From positions 39,520,383-39,584,382 of the forward strand of contig OZ024879.1 of NCBI GenBank assembly GCA_964017185.1: a DNA stretch of 64,000 nt. The letters are read 5' to 3'. Of the stretch, positions 1-64,000 are shown one piece after another. Each line of letters opens with the position of its first letter. The stretch's first letter is position 1. A model generated the notes under the pieces. That model ran no database searches, was not told the origin of the DNA, and saw only the letters and a program-made list of their open reading frames with translations. The DNA comes from Rugalucina vietnamica (Eukaryota > Mollusca > Bivalvia > Lucinida > Lucinidae). The translations under genes were made by a program, and so were the position numbers.

Positions 1-81
1 AAAACCTCGACAAACCCAAAGAAAAGTAACCCATGGTATAACGACGACTGTAAAGAAGCAATCAAACAACGGAAAGACACT

Positions 82-1503
82 TTGTCGAAGTTCTGCAAGT
101 TCCCAACGCATGAAAATTTAAATAATTATAGGAATTCTAGAGCAAAAGCCCGTCGGACTATAAAGTCTGCAAAACGCAAATCATGGAGAACATACGTATC
201 GAATTTGAATTATAAAACACCCACTAAAAAAGTTTGGGACATGGTTAGGAAAATATCCGGTAAATCTAAATCTGCTTCTTATCACCATCTTAATTACAAT
301 TTCAACAATGCGAACGAAACAGCTTCCACAAAACAAGATATAGCAGATACTTTGGCATCACAATTTTGTTCAAATTCCTCAACCAGTCATTATTCGGAGG
401 AATTTCAAAAATATAAGAAAGAACAAGAAAAGACTAAGTTAAACTTTAAGTCCTCAAATAATGAAGAATATAATACTCCTTTTAATTTGGATGAACTAAA
501 AGACGCCATCAGTAAAGCCCATGATACAGCAACAGGTCCCGATGAAGTTCACTATCAAATGTTAAAACATCTTCCACCAAAATCACTTCATGCTCTCTTA
601 GATATATTTAATGATATGTGGGAAACTGGAAAGTTTCCCGAAAGTTGGGAACTAGCCACTATAATACCAATTCCTAAACCTGGAAAAGACCATGCAGAAC
701 CTAACAGCTATAGACCGATAGCACTTACAAGTTGTCTTTGCAAAACTTTAGAGAGAATGATAAATGCAAGACTTGTTTGGTACTTAGAAAGTAATAACCT
801 AATATCTCCTGTTCAGTCGGGCTTCCGTTCTGAACGAAGTACCAACGCATTTTGGTAAGACTGGAAACCTTTATTCGTGATGCCTTTGTTGCAAAGGAGC
901 ATGTTGTTGCTGTGTTTTTCGACTTGGAAAAAGCTTATGATACCACCTGGAGACATGGTATTATGCGAGATCTACATGATCTCGGAATACGAGGCAGATT
1001 AGCTACATTTATCGAAAATTTCCTTGCGGATCGTTGGATCCAGGTTCGTGTTGGATCGACTTTATCCGAAAAGTTCGACCAAGCACAGGGTGTCCCACAA
1101 GGGAGCATCTTGTCTACAACATTGTTCAATATTAAGATAAATAGCATAATGGATTGCTTGGATCCTAAAACAGATGGATCATTATATGTAGATGATTTCT
1201 GTATGTGTTACAGGTCAAAAAGTATGAGAACTATCGAAAGGCACTTACAGCAGTGCATTAACAGAATTGAAAACTGGGCCTCACATAATGGTTTCAAATT
1301 TTCCAAGTCGAAAACTCAATGTGTACATTTCTGTCAACTACGGAAAGTACACAATGATCCCGAACTTTATTTATATGGTTCTCTTATTCCAGTAGTTGAA
1401 GATTTTAAATTTCTTGGAGTTCTTTTTGATCGTAAACTTTCTTTCATTCCACATATCAAGTACTTAAAAGCCAAATGCCTGAAAGCATTGAACTTACTGA
1501 AAA
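82..1503 (+). pseudogene. reverse transcriptase domain of ORF2, copy 1, frameshifted
   Basis: RNA-directed DNA polymerase, which would copy element RNA onto nicked chromosomal DNA. Visible in order: a linker with WDMVRKISGKSKS, the RT N-terminal block (TATGPDEVHYQMLKHLP; IIPIPKPGKDHAEPNSYRPI), motif A FFDLEKAYDTTW, motif B GVPQGS, catalytic motif C YVDDF near 1187-1201, then the KTQCVHF and GVLFDRKLSF blocks. Compared with copies 3 and 4, one base is missing at the ACGCATTTTGG site near 845-857, which shifts the frame and splits RT. The frame is open upstream of 82 without an ATG, because the gene starts outside the window. It ends at a family P insertion. Confidence 0.88.
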
Positions 1504-1754
1504 GGCACAAGTAGGCAAAGATCAGGAAAAGGCGCAATCAGAAAAAGATTCCCACTCCAAAAACCGAGGCGGGAAAAAACCAAACCAACAATCAGGTACT
1601 TATACCATGAAACACACCGCAAGCCGAATGAGCAGCTATTTTCCCAATAGGTGGCCACTCAGTTACCTTAACTTAACTAAAAATATGAAAACATACATAA
1701 GGCGCCAACAGCACAAAAAATTTTTTCAAACACCAAGACATAAAACGAAAAGAA
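1504..1754 (-). mobile_element. family P retroelement 3' end, inserted in copy 1
   Basis: A 5'-truncated copy of family P in antisense orientation. It starts at the 3' terminus (plus-strand GGCACAAGTAGGCAAAG) and reads into ATTCCCACTCCAAAAACCG, the block shared by nine copies in this window. It sits between CTTACTGAAA and GTATTATCACACA, which are adjacent in copies 3 and 4, so insertion into RT is certain. Just to the right, at about 1769, the host element jumps from TATTATCACACA to GTACAGCTTTACG, losing about 0.3 kb. No clear target-site duplication is visible. Confidence 0.85.
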
Positions 1755-1779
1755 GTATTATCACACACATGTCGTACAG

Positions 1780-2817
1780 CTTTACGAAAGTAAACCAAAG
1801 GCTATCCGGTCCTTTGGTTTACGGGTTGCACCACTTTTAGAATCAGCAAACATCCAAAAAGATAAAATAGAAGAACATTTTGTTTCCGAAATACCATCAT
1901 GGTGCATAAGAAAACCAGAAGTTAATTTGACTCTACATACAGGGAAAAAATCCGACTCAAATCCACACCTTCTAAAAGAAAGTTTTCATCAATTACAATC
2001 TCAATTTATCGACTATCAATGTATTTATACTGATGGTTCAAAAGATGAAAACAAAGTTGGTTGTGCTACTTTTACAAACGGCAATTGTAAAACATTACGT
2101 TTACCTGATGGCTTTTCAATTTTCACAGCGGAAGCTAAAGCTATAGACTTAGCTTTAGACTTCATAAATGAAAGTAACTTAAAGGACAAATTTATTATTT
2201 TTTCTGACTCTATGCCAGTTCTACAGGCCTTAAACCATACATCATCCAAAAACCCTCAAATACAAAAACTATTAATAAAACATCATACCATCTCGGAATT
2301 GAAAACAATTATCTATTGCTGGGTTCCCAGTCATATAGGTATATATGGAAATGAGAAAGTTGATAAGAACGCTAAAGAATCGTTAAATCTAGAAGAAACC
2401 GTTTTTAAAATTCCTTATGTCAATTTTAAACCTTTTATTAACGAGTACATCTCTGACAAATGGCAAACAATCTGGAACAGAGCGAAGTTTGATAAATTGA
2501 GGGAAGTCGAACCGATCGTTAAACGACCAAAAGCAATTCATAAACTTTCGAGACGAGAAGAAATCGTTCTTGCTCGTCTCCGAATTGGTCATACAAGAAT
2601 AACACATTCCCACTTATTAAAGCGAGAAGATGAACCTAAATGCATTGGCTGTGATACACCATTCACAGTTAAACACTTTCTTTTAGAATGCACTGACTTT
2701 GCAGCAGAGCGAATTTCTTGTTTTCAAGCTAATAACTTGAAAGAATTGTTCAAAGATGTACCCGTTGGAAAGATTTTATCATTTCTTAGACAAGTAAATC
2801 TGTTTTATAAAATATAA
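1780..2817 (+). pseudogene. RNase H and CCHC tail of ORF2, copy 1
   Basis: Ribonuclease H domain, which would remove the RNA strand after reverse transcription, followed by a C-terminal zinc-knuckle-like region. Acidic and helical motifs are present: YTDGSKDENKVGCATF, FTAEAKAIDLAL, FIIFSDSMPVLQAL and the WVPSHIGIYGNEKVDKNAKE block. The tail holds CIGCDTPFTVKHFLLEC (C-x2-C-x7-H-x4-C). The frame is open from 1927 to 2817, but is reached from RT only by a frame change in the segment just upstream (TACAGCTTTACGAAAGTAAACC). Copies 3 and 4 share that change. Without its RT this piece is not autonomous. Confidence 0.85.
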
Positions 2818-2985
2818 TTTTTAAATCACCAATCTTATTATTTCATATATCGTTTCTTTACAACGACATTTATATCTTACTTAGTGTTACTTTTTAATAC
2901 GAGTTCAATATATTTTAACGTTTTACCTTGTTAGACGCTAATGACCCATCAGGGTTGATGCGTCGTTAAACAACAAACAAACAAA

Positions 2986-3640
2986 TTTTATGACTGTTCT
3001 CTTCAGAGTCAAAATAAGTACTCGTGCATCCTACGCTCCTCCCTTATATACCCTACTACCCACAGAGTACACTGTCGGCAAAACAATGCACGTGATGCAG
3101 ACAGCAAACAATGAAGGATCGCAACCGACATTCCAATGCACGCAAACATTGCCGCAATTACGAAAACAAAGAAAATCAACTAGGCGGTCACCTTAAAACA
3201 CTGCATACACCTAATAAATAAACGAAAATAACAAACATTATACATAATGCGATAGAAAAAGTACATAGAAAATGACTATGAATGATCTGAAATTTAGGTG
3301 ATCTTTATATTTTATTTGATGAAATAATGCGTGATTACAGATACAATGGAATTTCGAGTTTGACAGTTCTGAAATGTCAGCCGACTGACTGTTTACATTG
3401 CCCTTGACAACGCTAGCTCACGTCACAAAAAAGAACACAAAAAGTGACGTCACGAGATTGCTAACAAACATGGCGGAATAAAATGAAAGCTGATTCTTCG
3501 ATATTGGGAAGTTAATGGAAGTTGAGATTGAAAAGATATTCAAGTGGACGTCACTTTGGCGCATGAAACTGAGCATAAAAGGACAGAGGTATGTGTTTTC
3601 TCGAAAGACAAAGACTTGTTAGAAAACAATCAATTAGAAA
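2986..3640. other. non-coding gap after copy 1
   Basis: No gene or recognised repeat seen. There is one perfect CRE/ATF-type palindrome (TGACGTCA, near 3445) in a stretch that also holds AACAAACATGGCGG, but no supporting promoter or reading frame. Confidence 0.4.
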
Positions 3641-5200
3641 TTATGATTATTGGAAACAAATCATTTAAATCCGTCTCCTAGATTGCTTGGTGTACAGTTA
3701 GATGAGGGTCTGACATTCTCAAAGCATCTTGATAACTTGAAACTAAAGGCAGAAAAAACCTTGTCAGTCTTAAGACGAGTAAGCGTCACAGAAAAAATAA
3801 GTACTAAATCACAGCTCCAGGTATAGAAGGCATTAGTATTTCCCCAAATTGAATTTGCGGCTCCAGTCTGGCAGAATTGTCCTTCAGTAGACACCCTTAA
3901 TAAGATTCAAAGAAAGGGATTGTCACTGTGTTTAGGAATCCCTGGTAGAGCAGCCCTGAATTCCTTAGAGGTGGAGGCACCAGTCTCTTCCGTTGGAGCT
4001 GCGAAGAGAAGAGTTGTCTATCAGAGAGGGAGGTAAGATAATGTTAAAAGACAATAGTCAGACACTAAACAGATGTGGAATGACTGGAGATATGACTTTA
4101 TGGGTAAGAAGAGACATGTGTCCCCTTTGTGAGTAATTGACTCACAACTACAGGACATGGAGACACATACAGATATAAGCATTATTAATGTTGAACCAGA
4201 TTTCTCATTCTTAGAGGACTTATGACCTAGTAAGTCCAAGCCTGAGTACTGGAACAGGCTCGGCTCCTCAAAATCCAGAAATTCAATCTCTGGTGGAGAT
4301 GTCTACAGATGGGTCATGTATAGGAAACCCTGGGCCCTGTGGGTCAGGAGCTTGTATATTTGTACCAAATGAGACGGAGCCTGTCATGTTGAGAGGACCT
4401 GTTACTAACAGAGGCTCAATATTGCTTGATGAATTAATAGCTATTCTTATGGCCTTAGAATTTGCTCAGGGTGAACACAAGAAAAGACATATACATGGTA
4501 TTACAATATTTTCAGACAGTCAATCAGCCGAGGGAAATTTGGCCTTAGGACGGGCAGCTACAGCCTATAAAAATGCTGTAGAAGATAATAAATCTTTATT
4601 TCTGATTTGGAGAGATCAGTACTTGAAAGCAGTATCCAGTGGACACCGGGGCATGCCAATATCCGGGGAAATTGTATTGCAGATGATTAAGCAAAAGAGG
4701 CTGCAGAGGAAGCAAAATCTTTCCCAGAAGAAAGTCAGATTCTTACTGAAGCTATTTTGCCAGAGTATCATGTTGAATGAAATGGTAGAGGTCTTGGGAT
4801 GCTTCAGATACGCGCAGGCATTTTTATGAATACAAGCCAAAGGTCTCTTTGAAAAGCCCAACACATATGTTTATGCCTTTCATATAAGAAAAAAAGGTTA
4901 TTTCACATCTTAGATTAGGGTATACTCTAAATGACTATAGACATAAGATAGGTCTGGAAGAATCTCCGAACTGCACATGCGGTGGGATCGAGACTGTAGT
5001 CCATTTTATTTGTGGTTGAAGAATACAAAGAGGAAAGACAGAAAATACTAACTCAGATGTTCTATCTTACTGGAGCACAAGTTATTAGTGCAGAAATCTT
5101 CCTCAGCTTGAAGGAAAAAATATTCAAAGAGCACAGAGAATCACTCCTAATGTTGCTTAGTGAGTACATCACAAGCACAAAGAGGTTTCTCAAAATTAGT
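3640..5200 (+). pseudogene. decayed retroelement: RT 3' end, RNase H and CCHC tail of a second lineage
   Basis: Three conserved blocks survive in order but in shifting frames. The post-RT block reads LGVQLDEGLTFSKHLDNLK and then PQIEFAAPVWQNCPS near 3685-3880. An RNase H core lies at 4293-4600 with STDGSCIGNPGPCGSGACIF, LLDELIAILMALEFA and ITIFSDSQSA. A tail near 4905-5010 translates as LGYTLNDYRHKIGL and then CTCGGIETVVHFIC, a zinc-knuckle pattern. This is not the I/Nimb-like family above: its RNase H has the GSxGNPGP form. Stops and frame changes mark it as old. The exact clade is unknown. Confidence 0.75.
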
Positions 5201-5220
5201 GCTTCTCACATATTCCCCTG

Positions 5221-5255
5221 CCCCCCCCCCCCGTCAATGACCCCCCCCCCCCCCC
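5221..5255. repeat. poly-C tracts
   Basis: C12 at 5221-5232 and C15 at 5241-5255, separated by GTCAATGA. Low-complexity sequence where read length errors are likely. A short (TG)n run follows near 5315. Confidence 0.9.
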
Positions 5256-5259
5256 GCCG

Positions 5260-7080
5260 ACCATGACTCCCCCCCTTCGTTCCATGTGCTGTATTAAACT
5301 GAATCTTACTTTGTGTATGTGTGTGTGTGTGGTTAGATTTATACTTAATTCATTACAGCTCCTACACATTAATCATAACTGTTTAGTATTATATTTTTGA
5401 ACTATCACTGTTGATAAAGGAGCACCAGCCGCTGTGGGGTAATTTATCATTGGGTGAAATAATCTCATTTTGGTTTATAGCCAAATCTTTCGTTGTCATG
5501 GTGGGTGTTTTTTGTGGGTTCCTGTGAATTTTTTTGCTTGACTGACTTTAGAAATGCTGTTTTAGGCATGTCTGAGTATTTCAATAATTGATAATATAAG
5601 TAGGTGCTGTCATTCAAAATGAATTAAAGATTTTAGCTTCCATCAACATTAAACATCAGTCTCATGGTCATGCATTTATCATTGTTATTAAAAATATGAG
5701 TAAATAAAAAAATAACAAAAGAAAAATGAAACCTGTATCTTCCATCAGTCATCACACATTTTCATTTTAAGGTTTTCATAGTTATTGTTTGTGTGCTTGA
5801 ATACATTGTATGTATGGCAAAGATCAAAAATGTATTAAAAGTCTAGTCAAAAGGTTTTTCACATATTTTTTATATGAGCATGCTATAAGCATTGCTCTGT
5901 GATACAGAGCAAATATTGTGATATTCATCTCCTTGTTTGTTGTTTTCTGCATTCTTACTTTAAATCAATTGTGATAAAGACTTCTTACTTGGGACTGAAC
6001 ATCTTAAGGTACATTAGTCTGAGTCAACACCAGTGTTCAGTGTTTATACAAGGAGCATTCGGAATGGAACTGAGATGCAAATGGGTGTCTTAGTTTGTAG
6101 GCTGATACAATTACAAGTGGTAACTGTGGATTGTTTGACAATTTCAGATAAAAGGGGCTCTGGTCAAATCACGTTTGAAGAGTGGCATTGATTCGAAAAT
6201 ATAGACTTTACTTCTATCTCAACAAGACATTAGCGAAACACAGTTATACGTAGAGAACATACAGAGTCACTTCACCGAGAGAACACTACGGCCAATTAGG
6301 GCTTAGCTACAACCAATCAACCAACCTGCAAGAGAAAATAAATAAAAAGGACTTATGCATGCTAACTGAAAGGTAACATTGTTAGTTTTCAAAACAACAG
6401 CCGTCATTAAATTACAATCATGTACATTGCAGTATTGATTGTCAAATAAGGAATGTGTGGCAATGAGAGTCGATACGATAGGCACCTAAGCTCGGACATC
6501 GGGACATTACAATATTTATTGGTCACCATTCTAAAATTATATGCATTGTGCCAGTTCCAGGTCATTATTTACTTTTCACTAAAACATTGAGATGCCAAGG
6601 CGCACTCAATAATGAGTGGTAGGAACAATATGTAGGTACATGTAACCCATCACAAACATGATAATCAATTCTGTTATCTTCAACCTTGCATTAATCTATA
6701 ACAGAAAGAAATAGTAATATCCCAACAATTTTCAATTAATACCACTTGACGAAGACGCAATCCCATATCAATACTGCACTTGTTGAGTATTGTGGTGAGA
6801 TCTGGTCCAAATGGCTATATTTTGATTAAATAAATACAGAAAGTTGTGCATTTAAGGCTGGAACTTGTATGTATATACATGTCTCAGAAGAAAATAATAA
6901 TAATTATATCAGTTGCCTTTACAGGAATTTCGGGCATGCGCATATATCAGCAAGTATGCATGTAGGTGTGCAAGCGCAAAATTAGCAACATGGGCTTTAG
7001 TATATGTTTTAAGTACAGATGTGAAGAAAAGCACATAGAGATGATTGGCGGCAACAAAATGCCATGATTGATATACAACA
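5260..7080. other. AT-rich stretch without recognised features
   Basis: Both strands examined. The only frames are short, of random composition and without splice context. No repeat shared with the rest of the window was noticed. Confidence 0.4.
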
Positions 7081-7113
7081 AAACCAATAATGAATAAAAA
7101 TAAAACTGAGATA

Positions 7114-7251
7114 CGTTGAGAGCTGTGAACATATTATTGAGAAAGGGGTTGGGCCATCCGCGGTTTTGAAGTTGCCCAAAACACACGTTAAGAGCTGTGA
7201 ACATATTGAGAAAGGGTAACCATACCGCGGTTTTGAAGTTGCCCAAAACAC
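7114..7251. repeat. 72-bp tandem duplication
   Basis: Two adjacent units, 7114-7185 and 7186-7251. Both contain AGAGCTGTGAACATATT and CCGCGGTTTTGAAGTTGCCC. The second unit lacks a few bases after GAGAAAGGG. The duplication explains the long overlapping minus-strand frames here, which I do not call genes. Confidence 0.85.
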
Positions 7252-7510
7252 TAAAGACGCGGTCAAATGTGACAATAGTTGTGTACTGGTAATGGGACAC
7301 ACCGCGGTTTCGGCTACTTAAGCATCGTTAGTTACCCTTTAGGTTTGACAAAGCCAAAGGGAATTACTGTTATTTTGCAACTATTTTGAGTTTGCAGCTT
7401 TGGCCCAACACAGCTAAAACATTTGTCCCCATGTCTATTAGATTTTCACTAATATCATCACCGCCTCGATCTAATAGTTTTGCGAAGTTGATGGCTGCTT
7501 TGATGATATT

Positions 7511-7822
7511 GTTACGACCTAGCCTGGCAGCGGAGAACACTCTGTTTGGAATCCCACCGCTGCCACCACTTTTTATGTTACGACCTAGCCTGGCAGCGGA
7601 GAACTTCTCTGTTTGGAATCCCACCGCTGCCACCACTTTTTATGTTACGACCTAGCCTGGCAGCGGAGAACTTCTCTGTTTGGAATCCCACCGCTGCCAC
7701 CACTTTTTATGTTACGACCTAGCCTTGCAGCGGAGAACTTCTCTTATATTAGCATCCCACCGCTGCCACCACTTTTTATGTTACGACCTAGCCTGGCAGC
7801 AGTGAACTTCTCTTCTCTTCCG
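7511..7822. repeat. 66-69 bp minisatellite, each unit a potential hairpin
   Basis: Units at 7511-7576, 7577-7643, 7644-7710 and 7711-7779, plus a partial unit from 7780. Each begins GTTACGACCTAGCCTGGCAG. Every full unit carries the 9-mer TGGCAGCGG near its start and its exact reverse complement CCGCTGCCA about 25 bases later, so each unit can fold into a stem-loop. Units 2 and 3 are almost identical, which implies recent expansion. The open frames across it on both strands are repeat artefacts. Confidence 0.92.
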
Positions 7823-8069
7823 TAAATATCGGCAAGCTCGGGCTCAGGCTGACACTACAGCGAGAGGTCGGGCTGCCAACACGATGCTCAAGACTTGCAG
7901 TCTAGGCCTCGTTTGTAGGATCTTTGTGGTCTTCAGAAACGGAATATAACTTTAAAATCTAAGCTTAATGGGAATGAAATGAGACTAAAGACATGGCTTG
8001 GTGAAACAAATTGTGCATCTTTAATGATAAAATAAACTTTCAAATATGTAACAAATGATGTTTCATTCC

Positions 8070-8228
8070 GCCTATTGGGAAAATAGCTGCTCATTCGGCT
8101 TACGAAGTGTTTTCGTGGTGTAGGTACCTGATTGTTAGTTTGGTTTTTTCCCACCTTGGTTTTTGGAGTGGGAGTCTTTTTCTGATTGCGCCTTTTCCTG
8201 ATCTTTGCCTACTTGTACTTTTTTTTTC
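8070..8228 (+). mobile_element. family P 3' end, short copy
   Basis: Starts abruptly at CGCCTATTGGGAAAATAGCTG and ends GCCTACTTGTAC followed by T-rich sequence, the same 3' terminus as the other P copies. It is 5'-truncated to about 160 bp. The orientation is such that P would be transcribed left to right. Confidence 0.85.
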
Positions 8229-8229
8229 T

Positions 8230-9760
8230 ATATGACCAATGTAATGAAATATTTAATTTACACGAACGGATGTTGGCACGAAAAATGACAAAACAACCAC
8301 TTACATGCTATCAGTGATCAATCAAATGAAAATGGCTTTTATCTATGAAAAACAGTGATGTTTAATCTATTTAAGATGAAAAATGTGCTGAATACTTGAT
8401 AAATAACTATTTATGACACTTTAAGAAAAGCCTTAACTTGTTATAAATTTTACACTTAGTTTTGGTAAGATAACTTTTGTGAAAAGCTTTACTTGTATTT
8501 TAGGAATATAAATAAAAATCAAATTTGACTTGCAAAAGCAGAATTTGGTAATTCTGGGTCCTAGACTAAATTATTATAATGAAGAAAGAATTTATTTAAT
8601 TAATTTCTATGCAATTTTGATCGAAATATAGCGAAAATAAGCCAAAATAAAAATCAGAAAACTGAGACAACGAAACGCACGTCTGTTCTCAACGAAAGAA
8701 AAATCTGAAGACCCTGGGAAAACTTATGCACTCGCTTTTATATCCCCAGATTCCCGTATCCCCGACCCCTGAGTAAAATCGCCTGGGATCCCAGATCCCG
8801 GGCCAAAACACTCAGGGATTCCCAGCACCCACGACAAAATCCGCTGGGGTCACCTGATCCCGGCCTAGAAAACCCTGGGAAGATGCCGCACATTTGACTT
8901 TGTCGATGCCCGCCATCTTGGATTTTGCCGAAAAATAAATACATACACTTGACTTTATGCAGAAAATTAAAGGTCTTCCTGAATGAAGTTTACTATAAAA
9001 ATGACACCAAAATGATCCCGAATAATTTATCTAAATGACTGATATGGTGAGAAAACTTGATTCTGTACCGATTAAGTAAAACTGGCTGCTACAAAATTGA
9101 CAAAGTAGAAATGACTGTGGACAGTTTTGATTGATACGCCTGATCGATTACACAAATCAATACCCAAAATGCACCACTGACACAGCAACAAAATGGAAGT
9201 AAAATGACATGTGAGGCTTTTGATCTGCCCAATTTTGGATAAATAAACAAGTCAGACACGCAAATTATGGATTAAAATACTGCAAAACAGCGGGTAAAAA
9301 CTTTGTCTACAAAAATGCCGAGTGTCATTTATGCAAACCAAGCACAAACCCAATTTTGAGCCATGCACATGAAAAATGAACGATCAGGTGATTTGTAAAC
9401 AATCAAAACATACAGCCTGGAAGTTGGGTCACATCAATATTGATCTAATAGGGTATGGACTGATTCACTCTGATTTGTAGAAAGATATGGACAGTTACCA
9501 AGGCGATGAACATCTTGTGATTATCTTCCGTTATACCATCAATAAAGGTACATCCTCGGCCAAAGCCTCATATATATTTAATGGACCGGTTCCTTCTTTT
9601 CATGTTAAACCTTATATTAATGTTCTTAAAGATTGAGTCAGTCTTCCGTTTCTTATTCGGTGGCTCCATGGCGTCAGTGCACACAATGATGTTATTCCTA
9701 TTATTGTAATGCCAATGATACGAACGTTAAATTATTTTTGTATCCTGTTGGGCCTAAAGA
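8230..9760. other. unassigned AT-rich region with a GC-rich island
   Basis: No gene recognised. A GC-rich block at about 8745-8885 holds imperfect repeats around TCCCAGATCCCGGG and the palindrome CTGGGATCCCAG. The remainder is AT-rich without coding character. Confidence 0.4.
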
Positions 9761-9764
9761 ACTA

Positions 9765-9905
9765 GAATGGCCTCTTGCTCCTCCAGGCAAAGCTTCTACG
9801 CTACTGACTGATCATCTAATATTTTTGTTGTCATGAGATCCTAATTGTGTTTACCTTGCCATAGACTAGAGGCAACGTTCCGACATGAAGACAAACAACA
9901 TGTTT
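9765..9905 (+). repeat. SINE fragments
   Basis: Two short matches to the common SINE of this window: GGCAAAGCTTCTACGCTACTG near 9787 and GGCAACGTTCCGACATGA near 9872. The intervening sequence is diverged or lost. An old copy. Confidence 0.55.
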
Positions 9906-10254
9906 GTCATTTTGAGCCACATTCATTGTTTTAGAATTCTTACCATTATAAATAACGAAAAGATAATGCTGTTGTTGTTGAGATGAGATGTTTCAGCACA
10001 AATCTGCGACGTAAAAATGATAGTTCGTGGGAAAAATGGCCTAACTACTACTGGAATTGATCCGCATTTGGAAAAAGTCCATTACATCGAGGAAAATTTT
10101 TACAAACATCGAACAGACTTTTAATAAGCTCTATAGATTCCTATGCTGCCTTAATTAGCAAATCATTAAAACGAAGTATTTCAGGCCAGAAAGGCGTTTT
10201 TTCTTGTAATTATTCCTGCGTATGAATATTCTTTTTACAATCAACAAAGGTGAA

Positions 10255-11294
10255 CATTTTTATATGTTCATTTCTCTTAAACTTAAAGGATCTCAGGGGC
10301 TCATGTGCTCCCACCCCGGGGCAATATACATGTATATCTCCATAATATTCAAAGGTCTTCTCCTCTGAAACCGCTTGGCCAGTAAAAGCCAAATTTTATG
10401 TGAAGCATCTATAGAATGGGGGAATCAATGTGTATATAAATAATTTAGGTCACATGACCAAGATGGCTGTCATGCCCATATACGGTAAAAACCTTTAAAA
10501 AATTTTCTCCGGAACTGGTGGACCGATTTCAAAGAAACTTGGCATGAAGCATTGATGGCCAAAGTACTACAATGTGTATATAAATCATGACCCTGTGGTG
10601 ACCTTGACCTATTTTACAACAAGGTCAACATAGGTCGCCTATGCTTTTAAATGGGGAAAACTTCAAAAAGGTCATTTGAGGTGAAAATCTTGCAGGAAAT
10701 GGTTAGTAGGACTGAATATTAATGATTCTATAAAAAAGTTGGACCCAAGGGCTTATATGGCCCCACCCCGGGGCAATATACATGTATATTACCATAATAT
10801 ACAAACATCTTCTCCTCTGAATCTGCTTGGCCAATTAAAGCCAAATTTTATATGAAGCATCCTTAGGATGGGGGAAACATTGTGTATATTAATAATTTAG
10901 GTCACATGACCAAGATGGCCGCCATGCCCTTATATGGTAAAAACCCTTCAAAAACCTTCTCTGAAACCAATAGACTGATTTCAAGGAAACTTGGCATGAA
11001 GCATCGATGGCTAAAGTACTCCAATGACCCTGTGATGACCTTGACCAAGTTTATGGCAAGATCAACATGGGTTGCCAATGCATTTGAATGGGGAAAACTG
11101 TTAAAATGTCATTTGAAGGGAAAAGCCAGCGGGGAATTGGCAAACGGACAGAATATTGATTATTCTGAAAAAAGAAAATGGCCATAGGGCTTCATCTGCC
11201 CCTGCACTGGGGTTAAATACCATAATATTCAAGCATGTTTATTGTATAGGCAGCAGATGTCAGGTGAGCGTTTACAGGACCATTGGTCCTCTGG
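10255..11294 (+). mobile_element. hairpin-ended repeat element H1 (two tandem units)
   Basis: Two units of about 450 bp, with landmarks CCTCTGAAACCGCTTGGCC near 10365 and CCTCTGAATCTGCTTGGCC near 10817. Each is followed by GTCACATGACCAAGATGGC and by AGGTCA-rich text (GTGACCTTGACCTATTTTA). The right end is AGGACCATTGGTCCTCTGG, a short palindrome followed by CTGG and then T. The same right end occurs at 33075 and, inverted, at 40885. A palindrome plus CTRR-type end flanked by T is the pattern of Helitron 3' ends. No transposase is present, so this would be a non-autonomous element. Confidence 0.6.
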
Positions 11295-12429
11295 TTTATT
11301 TACTCGACAAAATTTCAGCTGCTCTCCATTGAAGATATTGATCTCTTCTGTTTCTTGATCGACAGTTTCGTTTCAAATAAAACAATTTTCTGAACTAGCA
11401 ACGATTGGTATGATAAGCAAGTTTCCACTTTCTCAAAATATATCAAAGGGGCTTCAGTCGCTATAATTGCAACTCAGTTTAATTGTACAACTTGAGAACA
11501 TTTTAGCTGTCCTCTTCATTGAAGATATGGATCTCTCCTGGTTCTTGATCGCCAGAGTCATATAGCTGTTTAGTTACAAGACTGAAATAAAGCAGCTAGT
11601 GCTTCTTTGTTCAGAACTTCTTGCAGATGGTATGCCGCAAGGTATTAGTCTGCTTGGGAAGCCAATTTTTGTCTCTAGTACATGTAACGATAATTAATAT
11701 TGTTTCTCCGATCCAAAAAAAAATAGGATTTTGTCATGACTTATGCAAGCCGAACAAAACCGCCAGCTATTACAGAGAAGCAAATAAATATTTTCATGTA
11801 AACTATGACGTTAAGAATCATTTTAAGCAAACAGAATATAATAAGAAAGTTATTTTGAGTATAAAACAATTTTTGAGCTAACAGCGATTGTTATGATAAG
11901 TAGGTTTCGACTTTCTCAAATTATAATAACAAAGGTGCCTCAACTCGGTTTAACTGTACGTAGTTTTAACTGGAGGGAATTTCAGCTGCTCTCTTTATTG
12001 AAGATATGGATATATCGATTATTGATATTGTTTTTCCGATCCTAAAACTAGGAACTTTGTCATGAGTTATGAAAGCCAAACAAAATCACCAGCAACATTG
12101 TATAACAGAGAAGAGAATAGTTTCATGTTAACTATGACGTTGAGAATCATTTCATGCAAACAGAATATAATAATAAAGTTATTTTGTGTATAAAACAATT
12201 TTCTGAGCTAACAGCGATTGTTATGATAAATAGGTTTCGACTTTCTCAAATTGTAACAAAGGTGCCTCAGTCGCTATAACTGCAACTCGATTTAACTGGA
12301 AGAAGTTTTAATTGGAGGAAACTTCAGCGGCTCTCTTTATTGAAGATATGGATCTCTCCTGATTCTTGGTCGACAGTTTCGTATAACTGTTAAGTTTGTG
12401 ATTGGAAGAAAGCAGCCAGTATTTCTTTG

Positions 12430-12830
12430 ATCAACACTTCTTGCAGATAGTATCCTGTTAGGTATTTATGTGATTTGAAAGCTAGGTGGAGGGCAAGTAT
12501 TTTCAGTGAACTTTTGCATCAAGCCGCATTGTCAGAGAAAAGATGGATCTGGCTCATATTTGGTACAATTTGGTATTTTATTTCACAACATCAGATATTA
12601 CAGCTTTGGTGGTTGCTTCATCCTGGATGGTTTTCTCTTTGAAGATATGAATATGCGTTACTGATTCAAAACGTTGTTACACTTTTATTAAAGTCACACA
12701 AATATGCCAGTTTAATCCCCTCTTGGCAAACCAATCCACAGACCATTCACGATACTTTCTGTGCAAGAATTTAACGGCCCAGTCCAGTGTGTTACGCACA
12801 TCCTTTTCTTTCTTGTTTTTAATTACACCA
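12430..12830 (-). pseudogene. fragment of unknown DDE-like protein, copy i
   Basis: The minus strand encodes pieces homologous to the copies at 13206-13632 and 21951-22438: a segment matching LTLDWAVKFL near 12770, then DWFAKRGLNWHICV-like text, and at 12430-12510 a KYLTGYYLQEV-like segment. Frames are interrupted. See copy ii for the interpretation. Confidence 0.55.
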
Positions 12831-13205
12831 GTTCCTGCCTTTTCTTGGTTTTTGCGCGAACTTTAGATTTGAAAGCGACTTCGAATTTTGTCCTCAAGTC
12901 CAATTATCGATAATACATACTGTTTCTACAATCCTAAAAATAGGAATTTTGTCATAACTTATGCAAGCCAAACAAATTATTATCTGTAACAGAGAAGAGA
13001 ATTAATAGTTTATGTTGACTATGATGTTAAACACCATTTCAAATAAACAATGATGTTAAAGTTAATTTAAGAATAAAATAATTTTCTAAACAAGCAACGA
13101 TTGCTATGATAAGCGAATTTCCACTTTCTCAAAATATAACAAAGGGACCTCAGTAACCATAACTGCAACTCGATTTCGTGTGCGTAGATATAACTGGAAG
13201 AAATT

Positions 13206-13632
13206 TCAGCTGCTCTCTTCATTGAAGATATGAATCTCTTCTAACTGATATGTTATTGATTTGAATAAAACAGCTAGCGCTTCTTTGTGTAACACTTCTT
13301 GCAGGTAGTATCCTGTTAGGTATTTATCTGTTTTGAAAGATAAGTGGAGGGCAAGTATTGTCTGGGAACTTTTGTAGCAAGCAGCATTGTCAGAGAATAG
13401 ATGCATTTGGCGCCATTTGTTGAAGGTCTTTAACAGCATCAGTCATGGTGGATGCTGCATCTTGGTTGAAGATATGCGTTACTGATTCAAAGTGCCGTTT
13501 CACTTTCATTGTCACACAAATATGCCAATTTAATCCCCTCTTGGCAAACCAATCCACAGACCCTTCACGATACTTTCTGGGCAAGAATTTCATGGCCCAG
13601 TCCAGTGTGACCAGCACACCTTTTTCTTTCAT
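13206..13632 (-). pseudogene. fragment of unknown DDE-like protein, copy ii (best preserved)
   Basis: Two overlapping minus-strand frames need one shift near 13400 to read continuously. In order: KGVLVTLDWAMKFLPRKYRE, then VDWFAKRGLNWHICVTMK, then HIFNQDAAS, and after the shift LFSDNAACYKSSQTILALHL and KYLTGYYLQEVLHKEALAV. I know this arrangement only from uncharacterised invertebrate proteins. The LDWAMKF and SDNAACYKSS motifs could be the two Asp sites of a DDE-type transposase, but that is inference. The three degraded copies in this window favour a mobile or amplified gene. Confidence 0.6.
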
Positions 13633-14069
13633 GTTTTAATTCCATCAGGTCTTGCCTTTTCTAGGTTTTTGCGCGAACTTTAGATTTGAAAGCGACTTCA
13701 AATTTAAAGTAAGTCCATTTATCGATAATTAATATTGATTCTCCGATCCTAAAAATAGGAATTTTGTCATGACTTATGTGAGTTATAACAGAGAAGAGAA
13801 TAAATAGTTTTATGTTGACTGACGTTAAGCATCATTTCAAACAAACAAGATATGAGCCTGTGCATGAAATAATCAATAATTTGGGGTCCGACCATGTCAG
13901 ACACAAAACGGGTCGTGCAGCTAAAGAAGGAATGTTTGTGGAGTTTCACCCATTTAAAAAGAATGATAGCGGTTCTCTGACTGAACGGAAAACGTTTCCC
14001 CCACTGTAAGAATTATTATCAGCAGCAAACAGCCGATCAGAGGTTCGGGTAGCACGCGCATCGTGATAT

Positions 14070-14405
14070 ACTGGGTGTACTCATACTGGCTTTCTTGGGT
14101 GGTTATATTTGAAGCACGGTTTGGATGTCATGACATCTTAATTTTGGGTAAAAGTCCCATAAAACAAAGACACCGTTCCGACATAACCCATAGCTGTTGA
14201 ATGGGACGTTAAGGATCAATTCAAACATACATGGCATTTATTTTGTGCTGGTAGGCGTTTAATTCCTTCAAAATAGTAGTCACCTCTTAATTAAAATTTA
14301 CTTTTTTTCTGTTGAAAGGGTGGTGGGAATGTTGGCTCCCGCCCATTGCAGCCTAAATGAATATATGTGCTTTTTGTGCCTCCAGACAAAGTTTTTACGC
14401 TTCAA
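14070..14405 (+). repeat. SINE pieces: tail 14070-14250, head-side piece 14310-14405
   Basis: The tail is recognised by GGTTATATTTGAAGCACG, GGATGTCATGACATC, AAAAGTCCCATAAAA and CATAGCTGTTGAATGGGACG, then an A/C-rich end. The second piece matches the middle region (GGCTCCCGCCCATTG; TGTGCCTCCAGACAAAG). They are in reversed order relative to a full SINE, so these are two separate truncated copies. Confidence 0.7.
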
Positions 14406-14670
14406 ACTGGCCATCTGATTACTGATTAACCGTTCAGATTCAACAGAAAATATGTACAAAGACGTTTATACAGTTTTTCTCTGCATTATTATTCAATCCA
14501 ATAGAAAACAATTTACACTCGGAATTTCGAAACCGTGACTGACCATCTGATTACTGGTTAACCGTTCAGATTCAACAGAAAATATGTACAAAGACGTTTA
14601 TACAGTTTTTTCTCTGCATTTTTATTCAATTCAATAGAAAACTATTTACACTCGGAATTTCGAAACCGTG
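14406..14670. repeat. 132-bp tandem duplication
   Basis: 14406-14537 and 14538-14670 are about 95% identical by eye. Both run from CTGGCCATCTGATTACTG (or ACTGACCATCTGATTACTGG) to ACTCGGAATTTCGAAACCGTG. Each unit begins with SINE-derived sequence, so the duplication arose after SINE insertion. Confidence 0.88.
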
Positions 14671-15145
14671 ATATGTATTTTGAATCAGCGCTAATGCTCC
14701 TGATGTTAGCGAATGAAACACCCATCCGTTTTGGACAGGGGTATGTTGCATACACCACATTTGAAGGAAGTTTAAACTGATCCACCCTTTTGTGCGCTGA
14801 ACACTGGACGCGGGTTTTCTTTCTCACTCTACGCGTACCAGTTGATGCTGTCTTAGATTTACCTCGGCGGTTACCGGTCTTGCTGCACGCACATTGCCCT
14901 TGATCCAGTTACCCTCTTACGAGACGCGAAACCAGCTCTTAAGCCTTCGGCAACTTGCAGTTGACAGTTCGGGTGACAGTACCGCAGGGGGGACTTTGGC
15001 AGAGGTTGGTTAGTTGTATGGTAGATCCTGTAGCAATGTCGAGACAGTAATGTAGAACATACTTCCACCACTTATTGTTTTCCCTACCAGTGGAATAGTA
15101 AGCCCTGTGCTGGACAGCGAGATCAACGAAATTCATATGCTGGTT
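14650..15145 (-). pseudogene. piggyBac-type transposase, C-terminal part
   Basis: The minus strand at 14939-15136 reads MNFVDLAVQHRAYYSTGREN and then KWWKYVLHYCLD, the conserved piggyBac block near the last catalytic Asp (typically VDxxDQxRxYY...KWWxxxxxxxLD). The expected DQ is changed to VQ. Further down (14740-14830), in other frames, lie the basic linker and a cysteine-rich piece (FKCGVCNIPL then DGCFI), as expected for the C-terminal Cys-rich domain. Several frameshifts are present. No terminal inverted repeat was identified. Confidence 0.72.
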
Positions 15146-15214
15146 GTAGCAGAATGATTTCTACTGACATTTTTGTCTCAGTGGTAGTCATAGGATGACT
15201 AACTATTTTGTAAG

Positions 15215-15610
15215 CCTTTCCTTAATCTAAAATATGTCAATGGAACCCGTTTACAAGATATCTTCTGTCTCGTAGAATAACTTTACCGATAAGTATGTTT
15301 GTTTTCTTGAAGAAGGTTGGAATGTTAACAGTGGCATCCTGGGAAGCAAACATAATTTGCACATTGAACCCCTTATCCACCATAACCGATTCTCCAGATT
15401 CACACATTGAAACTATGTTGCATTTCTCATCAATTTGTCACTAGTAGAACCACCAAACAGGAGAAACAAAAGATGTCACCTGGCGTTACTCTAATTTATG
15501 TTTTCACATTATTACGGTTTTGTAGGTTAATAAGGTCGACTGTTGAGCCCTCGGAGCTTTAGGCTTCTTGATAGGACACTGTTCCATCTATGATTACTTG
15601 AGTGGTAGGA
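15215..15610 (-). pseudogene. IS5/Harbinger-type (DDE_Tnp_4-like) transposase fragment
   Basis: Minus-strand segments in order are VIIDGTVSYQEA near 15590, then RNNVKT, IRVTPGDIFCFSCL near 15480, and a clean stretch around 15290-15400 with ESVMVDKGFNVQ, ATVNIPTFFKK and VILRDRRYL. VIID and MVDKGFN are the two Asp motifs of the DDE_Tnp_4 fold, and the RDRRYL position is where these proteins carry basic residues before the final Glu block. In-frame stops show decay. It abuts the piggyBac fossil, so two unrelated transposons are nested or juxtaposed. Confidence 0.7.
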
Positions 15611-15775
15611 AACTTTGCCTTGAAATCTGATGGGTTAAAGTACCTGACGAGGCAGCGGGACGGCCATATATTTATTTCTTGCCACAGTCTGTGCATAAAT
15701 CCTGGTGTAATCTGTGTTTTTCAATGTAGCCTCTGAAATGTTAAATATTATGGATCAACTCATAATTAGTGATTA

Positions 15776-16012
15776 GGCGGCCCCCGTTGCCGAGCGGTTG
15801 AGAGCGCTGTTTCTTAATCACTCGATCATCTCACCGCTGTGTCTGGTGTGGGTTCGAGCCCCGCTCTGGCCACATGTGAAACAAGCTAAGTTCTGCTTGC
15901 GGGTGTGTCAGGTGGTTTTTTCACGGGGTTCTCCCGTTTTCGCCCCACCTACTGATTGGCCCGTCTCATATGAGCTGAAATAATCTTGAAAGGGACGTAA
16001 AACTGAATCCTA
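15776..16012 (+). mobile_element. tRNA-headed SINE (class II tRNA-Leu-like head)
   Basis: The head GGCGGCCCCCGTTGCCGAGC, GGTTGAGAGCGC, a long variable arm and GGGTTCGAGCCCC carry recognisable A and B boxes of an RNA polymerase III promoter. The length and variable arm suggest tRNA-Leu or Ser. The body continues through CACATGTGAAACAAGC and TTCACGGGGTTCTCCCG to CTGAATCCTAAAAAAATAA. Inverted copies lie at 28672-28820 and 56868-57052. Not a tRNA gene: a non-tRNA body follows without a terminator. Confidence 0.8.
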
Positions 16013-16019
16013 AAAAAAT

Positions 16020-16750
16020 AATTATTAATTAGTGTATCTCCTGAGTTTCATTAGTGTTATAAAGAACTGATTCTTAACTGAAATTATTACAATATTGTGG
16101 TATATATCACTAAGACAGTAATCTGCTGGACCCAGAGTACTCAGCACAAGCATAAGTTTGACATATGATTCCAAACCGGTGTAAAAATGCATAGCGTTAT
16201 CATTAGATTTGAAATTCTGTAAGCTGTACCTTGGTGTTGGCTCAGTCCGTGTACCATATAGCATATTTATATCAGCAGTTACGCAGGCTACAAGATTATT
16301 TTATCATTTGAAGAGGACGACGGGCTGTATTATCTGTGCGGCGAAAACAAAAATGTCAATTAGCTGCACGCCCTCATCACCGTGTAAACATCTAAATATA
16401 TTGTTGGCATTCTCAAGCAGTGGCTCATATATAACTATTGTATGTACCCAGAAGGGCGTATAGTGTATTGGGTACATGCACAAAGGTTGGAATTAGGATT
16501 ATAGATACTGATATCAAATACATTATGAAATAATAAAACAAACAGTTTCAATACATAATATTTTATTCTATAAATATATTTCATGTATTCTGACTATATC
16601 TCGTCATCAAAATGGCAGACTTCCACCAAGAAATGGCCAATGATGGCCTTGTAAACAGCTGCCTTACAGGCCACGACCATCTTGCCAACCGGTTATTAAA
16701 ATATTTATTACAATATAGTGTTCTTTTTCTCTATTCAAGATAACAATGTA
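16020..16750. other. unassigned AT-rich region
   Basis: Short frames on both strands show no recognised protein similarity and no repeat shared with the rest of the window. Confidence 0.35.
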
Positions 16751-18025
16751 AAAAGGTACAAGTAGGCAAAGATCAGGAAAAGGCGCAACCAGAAAAAGAT
16801 TCCCACTCCAAAAACCAAGGTGGGAAAAAACAAACTAACAATCAGGTACTTATACCATGAAAACATATCGTAAGCCGAATGAGCAGCTATTTTCCCAATA
16901 GGTGGCCACTCAGTTACCTTAACTAAAAATATGAAACATACATAAGGCGCCAACAGCACAAAAAATTTAAACGCCAAGACATAAAACAAAAAGAACCACC
17001 ACAGAATTATCGCCTTGAAACGATCAGTAACACAAAGTTACTACATCATCCATAGTGCAGATTATATTATTTCTTTAGGTCCTTTGAGATCAGTTAGAAT
17101 ATTCAGAGTTCTAAAAATTGTACTTTTAGAGCCATCTTCTAAACATTGTTTCAGTTATTTGACCACGTTTAGGCATGCGTCTTTGATTTAGACTAACGTA
17201 TTTTTTTTAAATTGCAGTATATTTATCTGGCTATCAGCGCCGGTTTATAAAGGGTCACTGATGAGGGTTCAGTACCCGAAATTGCGCAATATGGCCCATA
17301 ATACCTCCCTTTGAACGTTTTCACTGCTTCCAAAGGTTCAAGCTTTTATATTTTATTAAATCGATTTTACATGGCCATAACCTCACCCTCAGCTTCTGCA
17401 GTGGTTCATAACATTTAGTTAGTTCTTCGGTCCTGGTAGTGAATCTCTAACTAGTCAATGAATCATCAAGAACAAACAAATAAATCAATCATGATAAACA
17501 TCCTGATGAATCAAACACCAGGACTCACAGATTCAGTAACCTGCTCGACGATTGAGATATCGGGGCGCCGAATAACTTACTCAATCCGGAGCAAAAGAAA
17601 AACATCAGTTGGACCCCGTTGGGCCAAGCAACAGACAAGAAGCTCCGGTCCCAACCAACTAAAATAAATAGCTTTAAGTCGGGGCCATCATAGAGTCTGA
17701 TGCCCGACCCACCGGCGTGCAATTAAAGAAGGCAGCATAGTTATCAACCATGATTGGGTTAAAAACTAAGCATGCAGACTGTCGCATAACATTCAAGTTA
17801 TAACCTATACGTCTGGAACGTGTTTTGATTTTTCAAAACTGAAAAGAAAAATCATTTCTTCCTATAAGTTTCCTAAATTTGTAAACCAAGTCACAATACG
17901 ATTCTGGTTCCGAAAGGCCCTCATTTAAAAGCGTCTTTAAACCAAGATTATATTTGGAAATCAATTCATAGTGCCTACGATAAAATTTAGAAAATGTTTT
18001 TTGAAGTTTATGATACCGATAGCCA
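16751..18025 (-). mobile_element. family P copy with RT 3' coding part
   Basis: Antisense copy. Its 3' terminus at 16751 (AAAAAGGTACAAGTAGGC) is followed by the shared 3' UTR. Minus-strand coding text at 17750-18010 reads GYRYHKLQKTFSKFYRRHYE, LGLKTLLNEGLSEPE and NVMRQSACLVFNPIMV, matching the copy at 52.2-53.6 kb. A segment of about 320 bp (17045-17365) separates AAAGTTACT from TTTTACATGGCC, which lie only 22 bp apart in other copies. It is either an insertion here or was lost from the others. The copy is truncated on the right at GATAGCC. Confidence 0.85.
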
Positions 18026-18424
18026 ACTAAAATAAGAAAGCGTACCGATTTTTCACACACAAACATGACAGAGTGACCTCACATAATTTAGATAACGCTT
18101 TTCTACCCCCTTCATGTTCAACTTCAAAGAGATATTCCAGAAACTTGAAGTGTTTCCGATACTGCATGAAACCAAGTGTAGGGTCCCAGAAAAACATACG
18201 CAGGAAACCAAGTGTAATTTCGTTACACTTGCTCGTAAATGTTCTCTTTCATTCTTCCTCATTTTCTTTGATTCTAGAGTTCAATGCTTCAATCTCTTGT
18301 TTATGTGCTGCTTTTATTTGTTCACATACCTTAACTGCATACCTTTAGTCAAATCAAACAACTTCAATTGCATATCCTTAATTGACTATTGAATTTAATG
18401 TGACTCTATTTTCCTTATCATTTA

Positions 18425-18745
18425 AGGGTGGTCGGTGGTAAAATGGACACTGCCTATTGGTGCCTAAAGAAATAGATGGGCTGCTTGTGCCTCAAGGCAA
18501 AGCTTATAATCTGATTACTGGTTAACCGTTCAGGTCTGAAGTTCTGAACCTGCCCAGGAAAAGTGTGTTCTGTCAAACGTTCCATACATATAAGCATTAT
18601 TGGGTTAGTTTGGTGGTTATTTTTGAAACACTTTCTAGCTGTCATGACGTCCTTATTTTTGTAACAAGTCCCATAAAATTGGGGCAACGTCCAAACATGA
18701 CCATAGCTGTTTTTTTAACTTAAGCATCAATTCAAACAAACAGTA
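18425..18745 (+). repeat. SINE, nearly full body
   Basis: Runs from GGGTGGTCGGTGG through TGCCTAAAGAAATAGATGGG, GATTACTGGTTAACCGTTC and CATACATATAAGC to CATGACCATAGCTG and AGCATCAATTCAAACAAACA. It has the same order of blocks as copies at 51875, 54500, 56005 and 57065. The tail has the tetranucleotide CAAA repeat form also seen on the I/Nimb-like elements, which suggests, but does not prove, shared mobilisation. Confidence 0.82.
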
Positions 18746-18924
18746 CCTTTCTCCTTTTGATTCATACAGATTTCAATACTTTTTAATACACATTTTCAAA
18801 CGTATTCCATAAGCTTAACGACACTATTCTCAGTAATGTTTAACCTGGATTTAAGCACATTGAATTCAGTGATCAGTTCAGAAGCTGTCTGTTCATGAGT
18901 TAGAATTCCCAATTAATCCTGACA

Positions 18925-20405
18925 CTCAAAAGCGCAAAATCCCGCATGTTTTCTTGTATTTTATATACATGTTTCAGCCTTAGTTTTGTAACATTATGTA
19001 ATCTTTGTTTGGAAGCAGGACCATCTTACTACATTAATTATCATTATAAATACATTACCCCATTGTACTATAAAATATTACATAGTTTTGCTGACAACCC
19101 TTTTCTCAGGCGTCAGCTATTGCTTCGGAGTTAGCTATTTCACTCTGGCGTTGGTCAGATTATCGATAACTGGCATTCGGCGTGTTGTAATACTACCGTT
19201 GATGCAAAAATCAGTTGAACATAGATCATGCAATCTTAGAACATGTCTCAAGGCATTTTATATGTCTTTCTACAACTTATTGATTCCCCAAACAGGAACT
19301 TTGTCCTTTATGTGTTGTAGCACTGAACTATCTCCGTCTAGGCAAAATTAATTTTCTATAAAAATTAACATGCAAAACCACACTCTTTATAAATCCTTGT
19401 TGTTGAAATTCCAAAATATTTCTTTGATTTTTAATTAATATTAATTTTATTTTTATAATGTTTTCTTATATATAAAATGTGAACTGGAAAATAATTTAAA
19501 AAAAACAACTGATAGCAATCCTGCGTAAGACAAAATGATACCCCCGCCCCTTAAAATAGGTCAAGGGCATCAGAGGTCCTGATGCTTGCGTGAAGGGTAT
19601 GTAAGTGATGATTGTCATGCTAGGATCTACTTTTACAGCAAATCAAGTTATGCTAGCTTGTAAATGAATATTCTTGAAGTGTTTGGAGAGTAAAATATGT
19701 GTAACGGGCAAGGGTCATTAAGTATAATGAAAAGAAATGTCAATGACAATAAAATGAAGGCATGCGTTTTAAGATGTCAAGAAAAAAAAAATGATAATTT
19801 AATATGCAATGTATAATTGGAGATGTTGTGAAAATTATACTTCATGTAACAATTTACAAAGACACTTGTACATTAAATATAGCATCAGGTTCTGTTTGTG
19901 TTATAAACAGATGTCGAGGGCAATTCAGATGCAAGGTTTTATTCTAAAAGCTATTATAGATACATTCAAATTATAGTTCAAAACTATGTCACAGTTAATT
20001 AGTGTGAAATATAGGTCAAGGGCCACAATCTGAAGGCCATTTCAAAATAATGTAAAATTAATGTTTTCTCTCTTGCGTAAATTACAAATGCTGTAAAACT
20101 AACAATGTAATTTGCTGACAGACATATTGATGGAAATTTGAATTTTCAACAATATAGCACCTTGCTACAATAAAATTATTCTTCACATTTGTTAACAATT
20201 AAAGAAAAAACATTTTGCCTCACCTCCAACAAAATGCATTTATCTGACACCGTGCTTGCTTTACCTCTACAATTATGTCTGACTATTGACTGAGCACTCT
20301 CATTCCAGGTCTTATAGCAATCGTGCTGTCTAGGCTCAACATTTTGGTTTGAGCCTGGCTACATATGTAGCACAGTCTATTACGAACACCAATATGCAAA
20401 CGTTT
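18925..20405. repeat. duplicated segment, copy A
   Basis: Collinear with 34228-37145. Shared blocks: TTGTATTTTATATACATGTTTCAGCC (18951 and 34259), GAACTATCTCCGTCTAGGC (19324 and 34841), GACAAAATGATACCCCCGCC (19529 and 35065), and ATGTAGCACAGT before CACCAATATGCAAA (20364 and 37109). Copy A lacks about 230 bp present in B (34590-34820) and also lacks the 1.2-kb insertion of B (35666-36877). It is therefore a natural empty-site allele for that insertion. Confidence 0.88.
19190..19262 (-). pseudogene. remnant of Mutator-like transposase exon, copy A
   Basis: Minus-strand text LRHVLRLHDLCSTDFCI and its neighbours match the exon at 34480-34690, but its 5' half is deleted: TTATTGATT joins directly to CCCCAAACAGG. 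Coding ability is lost. Confidence 0.55.
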
Positions 20406-20554
20406 TTGGTCTTTTGTCCAAATATGACAGCAACACCACCCATATCATTGTAGGTATGCTTATGGGACCTTTTGGACCAACCCCCATCACACACCACGGT
20501 TATGGCAGGCACACCTATGTATACAAAAGGTATATCATAAATTTCAGAGAGTTT
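20224..20554 (-). pseudogene. Mutator-like transposase exon, copy A, frameshifted
   Basis: Reads KLSEIYDIPFVYIGVPAITV, then VCDGGWSKRSHKHTYND and GGVAVIFGQKTK. After a 1-nt loss in the AAAAA run near 20405 it continues LHIGVRNRLCYICSQA. The DGGWSKRSHKHTYN motif and the later Cys/His text are those I associate with Mutator-like transposase domain proteins in corals and molluscs. GGAG|GTGAGG at 20224 is a good donor and TTTTATCAG|AAAC at 20555 a plausible acceptor, so this was a spliced gene. Copy B preserves the downstream part of the same exon. Confidence 0.65.
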
Positions 20555-20559
20555 CTGAT

Positions 20560-21100
20560 AAAATTTAAATTTGAAAATTTAAATTGATAATGATTATCAT
20601 AAAATTAGCTGAGTGGGTTAATGAACGAACATGGAGCAAAGACCCTGGCTTTAATTAGTTTTATTATTACCATCTGACGACCTGACAATAAATACAGATA
20701 CATGTAGTTTGGTGCATTATAGACATGATCGAGAAAGACGGCCATCTTGGTTATGTTGAGAATCACCAAAACACACACTAATTCTGATTCACAAAACAAT
20801 ACTAACTAAGCAATGTAGTTTTTCATGTTTTTGCACATTGTTGGAAAATTGTTTTAAAAATCCTATCAGAAAAACTAGAGAACGGAACACCAAGGGGGCG
20901 ATTTAACTATGCCATGGGGATTTCTGGCTTATTCACCCTGTGATGCAACCAAATACGTTGAGGCAAAGATTGAATGCATGACAAAGTATTGCTGTTTTTA
21001 GAAAATGGATGTCTTGGCCAACAACCTAAATCAAAGCAGAGCCCACTATATCTGCCTTACAAACATCACAATCCATTTTACCATGCACGGTGTGATGTTG
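20560..21100. other. unassigned region
   Basis: No coding or repeat signal recognised apart from simple AT-rich text. Confidence 0.35.
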
Positions 21101-21129
21101 CATCAATATGTGCTGTAACATACATGGTA

Positions 21130-21300
21130 TACACTTTTGCTAAGAGACTTATTGTACATACCATACATAGTTGATGACATGCCTTGACAGTCTATATGAA
21201 ACCAGACATTGCATGTGTCGCAATAAAATCCCGCGGCCATCCCTTCCAACGCAAACATCACACAATCCACATGGAAAGTGAGGATTCTGGACCAGGATTT
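21130..21300 (-). pseudogene. PHD-finger-like fragment
   Basis: The minus strand reads FYCDTCNVWFHIDCQGMSST, preceded in another frame by HFPCGLCDVCVGRDGRGI. Together C-x2-C, then C-x2-C, W-F-H-x2-C follow the PHD zinc-finger order. A +/-1 frameshift near 21230 separates the halves. PHD fingers of this type occur at the N-terminus of some invertebrate CR1/L2-type retroelement ORFs and in host proteins. I cannot tell which this was. Confidence 0.55.
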
Positions 21301-21399
21301 GTTTCGGTGTCCCAGGAGTAACTTATCAACAAGGTAAAATATATAAGTGGATGAGCTTACCAGAGTGATGATCTTTAAACCTGACACGACCTTAAAATA

Positions 21400-21950
21400 G
21401 AAACAATGCAAAAGGGTGGTACATGAGCCATACGTTGTTGGTCAATCGCTGTTCCAAGGTGTATGCTAGAGTAAACTGGAAATAAGTTAGCTGGGAGTCT
21501 CCCAATGTCATTGTCCTGTTAATTCCAAAAATGTGTCAATCTGGTGGCTAACAGCAAGCCAGCAACAAAGATGAGCATGTCAAATAAAGGATGCTTCATC
21601 TTTCTGTTATTTGTGACCTCTTGTGATATAGGGGGGGGGAGGTTACGATATATGTTGCTGGGAAATTCTCCTGTCTAACCAAATCAACAATTGAGTACAT
21701 TCAATCCTAAGCTTATAGGTTACCTACATTGATTTTTAATTTGTTGTTTCGGGTTTAGTCCGCAGGAGCCGGAAGTAACAAAGAACCCGTGTTGATATAG
21801 ATTTATCTGGTGTTGATATAGATTTAACCGGTGTTGATATAAGGTCTGCAAGACTAATTTATATGGGCCAGTAGAAATCAAGCACTTCTAAATAAACAGC
21901 AAAAACTTTCATTTGGGCAGAGTTATTAGACTATTTATTATTTGTCCATT
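21400..21950. other. unassigned region
   Basis: A G-rich run (G9) lies near 21632, and the phrase GGTGTTGATATA is repeated three times at about 21790-21840. No gene seen. Confidence 0.4.
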
Positions 21951-22438
21951 TCAGTGTTTCTTGTATCTTGTAAGGTATTTATCTGATTTGAAAGCTAAGT
22001 GGAGGGCAAGTATTGTCTGAGAGCTTTTGTAGCAACCAGCATTGTCAGAGATAAGATGGATCTGGCCCAGATTTGGCACCGTTTGTTGTAGGTCTTTAAC
22101 AATATCAGTTATTACAGCTATGGTGGTCGCTGCATCCTGGATGGTCTTTGAAGATATAAATATGCGTGACTGATTCAAAGTACTGTTGCACTTCCATTTA
22201 CGTCACACAAATATGCCAATTTAATCCAATCCACAGACCCTTTACGATACATTCTTGGCAAGAATTTCATAGCCAAGTTCAGTGTGACCAGCACACCCTT
22301 TTCATTCGTGGTTTTAATTCCATCAGTTCTTGCCTTTTTCTTGATTTTTGCGAGATTTAAAATCGATCTATAATTTTGTCCTGAAGGCCAATTATCGATA
22401 AGGAATACTGTCTCTACAATCATAAAATTAGGATACAC
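21951..22438 (-). pseudogene. fragment of unknown DDE-like protein, copy iii
   Basis: Third copy of the protein described at 13206-13632: NEKGVLVTLNLAMKFLPRMY near 22320-22270, then DAATTIAVITDIVKDLQQTV and LISDNAGCYKSSQTILALHL at 22000-22130. The catalytic-looking Asp of LDWAMKF is replaced by Asn here (TLNLAMKF), and the two halves are in different frames. Compared with copy ii it keeps a longer middle section. Confidence 0.6.
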
Positions 22439-22634
22439 TTTTGACTGGCTGCAGATGGCGACATCGGACCATCGAACTTAAGTCTGTGACTCATTTGTGG
22501 GTCTCGCGCCGCCAAGCCATTAGCTGTCATCATTGATAACCGGAAAATGAAACTAAAACAACAACAAACATGTGTATCACTATCCGCCATTTTCTTTCTT
22601 ACCCATTGCGTTGAAATTGCCTTATAACTTATTG

Positions 22635-23388
22635 CCTTATAACTTAAATGTTATGCGACAGTCTGCATGCTTAGTTTTTAACCCAATCATGGTTGATAAC
22701 TATGCTGCCTTCTTTAATTGCACGCCGGTGGGTCGGGCGTCAGACTCTATGATGGCCCCGACATAAAGCTATTCATTTTAGTTGGTTGGGGCCGGAGCTT
22801 CTTGTCTGTTGCTTGGCCCACCGGGGTCCAACTGGTGTTTTTCTTTTGCTCCGGAGTTAGTAGGTTATTCGGCGCCCAGGGATCTCCATCGTCGGGCAGC
22901 TTACTCAGTCTGTGAGTCCTGGTTTTTGATTCATCAGGATGTTTATCATGATTTATTTGTTTGTTCTTGATGATTCTTTGACTAGTTAGAGATTCACCAC
23001 GAGGACCGAATAACTAACTAAATGTTATGAACCACTGCAGAGGCTGAGGGTGAGGTTATGGCCATGTAAAACCGGTTTAAGCCCGCCAGTAACTTTGTGT
23101 TACTGATCGTTCCAAGTCGATACTTCTGTGGTGGTTCTTTTTGTTTTATGTCTTGGTGTATAAAAAATTTTTTGTGCTGTTGGCGCCTTATGTATGTTTT
23201 CATATTTTAGTTAAGTTAAGGTAACTGAGTGGCCACCTATTGGGAAAATAGCTGCTCATTCGGCTTACGATATGTTTCATGGTATAAGTACCTGATTGTT
23301 AGTTTGGTTTTTTCCCACCTCGGTTTTTGGAGTGGGAATCTTTTTCTGATTGCGCCTTTTCCTGATCTTTGCCTACTTGTACCTTTTT
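22635..23388 (+). mobile_element. family P copy, 3' part
   Basis: Sense copy covering the last coding text (MRQSACLVFNPIMVDNYAAF, then RASDSMMAPT) and the whole 3' UTR, ending GCCTACTTGTACCTTTTT at 23388. It is 5'-truncated near 22635 next to a repeated CCTTATAACTTATTG. The additional short frames inside it recur at 17.5 and 52.7 kb only because the sequence does. Confidence 0.88.
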
Positions 23389-23734
23389 AACCTACACTCT
23401 CGTGCCTTAGCCAGTGCGATTACGTTTACCAGCGTGAATTTAGGCGGTGGCGGATACGGACATCGAAATTTGGTTGATCAAAATAAAAATGGGGTCGTCT
23501 CAAAATCAAAGTCATTGGATAATGAAATGACATTTTATGCGTACATGTATCAATTGACTTCACATTATTAGACAAATATTTAATTATTAAACCAATCTAA
23601 TTCTTCCTGCACACAAGACCGTTTCATATTGTCACAACGCGGGGCAATGCCCTGCGATGGTGTCTCCGTAACACAATTTAAATTCTATTTTTAGATGAAA
23701 GAGTTTGTGCTCGGCATTTACGAACGTGTAGAAA

Positions 23735-23971
23735 GAGAACTAATTGAAGGAATGTTTTTGGAGTTCAAACATTTTAAATAAAATGGTAGCGGTGCTCTGC
23801 CTGAATGGAAAACGTTTCTCCCAATGTAAGAATTTTCATCAGAAGCCAACAGCCGATCAGATGATCGGTTGGCAAGCGCTTCCAGATATACTAGATTCAT
23901 ACTGTCTTACTTGTGGATGGTTGTATTTCAATGTCTTTTGGATGTTCCGATATCCTTATTTTGGGTAATCA
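23735..23971 (+). repeat. SINE-related fragment sharing a head with 13900-14180
   Basis: GAAGGAATGTTTTTGGAGTTC, TGAATGGAAAACGTTTCTCCC and CCAACAGCCGATCAGA match 13930-14040. Both then run into the SINE tail (GGATGTTCCGATATCC; TTATTTTGGGTAA). Two loci with the same junction mean this head-tail combination is itself a repeat family. It is cut off at 23971 by I/Nimb-like copy 2. Confidence 0.65.
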
Positions 23972-24132
23972 ACATCTTAATACAAATTTTAACAACGGAT
24001 CCGAATTGGCATCGACAAAGCAAGATATAGCAGACACTTTGGCATCACAATTTTGTTCAAATTCATCAACAAGCCTTTAGTCAAAGGAATTTCAAAAATA
24101 CAAAAAAAAAGAACAGGAAAAAGTTAAATTTT

Positions 24133-25218
24133 ATGTCATCTAATAATGAAGAATATAATACATCATTTAATTTAGATGAACTGAATGATGCTATCAGTAA
24201 AGCCCATGATACAGCAACAGGTCCCGACGAAGTTCACTATCAAATGCTTAAACATCTTCCTCCTAGCTCACTTCTAGCTCTATTAGAAATATTCAATGAT
24301 ATGTGGGGAAACTGGGAAGTTTCCCGAAAGTTCGGAACTAGCCACTGTTATACCAATTCCTAAACCAGGAAAAGATCACACAGAACCTAACAATTACATA
24401 CCAATAGCACTTACAAGTTGTCTTTGTAAGACCTTAGAGAGAATGATTAATGTTAGACTCGTCTGGCACTTAGAAAGTAACAATCTTATTTCACCTGTTC
24501 AGTCGGGTTTCCGATCTGAACGAAGTACCAATGACAATTTGGTAAGACTGGAAACATTCATACGAGATGCATTTGTTGCTAAAGAGCATGTGGTGGCCGT
24601 GTTTTTCGACTTGGAAAAAGCTTATGAGACCACTTGTAGGAATGGCAATTTACGAGATCTCCATGATCTCGGAATTAGAGGCAGATTAGCTACATTTATA
24701 GAAAGCTTCCTTGCGGATCGATTGATCCAGGTTCGAGTTGGATCGACTTTATCCGAACAATTTGATCAGGCACAGGGTGTCCCACAAGGGGGCATTCTGT
24801 CTACAACATTATTCAATATCAAGATCAACAGCATAATGGACTGTTTGGATCCTAAACAGATGGTTCATTGTATGTAGATGACTTTTGCATGTGCTATAGA
24901 CCGAAAAGTATGAGAACTATTGAAATACACTTACAGCAGTGTATAAACAGAATAGAAAAGTGGGCTTCGCATAATGGTTTTAAATTTTCCAAGTCGAAAA
25001 CACAATGTGTACAATTCTGTCAGCTACGGAAAGTACATGATGATCCTGAACTTTACTTATATGGATCTCTTATTCCAGTGGTTGAAGATTTTAAATTTCT
25101 AGTAGTTCTATTTGATCGAAAGCTTTCCTTTATACCGCATATCAAGTATTTAAAGGCAAAATGTCTAAAAGCATTAAAACTTACTAAAGGTTTTATCGCA
25201 TACCGACTGGGGTGCTGA
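24133..25218 (+). pseudogene. reverse transcriptase of copy 2, broken
   Basis: Fragments in three frames cover TATGPDEVHYQMLKHLPP, IPKPGKDHTEPNNYIPIALT, motif A FFDLEKAYETTCR, motif B GVPQGGILS and motif C YVDDFCMCY. Motif A carries E for D in the second acidic-side position (AYET rather than AYDT), and the usual W of TTW is C, so this RT had already degenerated. Frameshifts are near 24310, 24855 and 25190. Confidence 0.82.
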
Positions 25219-25420
25219 CCGCACTGTCCTTCTGCAGCTATATCGGTCAATTATTCGTTCGAAGTTGGATTACGGATCCATTGTGTATGGATCAGCTAGA
25301 AAATCATACCTGAGTATGCTTGATACAGTTCACTACCAAGGACTAAGACTAGCTCTTGGGGCTTTTTGAACGTCACCTGTTGAGAGCCTCTATGTTGAGG
25401 CAGAAGAACCATCACTATAT

Positions 25421-26560
25421 TTGCGTCGAGAAAAACTTACTCTTCGGTATGCCATCAGACTTGCAGCAAACCCCTCTAATCCTGCACATAAGGTAACTTT
25501 CCCACCATATATTTCTGACGAGCTCTTACAGCTTTACAAAAGTAAACCAAATGCTATCAGGTCTTTTGGTTTACGAGTAGCACCACTTTTAACATCAGCA
25601 AAAATCAAACAAGATAAAATAGAAAAACATCCCGTTTCTGAAATTCCACCATGGTGCATTAGAAAGCCAACAGTAAATTTGACACTTCATACAGGGAAAA
25701 AATCAGAATCAAATCCACACTTTCTCAAGGAAAATTTCCACCAACTACAGTCACAATTTTCTGATTATCATTTTATTTATACTGATGGGTCAAAGGAAGA
25801 TAACAAAGTAGGTTGTGCTACTTATTCCAAAGATGCTTGCAAAACTTTACGTCTACCTGATGGTTCTTCAATTTTTACAGCAGAAGCTAAGGCTATTGAC
25901 TTAGCTTTAGACTGCATTAATGATTGTAACTCGTACAACAAATTCGTTATTTTCTCTGATTCTCTATCAGTCCTTCAGGCCCTAGACCATACAATGTCCA
26001 AAAACCAACAAATACAAAATATATTGCTGAAACATCATAGCATTTCTGAATTTAAAACTATTGTGTATTGCTGGGTTCCCAGTCATGTAGGAATATATGG
26101 TAACGAGCAAGTCGACAAGAAAGCAAAAGAATCACTGAGCCTAGAACAAACAGATTTTAAAATTCCTTTTATCAATTTTAAACCTTTTATCAACGAGTAT
26201 GTCTTTAATGAATGGCAATCAATTTGGAGCAGAGCAGATGACAATAAATTGAAAGAAATTGAACCTCATGTAAAACGACCAAGATTAATTCATAAACTTT
26301 CGAGACGGGAAGAGATTGTTCTTTCTTGTCTTCGAATTGGTCATACACGATTGACATATTCATATTTACTTAAACGAGAAGATAAACCTCAATGTATTGG
26401 ATGTGACACACAATTAACTGTCAAGCACTTTCTGCTTGAATGCATTGATTTTATAGATGTACGTCGTTCCTGCTTTCAAAGTAACAGCTTGAAAGATTTG
26501 TTCAAAAATGTATCTGTTGAACGCATTTTGTCATTTTTAAAACGAACTAACCCTTTTTAA
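25421..26560 (+). CDS. RT C-terminus plus RNase H and CCHC domain, intact frame, copy 2
   Basis: A 379-codon uninterrupted frame. The first ~90 residues are the RT tail (RREKLTLRYAIRLAANPSNP; SDELLQLYKSKPNAIRSFGL). RNase H follows, with IYTDGSKEDNKVGCATYS, FTAEAKAIDLALD, FVIFSDSLSVLQAL and WVPSHVGIYGNEQVDKKAKE, then a tail with CIGCDTQLTVKHFLLEC. The four acidic residues expected of RNase H (Asp, Glu, Asp, Asp) are all present. The upstream part of the ORF is broken, so this is a surviving open stretch, not an expressed gene. The ATG at 25421 is internal to the original protein. Confidence 0.85.
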   Translation: MRREKLTLRYAIRLAANPSNPAHKVTFPPYISDELLQLYKSKPNAIRSFGLRVAPLLTSAKIKQDKIEKHPVSEIPPWCIRKPTVNLTLHTGKKSESNPHFLKENFHQLQSQFSDYHFIYTDGSKEDNKVGCATYSKDACKTLRLPDGSSIFTAEAKAIDLALDCINDCNSYNKFVIFSDSLSVLQALDHTMSKNQQIQNILLKHHSISEFKTIVYCWVPSHVGIYGNEQVDKKAKESLSLEQTDFKIPFINFKPFINEYVFNEWQSIWSRADDNKLKEIEPHVKRPRLIHKLSRREEIVLSCLRIGHTRLTYSYLLKREDKPQCIGCDTQLTVKHFLLECIDFIDVRRSCFQSNSLKDLFKNVSVERILSFLKRTNPF

Positions 26561-26919
26561 CAAAATATAATTTTTAACACAAATCATATTTATACCTTTC
26601 TCCATTTCTATCATTTCATTTTAATCAATGTATCTTTCATCTAGGGCAATAATTATTTATAACTTTGATAATTCTTACCATATATTTTGCTTTTTCTCTG
26701 AACTAAATTATGCATTTTACAATTGTTAGACGCTAATGACCCATTAGGGTTGACGCGTCGTTAAACATCAATCAATCAATCAATCATCATTCTGATAACA
26801 AGATAGCAAAAGATGATACTGAGAGTGACAGGGAGATGGCAATAAACAATTTGTATATTAACAATGTAAGTATCAATAATTTAATAAATTTTGCATGCTG
26901 CATTTGATAACATATAGTG

Positions 26920-27935
26920 TCAAAGGTAATTTTGGTTCTTGTTGGCGACAATAAACGATGTGTCCACTGTTGTATTTCTCCAGTTTTCCTATAAAAGAAA
27001 ACAAAACAGTAAACCAATAAGTGTTTACTTGGAGATTTTATGTTCAAATCAACTATTTTTCAGCCATATGCATATGGAAATATCAATTGTATATACAAAT
27101 ATATAAATAAACTGTGAATAAAGTACTTTCAATTTGGCTTACTGGAAGAGGATGTGATGGTTACAGCTCAGATAAGATAAACAACTTAAATAACTGTCTT
27201 TAACATAAAGAAAATATTTGAGTAATATTTTACATACGAATAACCTCTTTTTTTGGTTGTGTCTCTGGCATATAATCCTCTACTTCTGTGTCAGTAAAGT
27301 CTGGGTCTGACTAACAATAGAAATAATACTATGCAACAGCATTAAAGGCTACATGAAGAATATTCTGTAGTTCTCTTTGAGGTACAATAAAACATATATT
27401 GTATATTTTTTCGTTTGAAGTATCAAAATATTGTAATGTTTTGATTTTAGTTAAAATTCTATAGAAAATGGAAGAGAAGAAGAGTAATTCTTAACATTGT
27501 AAAAATGTTATTCTGGGGGTGCTTTAAAATTTCATGTCTGTTGCAGATACACAGTAAAACAATTATTAAAGCTTTTTATAGTCTCCGAGGTCTCCTAATC
27601 GTTGCCTACTTTTACCTTTTTGTTGTAAGGATTATATCTTATCTAAGACAGCATTTTTGTCCAAAACAGCATTGTGTTTTTCTGTATTCCTCACTTTGAA
27701 GTGTAGCTATTATATTATATTAGCCAAAGACTGACATTGTTATGTGTAATGAAATAAGAGCCAGAAATTTAAATTTTCAGTATATTTTGTAAAATATTTT
27801 AGCAGTGTCTACATACCTGAGTTTGAGTTTCATCAGTTTTGAGCTCCTGTGGCAGGGTGTGTTTTATTCTGTCTTTGATCACGGACCTCGCCTCCTTAAG
27901 TTCTTCTTTTATAGAGTTTAGTTCTTTGAATTCTA
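26920..27935 (-). CDS. candidate 3' end of an unrecognised spliced host gene (three exons)
   Basis: Three minus-strand exons fit by phase. Exon x, 27817-27935, starts after CTGTCTTGCTAG, ends CAG|GTATGT and reads EFKELNSIKEELKEARSVIK, then RIKHTLPQEL. Exon y, 27245-27310, lies between TTGTTAG and GAG|GTTATT and reads SDPDFTDTEVEDYMPETQ. Exon z, 26920-26988, follows a strong tract TTTTGTTTTCTTTTATAG and reads NWRNTTVDTSFIVANKN before TGA. Donor and acceptor phases agree (0/0 twice). ATTAAA lies about 35 bp past the stop. Exon x is Lys/Glu-rich, possibly coiled coil. Upstream exons were not found and no family was recognised. Exon z is open in all three frames, so its frame is the weakest part. 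Confidence 0.35.
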
Positions 27936-28279
27936 CTAGCAAGACAGATATGATACTGTTTCCTGTTTCACTATATGATTCACTATATGTTATCAAATGC
28001 ATGTGGTAAGTAGGTATAATCAATATATAGGCTGAAGAGCTTTAAATCAAACGTTGTAATTCAAATGCTTTTTCATATTTATAATAGTTCGATTTTGATT
28101 GAGTTTGACACACATAAACATTGATATGTTTGCAAACAATCTTTTGAATTTCGTATCAAAATAATGAGAAATGTGAGAGCAACAGTCCTTGTTATAGCAG
28201 TCTATAATCCAAAGTTGCAAATTGAGCACGACTACAATAAGTCCCTTGGCATAAAGAGCATTGCAATCTCATTAAAAGC

Positions 28280-28660
28280 TTAAGCTTTGCCAGTTGCATT
28301 GATTATCTGACAATGATACTAGTTTGTCTGAATGTTCATGGTCGTCAAAAATGAGACTAAACCTGCTTATAGCGATAAAAGAGTCCAAATTTCCGTCCAT
28401 CCGTCAACATCTATGTCAAAGTTTGACATTTACGTCTTAAATTTGTTTTCTCTGCATTAGTGATAGCAGGAATTATGAAACCTTGCGTAGTTATTGTCCT
28501 TGACATACCCTTCAAGCATGCAAATATTTTTTAAAGACGTATGTTCATATATCAATGGATTGCCGAGATAATTTGCAAAATTACTGAACCATGAAATTAT
28601 GTCACAGTGACCTACGACTACTTCAGTGTCAAAGGTCTTGTCATACGCAAACCAACCCGC
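28280..28660 (+). repeat. dispersed repeat related to the 39.7-40.2 kb satellite
   Basis: Contains GAACCATGAAATTATGTCACAGTGACC and GTCAAAGGTCTTGTCATACGCAAACCAAC, near-identical to blocks in the 39.66-40.19 kb array. One to two units, diverged. Confidence 0.65.
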
Positions 28661-28671
28661 TCAAGATTAGA

Positions 28672-28820
28672 ACCCCGAGAAGAACCACCTGGCACCCGCA
28701 AGTAGAACTTGACTTGTCTCACATGTGCCCCGTGTGGAGCTCGAAATTACACCAGATACAGTGGTGAGATGATCGAATGGTTAGGGACGGTAATGAAATA
28801 TCAGCGCTCTTAACCACCCC
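28672..28820 (-). mobile_element. tRNA-headed SINE, inverted copy
   Basis: The reverse complement of this stretch carries the class II tRNA-like head (GGCGGGGTGGTTAAGAGCGC) and body ACATGTGAGACAAGTC, with AAGTTCTACTTGCGGGTGCC, matching 15776-16012. A few short insertions separate A and B boxes. Confidence 0.72.
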
Positions 28821-29049
28821 GCCGCTTTGTGTATCAAGAAAATGATGTGTATAGAGTATGGTATTATGCAGTGTTAACAAAACCAACCGACAGGACCATC
28901 AGAGTAGTCAAGTAAAAATTCAGCCAGTCAAGTAAAAATATGTTCTATTTTTGTTTGTTTTTTATATTCTGTCTTTTTCATTACTTTATCATATGCCCCG
29001 TAAACAGTCGTCAACTTTCAACAAGTCATCAACAAGGTCAGGTACTTGT

Positions 29050-29346
29050 AAAATCGATTAAAGCCCGCCAGTAATTTCATATTACTGATCGTTTCAAGGC
29101 GATACTTCTGTTGTGGTTCTTACTGTTTTATGTCTTGATTTTTAATTTTTTTGTGCTGGTGGTGCCTTATGTTTGCTTTCATTACATACTTTTAGTTAAG
29201 TTTAGGTAAATGAGTGGCCACCTATTGGGAAAACAGCTGCTCATTCGGCTTAGGATATGTTTTCACGGTATAAGTACCTGATTGTAAATTAATTTTTCGT
29301 TTTCTGATTGCGCATTTTCCTGGTCGTTGCATACTTGAAACTTTTC
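29050..29346 (+). mobile_element. family P 3' end, diverged copy
   Basis: From TAAAATCGATTAAAGCCCGCC to TTGCATACTTGAAACTTTTC. It is more diverged than other copies and lacks the GTTTTTTCCCACCTCGG block, so it is an older insertion with an internal deletion near 29297. A further ~30-bp remnant may lie at 27590-27624. Confidence 0.8.
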
Positions 29347-29349
29347 TTA

Positions 29350-29920
29350 ATCTATGACACTGTTTAATCACTTTTGGGTGGAAAAAAATAAGCTGATGGG
29401 AGTTAGGACTCTGCTAACAGAGAAGTACAGAGACATTTGTTGAACATTAAAGATTGATTCGATTGAATTTGGAATTGTTTATGTTTCTTAAACTTTTAAA
29501 AAATAAGAAATCTGCCAGGCAATCACAATGTTGTATAATTATCTAAAATAGAATATAATATTTTAGAATTTGTTTTAATGTTGCAATCGGATCATTCTCA
29601 TCATCTGGGTTCTAGATGAAAATCAGCACCAGTTAAAACGCTGTTTTAATGATAGAGAAATTTCCAGTTTGCCGGTGGTAAGTGTTGTCCATACAACATT
29701 TTGGCATTCTCCCTGGTAATGTGGATGAGATACCGCCAGCCACCTCATCCGCGGCCATCATCCCAATCACTGCTGGGCAACTGTACCTGCCTTTGTCAAA
29801 AGTTCTCTCGTAAGAGTACCGACCACCTCGATAAACTTTGTGTTGGGGAAGGTTTACAACACAAATTCACATGAGACACCAGTAAAGTGACTAACCTTTT
29901 AGTGCTCATGTAGAATATAT
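29350..29920. other. unassigned region
   Basis: AT-rich text followed by a more balanced stretch (29690-29880). No gene or shared repeat recognised. Confidence 0.35.
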
Positions 29921-29921
29921 A

Positions 29922-31230
29922 CGAGGGATGTTCTTTAATTCTTGTCATTTGCTTGATTACTTTTCCCGTGGACTAACTGCGAGAAAGTTGTTTGTATGTG
30001 GTGAAAGCCCAATCTTTTCTGATCAGATTGGTATCAAAATTGTTGCTCTCTGACGCACGAGCCTATAGTAATCGCATTCTAAAACAGTGCATAGTAATGA
30101 CACTGCGTTATTTTCCAATTAATTTACAATATGTAATTTCGATCACAAGTATAGAAAATGCTATAACATTCGCAACACTAAATATAGGCCCACTTCCATT
30201 TTAAAAATAAATTTGCTATTCATGTGAGCATCCGAAAACACTTTTGTAGAATGTTTTCACTTTTACAAGATGGAATTATTGGCCCTTCTTTGTGACGTCA
30301 TAATAATTTGAATGTACGCCATTTCAAATCACTGCACAGGCTACGCAATTCAATATTTTCATAATTTTCAAATCAGATTGTCTTGTGAATATATAAAATT
30401 TATTGTTATCTTAATTTTGTCTAAAATGGTCTAAATGGATATTCGCTGTAAATTGCTAAACTTGCAATTTAACTTTTACGACAGGTTTAAGGTAAAGCAG
30501 GCACCTAGTTTCTAGGGGAGCTGTTTGTCTCTATCGTAATAGAATTCCAATCAAATTTGTTGATTGAAAATGTCTACCAAAACGCTTCTTAAACATATCA
30601 AGTAAAACGATTTGGGGACGTTGTAGTGGTATTAGCACATGATTTTTTGTTGTATGGACGCCCCTTTCAAATAAATTTTGTGTTATTTTTCAAAATGTTA
30701 CAACTCATAAATCAAGGTTGTAGAGGATGAACAATCCAAAACTTTTATAAATGGAATTAGCAAAGGTCTGGTACAAATCGGCATTAAAAGTTTTGGATTA
30801 GCCATAACTTGAAATGGAATTATGAGGCTCTGAAACCTCCATACCGCGCTTCTTTCAACTTAATAATTCATAACAAACAGGTGTAGTGCTATGTTACAGT
30901 TCTCGTAAAAATTGCAATTTCTGTTTTAGGAAAATAACTTTTTGCCAATGTGTTAGCATGGTAATGAAGACTTCGCAAGTATAAAATCGTTCTTCTAACC
31001 CTTCTTATTCAAACATTATTCTGCCTTTTGTGACTGGCTGAAGTACATGTATGTAGTGTCATAGAGGTGTCCCTCTTCAGAGACTCAGTTTGCCATGATT
31101 TATTGTATCATCTTAAAATAGTTGGGTGATTTCAATATCGCAAAGAACCACTCGCAAGTAATTTTCTTCTGGTATAAATGATGGTTTAGGAGAAAATGAG
31201 TCAATGACAAGAATTAAAGAACATCCCTCG
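29922..31230. mobile_element. mariner-type non-autonomous DNA transposon (1309 bp)
   Basis: Perfect 28-bp terminal inverted repeats: 29922-29949 begins CGAGGGATGTTCTTTAATTC, and 31203-31230 is its exact reverse complement, ending GAACATCCCTCG. Both ends are flanked by TA (29920-29921 and 31231-31232), the target duplication of Tc1/mariner elements. The interior has no frame recognisable as a DDE/D transposase, so it would depend on a transposase made elsewhere. Identical terminal repeats suggest fairly recent activity. Confidence 0.88.
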
Positions 31231-31439
31231 TAATTGCTTTGGTATCTCACACTCTGAATGTATGTCCACTCTCACTAACACATTGCAACCAAATCCGGCG
31301 GCACATTCCCAGAAGTGCAGTTAATCACATGCACATTTCACAAATATTTCACCTGACATGATCATAGGGCAGCCGTAAGCCGTCAACTTATTCGATCAAC
31401 TTGTTTATCAAATTTTTATATTTTATTTATCCACTGTTT

Positions 31440-31506
31440 TGGCTCTCTTTTTCATGTTTATCAGTTTTGTTTGTCGTCTTATTCCCACGGTTTATGCTTT
31501 CGTTTT
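31440..31506. repeat. unit of a ~54-bp tandem repeat, left of H2
   Basis: TTTTTCATGTTTATCAGTTTTG and TTATTCCCACGGTTTATGC match the two units at 33076-33180, so element H2 sits inside this small array. Confidence 0.7.
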
Positions 31507-33075
31507 AGCTCATCTTAGCTTTTGGCTCACAGGTGAGCTTATAGTATACCCATGCTCCGTCGTACGTCTGTCCTCCGTCCGTCGTCCACAATTTCAAAGA
31601 TCTTCTCTGAAACCGCTTGGCCTATCAAGTTGAAACTTTATGCGGAGCGTCCATGGATAGGAGGATTGAAAGTTTGTTCACGGGATCTTGGTTACATGAC
31701 CAAGATGACCGCCATGCCCATTATTGTAAAAACCCTTCAAAAATCTTCTCCAGTACTGGTGGGCGGATTTCCACAGACTTGGTATGTAGCATCGAGGACT
31801 CCAGCCCATCAAAGTTTGCTAAAATGATGACCCTGTGATGACCTTGACCTGTTTTGTGGCAAGATTAATTTTGGAACATAATTATTAGGCTTTTACATGG
31901 AAACAGGCCAAAACAATGGATATTTTGGAAGCTACTGAAGCCTAAAACTTGAGAATTGCTAGATGCAGACAACTCATGGAGTCAATGATGGTATGTAATT
32001 ACTTAAGGTCAATGTCATTTCTTGTCCTTGACCCAAGGTCATTGAAATATCAAAAATAATACACAATTTCAAAGATTTTCATCTCTGAAACCACTTGACC
32101 GATCAAGTTGAAATTTTATGAGGAGCCTCCTTTGGTAGTGGAATTTAAATTATGTTTATGATCCAGATGGCTGCTATGCCAATATATGGTAAAAAAAAAA
32201 CCTTCAAAAATCTTCCCCAGAACCGGTAGGCCGACATCCGTGAAACTTGATATGTAGCATCAGGGACACCAGTCCATCATAGTTTGCTAAACTGATTACC
32301 CTGGGATGACCTTGACGAATTTTACGGCAAGTTCAATTTTGGAAACATATGCTTTTACATGGGAAAAGGCGAAAACAATGATGACCCTGGGATGACCTTG
32401 ACGAATTTTACGGCAAGGTCAATTTTAGAAACATATGCTTTTACATGGGAAAAAGCGAAAACAATGGATATTTTGGAAACAATTGCAGCCTGATGCTCGC
32501 AGACAAATAATAGAGTCAATGAAGGTATGTAATTAAGGTCAAGGTCAATTCTTGACCATAGGTCACTGAAATATCAAAATTAAGTCACAATTTCAAAGAT
32601 CTTCTCTGAATATGCTTGGCCGATCAAGAAATTTTAATTGGAGCTCTCTTTGGTAGTGGCATGGAAACTTTTCGTGATATCTTGGTCACATGACAAAGTT
32701 GGCCGCCTCGCTCATATATGATAAAAAAAAACTTTAAAAAAATTCTTCAGTCTCCAGAACCGGTGGGCTGATTTCCACGAAACTTGGTATGTAGTTTTGG
32801 AGACTCCAGCCCATCATTTTTCAAATGATGACCCTGGGATGACCTTGATCTATTTTACTACAAGGTCAATTTCGGAAACATAGGCTTTTTCATGTTAAAA
32901 GTTGAAACAATATTTTGGAAACAATTGCAGCCTGAGACCTGAATTACGGCAGATTCAGGCAACATATGAAGTCAATAAAGGTGTGTGAGTATTCAACGTC
33001 AAGGTCATTTCATGATGAATAAATGGTCCAAGATCAGGCTTCAGGTGACCGTTCTCAGGACCAATGATCCTCTGG
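31507..33075 (+). mobile_element. hairpin-ended repeat element H2 (three tandem units)
   Basis: The left end is AGCTCATCTTAGC, then GGCTCACAGGTGAGCTTA, a stem-loop. Three units follow with landmarks near 31603, 32082 and 32603 (CTCTGAAACCGCTTGGCC type). A local 88-bp duplication lies at 32293-32380/32381-32468. The right end is TTCTCAGGACCAATGATCCTCTGG, then T. The terminal hairpins and CTGG|T end agree with H1 and H3. Units are rich in AGGTCA half-sites. Frames inside it are not genes. Confidence 0.65.
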
Positions 33076-33180
33076 TTCATGTTAGTCAGTTTTGTTGGTT
33101 TCCTCATTTCCACTGTTTTTGCTTTCTTTTTCATGTTTGTCAATTTTCTTTGTTTTCTTATTCCCACTGTTTTTGCTTGG
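33076..33180. repeat. two ~54-bp tandem units right of H2
   Basis: TCATGTTAGTCAGTTTTGTTG...CCACTGTTTTTGCT, then TCATGTTTGTCAATTTTCTTTG...CCCACTGTTTTTGCT. The frames spanning them (repeated Phe/Leu-rich text) are by-products. Confidence 0.75.
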
Positions 33181-33268
33181 TCTAAGTCTTCCTGTGATAT
33201 AGATACAGGTCCATGGGTCTGGCGGTACAATGCGAATGTGTCTGGGCAAAATCATTCCGCACTTTTGG

Positions 33269-33269
<1 letters not shown>

Positions 33270-33326
<57 letters not shown>
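33270..33326. repeat. 57-nt poly-T tract
   Basis: Uninterrupted T from 33270 to 33326. It could be the poly-A of an antisense retroposed sequence, but no element body with a duplication was found beside it. It generates spurious poly-Lys and poly-Phe frames. Confidence 0.95.
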
Positions 33327-33328
<2 letters not shown>

Positions 33329-33468
33329 AATGATTCTTGCTTTTCCAGGTAGGGTGGTTGAACAAATGTCCATCATCGCATGGAACACAGGTGTACTTGG
33401 TGGCCTGAAAAGACATGAGTCTATGATGGCATGAGTGTTGGAGAAGAGAGTGTTTCAGGTTTGTTTTA

Positions 33469-33822
33469 CCGTATTCGGTCTAATTAGCGCACATGCTTCA
33501 ATAAGCGCACACCCTGGCTGCTTCCCAAAACGTGCATAAGCGCACAGTGTTAGACAAGCATATTTGATTTTTTTCACCAATTTTACACATTGATATCTTA
33601 TTAAAACAACCTTAATCATGAAGCAAATTATTTTGCATCGAATGGAATACTTAAATGTCATTATCAGAAAATATTTATGACACGGTAAATCCATCAGTCT
33701 CATTTTTGGTTTTCGCTCATAGTGTGCGCTTATTCAAACGATATTTTGTTACCTTAACCTTAAGTTATTTTGAAAAGTTAAGGGCACTGTCACAGAGCGT
33801 GCACTAATTGGAACGAATACGG
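33469..33822. mobile_element. small DNA transposon (MITE), pogo-like ends
   Basis: Imperfect inverted repeats of about 24 bp: CCGTATTCGGTCTAATTAGC at 33469, and the right end read inward from 33822 as CCGTATTCGTTCCAATTAGT. Inside, GCGCAC is repeated next to both ends (AATAAGCGCAC near 33503; GTGCGCTTATT near 33723). 354 bp, no coding. Left flank TA, right flank CA, so the TA target duplication is only half preserved. Confidence 0.7.
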
Positions 33823-34127
33823 CATCTTGAATTTCCTGACAGATTCTTAGTAACGGTGAAATACCAGTAGCTGGATAACATTGACAACTTGAATTATTTG
33901 CCTCGATCAATCTGTTTCTTGCTGCCTATATAGGAACAGTACCCGAGTCGCTATCTGCTACAACTAGGCATAGATAGTAAGTATAGTGTCTTTATAATAC
34001 CATCACTAGAATTTAATGTCAATTGGAGCTAACCTAACTGCATTTTCCAGACAGTTTTCAGTACATTTTTGTCGGACCACATAAAGTGAGTCTCAACGAA
34101 GGGACCGCTCATTATTTAAGTGTCGGC

Positions 34128-34145
34128 GGGGGGGGGGGGGGGGGG
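34128..34145. repeat. poly-G tract (18 nt)
   Basis: G18 following GTGTCGGC. Likely length-unstable and error-prone. Confidence 0.9.
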
Positions 34146-34479
34146 CGGCTAAGATCTTGAAACAGTCTCCAATTTTTATTTGAAACCCCCTGTACAAAGC
34201 AACTGAAAATACAATGACCACCCTGGACGCTCAAATGCACAACATTCCGCATGTTTCCTTGTATTTTATATACATGTTTCAGCCAAAGCATAGTAACATT
34301 ATGTAAACTGTTTTGGAAGTAGGACCCTCTTACTACATTTATTATCATTATAAATACATAACCCAGTTATACTATAAAATAATATACAGTTTTGCTGACA
34401 ACCCCTTACACAATATTTCTCAGGCGTTGGTTTTTGCCTCGGAGCTATTTCACTCTGGCGTTGGTCAGATATCGATAAT

Positions 34480-34690
34480 TGGCATGCAGAGTGTGGTAAT
34501 AGTACTTTTTATGCAAGAATCAGTTGAAAATAGATCATGCAATCCTAGAACGTGTCTCCCGGCATTTTGTTTGTCTTTCTTCAACTTATTGATTGCTTGT
34601 TTTCGATCGGCTTCTTTACTTCCCATCTTTATAGCACAGCGAACAGCAGTAACAATTCTCATTCTATTACTTTTGCTCTATTTCCCTATA
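34480..34690 (-). pseudogene. Mutator-like transposase exon, copy B
   Basis: Minus-strand frame reads MRIVTAVRCAIKMGSKEADR, then AINKLKKDKQNAGRHVLGLH and DLFSTDSCI. This fits the segment of Mutator-like transposase-domain proteins in which an RxxxAVRCAI block precedes a Lys-rich stretch and a GxH-x-Cys site. Stops bound it on both sides and it lies 2.3 kb downstream of the other exon. Confidence 0.6.
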
Positions 34691-35665
34691 CCTTTATAAC
34701 TTGGATGATCCGAAACTAAGGTTTCAACATGTGTTCTGAGACATTTACACATATGGTTTGCACATTCTAGTTTTTGTATGTTAGTTTTTGTATGTTTTCC
34801 CCAAACAGGAACTTTCTCCATAATGTCTTGTAGCACTGAACTATCTCCGTCTAGGCAAAATTAATTTTCTATAAAAAATAACATGCAAAACCACACATTT
34901 TATAAATTTGTGTTGTTGAAATTCCAAAATATTTCTTTGATTTTTAATTAATATTAATTTTATTTTTAAAATGTTTTCTTATATATAAAATGTGAACTGG
35001 AAAATAATAATTAAACAAAACAAAAAAAAAAACAAACTCTTAGGTTAATAGCACACCTGCGTAAGACAAAATGATACCCCCGCCCCTTAAAACTAGGTCA
35101 AGGGCACCAGAGGTCCTGATGCTTGCGTGAAGGGCATGTAAGTGATCATTGCCATGCTAGGATCTACTTTTACAGCTAATCAAGTTATGCTAGCTTGTAA
35201 AAGAATATTCTTGAAGTGTTTGGAGTGTAAAATATTTGTTATGGCAAGGGTCAATATGTATAATGGAAAGAAATGTCAATGTCAATTATATGAAGGCATG
35301 CGTTTCAAGATGTCAAAAAATGAGAATTTAATGTGCAATGTACAATTTCAGAAGCTGTGAAAATTATACTTCATGTAACAATTTACAAAGACACTTCTAC
35401 ATGAAATATAGCATCAGGTACTGGTTGTGTTATAAACAAATGTCGAGGACAATTCAGATGCAATGTTTAATCCTAAAAGCTATTATAGCTACATTGAAAT
35501 TATAGTTCAAAACTATTTAGCAGTTAATTAGTGTGGAATATAGGTCCAGGGCCACAATCTGAATGTGAATGCTTGTAAATTACAAATGCTGTAAAACTAA
35601 CTCTCAGTGTAATTTGCTGACAGACATATTGACAGAAATTTGAATTTTCAACAACAAAGCACCTT

Positions 35666-36877
35666 CAACACCATCAGCAAACTCCTCACGTATAACACAA
35701 TTTTGGACATTATTTTATACTTTCAGATTATCAGCGTAATCCAGAGAATTCACTAAGACAGAAAAGAGTTTCAAGATCAAAGAGCGACACGTTGCAGATA
35801 AACTTCCAGCTCGTGAAATCCGTGGGAGCCATGATGACGTATTCGATAAACAATAACTAATTAAGCCGTTTATAAATTAACCGTAAAATTCTTACCGGCT
35901 CGGTCCGCAGATAAATTGATCATATTTAATGTACGGTTTTACTAATAAAGTTGTTAATAAGCGTAAAGGAGAGGGAACTAATATTGTTATCCGTTGATGG
36001 AGTTGAGGCAGCTTCCGGCTCTTTCTAGTGACGACGGCTGTTGGCCTTATGTGCCCCGCCCGAAGACGTCGGTTCATTGAAAAGTCGGGGAATGTCACAA
36101 CACCATCAACGAGAATAATATTTGCTCAAGCACATCATAACTTAAGTCTTTTTTTTTCTAATCTATAAAACTGAAATGTAACATTCTCTGACTACTAATC
36201 TTACTTTCTTCTCTGTCATGAATTACACAAATCATTTGAACATCTCTATACTTATCTTATGTAGATAATAAATAATTTTAAGTACATACACCATTCTCAT
36301 AAGCAAACCTAACCACTGTATATCTGAATCTGTATGTCCAAGTTCGCATCTCTTGTGAGAGCCAGCGACTAGTTTACCTCCTGGCGCGCGCCTTGGTGAA
36401 GTATTGTCAATTTGGCGTGTCGCCAGTAAACCATTCCGGTTTAGATTCAGATTCAGACCTGTTAAGCTTTAATTTTTAATTTTAATTACGCGTTTTATTA
36501 TGTCTTGACCCAATAGTATATATTATCCTTATATTAATTTTACTTATACCCTCATACGAATATATTTTTTGAATCCCTCTAAGGCATGCGTATATGATTA
36601 TTTATTTCTACTTCTACTTGGTACTCCATTAGTGCCCATTATATATTTTTGGATTCAGTTCAATATAGTTCAGACGTATACATGTATTTATATAAGTACA
36701 GGGGTGTCCTTATGATGCAAAATTGAATTATTTAATCACATTAATCAGAATTTTCACTTATGTAAATAATGTAAATACTATAAGTAAATATGTATATGAT
36801 GAATTATAAATATGCTGTGTAATGGGGTCGGTTAAAGGGGAGAAGGAGCCGACCAAAACAAAAAAACAAAAAAACAT
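35666..36877 (+). mobile_element. retroposed insertion, probably a LINE 3' end (8-bp duplication)
   Basis: Flanked by AGCACCTT at 35658-35665 and 36878-36885. Copy A has a single AGCACCTT at the same place, so this is an insertion with an 8-bp target duplication. The right end is A-rich (AAAACAAAAAAACAAAAAAACA) after GGGGTCGGTTAAAGGGGAG, a typical 3' UTR-plus-tail layout. No coding domain was recognised in 1212 bp, so I infer a 5'-truncated non-LTR 3' UTR or a retroposed non-coding RNA. Confidence 0.78.
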
Positions 36878-36952
36878 AGCACCTTGCTACAATACATGTA
36901 CAATCCTTCTTCACTTTTTGTTAACAATTATAGAAAATACATTTTACCTCAC

Positions 36953-37145
36953 CTCCAATTAAATGCATATATCTGACACCATGCTTGCTTTCTGCACACA
37001 GGAAACCCTCTACAATAATGTCTGACTCCATTGACTGAGCACTCTTATGCCAGTTCTTATAACAATCGTGTTGTCTAGGTTAAACATTTTGGTTCGAGCT
37101 TGGCCACATATGTAGCACAGTTATTGCGGACACCAATATGCAAAG
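36953..37145 (-). pseudogene. Mutator-like transposase exon, copy B, truncated
   Basis: Reads LHIGVRN near 37130, then in a shifted frame CYKNWHKSAQSMESDIIVEG followed by AESKHGVRYMHLIGG, ending at GGAG|GTGAGG (donor at 36952). The MExDIIVEGF and HGxRYxxLIGDGDS-type text is what I associate with the Mutator-like transposase domain. The 5' part of the exon, kept in copy A, is missing beyond 37145. Confidence 0.65.
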
Positions 37146-38600
37146 TTAGTAGACTTTATTCCATTCCTGTCGCGCAACAAATATTGAGACTTGAGGCACT
37201 TTCCTTCCCGTGACGCGACGTCGAAAATCCAATAGATAAGATGGTTGTCTTGATGAACCAAATAACGCTGTTGAAAGGGGAGGTAGAAGTCTCATTAACT
37301 TCTGTTCAGTTTCTGTCCGTGCGTATATCAAGTCGTCTCTCCGGAATTGTATTTGTTCATTTACAGTATCGGAAAATATGAGACGGTCGCAAAGGGCGAC
37401 TGTTGAAGGGATCTCGTGCCCCCAACAAATGGCCATGTGCGTTTTCGCATACCGCTCGGCTTTATAGACAGCGTAAGTATCCTTGAACGGAACGTTGTGC
37501 AGCAAAGCAAAACGATCTGCCTTGGTGACATATCTTATTGCGTGCCTCGTCGCTGTGCGTGGCCGCGCAATATCCGAAATTTCATCTGATGTCAAATGGC
37601 ACTTCTCTATCAAATGGGCATATATGTCTTCGGTTATTGGGGCGCTGCTATTTTGATATAAGCGTGTGAGTGTGAAGAGGGCTTGAAAGGATTTTCTGTC
37701 CACTCGTTACATACGACAAGTTGCGGTTAAAATGAGCACTGCTCTTTTCTCCCTTGAAAATCTCTGCACAAGAAAAAAATCTGGCTGCATGTCAGTAGGT
37801 TAAGTTGAATTCTGCCAAACAATGATCAGGGAATTCCTCATCCGTAACATCTAACTCTGCATCCTCTGCTAGACCATAACTGTTTGTCAACCAATTTTAT
37901 CATTTGTGTGAAGCAATCTTCGCGTGGTTCATTTAGGTACTCTTCATTTTGTACATGGATATCATCGACCTTTTCTTGTCATTGTTTACCTTCAATAGTA
38001 CGGTGCCAGTTTATAAAACGAAATCAACATTGGATACTGAAACTCATCAACTGAATTTTAATGTCAACCAAACCAGTGTCAATCCATTCACATGCAGTAT
38101 ATGATAGCTTTTTGTGCATTTCCACCATCTCGTTTAAGTACCATTTCGATTCCTGCTCGTAACTCTTCACGTGTTTAATATTTAGTCTGATGTAATGTCT
38201 GTATGAACAGATGAAACACGTTCCTATATCTTATGTTGCATACGGTGAATCAAAACATGTCGCGTTACAGGTGTTTTCCTGCTGTATACTTTACGACATT
38301 GCTGGAGATTACCAAGAAGTGTTGTCCTGGTCTGGGCTCTATCGCGGCCGCGCTAGTAACACCTGACGTGTCTGTCGTGTGTCTCGTGACAACGTCCTCT
38401 TCGAAGGGTTGAGCCAATTCAGTTGCATTGTCCGTGTGTTTTTTGTTGTTGTTTTTTGTTTTTAGGTGCCTTTTCAAATTGGCAAGGCCTTTGCGTTTTG
38501 CACAATAGTGGCGTCGCACGTACCGCAATAACGGTCTGTTGCTTAGGTCGCGCTGCCCGCCGCATGACATCGTCTAGTCGTACCGCTATTTTCCGCCATA
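37146..38600 (-). pseudogene. decayed gene of unknown family with a zinc-finger-like start
   Basis: The longest frame, 37146-37703 (185 codons), has no ATG (a GTG follows an upstream stop), so it is an exon or broken piece. It reads TRHAIRYVTKADRFALLHNV, YAVYKAERYAKTHMAICWGH and KLMRLLPPLSTALFGSSRQP. Upstream in other frames are LDVTDEEFPDHCLAEFNL (37801-37860), QEKVDDIHVQNEEYLNEP and KHVKSYEQESKWYLNEMVEM (~38100-38180). Near 38500 is RYCGTCDATIVQNAKA, then LANLKRHLKT, a possible C2H2-like finger. A good acceptor (TTTTTTTCTTGTGCAG) lies near 37770. GC content is above the neighbourhood. RYVTK fits the YxxK of HUH replication proteins, but no HUH motif was found, so I assign no function. Confidence 0.5.
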
Positions 38601-38779
38601 GTGGCAACGGCAATTGTGTCGATAGGTGGTGGTATAATGATTGTTTGTGAAACCGTCTGGGGCTTTTTAACATAATATGGAAATTCCAAAAAGTCTGTTA
38701 GTAAATGACTAATGAGTATCCCATAATAAAAATGTTTGGCAAAATCTTTTTTCTTCGTTTTGAGATTTGCAGATTGCAT

Positions 38780-39270
38780 TGTTTCAAATCGTCAAGACTA
38801 GATTGTATATGGGAGAATATTACTTAACCTGTGTTTGCACCGTCACACGATTCAGGTATCTGCATCACCACGGTATTTAGGCGCTTCCGACCGTACTTAG
38901 TACAGCAAATTAGTTTGTTGGTCTCACTTCTTCAACTTGAGGCGCTTTGACGACTGGACTTAGTACAGTTGGAGTCATTTCTGGTGCCACTGTGACAAAT
39001 TCAGAGGTCAGTGCATCACTAAATGTATTAACGTTGAAGAAATGTGCGTTATCCAGTGTTGAGCTTTTGACCGGGGTACTTGTTTTGGTACTAGGCAACT
39101 CACTATTGTGATTTTCGTCCTGAAATGAAAAAATTAGTAATACCTTCCAATTTGAAAATAAGAGCTGTCGCAGAACACCGTGCTCGACTGCTTCTTACCA
39201 TTGTTTTCAAACATGAGGTCGAACTCGACATGTAACTCCACTGTGTAACCCAAAGCGAGATGTTCCCGTT
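38780..39270. other. unassigned region
   Basis: Short minus-strand frames (one Pro/Thr/Val-rich at 38910-39098) have no recognised similarity and no clear splice context. Confidence 0.3.
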
Positions 39271-39271
39271 T

Positions 39272-39390
39272 CGCCTACTCCCATTTCGCCTAATCCCGTT
39301 TATCCTGTGATTTGTCCCATTTCGCCTACTCCTGTTTCGCCTATTCCCATTTCGCCTATACGTAAAATGTTCACATTCCCTCTTTCGCCT
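39272..39390. repeat. ~15-bp minisatellite (CCCATTTCGCCTACT type)
   Basis: About seven imperfect units of TTTCGCCTACTCCCA with variants TTTCGCCTAATCCCG and TTTCGCCTATTCCCA. The minus-strand frame across it is a repeated Arg-Arg-Asn-Gly string, a by-product of the repeat. Confidence 0.85.
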
Positions 39391-39659
39391 ACCCATTCAA
39401 TAAGGATGAATAGCAAGAAAAGAATGTTGTTTTAAAATATGATATCCATTTAAATATGCAAATACATTTTAAAGTTTATCATAGAAAACTGAAATAAGTA
39501 TTTCTATTTTTTTTCTGTTTTTGAAAAAAATTATTTCAACGGCTTGTGCAACCATATTATCATTGTAAACTCAATAATTGTTTCAGGCGCTTTCAGCAAA
39601 ATCACTTAAACATGACAGTTAACTCTATGATTTAAAGAAGTATTTTCATTACCCAACTG

Positions 39660-40190
39660 ACGGCCAAGATACAAGGCAAAAATCACTGACCTATAAGTAC
39701 TTAAGGGTCAAAGGTCTAGTCGTTCGCATTCATAATCTGAAAGAGGTATGGAAATATACCAACTGCTTGTCGGGATAACACTTAACCATGAAACTCGGTT
39801 ACATTGACCTATGGCAACTTTAGGGTCAAAGGTCTTGTCATACGCAAACAAACTGTGAATTAGATTTGTTTATATTCCAATTGAGTGTCGAAAGATGAGG
39901 CAAAATCACTGAACCGTGAAATTAGGACTACGTTGGGGACAAATTACTCGAACGCAATCGTAGTTTGAAAGTATGTTCATACACCAATTTAGTACCGAGA
40001 TATAAGGCAAAATCATTGAATCATTAAATTAGGTCACAGTGACGTATAGGTATATCGGGGTGAAAGGTCTGGACATAGTCATTCATAATCTGAGAGAAGC
40101 ACGAAAACATACTAATGGAGAGTCAAGATATTGGGCACAATCACTGGATTATGGAAATTAGGTCAACTTACCCTTAACGTCATAACGCGC
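39660..40190. repeat. satellite-like array, five diverged units of ~100-125 bp
   Basis: Repeated blocks are AAGGCAAAATCACTGAACC, GAAATTAGGTCACAGTGACC, GGGTCAAAGGTCTAGTC and GCATTCATAATCTGA. Starts are near 39673, 39774, 39897, 40003 and 40133. The second block holds an inverted AGGTCA pair with 3-bp spacing; the best example, near 40027, is AGGTCACAGTGACG, one base off perfect. Confidence 0.8.
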
Positions 40191-40477
40191 AAGTCAGTGT
40201 CACAAAATTAAGATGAATGACCAACCATCTTCCTAAGTTGTTTCTATCTCGGAAAAAAATATTTTTGTGAGTTCTAGATTTTGACATCTAGCCTAACCCC
40301 GCCCCAGTGGTCTGATGTCATGGAACCTAAAGTTAAGCGTACGAAGTCTGAATGCGATATGATAAGTTGTTGTCAAGATATGGACTCTTTGTAAAATGAT
40401 ACAGCAGTACATCCATTTTTACAGTGTGTTAGTTTTTAACCTCAAGCCCCACCCTCAGGCATGGACCCAGGGAGCTT

Positions 40478-40620
40478 ACAGAGCTGATAAAAAGTTAAAA
40501 CGTGTGCTTTTATAGCTGATAGAACTGTGAAAGTTGTGCCTTTAGAGCTGATAGAACAGTAAATGATGTCCCTTAAGAGCTGATAGAACTGTAAAAGTTG
40601 TGCCTTAAAGGCTGTCAAAG
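40478..40620. repeat. 33-38 bp minisatellite
   Basis: Four units based on AGCTGATAGAACTGTGAAAG and TTGTGCCTTTAG, with small length differences. Confidence 0.8.
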
Positions 40621-40884
40621 GGAAGAATCGGTGCATTCAGGAAAAGTAGGTGCCCACCCAACCCGGGAGTAGAGCAGACTCAGTAGAGGTTTCAAACCTG
40701 ATCTACAACAGCATTCGAGGAATGTTACAATAAACTACAATACTCAATTAAAATATATAAGATACACGGGTTGGTCCTCATGTATTTGTTGATATAGAGC
40801 GATTACTACAGATACTATATATAGCTTACAACGACAACTGCAGCAATGTGAGATAGGAATTACCGGGGCTAGTTGTATGAGAAA

Positions 40885-41765
40885 CCAGAAGACCAATTGT
40901 CCTGTAAACGTTCGCCTGAGATCTTCTGTATACACCAATAAACATGTTTGAATATTATGGAAAATAGCCCCAGTATAGGGACCATTTTTTCTTCAGAATA
41001 ATCAATGTCCTGTTCATTTTTCAATTTCCTTACATTGACATTTTAACAGTTTGCCCATTCAAATGCATAGGCAATTGATGTTGACCTAACCTTAAAATAG
41101 GTCAAGGTCATCACAGGGTCATGATTTATATATACATTTTAGTATTTCAGTCATCGATGCTTCATGTCAAGTTTTTTTGAAATCGGTATACCAGTTCCGG
41201 AGATTTTACCATATATGGGTATGGTGGCCATCTTGGTCATGTGACCTGGGTTATTTATATACACATTGGTTCCCTCTTCCTATAGATGCTTCATATAAAA
41301 GGCTTTGATTGGCCAAACGGTTTCAGAGAAGATGTTTGAATATTACTGTTATAGACATGTATATGCCCCGGGATGGGGGCATCAAATATCTTCAGTTTAT
41401 TTGCCCATTTCCTGCATGTTTTCCTTTCAAATGACATTTTAACAATTTTCCTCATTTAAATGCATGGGCGATCTATGTTGACATTGCCGTAAAATAGGTG
41501 GTCAAGGTCAACCAAAGGTCATAATTTATAATCACAATGTAATACTCCAGTCCTCGATGCTACAAGCCAAGTTTCGTTGAAATCGGCCCAGCGGTTCCAG
41601 AGAAGACGTGGAGGCCAACTTGGTCATATGACTTGGATATACACATTGGTTCCCAATTCCCATAGATACTTCCTATCAAATTTGGGTTTGATTGGCCAAG
41701 CGGTTTCAAAGAAGTTCTTTGAATGTTATTAGCTTAACTGAGCCGAAGGCTTGCGGAGGTAAGCT
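40885..41765 (-). mobile_element. hairpin-ended repeat element H3, inverted (two units)
   Basis: Reverse complement of H1/H2. It starts on the left with CCAGAAGACCAATTGTCCTG (end hairpin plus CTGG read on the minus strand) and ends on the right with AGCTTAACTGAGCCGAAGGC, then GGAGGTAAGCTT, the opposite terminal stem-loop. Unit landmarks CGGTTTCAGAGAAGATG and GCGGTTTCAAAGAAGTTC are near 41320 and 41698. Confidence 0.62.
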
Positions 41766-41969
41766 TGCTGGTCAACCGAATGGCCCCAAAATGACCATTG
41801 ACGGATTTAGAGGGGGTTCGGGTGGTTCGCTTGAACATCCCTCTGGGAGCAAATTATTTAAATTATTGTAATTTCATGGAGAAATTTATGAAAAATCAGG
41901 CAAAATGTTAAAAACGGACCCTTGATGGATTTGAATCCCCCTTCCAGAAATCCTGGTTTGTTTTGATTT

Positions 41970-42110
41970 GTTTGAAGTGATGCTGTACGTCCCAGTCAAC
42001 AGCAATGGTCATGTCGGGACGTATTCTCCATTTTATGGGACTTTATCCAACATTAGGATATCATGACACTCAAAATGTGATTCATAAATATAACCACCCA
42101 GCTAAGCCGG
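41970..42110 (-). repeat. SINE tail, inverted
   Basis: Reverse complement contains ACCATTGCTGTTGACTGGGACG, AAAGTCCCATAAAATGG and TGTCATGATATCC. 5'-truncated. Confidence 0.72.
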
Positions 42111-42119
42111 GATAAGGCT

Positions 42120-42540
42120 TGTTTGTATGTATGGTTTGTGCATTTCTTTAACTCGTTATACACCATCATACATATAATATTACAAAGCATGATAGTAAAT
42201 TCAAACAGGATTTGAAAACAAGCATTAATGCTTTTTTAAATCATTTCCTGCAATATAAGTACAGTTTGTGAATGGAAGTTGTGGAACTTCATACATTATC
42301 ATAGATATTTACTTAGAGTTTATAATACTAAGAATGATGAGAGAGAGAGAGACAGAGAGAGAGATGATGCTACATACCTACAAAAATGCATATAATTGTC
42401 AGTTGATATTTACAAATGCTTATTTGATACATTCAATGCAATTTATATAATGCAAAGTTCAAAAGACAACCTAGTTATTGTCATAATACATGACAGTATT
42501 ATACCAGCAGAGTATACGTTCTTGCAAAATACTTAGTTAC
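42120..42540. other. unassigned AT-rich region with (GA)n
   Basis: A (GA)n run at about 42338-42364. Nothing else recognised. Confidence 0.4.
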
Positions 42541-42541
42541 T

Positions 42542-43785
42542 TTATGAAAACCGTTTAGTTAGGTGAATAAATTTATGAACAGCTCTAAATATAACTTCGT
42601 TATCTTCATTTGACAAGGAAGTATCCCCAAACAGCAAAAGCACTTCAGTCACATCAGAGATTCTATCAACAGTATCAAACATTTCCCTACGCAAAACAGA
42701 ATACGTGAGACATTCAATGAGATAATGATTTTTTTCTACGGCTCCCTTTGGACAAAAAGCATCAGAAATCAATTGTTTCATGTACAAGTAATATACTACA
42801 TTCGGTTCTATGTATTGTGTGTAAGCTTTGACTTTTCCTATCGCCACAATAATAACACGATTTAGGGATTTTAGGGAGGTCTTTTTCAAACTTATACTTA
42901 AATGATGCTAGAGACAGGGCTGTTCTAGTATCACTCGGAAGACTGTTCCATGCCCGAAGAAGAAATTATTCAAAATATGATCGTGATGATGCATGAACTT
43001 GTCGGAAGTTTTAGGCATTACGCAGAATATATGTGGTGTTGTCACCAACTTTGACTGGAACCAAACAGGTACAAGACCCTCTTGTATTTTATAAAAGAAA
43101 TAGAGCTTATGCAATTTTCAGAAAGTTTAAGCCAACCTAATTCTCCATATAGATTTTCAGTTGATACTAATTTAGTCAGAAACAATTCATCTTGCCTCAA
43201 GCTAAATCTAAATCTTTATTGAGAAAAAATCTATTTTTTTTTCTAAATCTTCAGATTGTTGATCAGTACAATTGTCCCAAACGACATCAGCGTATTCAAA
43301 GACAGGCCTGATAAACGAAAAGTACATTGCTTGTAGCGATCGTCTATCGAGAACAATCTTTGCTATCCTAGTAAATATACGGGGCCATGCTTTACTTTCA
43401 ATATAATCTAATTGGACCTGCCAACCACATTTCTCTGTCAAGTAAATACATGTACCTAAATGTTTATGAGTTTGAACTTCAACAACTATCTGAACATTGT
43501 TAAAATATAGAATTGGCTGATTAATCTGATTAATCTGATTTTGTTTTCTAGAAATCAGCATTGATCATTTAATTAGCATTAAAATTTACAAGCCATTTCG
43601 CAGCAAAACGCGCAAGGTCAATGTTTAAAATATGAGCAGCTGCAACTGGAAAATCAACAATTATATATATACTCGTATCGTCTGCAAATAATCTAATGCT
43701 TGAGTTAATTTCATGGCTTATATCATTTATATATAACAAAAACAAAAGTGGTCCCATGGCTTGTTTGACCAAATCACTTTTCATG
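42542..43785 (-). pseudogene. CR1/L2-like reverse transcriptase fragment, 5'-truncated
   Basis: Minus strand in order: MGPLLFLLYINDISHEINSS and LFADDTSIYI (motifs B and C; ADD catalytic pair) at 43569-43784, AMLISRK near 43560, then HKHLGTCIYLTEKCGWQVQL, RIAKIVLDRRSLQAMYFSFI and RPVFEYADVVWDNC to 43230. A diverged middle follows (GWLKLSENC), then a C-terminal block CPKGAVEKNHYLIECLTYSV and LFDTVDRI ending near 42545. GPLLFLLYIND and FADD are typical of CR1/L2/Jockey-group RTs without RNase H. Frame changes occur at 43565, 43215 and ~42900. The start coincides with loss of motif A. Confidence 0.8.
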
Positions 43786-43789
43786 GGCA

Positions 43790-44000
43790 GGTTTAGCCAT
43801 GAGCGTTTAACCAGTTATCAGATGGTCGGTCAGTAGAAAAGAAGCTTTGCCTGGAGGTACATGCAGCCCATCTGTTTCTCCTAAGCCCCAATGGTCGGGG
43901 GCCCATATTCCCACCCGACCACCCTTCAGACATCCTTGACCCGCCCCTGATGACCATTGCTGTTGGCTGGGAGGTTAAGCATCAATTAAAACAAGTTGAT
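43790..44000. repeat. head-to-head SINE chimera
   Basis: 43790-43925 is SINE body in minus orientation (GGGCAGGTTTAGCC, GAAGCTTTGCCTGGAGG, GGGCCCATATTCCCACCCG). 43930-44000 is SINE tail in plus orientation (ATGACCATTGCTGTTGGC; GGTTAAGCATCAATTAAAAC). The orientation switch at about 43928 could be two insertions or an inversion. Confidence 0.72.
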
Positions 44001-44165
44001 GACAATTACTCCAGTTTGTCACTGAACTTATTCTGATTGGCACTGAGTTATTTTCAATTCGAAAAGTTCTTTAATGCCGTGGCTGATGTTGCTTTTGATG
44101 TCGCATCAAACCCGAGTCCTTTAAAGGTTGGACGTTGTTTTTTTAAGTTCGTTGACAATACAGGC

Positions 44166-44181
44166 ACTTTGTCATTTGTGG
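44166..44181 (+). repeat. 16-bp target-site duplication, left
   Basis: ACTTTGTCATTTGTGG, identical to 51156-51171. It marks the 5' boundary of full-length I/Nimb-like copy 3. Confidence 0.93.
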
Positions 44182-44806
44182 CCCGTACCGGACCCGGATT
44201 AGAATAGGCCGGTCGCTCCCTCATGCGGAACCGTAAAACCCGGTCAAAAGAGGTGCCACCTGTGTCGTGGGTGGATACCCATAAGCAGGAGAAGAGGATC
44301 CTGGAGGTTGAGGGACAGGCCAGAGATCTTCACCTGTCTCAACACGCCTCCTTGGCCTCGGATTCGGTGTAAAGGGGAGGCCGTGGAGGCTCGACACGGT
44401 CAATCGGCTGCCATGCCTTGCCCTGAGATCTCTTCTTCCTTCTGACTTTCTCAGTATCGAATACGCAATTTAATCATCCTTTTCCCTGTATCTCAGAAGG
44501 CGGTGGTTTAAGGGTCAATCGACGGGCTTGTTTTTTCGGTATTTCTGGGTTACTTAGGTCTAGGCAGAGAGGCAGGGTGGGTACAACGTCTGAATGTTAT
44601 TTCGGTTTTCTTTATTAGACTTCTGACTTAATATTCAGTTGTTGTTAAAGCTTGGGTGGTCTGAAGTACTTCGGAATCTTGCACGGCGAGTATGACGGGT
44701 ATGTAGCTTTGGCGCTGGAAACTGGAGAGCCGTTTCCGTATAGCGTCCCCTTGTAGGGCTCCAAGGAGGGTGAAGCGCATAGACGTCGAGACTTAAAACT
44801 GAAAAT
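44182..44806 (+). promoter_or_regulatory. 5' UTR and likely internal promoter of copy 3
   Basis: About 625 bp, clearly more GC-rich than surrounding DNA, starting CCCGTACCGGACCCGG directly after the target duplication. Non-LTR elements of this group carry their promoter downstream of the start. That this is the promoter is inferred from position and composition. No motif was identified. Confidence 0.5.
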
Positions 44807-46003
44807 ATGGCTTCCTCAAATCTCAAACGACTTAGACCGGATCCCGACGACGATATCGACGCTGCTACGCTGTTCAGAACTGTTGACAATTTCCCCAAAT
44901 TCATTGTTATAAAGTCAAAAAATAAAGAAAAAACTATCACATCACTGTCACCATTCGTAATAGAAAAGCAAATACAATCATCAATCGGAACACCCAAATC
45001 AGTCAAGAAGTTGAAAAATAAAACGCTCTTAGTTGAAACCACTCGGAAAGCCCAAACAGACAATCTTTTAAAAATGACACAGTTTTTCAATTTACCAGTG
45101 GAAGTTTCAGTACACAAACGTTCGTGACAGAAACCTTAAAGACGAAACAGCTGAAAATATCAAAGAATACTTAGAAAATCAAGGTGTTACACATGTGAAA
45201 AGATTCCAGGTGAAAAAAGGCAATGATTACGTCAACACTAATACATTACTACTCACTTTCGACAGTGTCGTTCCGCCCAAAATACTCAAGATCTTCTATC
45301 AAATCATTGATGTAGAACTTTATGTGCCAAACCCTCTCCGATGCTTCAACTGTCAGAAGTTTGGACATCACGAAGACAAGTGTCCAGTTGACATCGGATC
45401 AGTGTATGAAAGATGCGGAACAGGAGGTCATGACCACCACGTTAATCATTGTAAGAACCCAGTTAAGTGTGTCAACTGTGGAGGTGCACATTCACCAAGA
45501 TCAAATGAATGTGAAATTTGGAAACAAGAAAAAGCCATCATGAAATTGTAAGTCACCAAGAATTTAACATACCTTGAAGCACGGAAACTACATGAACAAA
45601 AGCCAGAATTTATTTTTTCAACAGTAGTAAAATCTCTTGCAGCTAAACCTGAAACTAAAACAACATTAACACAATTTCATGAAAACGACTTTAAAATCAC
45701 AGAAAGCTCAAAAGTAATCACCGCTCGTAAACCAAAAACTAGCGCTAGTTCTCCAGCAGCAACGTCACAAACACAGACACCAACAACGTCAAACATAGAC
45801 AAAAAACAATTGCTACAAAATGCTAAATTGTTAAAAGCCCAGCAGATTGCATCCAGTAGGATAGCACAAGGATCAGATGATCCTATTAAAGACCACAACA
45901 AGTTTGGAGCGTTGATGGATGACGAATCCATGGATATGGAAGAGGTAGTGCAGCGCCTTGGCGCTCGCGGTCCTCTAACGTCACCTATCAAAGCTCCAAA
46001 GTA
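44807..46003 (+). pseudogene. ORF1 (Gag-like nucleic-acid-binding protein) of copy 3
   Basis: ORF1 packages element RNA. It begins MASSNLKRLRPDPDDDIDAA at 44807. A frame change at about 45120 leads into DRNLKDETAENIKEYLENQG and a domain ending in CCHC knuckles. The first is CFNCQKFGHHEDKC (C-x2-C-x4-H-x4-C). The second, YERCGTGGHDHHVNHC, has Tyr where the first Cys is expected, a single-base change. The third is CVNCGGAHSPRSNEC. TAA at 45549-45551 interrupts just after the knuckles, and the same frame then continues to TAG at about 46003, ending in an acidic tail (DDESMDMEEVVQRL). ORF2 starts 67 bp further on. Confidence 0.85.
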
Positions 46004-46069
46004 GAAGTTTCCAGTCAGTTACCTTTTTAATTAACGGTCAAGTAGTTAATTAACTCTCCAAATACATTA

Positions 46070-46558
46070 ATGGGTAGTAGTAAATATAAGATAATACAGT
46101 GGAACTGTCGAGGAATAAAACCACGCTTTGAAGAATTGCTTTTATTTTTAACATTACTCAGACCTTCTGTTTTCTGTCTCCAAGAAACTTACCTTAAGCC
46201 AGATGATAAGTTTACATTCAAAGGCTTTAATGTTTATAATCACATACATTCGGATTGTCTCAGAGCTTCTGGTGGAAGCTCTTTACTAGTCCATTCATCT
46301 TTACCACAACGCCAAATTAAACTTAAAACAGATCTACAAGCAGTCGCTGTTTCTGTTACACTTGAGAAAGAGATTTCTTTCTGCTCTATGTATATTCCTC
46401 CCTCATATTCTTTAAGATCTGAACAACTAACTTCTTTACTTCAACAACTTCCCTCACCTTATATGTTAGTAGGTGACTTCAATGGCCACAGTGTGCTTTG
46501 GGGTAGTAATGACAATGACCCCAGAGGAGAATTAATAGAAGATTTCCTATCTCTAACT
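46070..46558 (+). pseudogene. APE-type endonuclease, N-terminal part of ORF2, copy 3
   Basis: Begins MGSSKYKIIQWNCRGIKPRF. The apurinic-endonuclease motifs are present in order: WNCRGI, QETYL (catalytic Glu), YIPPSYS and GDFNGHSVLWGS (catalytic Asp and Asn). The domain is cut after EDFLSL by two P insertions and resumes at 47215. The enzyme would nick target DNA to prime reverse transcription. The ATG at 46070 is the natural start: it follows ORF1 closely and opens directly on the first motif. Confidence 0.88.
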
Positions 46559-46883
46559 GGTTGGCGCCTTATGTATGTTTTCATATTTTTAATTAAGTTA
46601 AGGTAACTGAGTGGCCACCTATTGGGAAAATAGCTGCTCATTCGGCTTACGATATGTTTCATGGTATAAGTGCCTGATTGTGAGTTTGGTTTTTTCCCAC
46701 CTCGGTTTTTGGAGTGGGAATCTCTTTCTGATTGCGCCTTTTCCTGATCTTTGCCTACTTGTACCTTTTTATATCACAGTTCTTGTGGTTGTGCCGTGTG
46801 GCGGCCCTAAAAAGTCTCCCCGTACATCCATTTAATGCTCTTATTTTTCCAATTCTCAGGGATTGCTTGCAATCAGTTTGCAT
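46559..46883 (+). mobile_element. family P copy with 113 bp of extra 3' sequence, 16-bp duplication
   Basis: P 3' end from GGTTGGCGCC to GTACCTTTTT at 46770, then 113 bp of unrelated sequence (46771-46883). TTTCCTATCTCTAACT flanks the block at 46543-46558 and 46884-46899. The repeat thus encloses P plus the extra segment, as expected if they were inserted together (3' transduction). Confidence 0.75.
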
Positions 46884-46899
46884 TTTCCTATCTCTAACT

Positions 46900-47209
46900 A
46901 AAGCCCGCCAGTAACTTTGTGTTACTGATCGTTCCAAGGCGATACTTCTGTGGTGGTTCTTTTTGTTTTATGTCTTGGTGTTTAAATTTTTTTGTGCTGT
47001 TGGCGCCTTATGCATGTTTTCATATTTTTTTATTAAGTTAAGGCAACTGAGTGGCCACCTATTGGGAAAATAGCTGCTCATTCGGCTTACGATATGTTTC
47101 ATGGTATAAGTGCCTGATTGTTAGTTTGGTTTTTTCCCACCTCGGTTTTTGGAGTGGGAATCTCTTTCTGATTGCGCCTTTTCCTGATCTTTGCCTACGT
47201 GTACCTTTT
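46900..47209 (+). mobile_element. family P copy directly after the previous one
   Basis: Starts AAAGCCCGCCAGTAAC immediately after the right 16-bp repeat and ends GCCTACGTGTACCTTTT. The endonuclease frame resumes after it at AATAACGACATTTGTCTG. It differs from the preceding copy by only a few bases where they overlap, so the two have a recent common source. No separate duplication of its own is visible. Confidence 0.82.
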
Positions 47210-47990
47210 CATCACGAATAACGACATTTGTCTGATGAATGATAAATCTAACACTTATCTTGATGCCGGTAAAGGCACATTATCTTCTCTTGATCTTTCA
47301 CTTTGTCACCCCTCTCTCTATTTAGACTATGAATGGTCTGTATTTGAAGATCAACATGGATCTGACCACTTTCCTATTTTGATTATGAGCGTTCAGGCTC
47401 ATGATGAAGATCATAATCCTTAATGGAAATTACATTAAGCAGATTGGGATTTATTTCATACGTTATGTAATGAGTCCCAAACTGATACTTTTCTCTCTGA
47501 TTCTTCTGATCCTATCACTGACTTCACCTCTTCTCTTATAACTATATCTGAGAAATGTATCCCAAAACCCTCCAAGAATCCAAAGAAAAGTAACCCATGG
47601 TATAACGACGATTGTAAAGAAGCTATCAAACAACGAAAAAAACACTTTGTCGAAGTTTTGCAAGTTCCCAACGCATGAAAATTTAAATACTTATAGCAAT
47701 TCTAGAGCTAAAGCCCGTCGGACTATAAAGTCTGCAAAACGCAAATCATGGAGAACATACGTATCTAATTTGAATAATAAAACACCGGCTAAAACAGTTT
47801 GGGACATGGTCAGAAAAATATCCGGTAAATCTAAATCTGCTACTTATCACCATCTTAATTACAATTTCAACAATGCGAAGAAACGGCTTCCACAAAACAA
47901 GATATAGCAGATACTTTGGCATCACAATTTTGTTCAAATTCCTCAACCAGCCATTACTCGGAGGAATTTCAAAAATACAAGAAACAACAG
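47210..47990 (+). pseudogene. endonuclease C-terminus and pre-RT linker of ORF2, copy 3
   Basis: NDICLMNDKSNTYLDAGKGT, then LSSLDLSLC and QHGSDHFPI complete the endonuclease (SDH is the last catalytic motif). A TAA follows HNP at about 47421. The linker then continues in other frames: NPKKSNPWYNDDCKEAIKQR, then KSAKRKSWRTYVSNLNNKTP and WDMVRKISGKSKSATYHH. The linker matches the first 400 bp of the window (copy 1). Confidence 0.85.
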
Positions 47991-47992
47991 GA

Positions 47993-48533
47993 AGGTACAA
48001 GTAGGCAAAGATCAGGAAAAGGCGTAATCAGAAAGAGATTCCCACTCCAAAAACCGAGGTGAGAAAAAACCAAACTAACAATAAGGCACTTATACCATGA
48101 AACATATCGTAAGCCGAATGAGCAGCTATTTTCCCAACAGGTGGCCACTCAGTTACCTTAACTTAATTAAAAATATGAAAACACACATAAGGCACCAACA
48201 GCACAACAAATTTTAAACACCAAGACATAAAACAAAAAAAACACCACAGAAGTATCGCATTGGAACGATCAGTAACAAAGTTACTGGCGGGCTTAAACCG
48301 GTTTTACAGGATCCTAACCTCACCCTCAGCTTCTGCAGTGGTTCATAACATTTAGTTAATTATTCGGTCCTCGTGGTGAATCTCTAACTAGTCAATGAAT
48401 CATCAAGAACAAACAAATAAATCATGATAAACATCCTGATGAATCAAAAACAAGGACTCACAGATTGAGTAAGCTGCCCGACGATGTAGATCCCTGGGCG
48501 CCGAATAACCTACTAACTCCTACTAACTTAACT
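47993..48533 (-). mobile_element. family P copy in the RT linker of copy 3
   Basis: Antisense P from AGGTACAAGTAGGCAAAG to GCGCCGAATAACCTACTAAC, followed by a small repeat (TACTAACTCCTACTAACTTAAC) before the I/Nimb-like text AAGACTAAGTTAAAC resumes. In copies 1 and 4 the flanks are adjacent (CAAGAAAAGACTAAGTTAAAC). Confidence 0.87.
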
Positions 48534-50009
48534 AAGACTAAGTTAAACTTTAAGGCCTCAAATAATGAAGAATATAACACTCCTTTTAATTTAGATGAAC
48601 TTAAAGACGCCATCAGTAAAGCCCATGATACAGCAACAGGTCCCGACGAAGTTCACTATCAAATGCTAAAACATCTTCCACCAAAATCACTTCAAGCTCT
48701 ATTAGATATCTTTAATGATATGTGGGAAACTGTAAAGTTTCCCGAAAGCTGGGAACTAGCCACTATAATACCAATTCCTAAACCTGGAAAAGACCATGCA
48801 GAACCTAACAGCTATAGACCGATAGAACTTACAAGTTGTCTTTGCAAAACCTTGGAGAGAATGATAAATGTAAGACTTGTTTGGTACTTAGAAAGTAATA
48901 ACCTAATATCTCCTGTTCAGTCGGGCTTCCGTTCTGAACGAAGTACCAACGATAATTTAGTAAGACTGGAAACTTTTATTCGAGATGCCTTTGTTGCAAA
49001 GGAGCATGTTGTTGCTGTGTTTTTTGACTTGGAAAAAGCTTATGATACCACCTGGAGACATGGTATTATGCGAGATTTACATGATCTTGGAATACGAGGC
49101 AGATTAGCTACATTTATTGAAAATTTCCTTGCGGATCGCTGGATCCAGGTTCGTGTTGGATCGACTTTATCCGAAAAGTTTGATCAAGCACAGGGTGTCA
49201 CACAAGGGAGCATCTTGTCTACAACATTGTTCAATATTAAGATAAACAGCATAATGAACTGCCTGGATCCTAAAACAGATGGATCCCTATATGTAGATGA
49301 TTTCTGTATGTGTTACAAGTCAAAAAGTATGAGAACTATCGAAAGACACTTACAGCAGTGCATTAACAGAATAGAAAACTGGGCCTCACATAATGGTTTC
49401 AAATTTTCCAAGTCGAAAACACAATGTGTGCATTTCTGTCAATTACCGAAAGTACACAACGATCCTGAATTTTATTTATATGGGTCTCTTATTCCAGTAG
49501 TTGAAGATTTTAAATTTCTTGGAGTTCTTTTTGATCGTAAGCTTTCTTTCATACCGCATATCAAGTACTTAAAGGCCAAGTGCCTAAAAGCATTAAACTT
49601 ACTGAAAGTATTATCACACACTGACCGGGGTGCTGATCGCACTGTCCTTCTCCAGCTGTACCGTTCCCTCATTCGTTCAAAATTAGATTATGGATCCATC
49701 GTATATGGATCGGCAAGACCATCATATATCAGTTCTCTTGACACAGTACACCATCAAGGCCTAAGATTAGCTCTGGGTGCTTTTCGAACATCACCTGTAC
49801 AAAGCCTATATGTTGAAGCTGAAGAGCCATCTCTATATTTACGACGAGAGAAACTTGCCCTACAGTACGCCATTAGAATTGCGGCTAATCCATCAAATCC
49901 AGTTCATAAGGTGTCTTTTCCGCCATATATTTCTGAAGAAGCGTACAGCTTTACGAAAGTAAACCAAAGGTTATCCGGTCCTTTGGTTTACGAGTTGCAC
50001 CACTTTTAG
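48534..50009 (+). pseudogene. reverse transcriptase of ORF2, copy 3, single open frame
   Basis: The longest RT frame in the window, open from the P insertion to a stop at 50009. Motifs: TATGPDEVHYQMLKHLP, IIPIPKPGKDHAEPNSYRPI, GFRSERSTNDNLVRLETF, motif A FFDLEKAYDTTW, motif B GVTQGS (Thr for the usual Pro), motif C YVDDF, then LGVLFDRKLSFIPHI and a thumb-like region to AANPSNPVHKVSFPPYIS. It ends out of frame (EEAYSFTKVNQRLSGPLVYE) because of the 1-nt deletion shared with copies 1 and 4. Without that deletion it would run on into RNase H. Confidence 0.88.
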
Positions 50010-50985
50010 AATCAGCAAACATCCAAAAAGATAAAATAAAAGAACATTTTGTTTCCGAAATACCATCATGGTGCATTAGAAAACCAGAAGTTAATTTGAC
50101 TCTACATACAGGAAAAAAATCCGACTCAAATCCACACCTTCTTAAAGAAAGTTTTCATCAACTACAATTTCAATTTATCGACTATCAATGTATTTATACT
50201 GATGGTTCAAAAGAAGAAAACAAAGTTGGCTGTGCTACTTTTACAAACGGCAATTGCAAAACGTTACGTTTACCTGATGGCTCTTCAATTTTCACAGCGG
50301 AAGCTAAAGCTATAGACTTAGCTTTAGACTTCATAAATGAATGAGACTTAAAGGACAAATTTATTATATTTTCTGACTCTATGTCAGTTCTACAGGCCTT
50401 AAACCATACACCACCCAAAAACCCTCAAATACAAAAACTATTAATAAAACATCATACCATCTCAGAATTGAAACCAATTATTTATTGCTAGATTCCCAGT
50501 CATATAGGTATATATTGAAATGAGAAAGTTGATAAGAACGCTAAAGAATCGTTAAATCTAGAAGAAACTGTTTTTAAAATTTCCTTATGTCAATTTTAAA
50601 CCTTTTATTAACGAGTTCATCTCTGACAAATGGCAAACAATCTGGAACGGAGCGAAGTTTGATAAAATGAGGGAAGTTGAACCAATCGTTAAACGACCAA
50701 GAGTAATTCATAAACTGTCGAGACGAGAAGAAATCGTTCTTGCTCGTCTCCGAATTGGTCATACAAGAATAACACATTCCCACTTATTAAAGCGAGAAGA
50801 TCAACCTAAATGCATTGGCTATGATACACCATTTACAGTTAAGCACTATCTTTTAGAATGCACTGACTTTGCTGCAGAGCGAATTTCTTGCTTTTAAGCT
50901 AATAACTTGAAAGAATTGTTCAAAGATGTGTCCGTTGGAAAGATTTTATCATTTCTTAGACAAGTAAATCTGTTTTATAAAATAT
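50010..50985 (+). pseudogene. RNase H and CCHC tail of ORF2, copy 3, decayed
   Basis: Readable as IYTDGSKEENKVGCATF, FTAEAKAIDLAL, then a TGA after FINE (near 50343). Further stops lie near 50490 (TAG in place of the Trp of CWVPSH) and 50518, and there is a one-base insertion near 50580. The CCHC motif is damaged (CIGYDTPFTVKHYLLEC, second Cys to Tyr). It has more lesions than copy 4, so copy 3 is older or decayed faster here. Confidence 0.85.
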
Positions 50986-51155
50986 AATTTTTAAACCACC
51001 AATCTTATTATTTCATATATCGTTTCTTTACAACGACATTTATATCTTACTTAATGTTATTTTTTAATATGAGTTCAATATATTTTAACGTTTTTACCTT
51101 GTTAGACGCTAAAGACCCATCAGGGTTGATGCGTCGTTAAACAACAAACAAACAA

Positions 51156-51171
51156 ACTTTGTCATTTGTGG
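51156..51171 (+). repeat. 16-bp target-site duplication, right
   Basis: ACTTTGTCATTTGTGG, partner of 44166-44181. Confidence 0.93.
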
Positions 51172-51229
51172 GCCTTTCCATTGTTGCCTGCATATCCGTG
51201 CCTTCGTTTTCTTTCTTGGACATTGTACT

Positions 51230-51610
51230 AGCGCCTGCCTAGGAAAAGTGGTTCAAGTCAAAACAATGACGCATATAAGCCTTTTGGTTTACTTGGGAGT
51301 TATTTGTTCCAGTACATTTTGAATGTCTGGTTGTTTAAATCGATGCTTGCCCAGTCAGTAGCAAAGGTCATATTGGGACATTTCCTCTATTTTATTAGAC
51401 TTTTACCCAAAATAGGGATGTAATGACATACATCAAAGGCTTACATGTATGGACCACTTTTCCTGGGCAGGCACAGATCCGTGCGGTTACCCAGTAATCA
51501 AATGGTCAATGTCATGACATCCAAATATTGGATAGAAGTCCCTTCAATCAAATGTAGGCAACGTCCCAACGTGACCATACATGTTGACTCGGAATTTAAG
51601 CCCTGATTTG
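51230..51610. repeat. rearranged SINE copies
   Basis: 51235-51345 is plus orientation (GCCTAGGAAAAGTGGTTCAAG; TTGAATGTCTGG). 51345-51430 is minus orientation (CCCAGTCAGTAGCAAAGGTC; TTTTACCCAAAATAGGGATG). 51455-51515 is minus (CACTTTTCCTGGGCAGG; GTTACCCAGTAATCAAATGG). 51515-51605 is plus (GGCAACGTCCCAACGTGACC). At least three orientation switches within 400 bp. Confidence 0.7.
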
Positions 51611-51874
51611 CCATTTTATTTATTTATTTATTTTTCTCAGAAATTTGCATTTCAAACGCTTTAGTATGACTCGAATATTGTCTTGAAGAGCTGTCAGCAG
51701 AAAAAACCTCTGTTATGAATTCGGTGGTTTTAAGTTGCAAAAGTATTCAGCTTAAATTCTTGTTCATTCTGTCTACGTTTTACTGAAACAGCTTCCTTGA
51801 TTCAAATTTTATCCAGGAAAATTACAGTTCGATTAGCAATTGTGTTGAGTATATTCAAACACGTTTTAAGGATG

Positions 51875-52195
51875 AGATGATCGGGTGGGAATATGGGCCC
51901 TTGCCCGATGGGGCATAAAGAAATTAATGGGCTGCTTGTGCCTTCAGGCAAAGATTCTACGCTACTGACTATCTGATTACTGATTAACCGCTCAGGTCTT
52001 AACCTGTCCAGGAAAAGTGGTTCAAATCAAACCATCCTTACATATAAGCCTTATAGGCTTAGTTGGGTGGTATATTTGAAGCACTTTTTGGATGTTATGA
52101 CGTCCTAATGTTGGGTAAAAGTCCCATAAAATGGAGACAATGTCACGACATGACGATAGCTGTTGACTGGGACGCATCAATTCAAATAATATCAA
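51875..52195 (+). repeat. SINE body and tail
   Basis: GGTGGGAATATGGGCCCTTGC, GCTGCTTGTGCCTTCAGGC, CTGATTACTGATTAACCGC, AGGAAAAGTGGTTCAAATC, GTCCCATAAAATGGAGAC, then CGATAGCTGTTGACTGGGACG. Collinear with 18425-18745. Confidence 0.82.
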
Positions 52196-53721
52196 TCACT
52201 TTTTGGGTGTTATGACACCCTAATGTTGGATAGAAAAAGGTACAAGTAGGCAAAGGTCAGGAAAAGACGCAATCAGAAAGAGATTCCCACTCCAAAAACC
52301 GAGGTGGGAAAAAACAAACTAACAATCAGGCACTTATACCATGAAACATATCGTAAGCCGAATGAGCAGCTATTTTCCCAATAGGTGGCCACTCAGTTAC
52401 CTTAACTTAATTAAAGATATGAAAACACACATAAGGCGCCAACAGCACAAAAAAATTCAAACACCAAGACATAAGACAAAAAGAACCACCACAGAAGTAT
52501 CGCCTTGGAACGATCAGTAACACAAAGTTACTGGCGGGCTTAAACCGGTTTTACAGGATCCTAACCTCACCCTCAGCTTCTGCAGTGGTTCATAACATTT
52601 AGTAAGTTCTTCGGTCCTCGTGGTGAATCTCTAACTAGTCAATGAATCATCAAGAACAAACAAATAAATCATGATAAACATCCTGATGAATCAAAAACAA
52701 GGACTCACAGATTGAGTAAGCTGCCCGACGATGGAGATCCCTGGGCGCCGAATAACCTACTAACTCGGGAGCAAAAGAAAAACACCAGTTGGACCCCGGT
52801 GGGCCAAGCAACAGACAAGAAGCTCCGGCCCCAACCAACTAAAATGAATAGCTTTAAGTCGGGGCCATCATAGAGTCTGACGCCCGACCCACCGGCGTGC
52901 AATTAAAGAAGGCAGCATAGTTATCAACCATGATTGGGTTAAAAACTAAGCATGCAGACTGTCGCATAACATTCAAGTTATAACCTATACGTCTGTAACG
53001 TGTTATGATTTTTCTGAACTGAAAAGAAAAATCATTAATTCCTATAAGTTTCTTAAATTTGTAAACTAAGTCACCATAAAATTCAGGTTCCGAAAGGCCC
53101 TCACTTAAAAGCGTCTGTAATCCAACATTATATTTGAAAATCAATTCATAGTGTCTACGATAAAATTTAGAAAAGGTTTTTCGAAGTTTATGATAGCGAT
53201 AGCCCTGTTGGAGCCGTTAAACATTTATTTCGAGCGTTGAAGTCTATAACATGATTGCAGACTCTAGCAAACCTAATAAGTTGCGAAATGTAAACACCAT
53301 AAGAAGCACGACGAGGAACGTCACCATCCAAAAAAGGAAAATTTACTATATCAAAATCAAAGTCATCGCGCTTATCATAAATTTTAGAAGAAACAAATCC
53401 ATTTGCAACAGAAAGATGTAGATCTAAAAAGGGGGCTTCGGTATCTGAGAAATTGGCTTTGTTCAACTGAAGTTCAGGTGGATAAATTTGATTGACCATA
53501 CCTTCAAAATAAGGGTTGTCAATGTTCAAAAGGTCATCGAGGTACCTAGATGTGGAATTAAAAGCCTCGATAACATCAGCTTGATCATCATGGTTAAGAG
53601 AATCCATGAAATCTCTTTCGTAGCAGTATAAAAATAAATCCCATGAAGTCCCATGAAATGGAGGCAGCTCTCCAACATGTCCATTATTGTTGACTTGGGT
53701 GCTAAGTTTCAATCCAAACAA
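52196..53721 (+). repeat. SINE tail split by a family P insertion
   Basis: 52196-52235 (CACTTTTTGGGTGTTATGAC...ATGTTGGATAGAAA) and 53641-53721 (GTCCCATGAAATGGAGGC...CATTATTGTTGACTTGGG) are adjacent parts of one SINE tail. The P copy at 52236-53640 lies between them, at the point where intact SINEs read GGGTAAAAGTCCCATAAAATGG. Confidence 0.8.
52236..53640 (-). pseudogene. family P retroelement, longest copy, with reverse transcriptase C-terminal half
   Basis: Minus-strand coding text starts LFLYCYERDFMDSL, then the catalytic RYLDDLLNIDNPYFEGMV (YxDD), then IYPPELQLNKA, APFLDLHLSVANGF, SKIYDKRDDFDFDIVNFPFL, YGVYISQLIRFARVC and GYRYHKLRKTFSKFYRRHYE, ending VMRQSACLVFNPIMV. One frameshift lies near 53205. 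A YxDD motif followed by a FLDL strand and a Tyr/Lys-rich segment is most like Penelope-type RTs. Clade is uncertain, since the N-terminal RT motifs and any GIY-YIG nuclease are absent. A ~0.6-kb 3' UTR ends at GTACCTTTTT. The copy is 5'-truncated at 53640. Confidence 0.78.
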
Positions 53722-54490
53722 TGTGTATTTCTATAGCTTTGTTTACAAAACCGGAGTTTTCTGAAATGACACGATAAAATGCTTCATTTAAATTAAAACA
53801 ATAATATTCGACTAATCGTTTATCAGAATTAAGTAGAATATTTATAAACTTAAAAGTAGGGCACAAATCAAATTATTGTTGAAAAAAAAGATGAAAAATA
53901 TGATCTAATACATTCACGTTTTCATTCAAGTCTTGGCACAAATTGGTTCGGATTAAATTAAAATGACATTAGCCATCTCATCCATATAAAACAAGATTTA
54001 TTCCTTTTGTTTATTTTTCATTCAAATGGAAATTGTTTCAATGTAAATGTTAATAACTGTTCGTGATTACGTGATCAGAAGAACGTTATGCGAAAACTGC
54101 ACTTGGAAACTTGCACTTGATTTCGTCTTGAACTGTTTTAAGTGATATAAGAGGGTCAGTCGGAAGGTTCATATCATGAGATTGAAATTGTGGATAATAT
54201 ATGTGCAAAATCAATCATGTTAGCTTTACACATTTCTGAAGAAAACTTATTTATTATTCTCAGATCTGTTCACCTTTTAATACAGGTTTTCAATATCCTA
54301 TAATCAACCTTAGGGCCTCACAGCCTAATGTTTTTAATCATCCAGTGAAAGCTTATATCTGAATTTCAATCCTCATAATAATAAACAGCTGAAAGCTCAA
54401 TATCTGATTAGTATATTCTGTGTATGTTTTATTAGTCACCAAAGAACGACATTGTCGGTACTTTTCTTACATTTTTTTCTAATTTATCAT
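53722..54490. other. unassigned AT-rich region
   Basis: No gene or repeat recognised on either strand. Confidence 0.4.
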
Positions 54491-54499
54491 AAGGGCCGA

Positions 54500-54815
54500 G
54501 TGGGAATAGAGCGGGGAATAGAGGCCAAGCTCGTTGAGGCGCTTAGAAACAGATGGTCTGCTTGTGCCTCCAAGCGAAGCTTACGAACTAGATTACTGGG
54601 TAACCGCTCAGAAGGCCTGCGTCTGTCCACGAAAGGTGGCTCAAGTCAAACCTCCCATACATATAAACCATTTTGGTTTACTTTGGTGGATATTTTTCAA
54701 GCACAATTTGGGTGTCATGACATCGTAATTTTGGAAATAGGTCCCCTAAAATGGAGACAAAGACATGACAATAGCTGTTGACTGGGCAGGTCATAAGTCA
54801 AGCAAACAAAAATAC
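54500..54815 (+). repeat. SINE body and tail
   Basis: GAGTGGGAATAGAGC, GGTCTGCTTGTGCCTCCAAGC, GATTACTGGGTAACCGCTCAG, AGGTGGCTCAAGTCAAACC, GGGTGTCATGACATCG, CCCTAAAATGGAGAC, AATAGCTGTTGACTGGG. The frame at 54452-54781 lies wholly in it and is not a gene. Confidence 0.8.
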
Positions 54816-54819
54816 CATA

Positions 54820-56000
54820 ATTAAAGGAACATCTTTTGAGACTAAATACCTTGCCAGGAATGCCAAAACCCCACACTTCTGGTGCAGAAGATGAAGTCAC
54901 TGCCAGATTTGCGAGGTATCTTTACCAACGTTTTATGTGCGACATCTTCAAGTCACAGTGTGGCCTACTGACTACCTACAGTGTTTGATCCAACCCTAAC
55001 ACATTAATATTTGATTTTCGTGATAAATCATCCGAAAAATGTGCAAGGTCCCTAAAGTGAAAATTTGTCCGAAACATAAGTATCTCGGTTTCTTTTTGTC
55101 GGTTGCATCGAGATCTTGGTATTTGAACCATTTAAGCATTCATATATATACTTGAACTTTTTACCCATTTGTATGTTTTACATTTTATATTACGCTTGGA
55201 ATTAGACAAAACATGTCATGAAATGCATATGCACAGTTCCATTTCGATAATCATACTGAGCGGTTTAAACTGGATTAAAAACATTACATCGTAAAGCATA
55301 AAGTAATAACGTCTGGTATTCCTTTCAAAACTTAAAATGTGCGTATGCGTGATTTATCACTGCATAAAGTAGACAGTTGCAACAAAAACACAGGAGTTAT
55401 GATTATCTGCCAGTGGCATGTGAAAATTCCTCCTTATATTTAAAAGTAAAATGGCGATTTCGAATACTCTGAACGATTTGTCACTCTCAGGATTCATTGA
55501 TAAACGGTCCTGCCATATGATCAAATCTGCCATAGGGAAAACGTAACGTCCATCAACTTCAGTTAAGTTTATTCCTATTTTGTCAAAACGTGTATGCTGA
55601 CTCTATATGAATACATCTTCGAAATTCTTTTGTCTAAAAGCATTTAAGATATCTACCAATGACATTCTGCTTGTGACCGAGTTGATGTTGGAATCAGAAT
55701 TTTCATATTTTCAGAGCTTTGCTAGATTTCTCTTTTCGTATCAGATGCAAAGTTTTTGTCACTTCCTTTATTGTGGTTGATACATAGTGTCTTTTTGTTT
55801 GTGAGTGGTTATCGCCTGAATCGTCGATGATGATGGAGTAGTCTGGCACAAGACGGTGCAGACAAGAGTCATACAATGATTCATTATTGACGAAAAACGA
55901 AGAGACTATTTTTCATGTGCCAAAGGGAATGCGTATCCAACATAAACATCTAGCCTCTCTGCAAATACTGTTTCATTCACATGATCACAATGCTTCACTA
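54820..56000. other. unassigned region
   Basis: AT-rich, short frames only. Nothing recognised. Confidence 0.4.
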
Positions 56001-56004
56001 TGTA

Positions 56005-56322
56005 AGGGTGGCCGGGTGGGAATATGGGCCCCGCCACTCGGGATTCAAGTAATAGATAGGCTGCTTGTGCCTCCAAGCAAAGTTTATACACTACTGAACT
56101 GGTTACCTGCTCAGGTCTGTCCAGGAAAAATAGTTGAAGTCAAATGTCAAATCATTTATGCGTGTACGCCTTTTGTGGCTTAGTTTTTAGGATAATTATT
56201 TTTCAACCACTTGTTGGATGTCATGACATCCTCATTTTAGGTAAAAGTATAATAAACTGGACGCAACGTCCCGACATGTCCTTAGCTGTTGACTGGAACG
56301 TAAAGCATCAATTTAAACACAC
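56005..56322 (+). repeat. SINE body and tail
   Basis: GGGTGGCCGGGTGGGAATATG, GCTGCTTGTGCCTCCAAGC, CAGGAAAAATAGTTGAAG, GGATGTCATGACATCC, CGTCCCGACATGTCC, TTAGCTGTTGACTGGAACG. Confidence 0.82.
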
Positions 56323-56479
56323 AAATATTATGTATCGAAGATGATGTTGCATTTCGTTTCGATGAGTGTGCCAAAAACTGTATTAGTTGTCCATCCATTT
56401 TTTCAGCGAACAGAGTATTTAATATTTTCAAGTTTCTCTAGTAATTTAACATTAGCGGTATAAACGTTATAACCTACTG

Positions 56480-56820
56480 GGTGACGGCTGTGGAGGTCTG
56501 CCCAGGAAAATGGTTTAGTCAAAAATGGTTTAGTCAAACCATTCATTTAGCCTTAGATATTTACTGGTTGGTCATATGAAGCACATTTTGGATATCTTAT
56601 ATAATAATGTCGCGGTTGCTTAATGGTAGAGAATCGGGCTCCGAATCGAGAGGTCCTCCTGGGTTCTATCCCCAGTGGCGGCACAGCATTGTGTCTTTGA
56701 GCAAGACGTCCTGACATAACTGAAAAATTGTTGAATGTGACCTAAAAAAGATAATGTTCAGTAAAAGCCCAATAAAATGGGACATGAAACAGCTGTTGAC
56801 ATACAGTTTCATTTCAAACA
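56480..56820 (+). mobile_element. SINE body interrupted by a second tRNA-like sequence
   Basis: SINE blocks (TGCCCAGGAAAATGGTTTAG; GAAGCACATTTTGGATATC) run to about 56590. Then comes CGCGGTTGCTTAATGGTAGA (A-box-like), an anticodon-loop-like CTCCGAA, and GGGTTCTATCCCC (B-box-like) to GGCGGCACA at about 56686, followed by TGTCTTTGAGCAAGACG. After this, SINE tail blocks reappear (AAAGCCCAATAAAATGGGAC; ACAGCTGTTGACA). A second tRNA-derived SINE therefore inserted into the first. Isotype unclear. Confidence 0.68.
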
Positions 56821-56867
56821 AACTCAGGTAACTCATAAAACTATTTGTGTTTAATTCAAAGTATCAA

Positions 56868-57052
56868 ATGGGCCAATCAGCAGGTGGGTCGAAAACGGGA
56901 GAAGCACAAGAAAAAAACACCTGACACACCTCCAAGTAGAGCTGGGCTTGTTTCACATGTGCCCAGTGCGGGGCCGATCCTACACCAGACAGCGGTAACA
57001 TGATCGAGTGATTAAGAAACAACGCTCTTAATCGCTCGGCCACGGGGGCCGC
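56868..57052 (-). mobile_element. tRNA-headed SINE (Leu-like), inverted copy
   Basis: Reverse complement reads GGCGGCCCCCGTGGCCGAGC, then GATTAAGAGCG, a long arm, a B-box region and ACATGTGAAACAAGCCC, matching 15776-16012 closely. Confidence 0.82.
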
Positions 57053-57064
57053 CAAAACTAATCC

Positions 57065-57390
57065 GTTATGACGAGCGGTTGGGTAGTAATATTGGCCCTG
57101 CCCATTGGCGCCTTAAGAAATAGGGTTGTTTGTGCCTCCAGGCATAGCTGGACGCTAGTGACTGACCATCTGGTTATTGGTTATCAGCCTGAGTCTGTGC
57201 AGGAAATGTGGTTTCAAGTCAAACCATTCATACCTATCAGCCTTAGTACCTTACTTGGGCGGTTATATGAAAAGCGCTTTTAGAATGTCATGACATCTTT
57301 TGGGTGAAAGTCCCATAAAATGGAGGCAACGTCCCGACATGACCATAGCTGTTGACTGGGGTGTTATGCATCAATTCAAACAATTTAAAG
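57065..57390 (+). repeat. SINE body and tail
   Basis: ACGAGCGGTTGGGTAGTAATA, CCCATTGGCGCCTTAAGAAAT, TTGTGCCTCCAGGCATAGC, CTGACCATCTGGTTATTGG, AAAGTCCCATAAAATGGAGG, CGACATGACCATAGCTGTTG. Confidence 0.82.
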
Positions 57391-57622
57391 TAGGTACTAC
57401 CACGGGTGGTAAACATGGGGTCTAACTCCAAAAAGAGGTAGTGAAACTGTGTTCCAATCACAAATTCGAGATCGCCCCTAAGGTTGGAATAAAGTAGACA
57501 TTTGTTCTTTATGACGATTTGGAAGTGTTATGAAAACAGAAAAAATATCGCTATACATGGTGCCATATCGTCTCCTTCAATGACCGATCCTCCTGAAAGG
57601 ACCTCGGCAGATTAGTATGGAC

Positions 57623-57671
57623 GTAAAACGTTAATTCAAAAAACGCGCATATGCCGCATAATGATAGATTT
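57623..57671 (+). repeat. 49-bp target-site duplication, left
   Basis: Identical over 49 bp to 60324-60372. Starts GTAAAACGTTAATTC and ends GCATAATGATAGATTT. Unusually long for a non-LTR insertion. Confidence 0.95.
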
Positions 57672-57699
57672 ATTATTCGGAGGAATTTCAAAAATATAA

Positions 57700-59187
57700 G
57701 AAAGAACAAGAAAAGACTAAATTAAACTTTAAGTCCTCAAATAATGAAGAATATAATACTCCTTTTAATTTGGATGAACTAAAAGACGCCATCAGTAAAG
57801 CCCATGATACAGCAACAGGTCCCGACGAAGTTCACTATCAAATGTTAAAACATCTTCCACCAAAATCACTTCATGCTCTCTTAGATATATTTAATGATAT
57901 GTGGGAAACTGGAAAGTTTCCCGAAAGATGGGAACTAGCCACTATAATACCAATTCCTAAACCTGGAAAAGACCATGCAGAACCTGACAGCTATAGACCG
58001 ATAGCACTTACAAGTTGTCTTTGCAAAACTTTAGAGAGAATGATAAATGTAAGACTTGTTTGGTACTTAGAAAGTAATAACCTAATATCTCCTGTTCAGT
58101 CGGGCTTCCGTTCTGAACGAAGTACCAACGACAATTTAATAAGACGGGAAACATTTATTCGTGACGCCTTTGTTGCAAAGGAGCATGTTGTTGCTGTGTT
58201 TTTCGACTTGGAAAAAGCTTATGATACCACCTGGAGACATGGTATTATGCGAGATCTACATGTCTCGGAATACGTGGCAGATTAGCTACATTTATCTAAA
58301 ATTTCCTTGCGGATCGTTGGATCCAGGTTCGTGTTGGATCGACTTTATCCGAAAAGTTCGACCAAGCACAGGGTGTCCCACAAGGGAGCATCTTGTCTAC
58401 AACATTGTTCAATATTAAGATAAATAGCATAATGGATTGCTTAGATCCTAAAACAGATGGATCATTATATGTAGATGATTCCTGTATGTGTTACAGGTCA
58501 AAACGTATGAGAACTATCGAAAGGCACTTACAGCAGTGCATTAACAGAATAGAAAACTGGGCCTCACATAATGGTTTCAAATTTTCCAAGTCGAAAATTC
58601 AATGTGTACATTTCTGTCAACTACGGAAAGTACACAACGATCCCGAACTTTATTTATATGGTTCTCTTATTCCAGTAGCTGAAGATTTTAAATTTCTTGG
58701 AGTTCTTTTTGATCGTAAACTTTCTTTCATTCCACATATAAAGTACTTAAAAGCCAAATGCCTGAAAGCATTGAACTTACTGAAAGTATTATCACACACA
58801 GACTGGGGTGCTGATCGCACTGTCCTTCTCCAGCTATACCGTTCCCTCATTCGTTCAAAATTAGATTATGGATCCATTGTATATGGATCGGCAAGACCAT
58901 CATATATCAGTTCTCTTGACACAGTGCATCATCAAGGCCTAAGATTAGCTCTGGGTGCTTTTCGAACATCACCTGTACAAAGCCTCTATGTTGAGGCTGA
59001 AGAGCCATCTCTATATTTACGACGAGAGAAACTTGCCCTACAGTACGCCATTAGAATTGCTGCTAATCCATCAAATCCAGTTCATAAGGTGTCTTTTCCG
59101 CCATATATTTCTGAAGAAGCGTACAGCTTTACGAAAGTAAACCAAAGGCTATCCGGTCCTTTGGTTTACGGGTTGCACCACTTTTAG
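57700..59187 (+). pseudogene. reverse transcriptase of copy 4, two frames
   Basis: 57770-58285 covers TATGPDEVHYQMLKHLP to motif A FFDLEKAYDTTW. Near 58262 a loss within ATGATCTCGG (here ATGTCTCGG) shifts the frame. 58393-59187 then carries the end of motif B, YVDDSCMCY (Ser for Phe after the DD pair) and the thumb region. The ending EEAYSFTKVNQRLSGPLVYG is the out-of-frame tail produced by the shared 1-nt deletion. A stop also lies near 58297 (TTATCTAAAATT). Confidence 0.87.
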
Positions 59188-60160
59188 AATCAGCAAACAT
59201 CCAAAAAGATAAAATAGAAGAACTTTTTGTTTCCGAAATACCATCATGGTGCATTAGAAAACCAGAAGTTAATTTGACTCTACATACAGGGAAAAAATCC
59301 GACTCAAATCCACACCTTCTGAAAGAAAGTTTTCATCAACTACAATCTCAATTTATTGACTATCAATGTATTTATACTGATGGTTCAAAAGAAGAAAACA
59401 AAGTTGGTTGTGCTACTTTTACAAACGGCAATTGCAAAACATTACGTTTACCTGATGGCTCTTCAATTTTCACAGCGGAAGCTAAAGCTATAGACTTAGC
59501 TTTAGACTTCATAAATGAAAGTAACTTAAAGGACAAATTTATTATTTTTCTGACTCTATGTCAGTTCTACAGGCCTTAAACCATACATCATCCAAAAACC
59601 CTCAAATACAAAAACTATTAATAAAACATCATACCATCTCGGAATTGAAAACAATTATCTATTGCTGGGTTCCCAGTCATATAGGTATATATGGAAATGA
59701 GAAAGTTGATAAGAACGCTAAAGAATCGTTAAATCTAGAAGAAACCGTTTTTAAAATTCCTTATATCAATTTTAAACCTTTTATTAACGAGTACATCTCT
59801 GAAAAATGGCAAACAATCTGGAACGGTGCGAAGTTTGATAAATTGAGGGAAGTCGAACCGATCGTTAAACGACCAAAAGCAATTCATAAACTTTCGAGAC
59901 GAGAAGAAATCGTTCTTGCTCGTCTCCGAATTGGTCATACAAGAATAACACATTCCCACTTATTAAAGCGAGAAGATGAACCTAAATGCATTGGCTGTGA
60001 TACACCATTCACAGTGTAACACTTTCTTTTAGAATGCACTGACTTTGCAGCAGAGCGAATTTCTTGTTTTCAAGCTAATAACTTGAAAGAATTGTTCAAA
60101 GATGTACCCGCTGGAAAGATTTTATCATTTCTTAGACAAGTAAATCTGTTTTATAAAATA
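59188..60160 (+). pseudogene. RNase H and CCHC tail of copy 4
   Basis: IYTDGSKEENKVGCATF and FTAEAKAIDLALDF. A 1-nt loss in the T run (ATTATTTTTCTGACTC near 59545) then splits the domain; MSVLQALNHTSSKNPQIQKL and WVPSHIGIYGNEKVDKNAKE continue in the next frame. TAA at about 60019 (FTV-stop) interrupts CIGCDTPFTVKHFLLEC just before its His. Confidence 0.87.
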
Positions 60161-60323
60161 TAATTTTTAAATCACCAATCTTATTTTTTCATATATCGTT
60201 TCTTTACAACGACATTTATATCTTACTTAGTGTTACTTTTTAATACGAATTCAATATATTTTAACGCTTTACCTTGTTAGACGCTAATGACCCATCAGGG
60301 TTGATGCGTCTTTAAACAACAAA

Positions 60324-60372
60324 GTAAAACGTTAATTCAAAAAACGCGCATATGCCGCATAATGATAGATTT
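60324..60372 (+). repeat. 49-bp target-site duplication, right
   Basis: Partner of 57623-57671, no mismatches. Confidence 0.95.
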
Positions 60373-60429
60373 TGATTAATAGCAAGCCTTTCTGTGTCTG
60401 AAAAAGTTATATGAAACGCAGAAAGTCCC

Positions 60430-60615
60430 CACGGAGTTGCTATTTTACTTCTCACCAGAATACAACCCAAGATGCTCATGCAGCTTGCTCTGTCGACGGA
60501 AGAACAGGTGACACTCTTCACACTTGTATATCTTTTCCTGCTGGATGTGCCTCTCTTGCTAATAACGGCTGCAACAAGTGCAGTTGAGCTTGTTGGCTGT
60601 TGTAGGTTATGTCGC
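60430..60615 (-). pseudogene. C2H2 zinc-finger fragment
   Basis: Minus-strand frame reads NKLNCTCCSRY, a stop, then QQEKIYKCEECHLFFRRQSK and LHEHLGLYSGEK. The second finger has C-x2-C-x12-H with the final His replaced by Tyr (HLGLY rather than HxxxH) and keeps the TGEK-like linker SGEK. The first finger is truncated and carries stops. Probably a fossil exon of a zinc-finger protein; copy 4 inserted just to its right on the gene strand (downstream). Confidence 0.6.
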
Positions 60616-60721
60616 TAAATCTGCCGACGTCGGTTTGTTCCATAACTTTCTATCACGGTGATCTCACTCACGAAAAGGATATTTTAAACTTGAAGTAGTC
60701 AATGAAATTGATTACTAGATA

Positions 60722-60875
60722 AATAAGGCGGTTCAAACGAGTACCCACAATCTATGTTTTGGAGCAAAGATAAGAAAAAAGGTATACCCCTGAATACCCA
60801 TGTTTTGCTATTTAAAAGTGGGGTCTAAGGGGTATACATTATACTGATATGTTTTCATGATGTCTTAGCTGTTCA
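60722..60875 (+). repeat. fold-back family F, half copy
   Basis: Starts AGGCGGTTCAAACGAGTACC, then CACAATCTATGTTTTGGAGC, GGTATACCCCTGAATACCC, TTTGCTATTTAAAAGTGGGG and GGGGTATACATTATACTGA. It lacks the left arm of the palindrome that the copies at 61.6 and 63.3 kb possess. Confidence 0.78.
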
Positions 60876-60879
60876 CATG

Positions 60880-61500
60880 GGTGGTCGTTGCCTTGTCTCG
60901 GAAGAAATGGTTTCTTTTCTTTTAATTTGGTAATATTTTGCCCAAAATTTCCGCGGTATAAAATGCATTCATCGCGCGTGCACGCCTGCTATTTTACGTA
61001 AATCACAAAAAGAGGAGGATTGCTTCTTTTCATACATGTATAATAGTTTTAATACATCACCAACGCATAAAATTATGATGTATTTCCCAAATGACTTCAT
61101 ACTTTCCTTTTGCAGACATTCAGTTTGATAATTTGTGATAGTCCATATGCCTATTTCAATATGAGAAATATCTGTTAAACTAACAATCTGAAATAGTTCT
61201 GTGATCTTTATTTACAAGATAGGCAGTTACAAAAATATTTGAAAAATGTTTTCAACAAAATAGTGCGTTTGCTTCTTCAGAGGTCTTATAGTCAGCTAGT
61301 CAGTTTCAGCTTCTTGTTCAGTTTCTGAAAATAGAATGAGCACAACCATCACAGCGGAGGTCTCTGGTAAACTAGACCATTTTACAAGGGTATAGACCTT
61401 CTATGTTCAAAAACAGTCTGAAAGAGTCTGAAATTGTTCAAGCTAATATTAAACTGGACCTGTTTTATTATGTTTTATTTTTCACAATTGTTTCAAAATA
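60880..61500. other. unassigned AT-rich region
   Basis: No gene or repeat recognised. Confidence 0.35.
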
Positions 61501-61519
61501 CTTTTCTACATGTTTATTC

Positions 61520-62290
61520 TCATTATGAAAACTTGCCGATGCAACAATATAGAGATATTTTTCAGCTGTGAAAATTTAAAACTTAGTTTTGCTCAAAACA
61601 TAGGTTGTAGGTACACGTTAGAACCGCCTCGCCGAGGCGGTTCTAACGGCGGTTCTAACGAGTACCCACAATCTATGTTTTGGATCAAAAATTAGACAAA
61701 TAGGTATACCCCTGCATACCCCAGCTTAGCGTCAATGAAAAGTTACCAGTAAATCAGGTTCAGTTAACATACGAAAATATTTGATTCATTCTGGAGAGAA
61801 AACTACCGGTGCTTCAGCATTCATTTTCATGGCATAGAATGCCATCCATCATTGCTATTGAAAACGGTGCTCATCACAGCCGAAAGGATTATAGGCAGTC
61901 CTGGACAAATGTCAGATGCCTCCATTGAATGTACGGGGAAATGCAGAATTTGGGTACTACATTAAATCCGGCAGTCGTTGGAAAATTTTAAACCAATTTG
62001 GTGGCATTTTAACTGCGGTTGTTAGATGCATGAGAAGACATGACGATGTATGAAAATAAGGCTTTCAAGTTCTCAAAAAGTTGCAAATTGCACATGTTGC
62101 ACGTGCACCATATTTTCAGGGTTAGTGGAACTGTTGAATGTCTCTAAATCAATATGAATGAAGCTACATAACGAATTTTTAAAAAAAATCTATATTTTTC
62201 AAAATATCGAAGTTTTAGTTGTGGTAACTTTTCACTGACGCTGAGTATATATAAAAGTTGTGTTTAAGGGGTTATACATTTTACGGACAT
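61520..62290 (+). repeat. fold-back family F, copy split by ~500 bp
   Basis: Left text ATGAAAACTTGCCGATGCAAC at about 61527. Palindrome centre GTTAGAACCGCCTCGCCGAG at 61617, followed by a duplicated arm (GCGGTTCTAACGGCGGTTCTAAC). GGTATACCCCTGCATACCCC ends near 61721. The remaining part of the family (TATATATAAAAGTTGTGTTT; GGGGTTATACATTTTACGGACATG) appears at 62244-62292, so 61722-62243 (GCTTAGCGTCAATGAAAAG to TTTCACTGACGCTGAG) is an insertion. That segment itself has inverted ends (TCAGCGTCAGTGAAAAGT-type). Confidence 0.72.
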
Positions 62291-62352
62291 GTTATCTGAT
62301 GTAACTACATACACAAACTAAACGTGTTCACCGCTGTATTTACCTCTCAGCA

Positions 62353-63594
62353 TCACCAGAAGAAGAAACGACAGCATATATTCCTTACTCCGAAAACCCC
62401 ACACCTTCCAAAATAGTATTCACCCCACATACACGCACGGAAACCACAGTGGCAGTGTCGGTGCCCACGCATTGGCCATGGCCCGAAAACTTGCGGTCCG
62501 GCTGAAAAAAAAAAGTTCGATATAAATGATACCTGGTTGCGGTCAGACACGTGCCAGTTTTTTAAAAGGTCTGTACTCATTCACGGGGGTAAATCAAATG
62601 GTGCTACTTGTACATGTGCCGTATATCTCCAGTGCCGTATTTCTCCAGTGCCGTATATCTCCATTGTTATTTAAGACCACATAAAACATTTTTGCATCCA
62701 TTAAAAGCTTAGATTGACCGACGACGTGATTACTAGTAATCCATAGAAGCCTTCGTGGTGCAGTGGTTAAGCCACGCCTTGTAAACCAGGGGTCGCAGGT
62801 TCGATCTCGGGGACTCTACAGTTCTTCGAATAAGACTGTAAACCGAGGTCCCACGGCAACTTTCCAGAAGACACGGATGGCAATAACATACGGTGACGAG
62901 GCTGGAGACTATGCTGTGCTTTAAGTCCAAGAGACCTAGTCTTATGGTGCGCTGGGTTTCCATTTTAAAGCTCTAAGTCAGTCCAGGAAAGTCAAACTTT
63001 CATACATATTAGCCTTAGTTCTTTACTTGTATTTATATATTATAAAGCACATGCATGTAACGAAATCTTAATGTTGGGTAGAAATACGTCGCATAAAATG
63101 GAGACAACGTCCTGGCCTAGCCATAGCTGTAAACGCCTTACTTTGGATTACGAAAACTTGCCCGTGCAATTAACAGAGATTTTTCATCTTTAAAAATTGA
63201 AAATTTTCCGCTGAAAATTTTTGATATTTTTCTTATTTTTGCTCCAAACATAGATTGTGGGTACACGTTAGAACCGCCTCGGCGAGGCGGTTCTAACGAG
63301 TACCCACAATCTATGTTTTGGAGCAAAAATAAGAAAAATAGGTATACCCCTGCATACCCCAGTTTTGCTATATAAAAGTGGGGTTCAAGGGGGTATACAT
63401 TACACGGACATGTTTTCCTGATGGAACATCTCTTGGCCAAAATGTGTCATCTATTACACCAAGTATTACTATTTTAGCCATCCCAACCCATCCGTCTACT
63501 CGTATATCTGTTTTTAACACATACCTTCAGCCATCTGAATCAGTGTTAGTCCAAGGACCAAAATAACGAAACAAGCTGCTACCGCTTTCATCAT
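62353..63594 (-). CDS. secreted beta-defensin-like cysteine-rich peptide (two exons)
   Basis: Exon 1 is 63525-63594, exon 2 is 62353-62501, the intron 62502-63524. The donor is GCTGAAG|GTATGT; the acceptor is TTTTTTTTTTCAG|CC. A phase 1 donor meets a two-base start, so the frame joins exactly. Product: 72 residues. Residues 1-24 are a signal peptide (MMKAVAACFVILVLG...) ending Ala-Glu-Ala, an ideal signal-peptidase site. The 48-residue remainder has cysteines at precursor positions 40, 42, 47, 57, 66 and 67 (C-x1-C-x4-C-x9-C-x8-CC), Gly-Arg-Cys before the fourth, six Arg, one acidic residue and many aromatics, ending RFFFW. Beta-defensins show C-x4-C-x9-C-x6-CC with G-x-C, so the likely role is a secreted antimicrobial peptide. 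Big defensins carry a hydrophobic N-terminal domain, absent here. C1-C2 spacing is unusually short. Expression is unproven. Confidence 0.68.
62748..63132 (+). mobile_element. SINE with tRNA-Thr(TGT)-like head, full length
   Basis: Head 62748-62820: GCCTTCGTGGTGCAGTGGTT (A box), CTTGTAAACCAGGGG (anticodon loop TGT flanked by Thr-type stem remnants) and GGTTCGATCTCGGGG (B box). The body leads to blocks shared with all other SINEs here: CAGTCCAGGAAAGTCAAAC, CATACATATTAGCC, AAAATGGAGACAACGTCC and AGCCATAGCTG. This shows the common SINE family has, or can carry, a tRNA-Thr head. It lies in the intron, antisense to the gene. Confidence 0.8.
63135..63430 (+). repeat. fold-back family F, best copy, with ~95-bp near-perfect palindrome
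   Basis: Left arm from about 63236 (TATTTTTGCTCCAAACATAG...GTTAGAACCGCCTCG). Centre near 63280 (CCTCGGCGAGG). Right arm to about 63331 (CGGTTCTAACGAGTACCCAC...TTTTGGAGCAAAAATA). The arms differ by one mismatch and one single-base gap by eye. It continues through GGTATACCCCTGCATACCCC, a TATAAAAG box (GCTATATAAAAGTGGGG) and GGGGGTATACATTACACGGA. It lies in the intron of the defensin-like gene. Confidence 0.88.
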
Positions 63595-63837
63595 TCTGTT
63601 TGTCCTATCTCCCACTCCGCACAATGTAAGAATGGCAGAAAAAAGCTGCACCTCGATACTTAAACATCGAAGTAGGACACAAAACAGAATTATGGAGGGC
63701 CGCGACGTGAGAAAACCTGGCTTCGAGATTTCCGACCAGGTCGCACCAGGTCTGACACAAACCGGACTGTACAGTCTCGGAGAAAGGCTAGAAGCTTGGA
63801 ATTTCGTATTTGAGAAGGGAAAGGATTGTACTATGTA

Positions 63838-63902
63838 GCGAAAACAAAGGCGCTGATCAGCTGTGCAGTCACTGCACAGCTGATCTGCGCCTTCGTTTTC
63901 GC
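63838..63902. repeat. 64-bp hairpin-forming palindrome of a dispersed repeat
   Basis: GCGAAAACAAAGGCGCTGAT...GTGCAGT, one base, then ACTGCACAGCTGATC...GTTTTCGC. The arms are 32 bp with two mismatches. The minus-strand translation CENEGADQLCSDCTADQRLC is a phrase I have seen in spurious invertebrate protein predictions, so this is a widespread repeat. It lies about 245 bp upstream of the start codon of the defensin-like gene. Confidence 0.8.
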
Positions 63903-64000
63903 ACAGGCAAATTTCCGAGGTTCTCTCGTTGCGGCTCAAATCATCATGGTGATGAATGATTACAAATGGGCTTTGTGTGAAATGTTTTTGCATTAATCAG

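What the first reader, a model, noticed from the sequence alone, without database searches (positions are those of the whole stretch)
62353..63594. Two-exon gene for a secreted, beta-defensin-like peptide
Seen: exon 1 gives a hydrophobic signal sequence ending Ala-Glu-Ala exactly at the splice junction. The splice phases match. Exon 2 gives a 48-residue, net +5 (His not counted), six-cysteine peptide ending in a stop. Known: beta-defensins have C-x4-C-x9-C-x6-CC between Cys2 and Cys6, with Gly-x-Cys at Cys4; here it is C-x4-C-x9-C-x8-CC with Gly-Arg-Cys. Molluscan big defensins have a long hydrophobic N-domain that is missing here. Inference: a short, vertebrate-style beta-defensin architecture in an invertebrate, or a new six-cysteine family. 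The C-x1-C start and the aromatic RFFFW end are unusual. Each separate piece is weak; the agreement of signal cleavage site, phase and cysteine pattern is not expected by chance.
Basis: partly seen in the sequence, partly recalled or inferred. Interest (0 to 1): 0.92.

Follow-up and report, generated by a model that had tools for sequence, protein, structure and literature searches.

The report
Alpha-defensin-like peptide gene, likely mollusc
This stretch of what is probably mollusc DNA looks like a small two-exon gene for a secreted, positively charged peptide whose six cysteines are spaced like those of the alpha-defensins of mammals, a kind of immune peptide thought to be restricted to mammals, but nothing yet shows that the gene is expressed.

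Summary
The two-exon gene is in the sequence, on the minus strand: exon 1 63594-63525, intron 63524-62502 (GT-AG, phase 1), exon 2 62501-62353. The spliced product has 72 residues: a 24-residue signal-like sequence ending Ala-Glu-Ala and a 48-residue, +5, six-cysteine peptide. Chance is a poor explanation: the only signal-like first exon with a G|GTnnG donor in 2 x 64 kb lies 1 kb upstream of the only alpha-defensin-spaced frame (0 of 300 shuffles). C-x1-C-x4-C-x9-C-x8-CC fails the published beta motif at two of its four gaps and meets the alpha motif at all. Eight of the nine residues invariant in mammalian alpha-defensins are in register; the salt-bridge Arg is not. Homology support is weak: Pfam mammalian defensin E 0.06 and beta defensin E 0.04, trimmed cores only, below cut-off; PDB sequence hits are all alpha-defensins, best E 0.15. 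Short, N-domain-less defensins with a phase-1 intron are already known in bivalves (PMC7203481); the alpha-type framework is the new point. Best reading: a secreted trans-defensin, probably antimicrobial, convergent on the alpha spacing. No expression, orthologue or disulfide data were available.

The parts
63525..63594 (-). Exon 1: start codon and signal-like sequence MMKAVAACFVILVLGLTLIQMAE + first base of a split Ala codon
   Evidence: Translation; only signal-like first exon with a G|GTnnG donor in 2 x 64 kb; no blastn copy in the window. A at -3 of the ATG (read).
62502..63524 (-). Phase-1 intron, 1023 nt, GT-AG
   Evidence: Donor AAG|GTATGT rank 19/3626, acceptor T10CAG rank 85/3487. Holds a palindromic MITE-like element and other dispersed repeats.
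62353..62501 (-). Exon 2: mature 48-residue peptide and TGA stop
   Evidence: Translation; no blastn copy in the window.
62371..62454 (-). Six-cysteine core, C-x1-C-x4-C-x9-C-x8-CC, with Glu at Cys3+4 and Gly at Cys4-2
   Evidence: Alpha-defensin motif of PMC515299 met; 0 of 300 shuffles; this 28-aa piece hits only Pfam Defensin_1, E 0.053, 14.5 bits, below the cut-off of 21.4.
62356..62370 (-). Aromatic C-terminal tail RFFFW after the CC pair
   Evidence: Sequence.
63225..63340 (.). Palindromic MITE-like repeat inside the intron (not part of the peptide)
   Evidence: 55-nt inverted arms 1 nt apart, 82% complementary without gaps; related stretches at 61582-61730 and 60726-60862.

Best explanation
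A host gene for a secreted trans-defensin with alpha-defensin-type cysteine spacing. Exon 1 supplies a signal peptide that is removed after Ala-Glu-Ala, at the residue where the intron falls, so that exon 2 is the mature peptide; no acidic propiece is present. The peptide should oxidise to three disulfides and form a three-stranded antiparallel sheet. With +5 charge from arginines and one quarter aromatic residues, it would act as an antimicrobial host-defence peptide, binding anionic microbial surfaces, with the aromatic surface and the RFFFW tail standing in for the hydrophobic N-domain that lets big defensins work in salt. It probably arose in a mollusc lineage from, or beside, short big-defensin-type genes, and reached the alpha spacing independently of mammals. 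Shown: the exon pair, phase, splice-site quality, spacing, charge. Inferred: expression, cleavage, fold, pairing, activity, host, descent.
For: Gene model and rarity. Published alpha motif met at every gap; eight of the nine residues called invariant in mammalian alpha-defensins are in register (six Cys, Glu, Gly; PMC9872612 passages). PDB sequence search: the only 4 hits up to E 10 are alpha-defensins (E 0.15-0.72); the 33-aa core hits the same 4 (E 0.18-3.7); 3 Cys-fixed shuffles gave no defensin (0, 0 and 1 hit, an antibody chain). Pfam on the 33-aa core: only Defensin_beta (14.2 bits) and Defensin_1 (14.3 bits); of 10 Cys-fixed shuffles 2 hit Defensin_1, at 9.6 and 10.7 bits, 1 hit an unrelated family (10.8 bits), none Defensin_beta. 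AlphaFold2 of the 33-aa core: strands 2-4, 15-21, 24-28 (plus 7-9), mean pLDDT 66.8; mouse Crp14, renumbered from Cys1, has strands 0-4, 13-20, 23-29. A phase-1 intron at the start of the Cys-rich region is the conserved position in big and beta-defensins (PMC7203481 section 9).
Against: No RNA, no relative and no paralogue: none in the window, viral contigs gave one locus on an 8-residue match, prokaryote genomes and phages none; the animal's genome is not held. Every Pfam and PDB score is below significance, and Pfam hits appear only for pieces of 28, 33 and 34 aa, not for 32, 37, 41, 49 or 72 aa. The salt-bridge Arg (Cys2+1) is Gly; an Arg sits at Cys2+3. The 48-aa model is poor (pLDDT 47.7) and four of five core models are below 50. 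Foldseek against PDB found nothing for either model. No AATAAA close to the stop, no TATA upstream.
Confidence: 0.55

Rival explanations
1. Ordinary short big-defensin paralogue (beta-type pairing 1-5, 2-4, 3-6), of the kind known in Ruditapes, in which Cys1 has slipped next to Cys2; the alpha spacing is superficial.
For: Same architecture and a phase-1 intron as in Ruditapes ncBigDef; Pfam Defensin_beta scores as well as Defensin_1 on the 33-aa core (14.2 vs 14.3 bits); C-x-C starts are also, from recall, present in some sea anemone beta-defensin-fold toxins, a group that pairs 1-5, 2-4, 3-6 (pairing: passages of PMC6627431).
Against: Gaps 1 and 4 lie outside the beta motif; Defensin_beta aligns only from its position 11, leaving out Cys1, while Defensin_1 aligns over its whole length; on the 28-aa core only Defensin_1 is hit. 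Glu at Cys3+4 is conserved in alpha-defensins; that beta-defensins lack it is recalled and was not tested.
Confidence: 0.25
2. A real secreted cysteine-rich peptide of a new family with another fold and another job, such as a toxin-like, shell-matrix or signalling peptide.
For: No family match above threshold; molluscs carry many lineage-specific cysteine-rich peptides (recalled); Foldseek finds nothing in PDB.
Against: The weak PDB and Pfam hits of the core point to vertebrate trans-defensins and to nothing else.
Confidence: 0.12
3. Not a working gene: a chance pairing of a hydrophobic open frame with a cysteine-rich open frame, or a decayed copy.
For: No RNA, no relative; no standard polyA signal close by; the region is rich in dispersed repeats; loose six-Cys frames are common.
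Against: Joint expectation about 0.001 per window even for the loose class; good splice sites; no stop or frameshift in the model; exons outside the repeats found.
Confidence: 0.08

Closest known systems
Mammalian alpha-defensins (Pfam PF00323 Defensin_1; HNPs, HD5/HD6, cryptdins, RK-1)
   Same: C-x1-C-x3-4-C-x9-C-x6-10-CC spacing met; Glu at Cys3+4 and Gly at Cys4-2 in register; cationic.
   Different: No acidic propiece; Arg at Cys2+1 replaced by Gly; 15-residue N-terminal arm and RFFFW tail; probably mollusc DNA; Pfam score below the curated cut-off.
Non-canonical (N-domain-less) big defensins of Ruditapes philippinarum and Dreissena rostriformis
   Same: Short precursor without the N-domain; Ruditapes gene with a phase-1 intron before the Cys-rich region (PMC7203481, section 9).
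   Different: They are described as beta-defensin-like; the Dreissena ones lost the intron; their letters were not at hand to align.
Vertebrate beta-defensins (PF00711) and crustacean panusins
   Same: Six Cys ending CC, Gly-x-Cys at Cys4 (beta-defensins, recalled), phase-1 intron (beta-defensins), no N-domain.
   Different: Cys1-Cys2 gap 4-8 and Cys4-Cys5 gap 4-7 in beta-defensins; here 1 and 8.
Cnidarian trans-defensins (sea anemone beta-defensin-fold peptides)
   Same: Six Cys, four single and a final pair (PMC6627431 passages); C-x-C start in some (recalled).
   Different: Cys2-Cys3 gap is much longer in those recalled; venom neurotoxins; the paper on the group (Mitchell 2019) was seen only as an entry in a reference list.

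Membership tests
alpha-defensin | Cysteine motif C-X1-C-X3-4-C-X9-C-X6-10-C-C | tested here: met
   C-x1-C-x4-C-x9-C-x8-CC; motif from PMC515299 passages, pattern test.
alpha-defensin | Invariant Gly at Cys4-2 (Gly17 of HNP1) | tested here: met
   Gly31 of the mature peptide; PMC9872612 passages. Beta-defensins share it (recalled).
alpha-defensin | Salt bridge Arg (Cys2+1) - Glu (Cys3+4) | tested here: not met
   Glu27 is in register, but Cys2+1 is Gly19; the nearest Arg is at Cys2+3 (sequence; rule).
alpha-defensin | Score above the curated Pfam cut-off of Defensin_1 | tested here: not met
   14.2-14.5 bits against 21.4, and only for trimmed cores of 28, 33 and 34 aa.
alpha-defensin | Acidic propiece between signal and mature peptide | tested here: not met
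   Signal-like sequence ends at the splice junction; no acidic stretch. That alpha-defensin precursors have an acidic pro-region is stated in a PMC6780910 passage.
alpha-defensin | Disulfide pairing 1-6, 2-4, 3-5 | not testable with these tools
   Needs mapping on the peptide; models are of low confidence.
beta-defensin | Cysteine motif C-X4-8-C-X3-5-C-X9-13-C-X4-7-C-C | tested here: not met
   Gaps 1 and 4 are 1 and 8; no match anywhere in the window (motif).
beta-defensin | Phase-1 intron at the 5' end of the Cys-rich region | tested here: met
   Codon split 1|2; PMC7203481 section 9.
beta-defensin | Score above the curated Pfam cut-off of Defensin_beta | tested here: not met
   14.2 bits (33 aa) and 12.4 bits (34 aa) against 21; not listed for other pieces.
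big defensin | Hydrophobic N-terminal domain before the Cys-rich domain | tested here: not met
   Absent in the precursor; some bivalve paralogues also lack it.
big defensin | Big-defensin cysteine spacing (C-x6-C-x3-C-x13,14-C-x4-CC, recalled) | tested here: not met
   No match in the window.
invertebrate CS-alpha-beta (cis) defensin | C-X5-16-C-X3-C-X9-10-C-X4-7-C-X1-C | tested here: not met
   The peptide ends CC, not C-x-C (sequence; motif).

The most novel reading that the evidence does not exclude
An alpha-defensin framework outside mammals: a mollusc peptide that independently reached, or has kept from an old trans-defensin stock, the alpha spacing, the 1-6, 2-4, 3-5 pairing and the Glu and Gly positions, on a gene of big/beta-defensin type without a propiece. 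That would make the alpha type a recurrent outcome of trans-defensin evolution instead of a mammalian invention.
Probability: 0.3. Interest if true: 0.72.

Novelty: new variant of a known kind. Interest (0 to 1): 0.5.

Why it matters
Alpha-defensins are described as found only in some mammals (PMC7203481 and PMC515299 passages), and vertebrate defensins as descended from one beta-defensin-like gene (PMC515299 abstract passage). A mollusc gene with the alpha spacing on a big/beta-defensin-type exon plan would be an independent test of how a beta-type cysteine array turns into an alpha-type one. It also bears on how a short defensin can work in sea salt without the big-defensin N-domain, which confers activity at high salt on the oyster peptide (PMC6805989, abstract).

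Tried and rejected
Own genome search: none held. Relatives of the mature peptide: in viral contigs 6 stretches matched a pattern and 1 passed, locus L001, on an 8-residue match, rejected as chance; in bacterial/archaeal genomes 45 stretches matched a pattern, none was confirmed; phages: no match. Plasmids, E. coli genomes and metagenome contigs were not searched. Paralogues in the window: only chance-level tblastn hits. NCBIfam: two hits of the 72-aa precursor far below cut-off, none for the core. Structure: 48-aa and 33-aa single-sequence models, low to middling confidence; Foldseek against PDB empty for both, BFVD two hits with E above 2. So short a peptide may be missed by Foldseek (my inference), and I count this as uninformative. 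The BLOSUM comparison with three alpha-defensin pieces (6, 0 and 39 of 2000 Cys-fixed shuffles reach the score for RK-1, HD6, HNP4) is biased, since those three were the best database hits; I give it little weight. Papers: the listings of 10 searches (titles and starts of abstracts of the rows shown) showed me no alpha-type defensin gene in a mollusc; the library is open-access only and the lists are capped, so this is no proof. Alpha-type pairing outside mammals is reported for an ascidian peptide of pattern CC-C-C-CC and, as cited there, for aurelin and damicornin (PMC13208793 passages). Organism: inferred only. Of 9 stretches in genome contigs that matched a pattern of the window's LINE, 3 were confirmed: 2 contigs of the assembly of a Solemya (bivalve) gill symbiont (55 and 58% identity) and 1 of a Sulfurovum MAG (63%), which I read as host DNA; viral contigs had none.

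Full report
What is there. On the minus strand, 63594-63525 encodes MMKAVAACFVILVLGLTLIQMAE plus one base; 63524-62502 is a 1023-nt GT-AG interval; 62501-62353 completes an Ala codon and encodes GPQVFGPWPMRGHRHCHCGFRACMWGEYYFGRCGVFGVRNICCRFFFW and TGA. The joined frame has 72 residues. The donor AAG|GTATGT ranks 19 of 3626 GTs on the strand, the acceptor T10-CAG 85 of 3487 AGs. Neither exon has a blastn copy elsewhere in the window, while the intron and both flanks hold dispersed repeats, among them a palindromic MITE-like element at 63225-63340.

Is it more than chance? A frame with six cysteines ending in CC is not rare by itself: two in the window and 0.59 per dinucleotide shuffle. The alpha-defensin spacing is rare: one in the window, 0 of 300 shuffles. 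Hydrophobic first exons that end at a G|GTnnG donor: one in the window, this one (nine loci if any GT is allowed), and 0.24 per shuffled window (100 shuffles). The product of rates, for a pair in phase within 3 kb, is about 0.001 per window for the loose class and about 6e-6 for the alpha class when 0 of 300 is taken as 1/300. These are estimates with thresholds that I set after seeing the gene. Against the model stand the lack of an AATAAA in the first 834 nt after the stop (a weaker variant, AATATA, at 157), the lack of a TATA box in the 406 nt upstream that the window holds, and an open frame upstream of the ATG.

What kind of peptide. PMC515299 (passages) gives the motifs: alpha C-X1-C-X3-4-C-X9-C-X6-10-C-C, beta C-X4-8-C-X3-5-C-X9-13-C-X4-7-C-C, invertebrate C-X5-16-C-X3-C-X9-10-C-X4-7-C-X1-C. 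This peptide is C-x1-C-x4-C-x9-C-x8-CC: inside every alpha range, outside the beta ranges at gaps 1 and 4. PMC9872612 (passages) names nine invariant residues of mammalian alpha-defensins. Six cysteines, Glu at Cys3+4 and Gly at Cys4-2 are in register here; the Arg of the salt bridge, at Cys2+1, is Gly, with an Arg two residues on. So 8 of 9.

Sequence searches agree in direction but not in strength. Against all PDB sequences, 4 of 4 hits up to E 10 are alpha-defensins, best E 0.15; the 33-residue core gives the same 4, best E 0.18; three Cys-fixed shuffles give no defensin, one of them an antibody chain at E 1.4. Against Pfam, the 33- and 34-residue cores hit only Defensin_beta and Defensin_1, at 12.4 to 14.3 bits against cut-offs of 21 and 21.4; the 28-residue core hits only Defensin_1, at 14.5 bits; the pieces of 32, 37, 41, 49 and 72 residues hit nothing. 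Of ten Cys-fixed shuffles two hit Defensin_1, at 9.6 and 10.7 bits, and one an unrelated family at 10.8 bits: spacing alone can give much of the score, the other residues add a few bits.

Structure. Without an alignment, AlphaFold2 gives the 48-residue peptide pLDDT 47.7 and the 33-residue core 66.8, with strands at 2-4, 7-9, 15-21 and 24-28; the other four core models are below 50. The first and the last two strands lie close to the three of Crp14 (renumbered). Foldseek found no PDB match for either model, and the second aligner was not available. I take the sheet as plausible, not shown.

Host. The genome is not held. The window holds several LINE copies; the one at 48465-50009 has an RVT_1 domain and matches, at 55-63% protein identity, two contigs of a Solemya elarraichensis gill-symbiont assembly and one of a Sulfurovum MAG, which look like host DNA in symbiont assemblies. 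A bivalve or other mollusc is likely, not proven.

How it probably works. Inferred: signal peptidase cuts after Ala-Glu-Ala, which is also the splice point, so exon 2 is the mature peptide. Six arginines and one glutamate give +5; 12 of 48 residues are aromatic. Such a peptide would bind anionic microbial surfaces and insert or assemble there. In the oyster big defensin the N-domain gives activity at high salt and drives nanonets (PMC6805989, abstract); a short peptide in a marine animal must do without it, and the aromatic surface with the RFFFW tail is my candidate for the substitute. HD6, the best match by local score though in a biased comparison, is an alpha-defensin for which nanonets were identified (PMC7203481 passage).

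What is known and what is new. Short, N-domain-less defensin genes are known in bivalves, in Ruditapes with a phase-1 intron (PMC7203481, section 9), so the architecture is not new. The review states that alpha-defensins have been identified only in a few mammals. Alpha-type pairing occurs in an ascidian peptide of another cysteine pattern and, as cited there, in aurelin and damicornin (PMC13208793 passages). I saw no alpha-spaced defensin gene of a mollusc in the listings of ten paper searches (named under Tried and rejected). I file the peptide as a trans-defensin-like variant and not as a member of the alpha-defensins, since the salt bridge, the propiece and the Pfam cut-off were tested and not met.

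Noticed in passing
52812-52879 (-), 22741-22808 (+), 17632-17699 (-): Three Rfam SECIS_1 matches above the gathering score lie in one dispersed repeat (aligned stretches 52512-53179, 22637-23108, 17356-17999 and, without the hairpin, 48267-48520; 88-98% identical): a repeat that spreads a SECIS-like hairpin, either a false positive or a source of new SECIS elements.
   Followed up: partly
82-2817, 24296-26560, 48465-50009, 57770-60019: Four stretches of one LINE family (all four align to locus L002), mostly in broken frames, the longest of 514 aa at 48465-50009; RVT_1 and RNase_H matches in the frames tested; relatives in contigs of symbiont assemblies.
   Followed up: partly
63838-63902 and 63514-63993 (-): A palindrome (32-nt arms, 94% complementary) within an open frame that runs into the signal-sequence exon from upstream; no Pfam match. 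It looks like a dispersed repeat; from recall similar peptides recur in mollusc protein sets.
   Followed up: partly
62248-62305, 63369-63427, 60809-60863: A short repeat of about 58 nt (82-85% identical) lies in the intron and just downstream of exon 2, next to MITE-like palindromes.
   Followed up: partly
7510-7813: Tandem array of 4.5 copies of a 67-nt unit, 94% matches.
   Followed up: no
21103-21411 (-): Frame with a weak PHD-finger match, 23.6 bits, just below the Pfam cut-off of 24.
   Followed up: no
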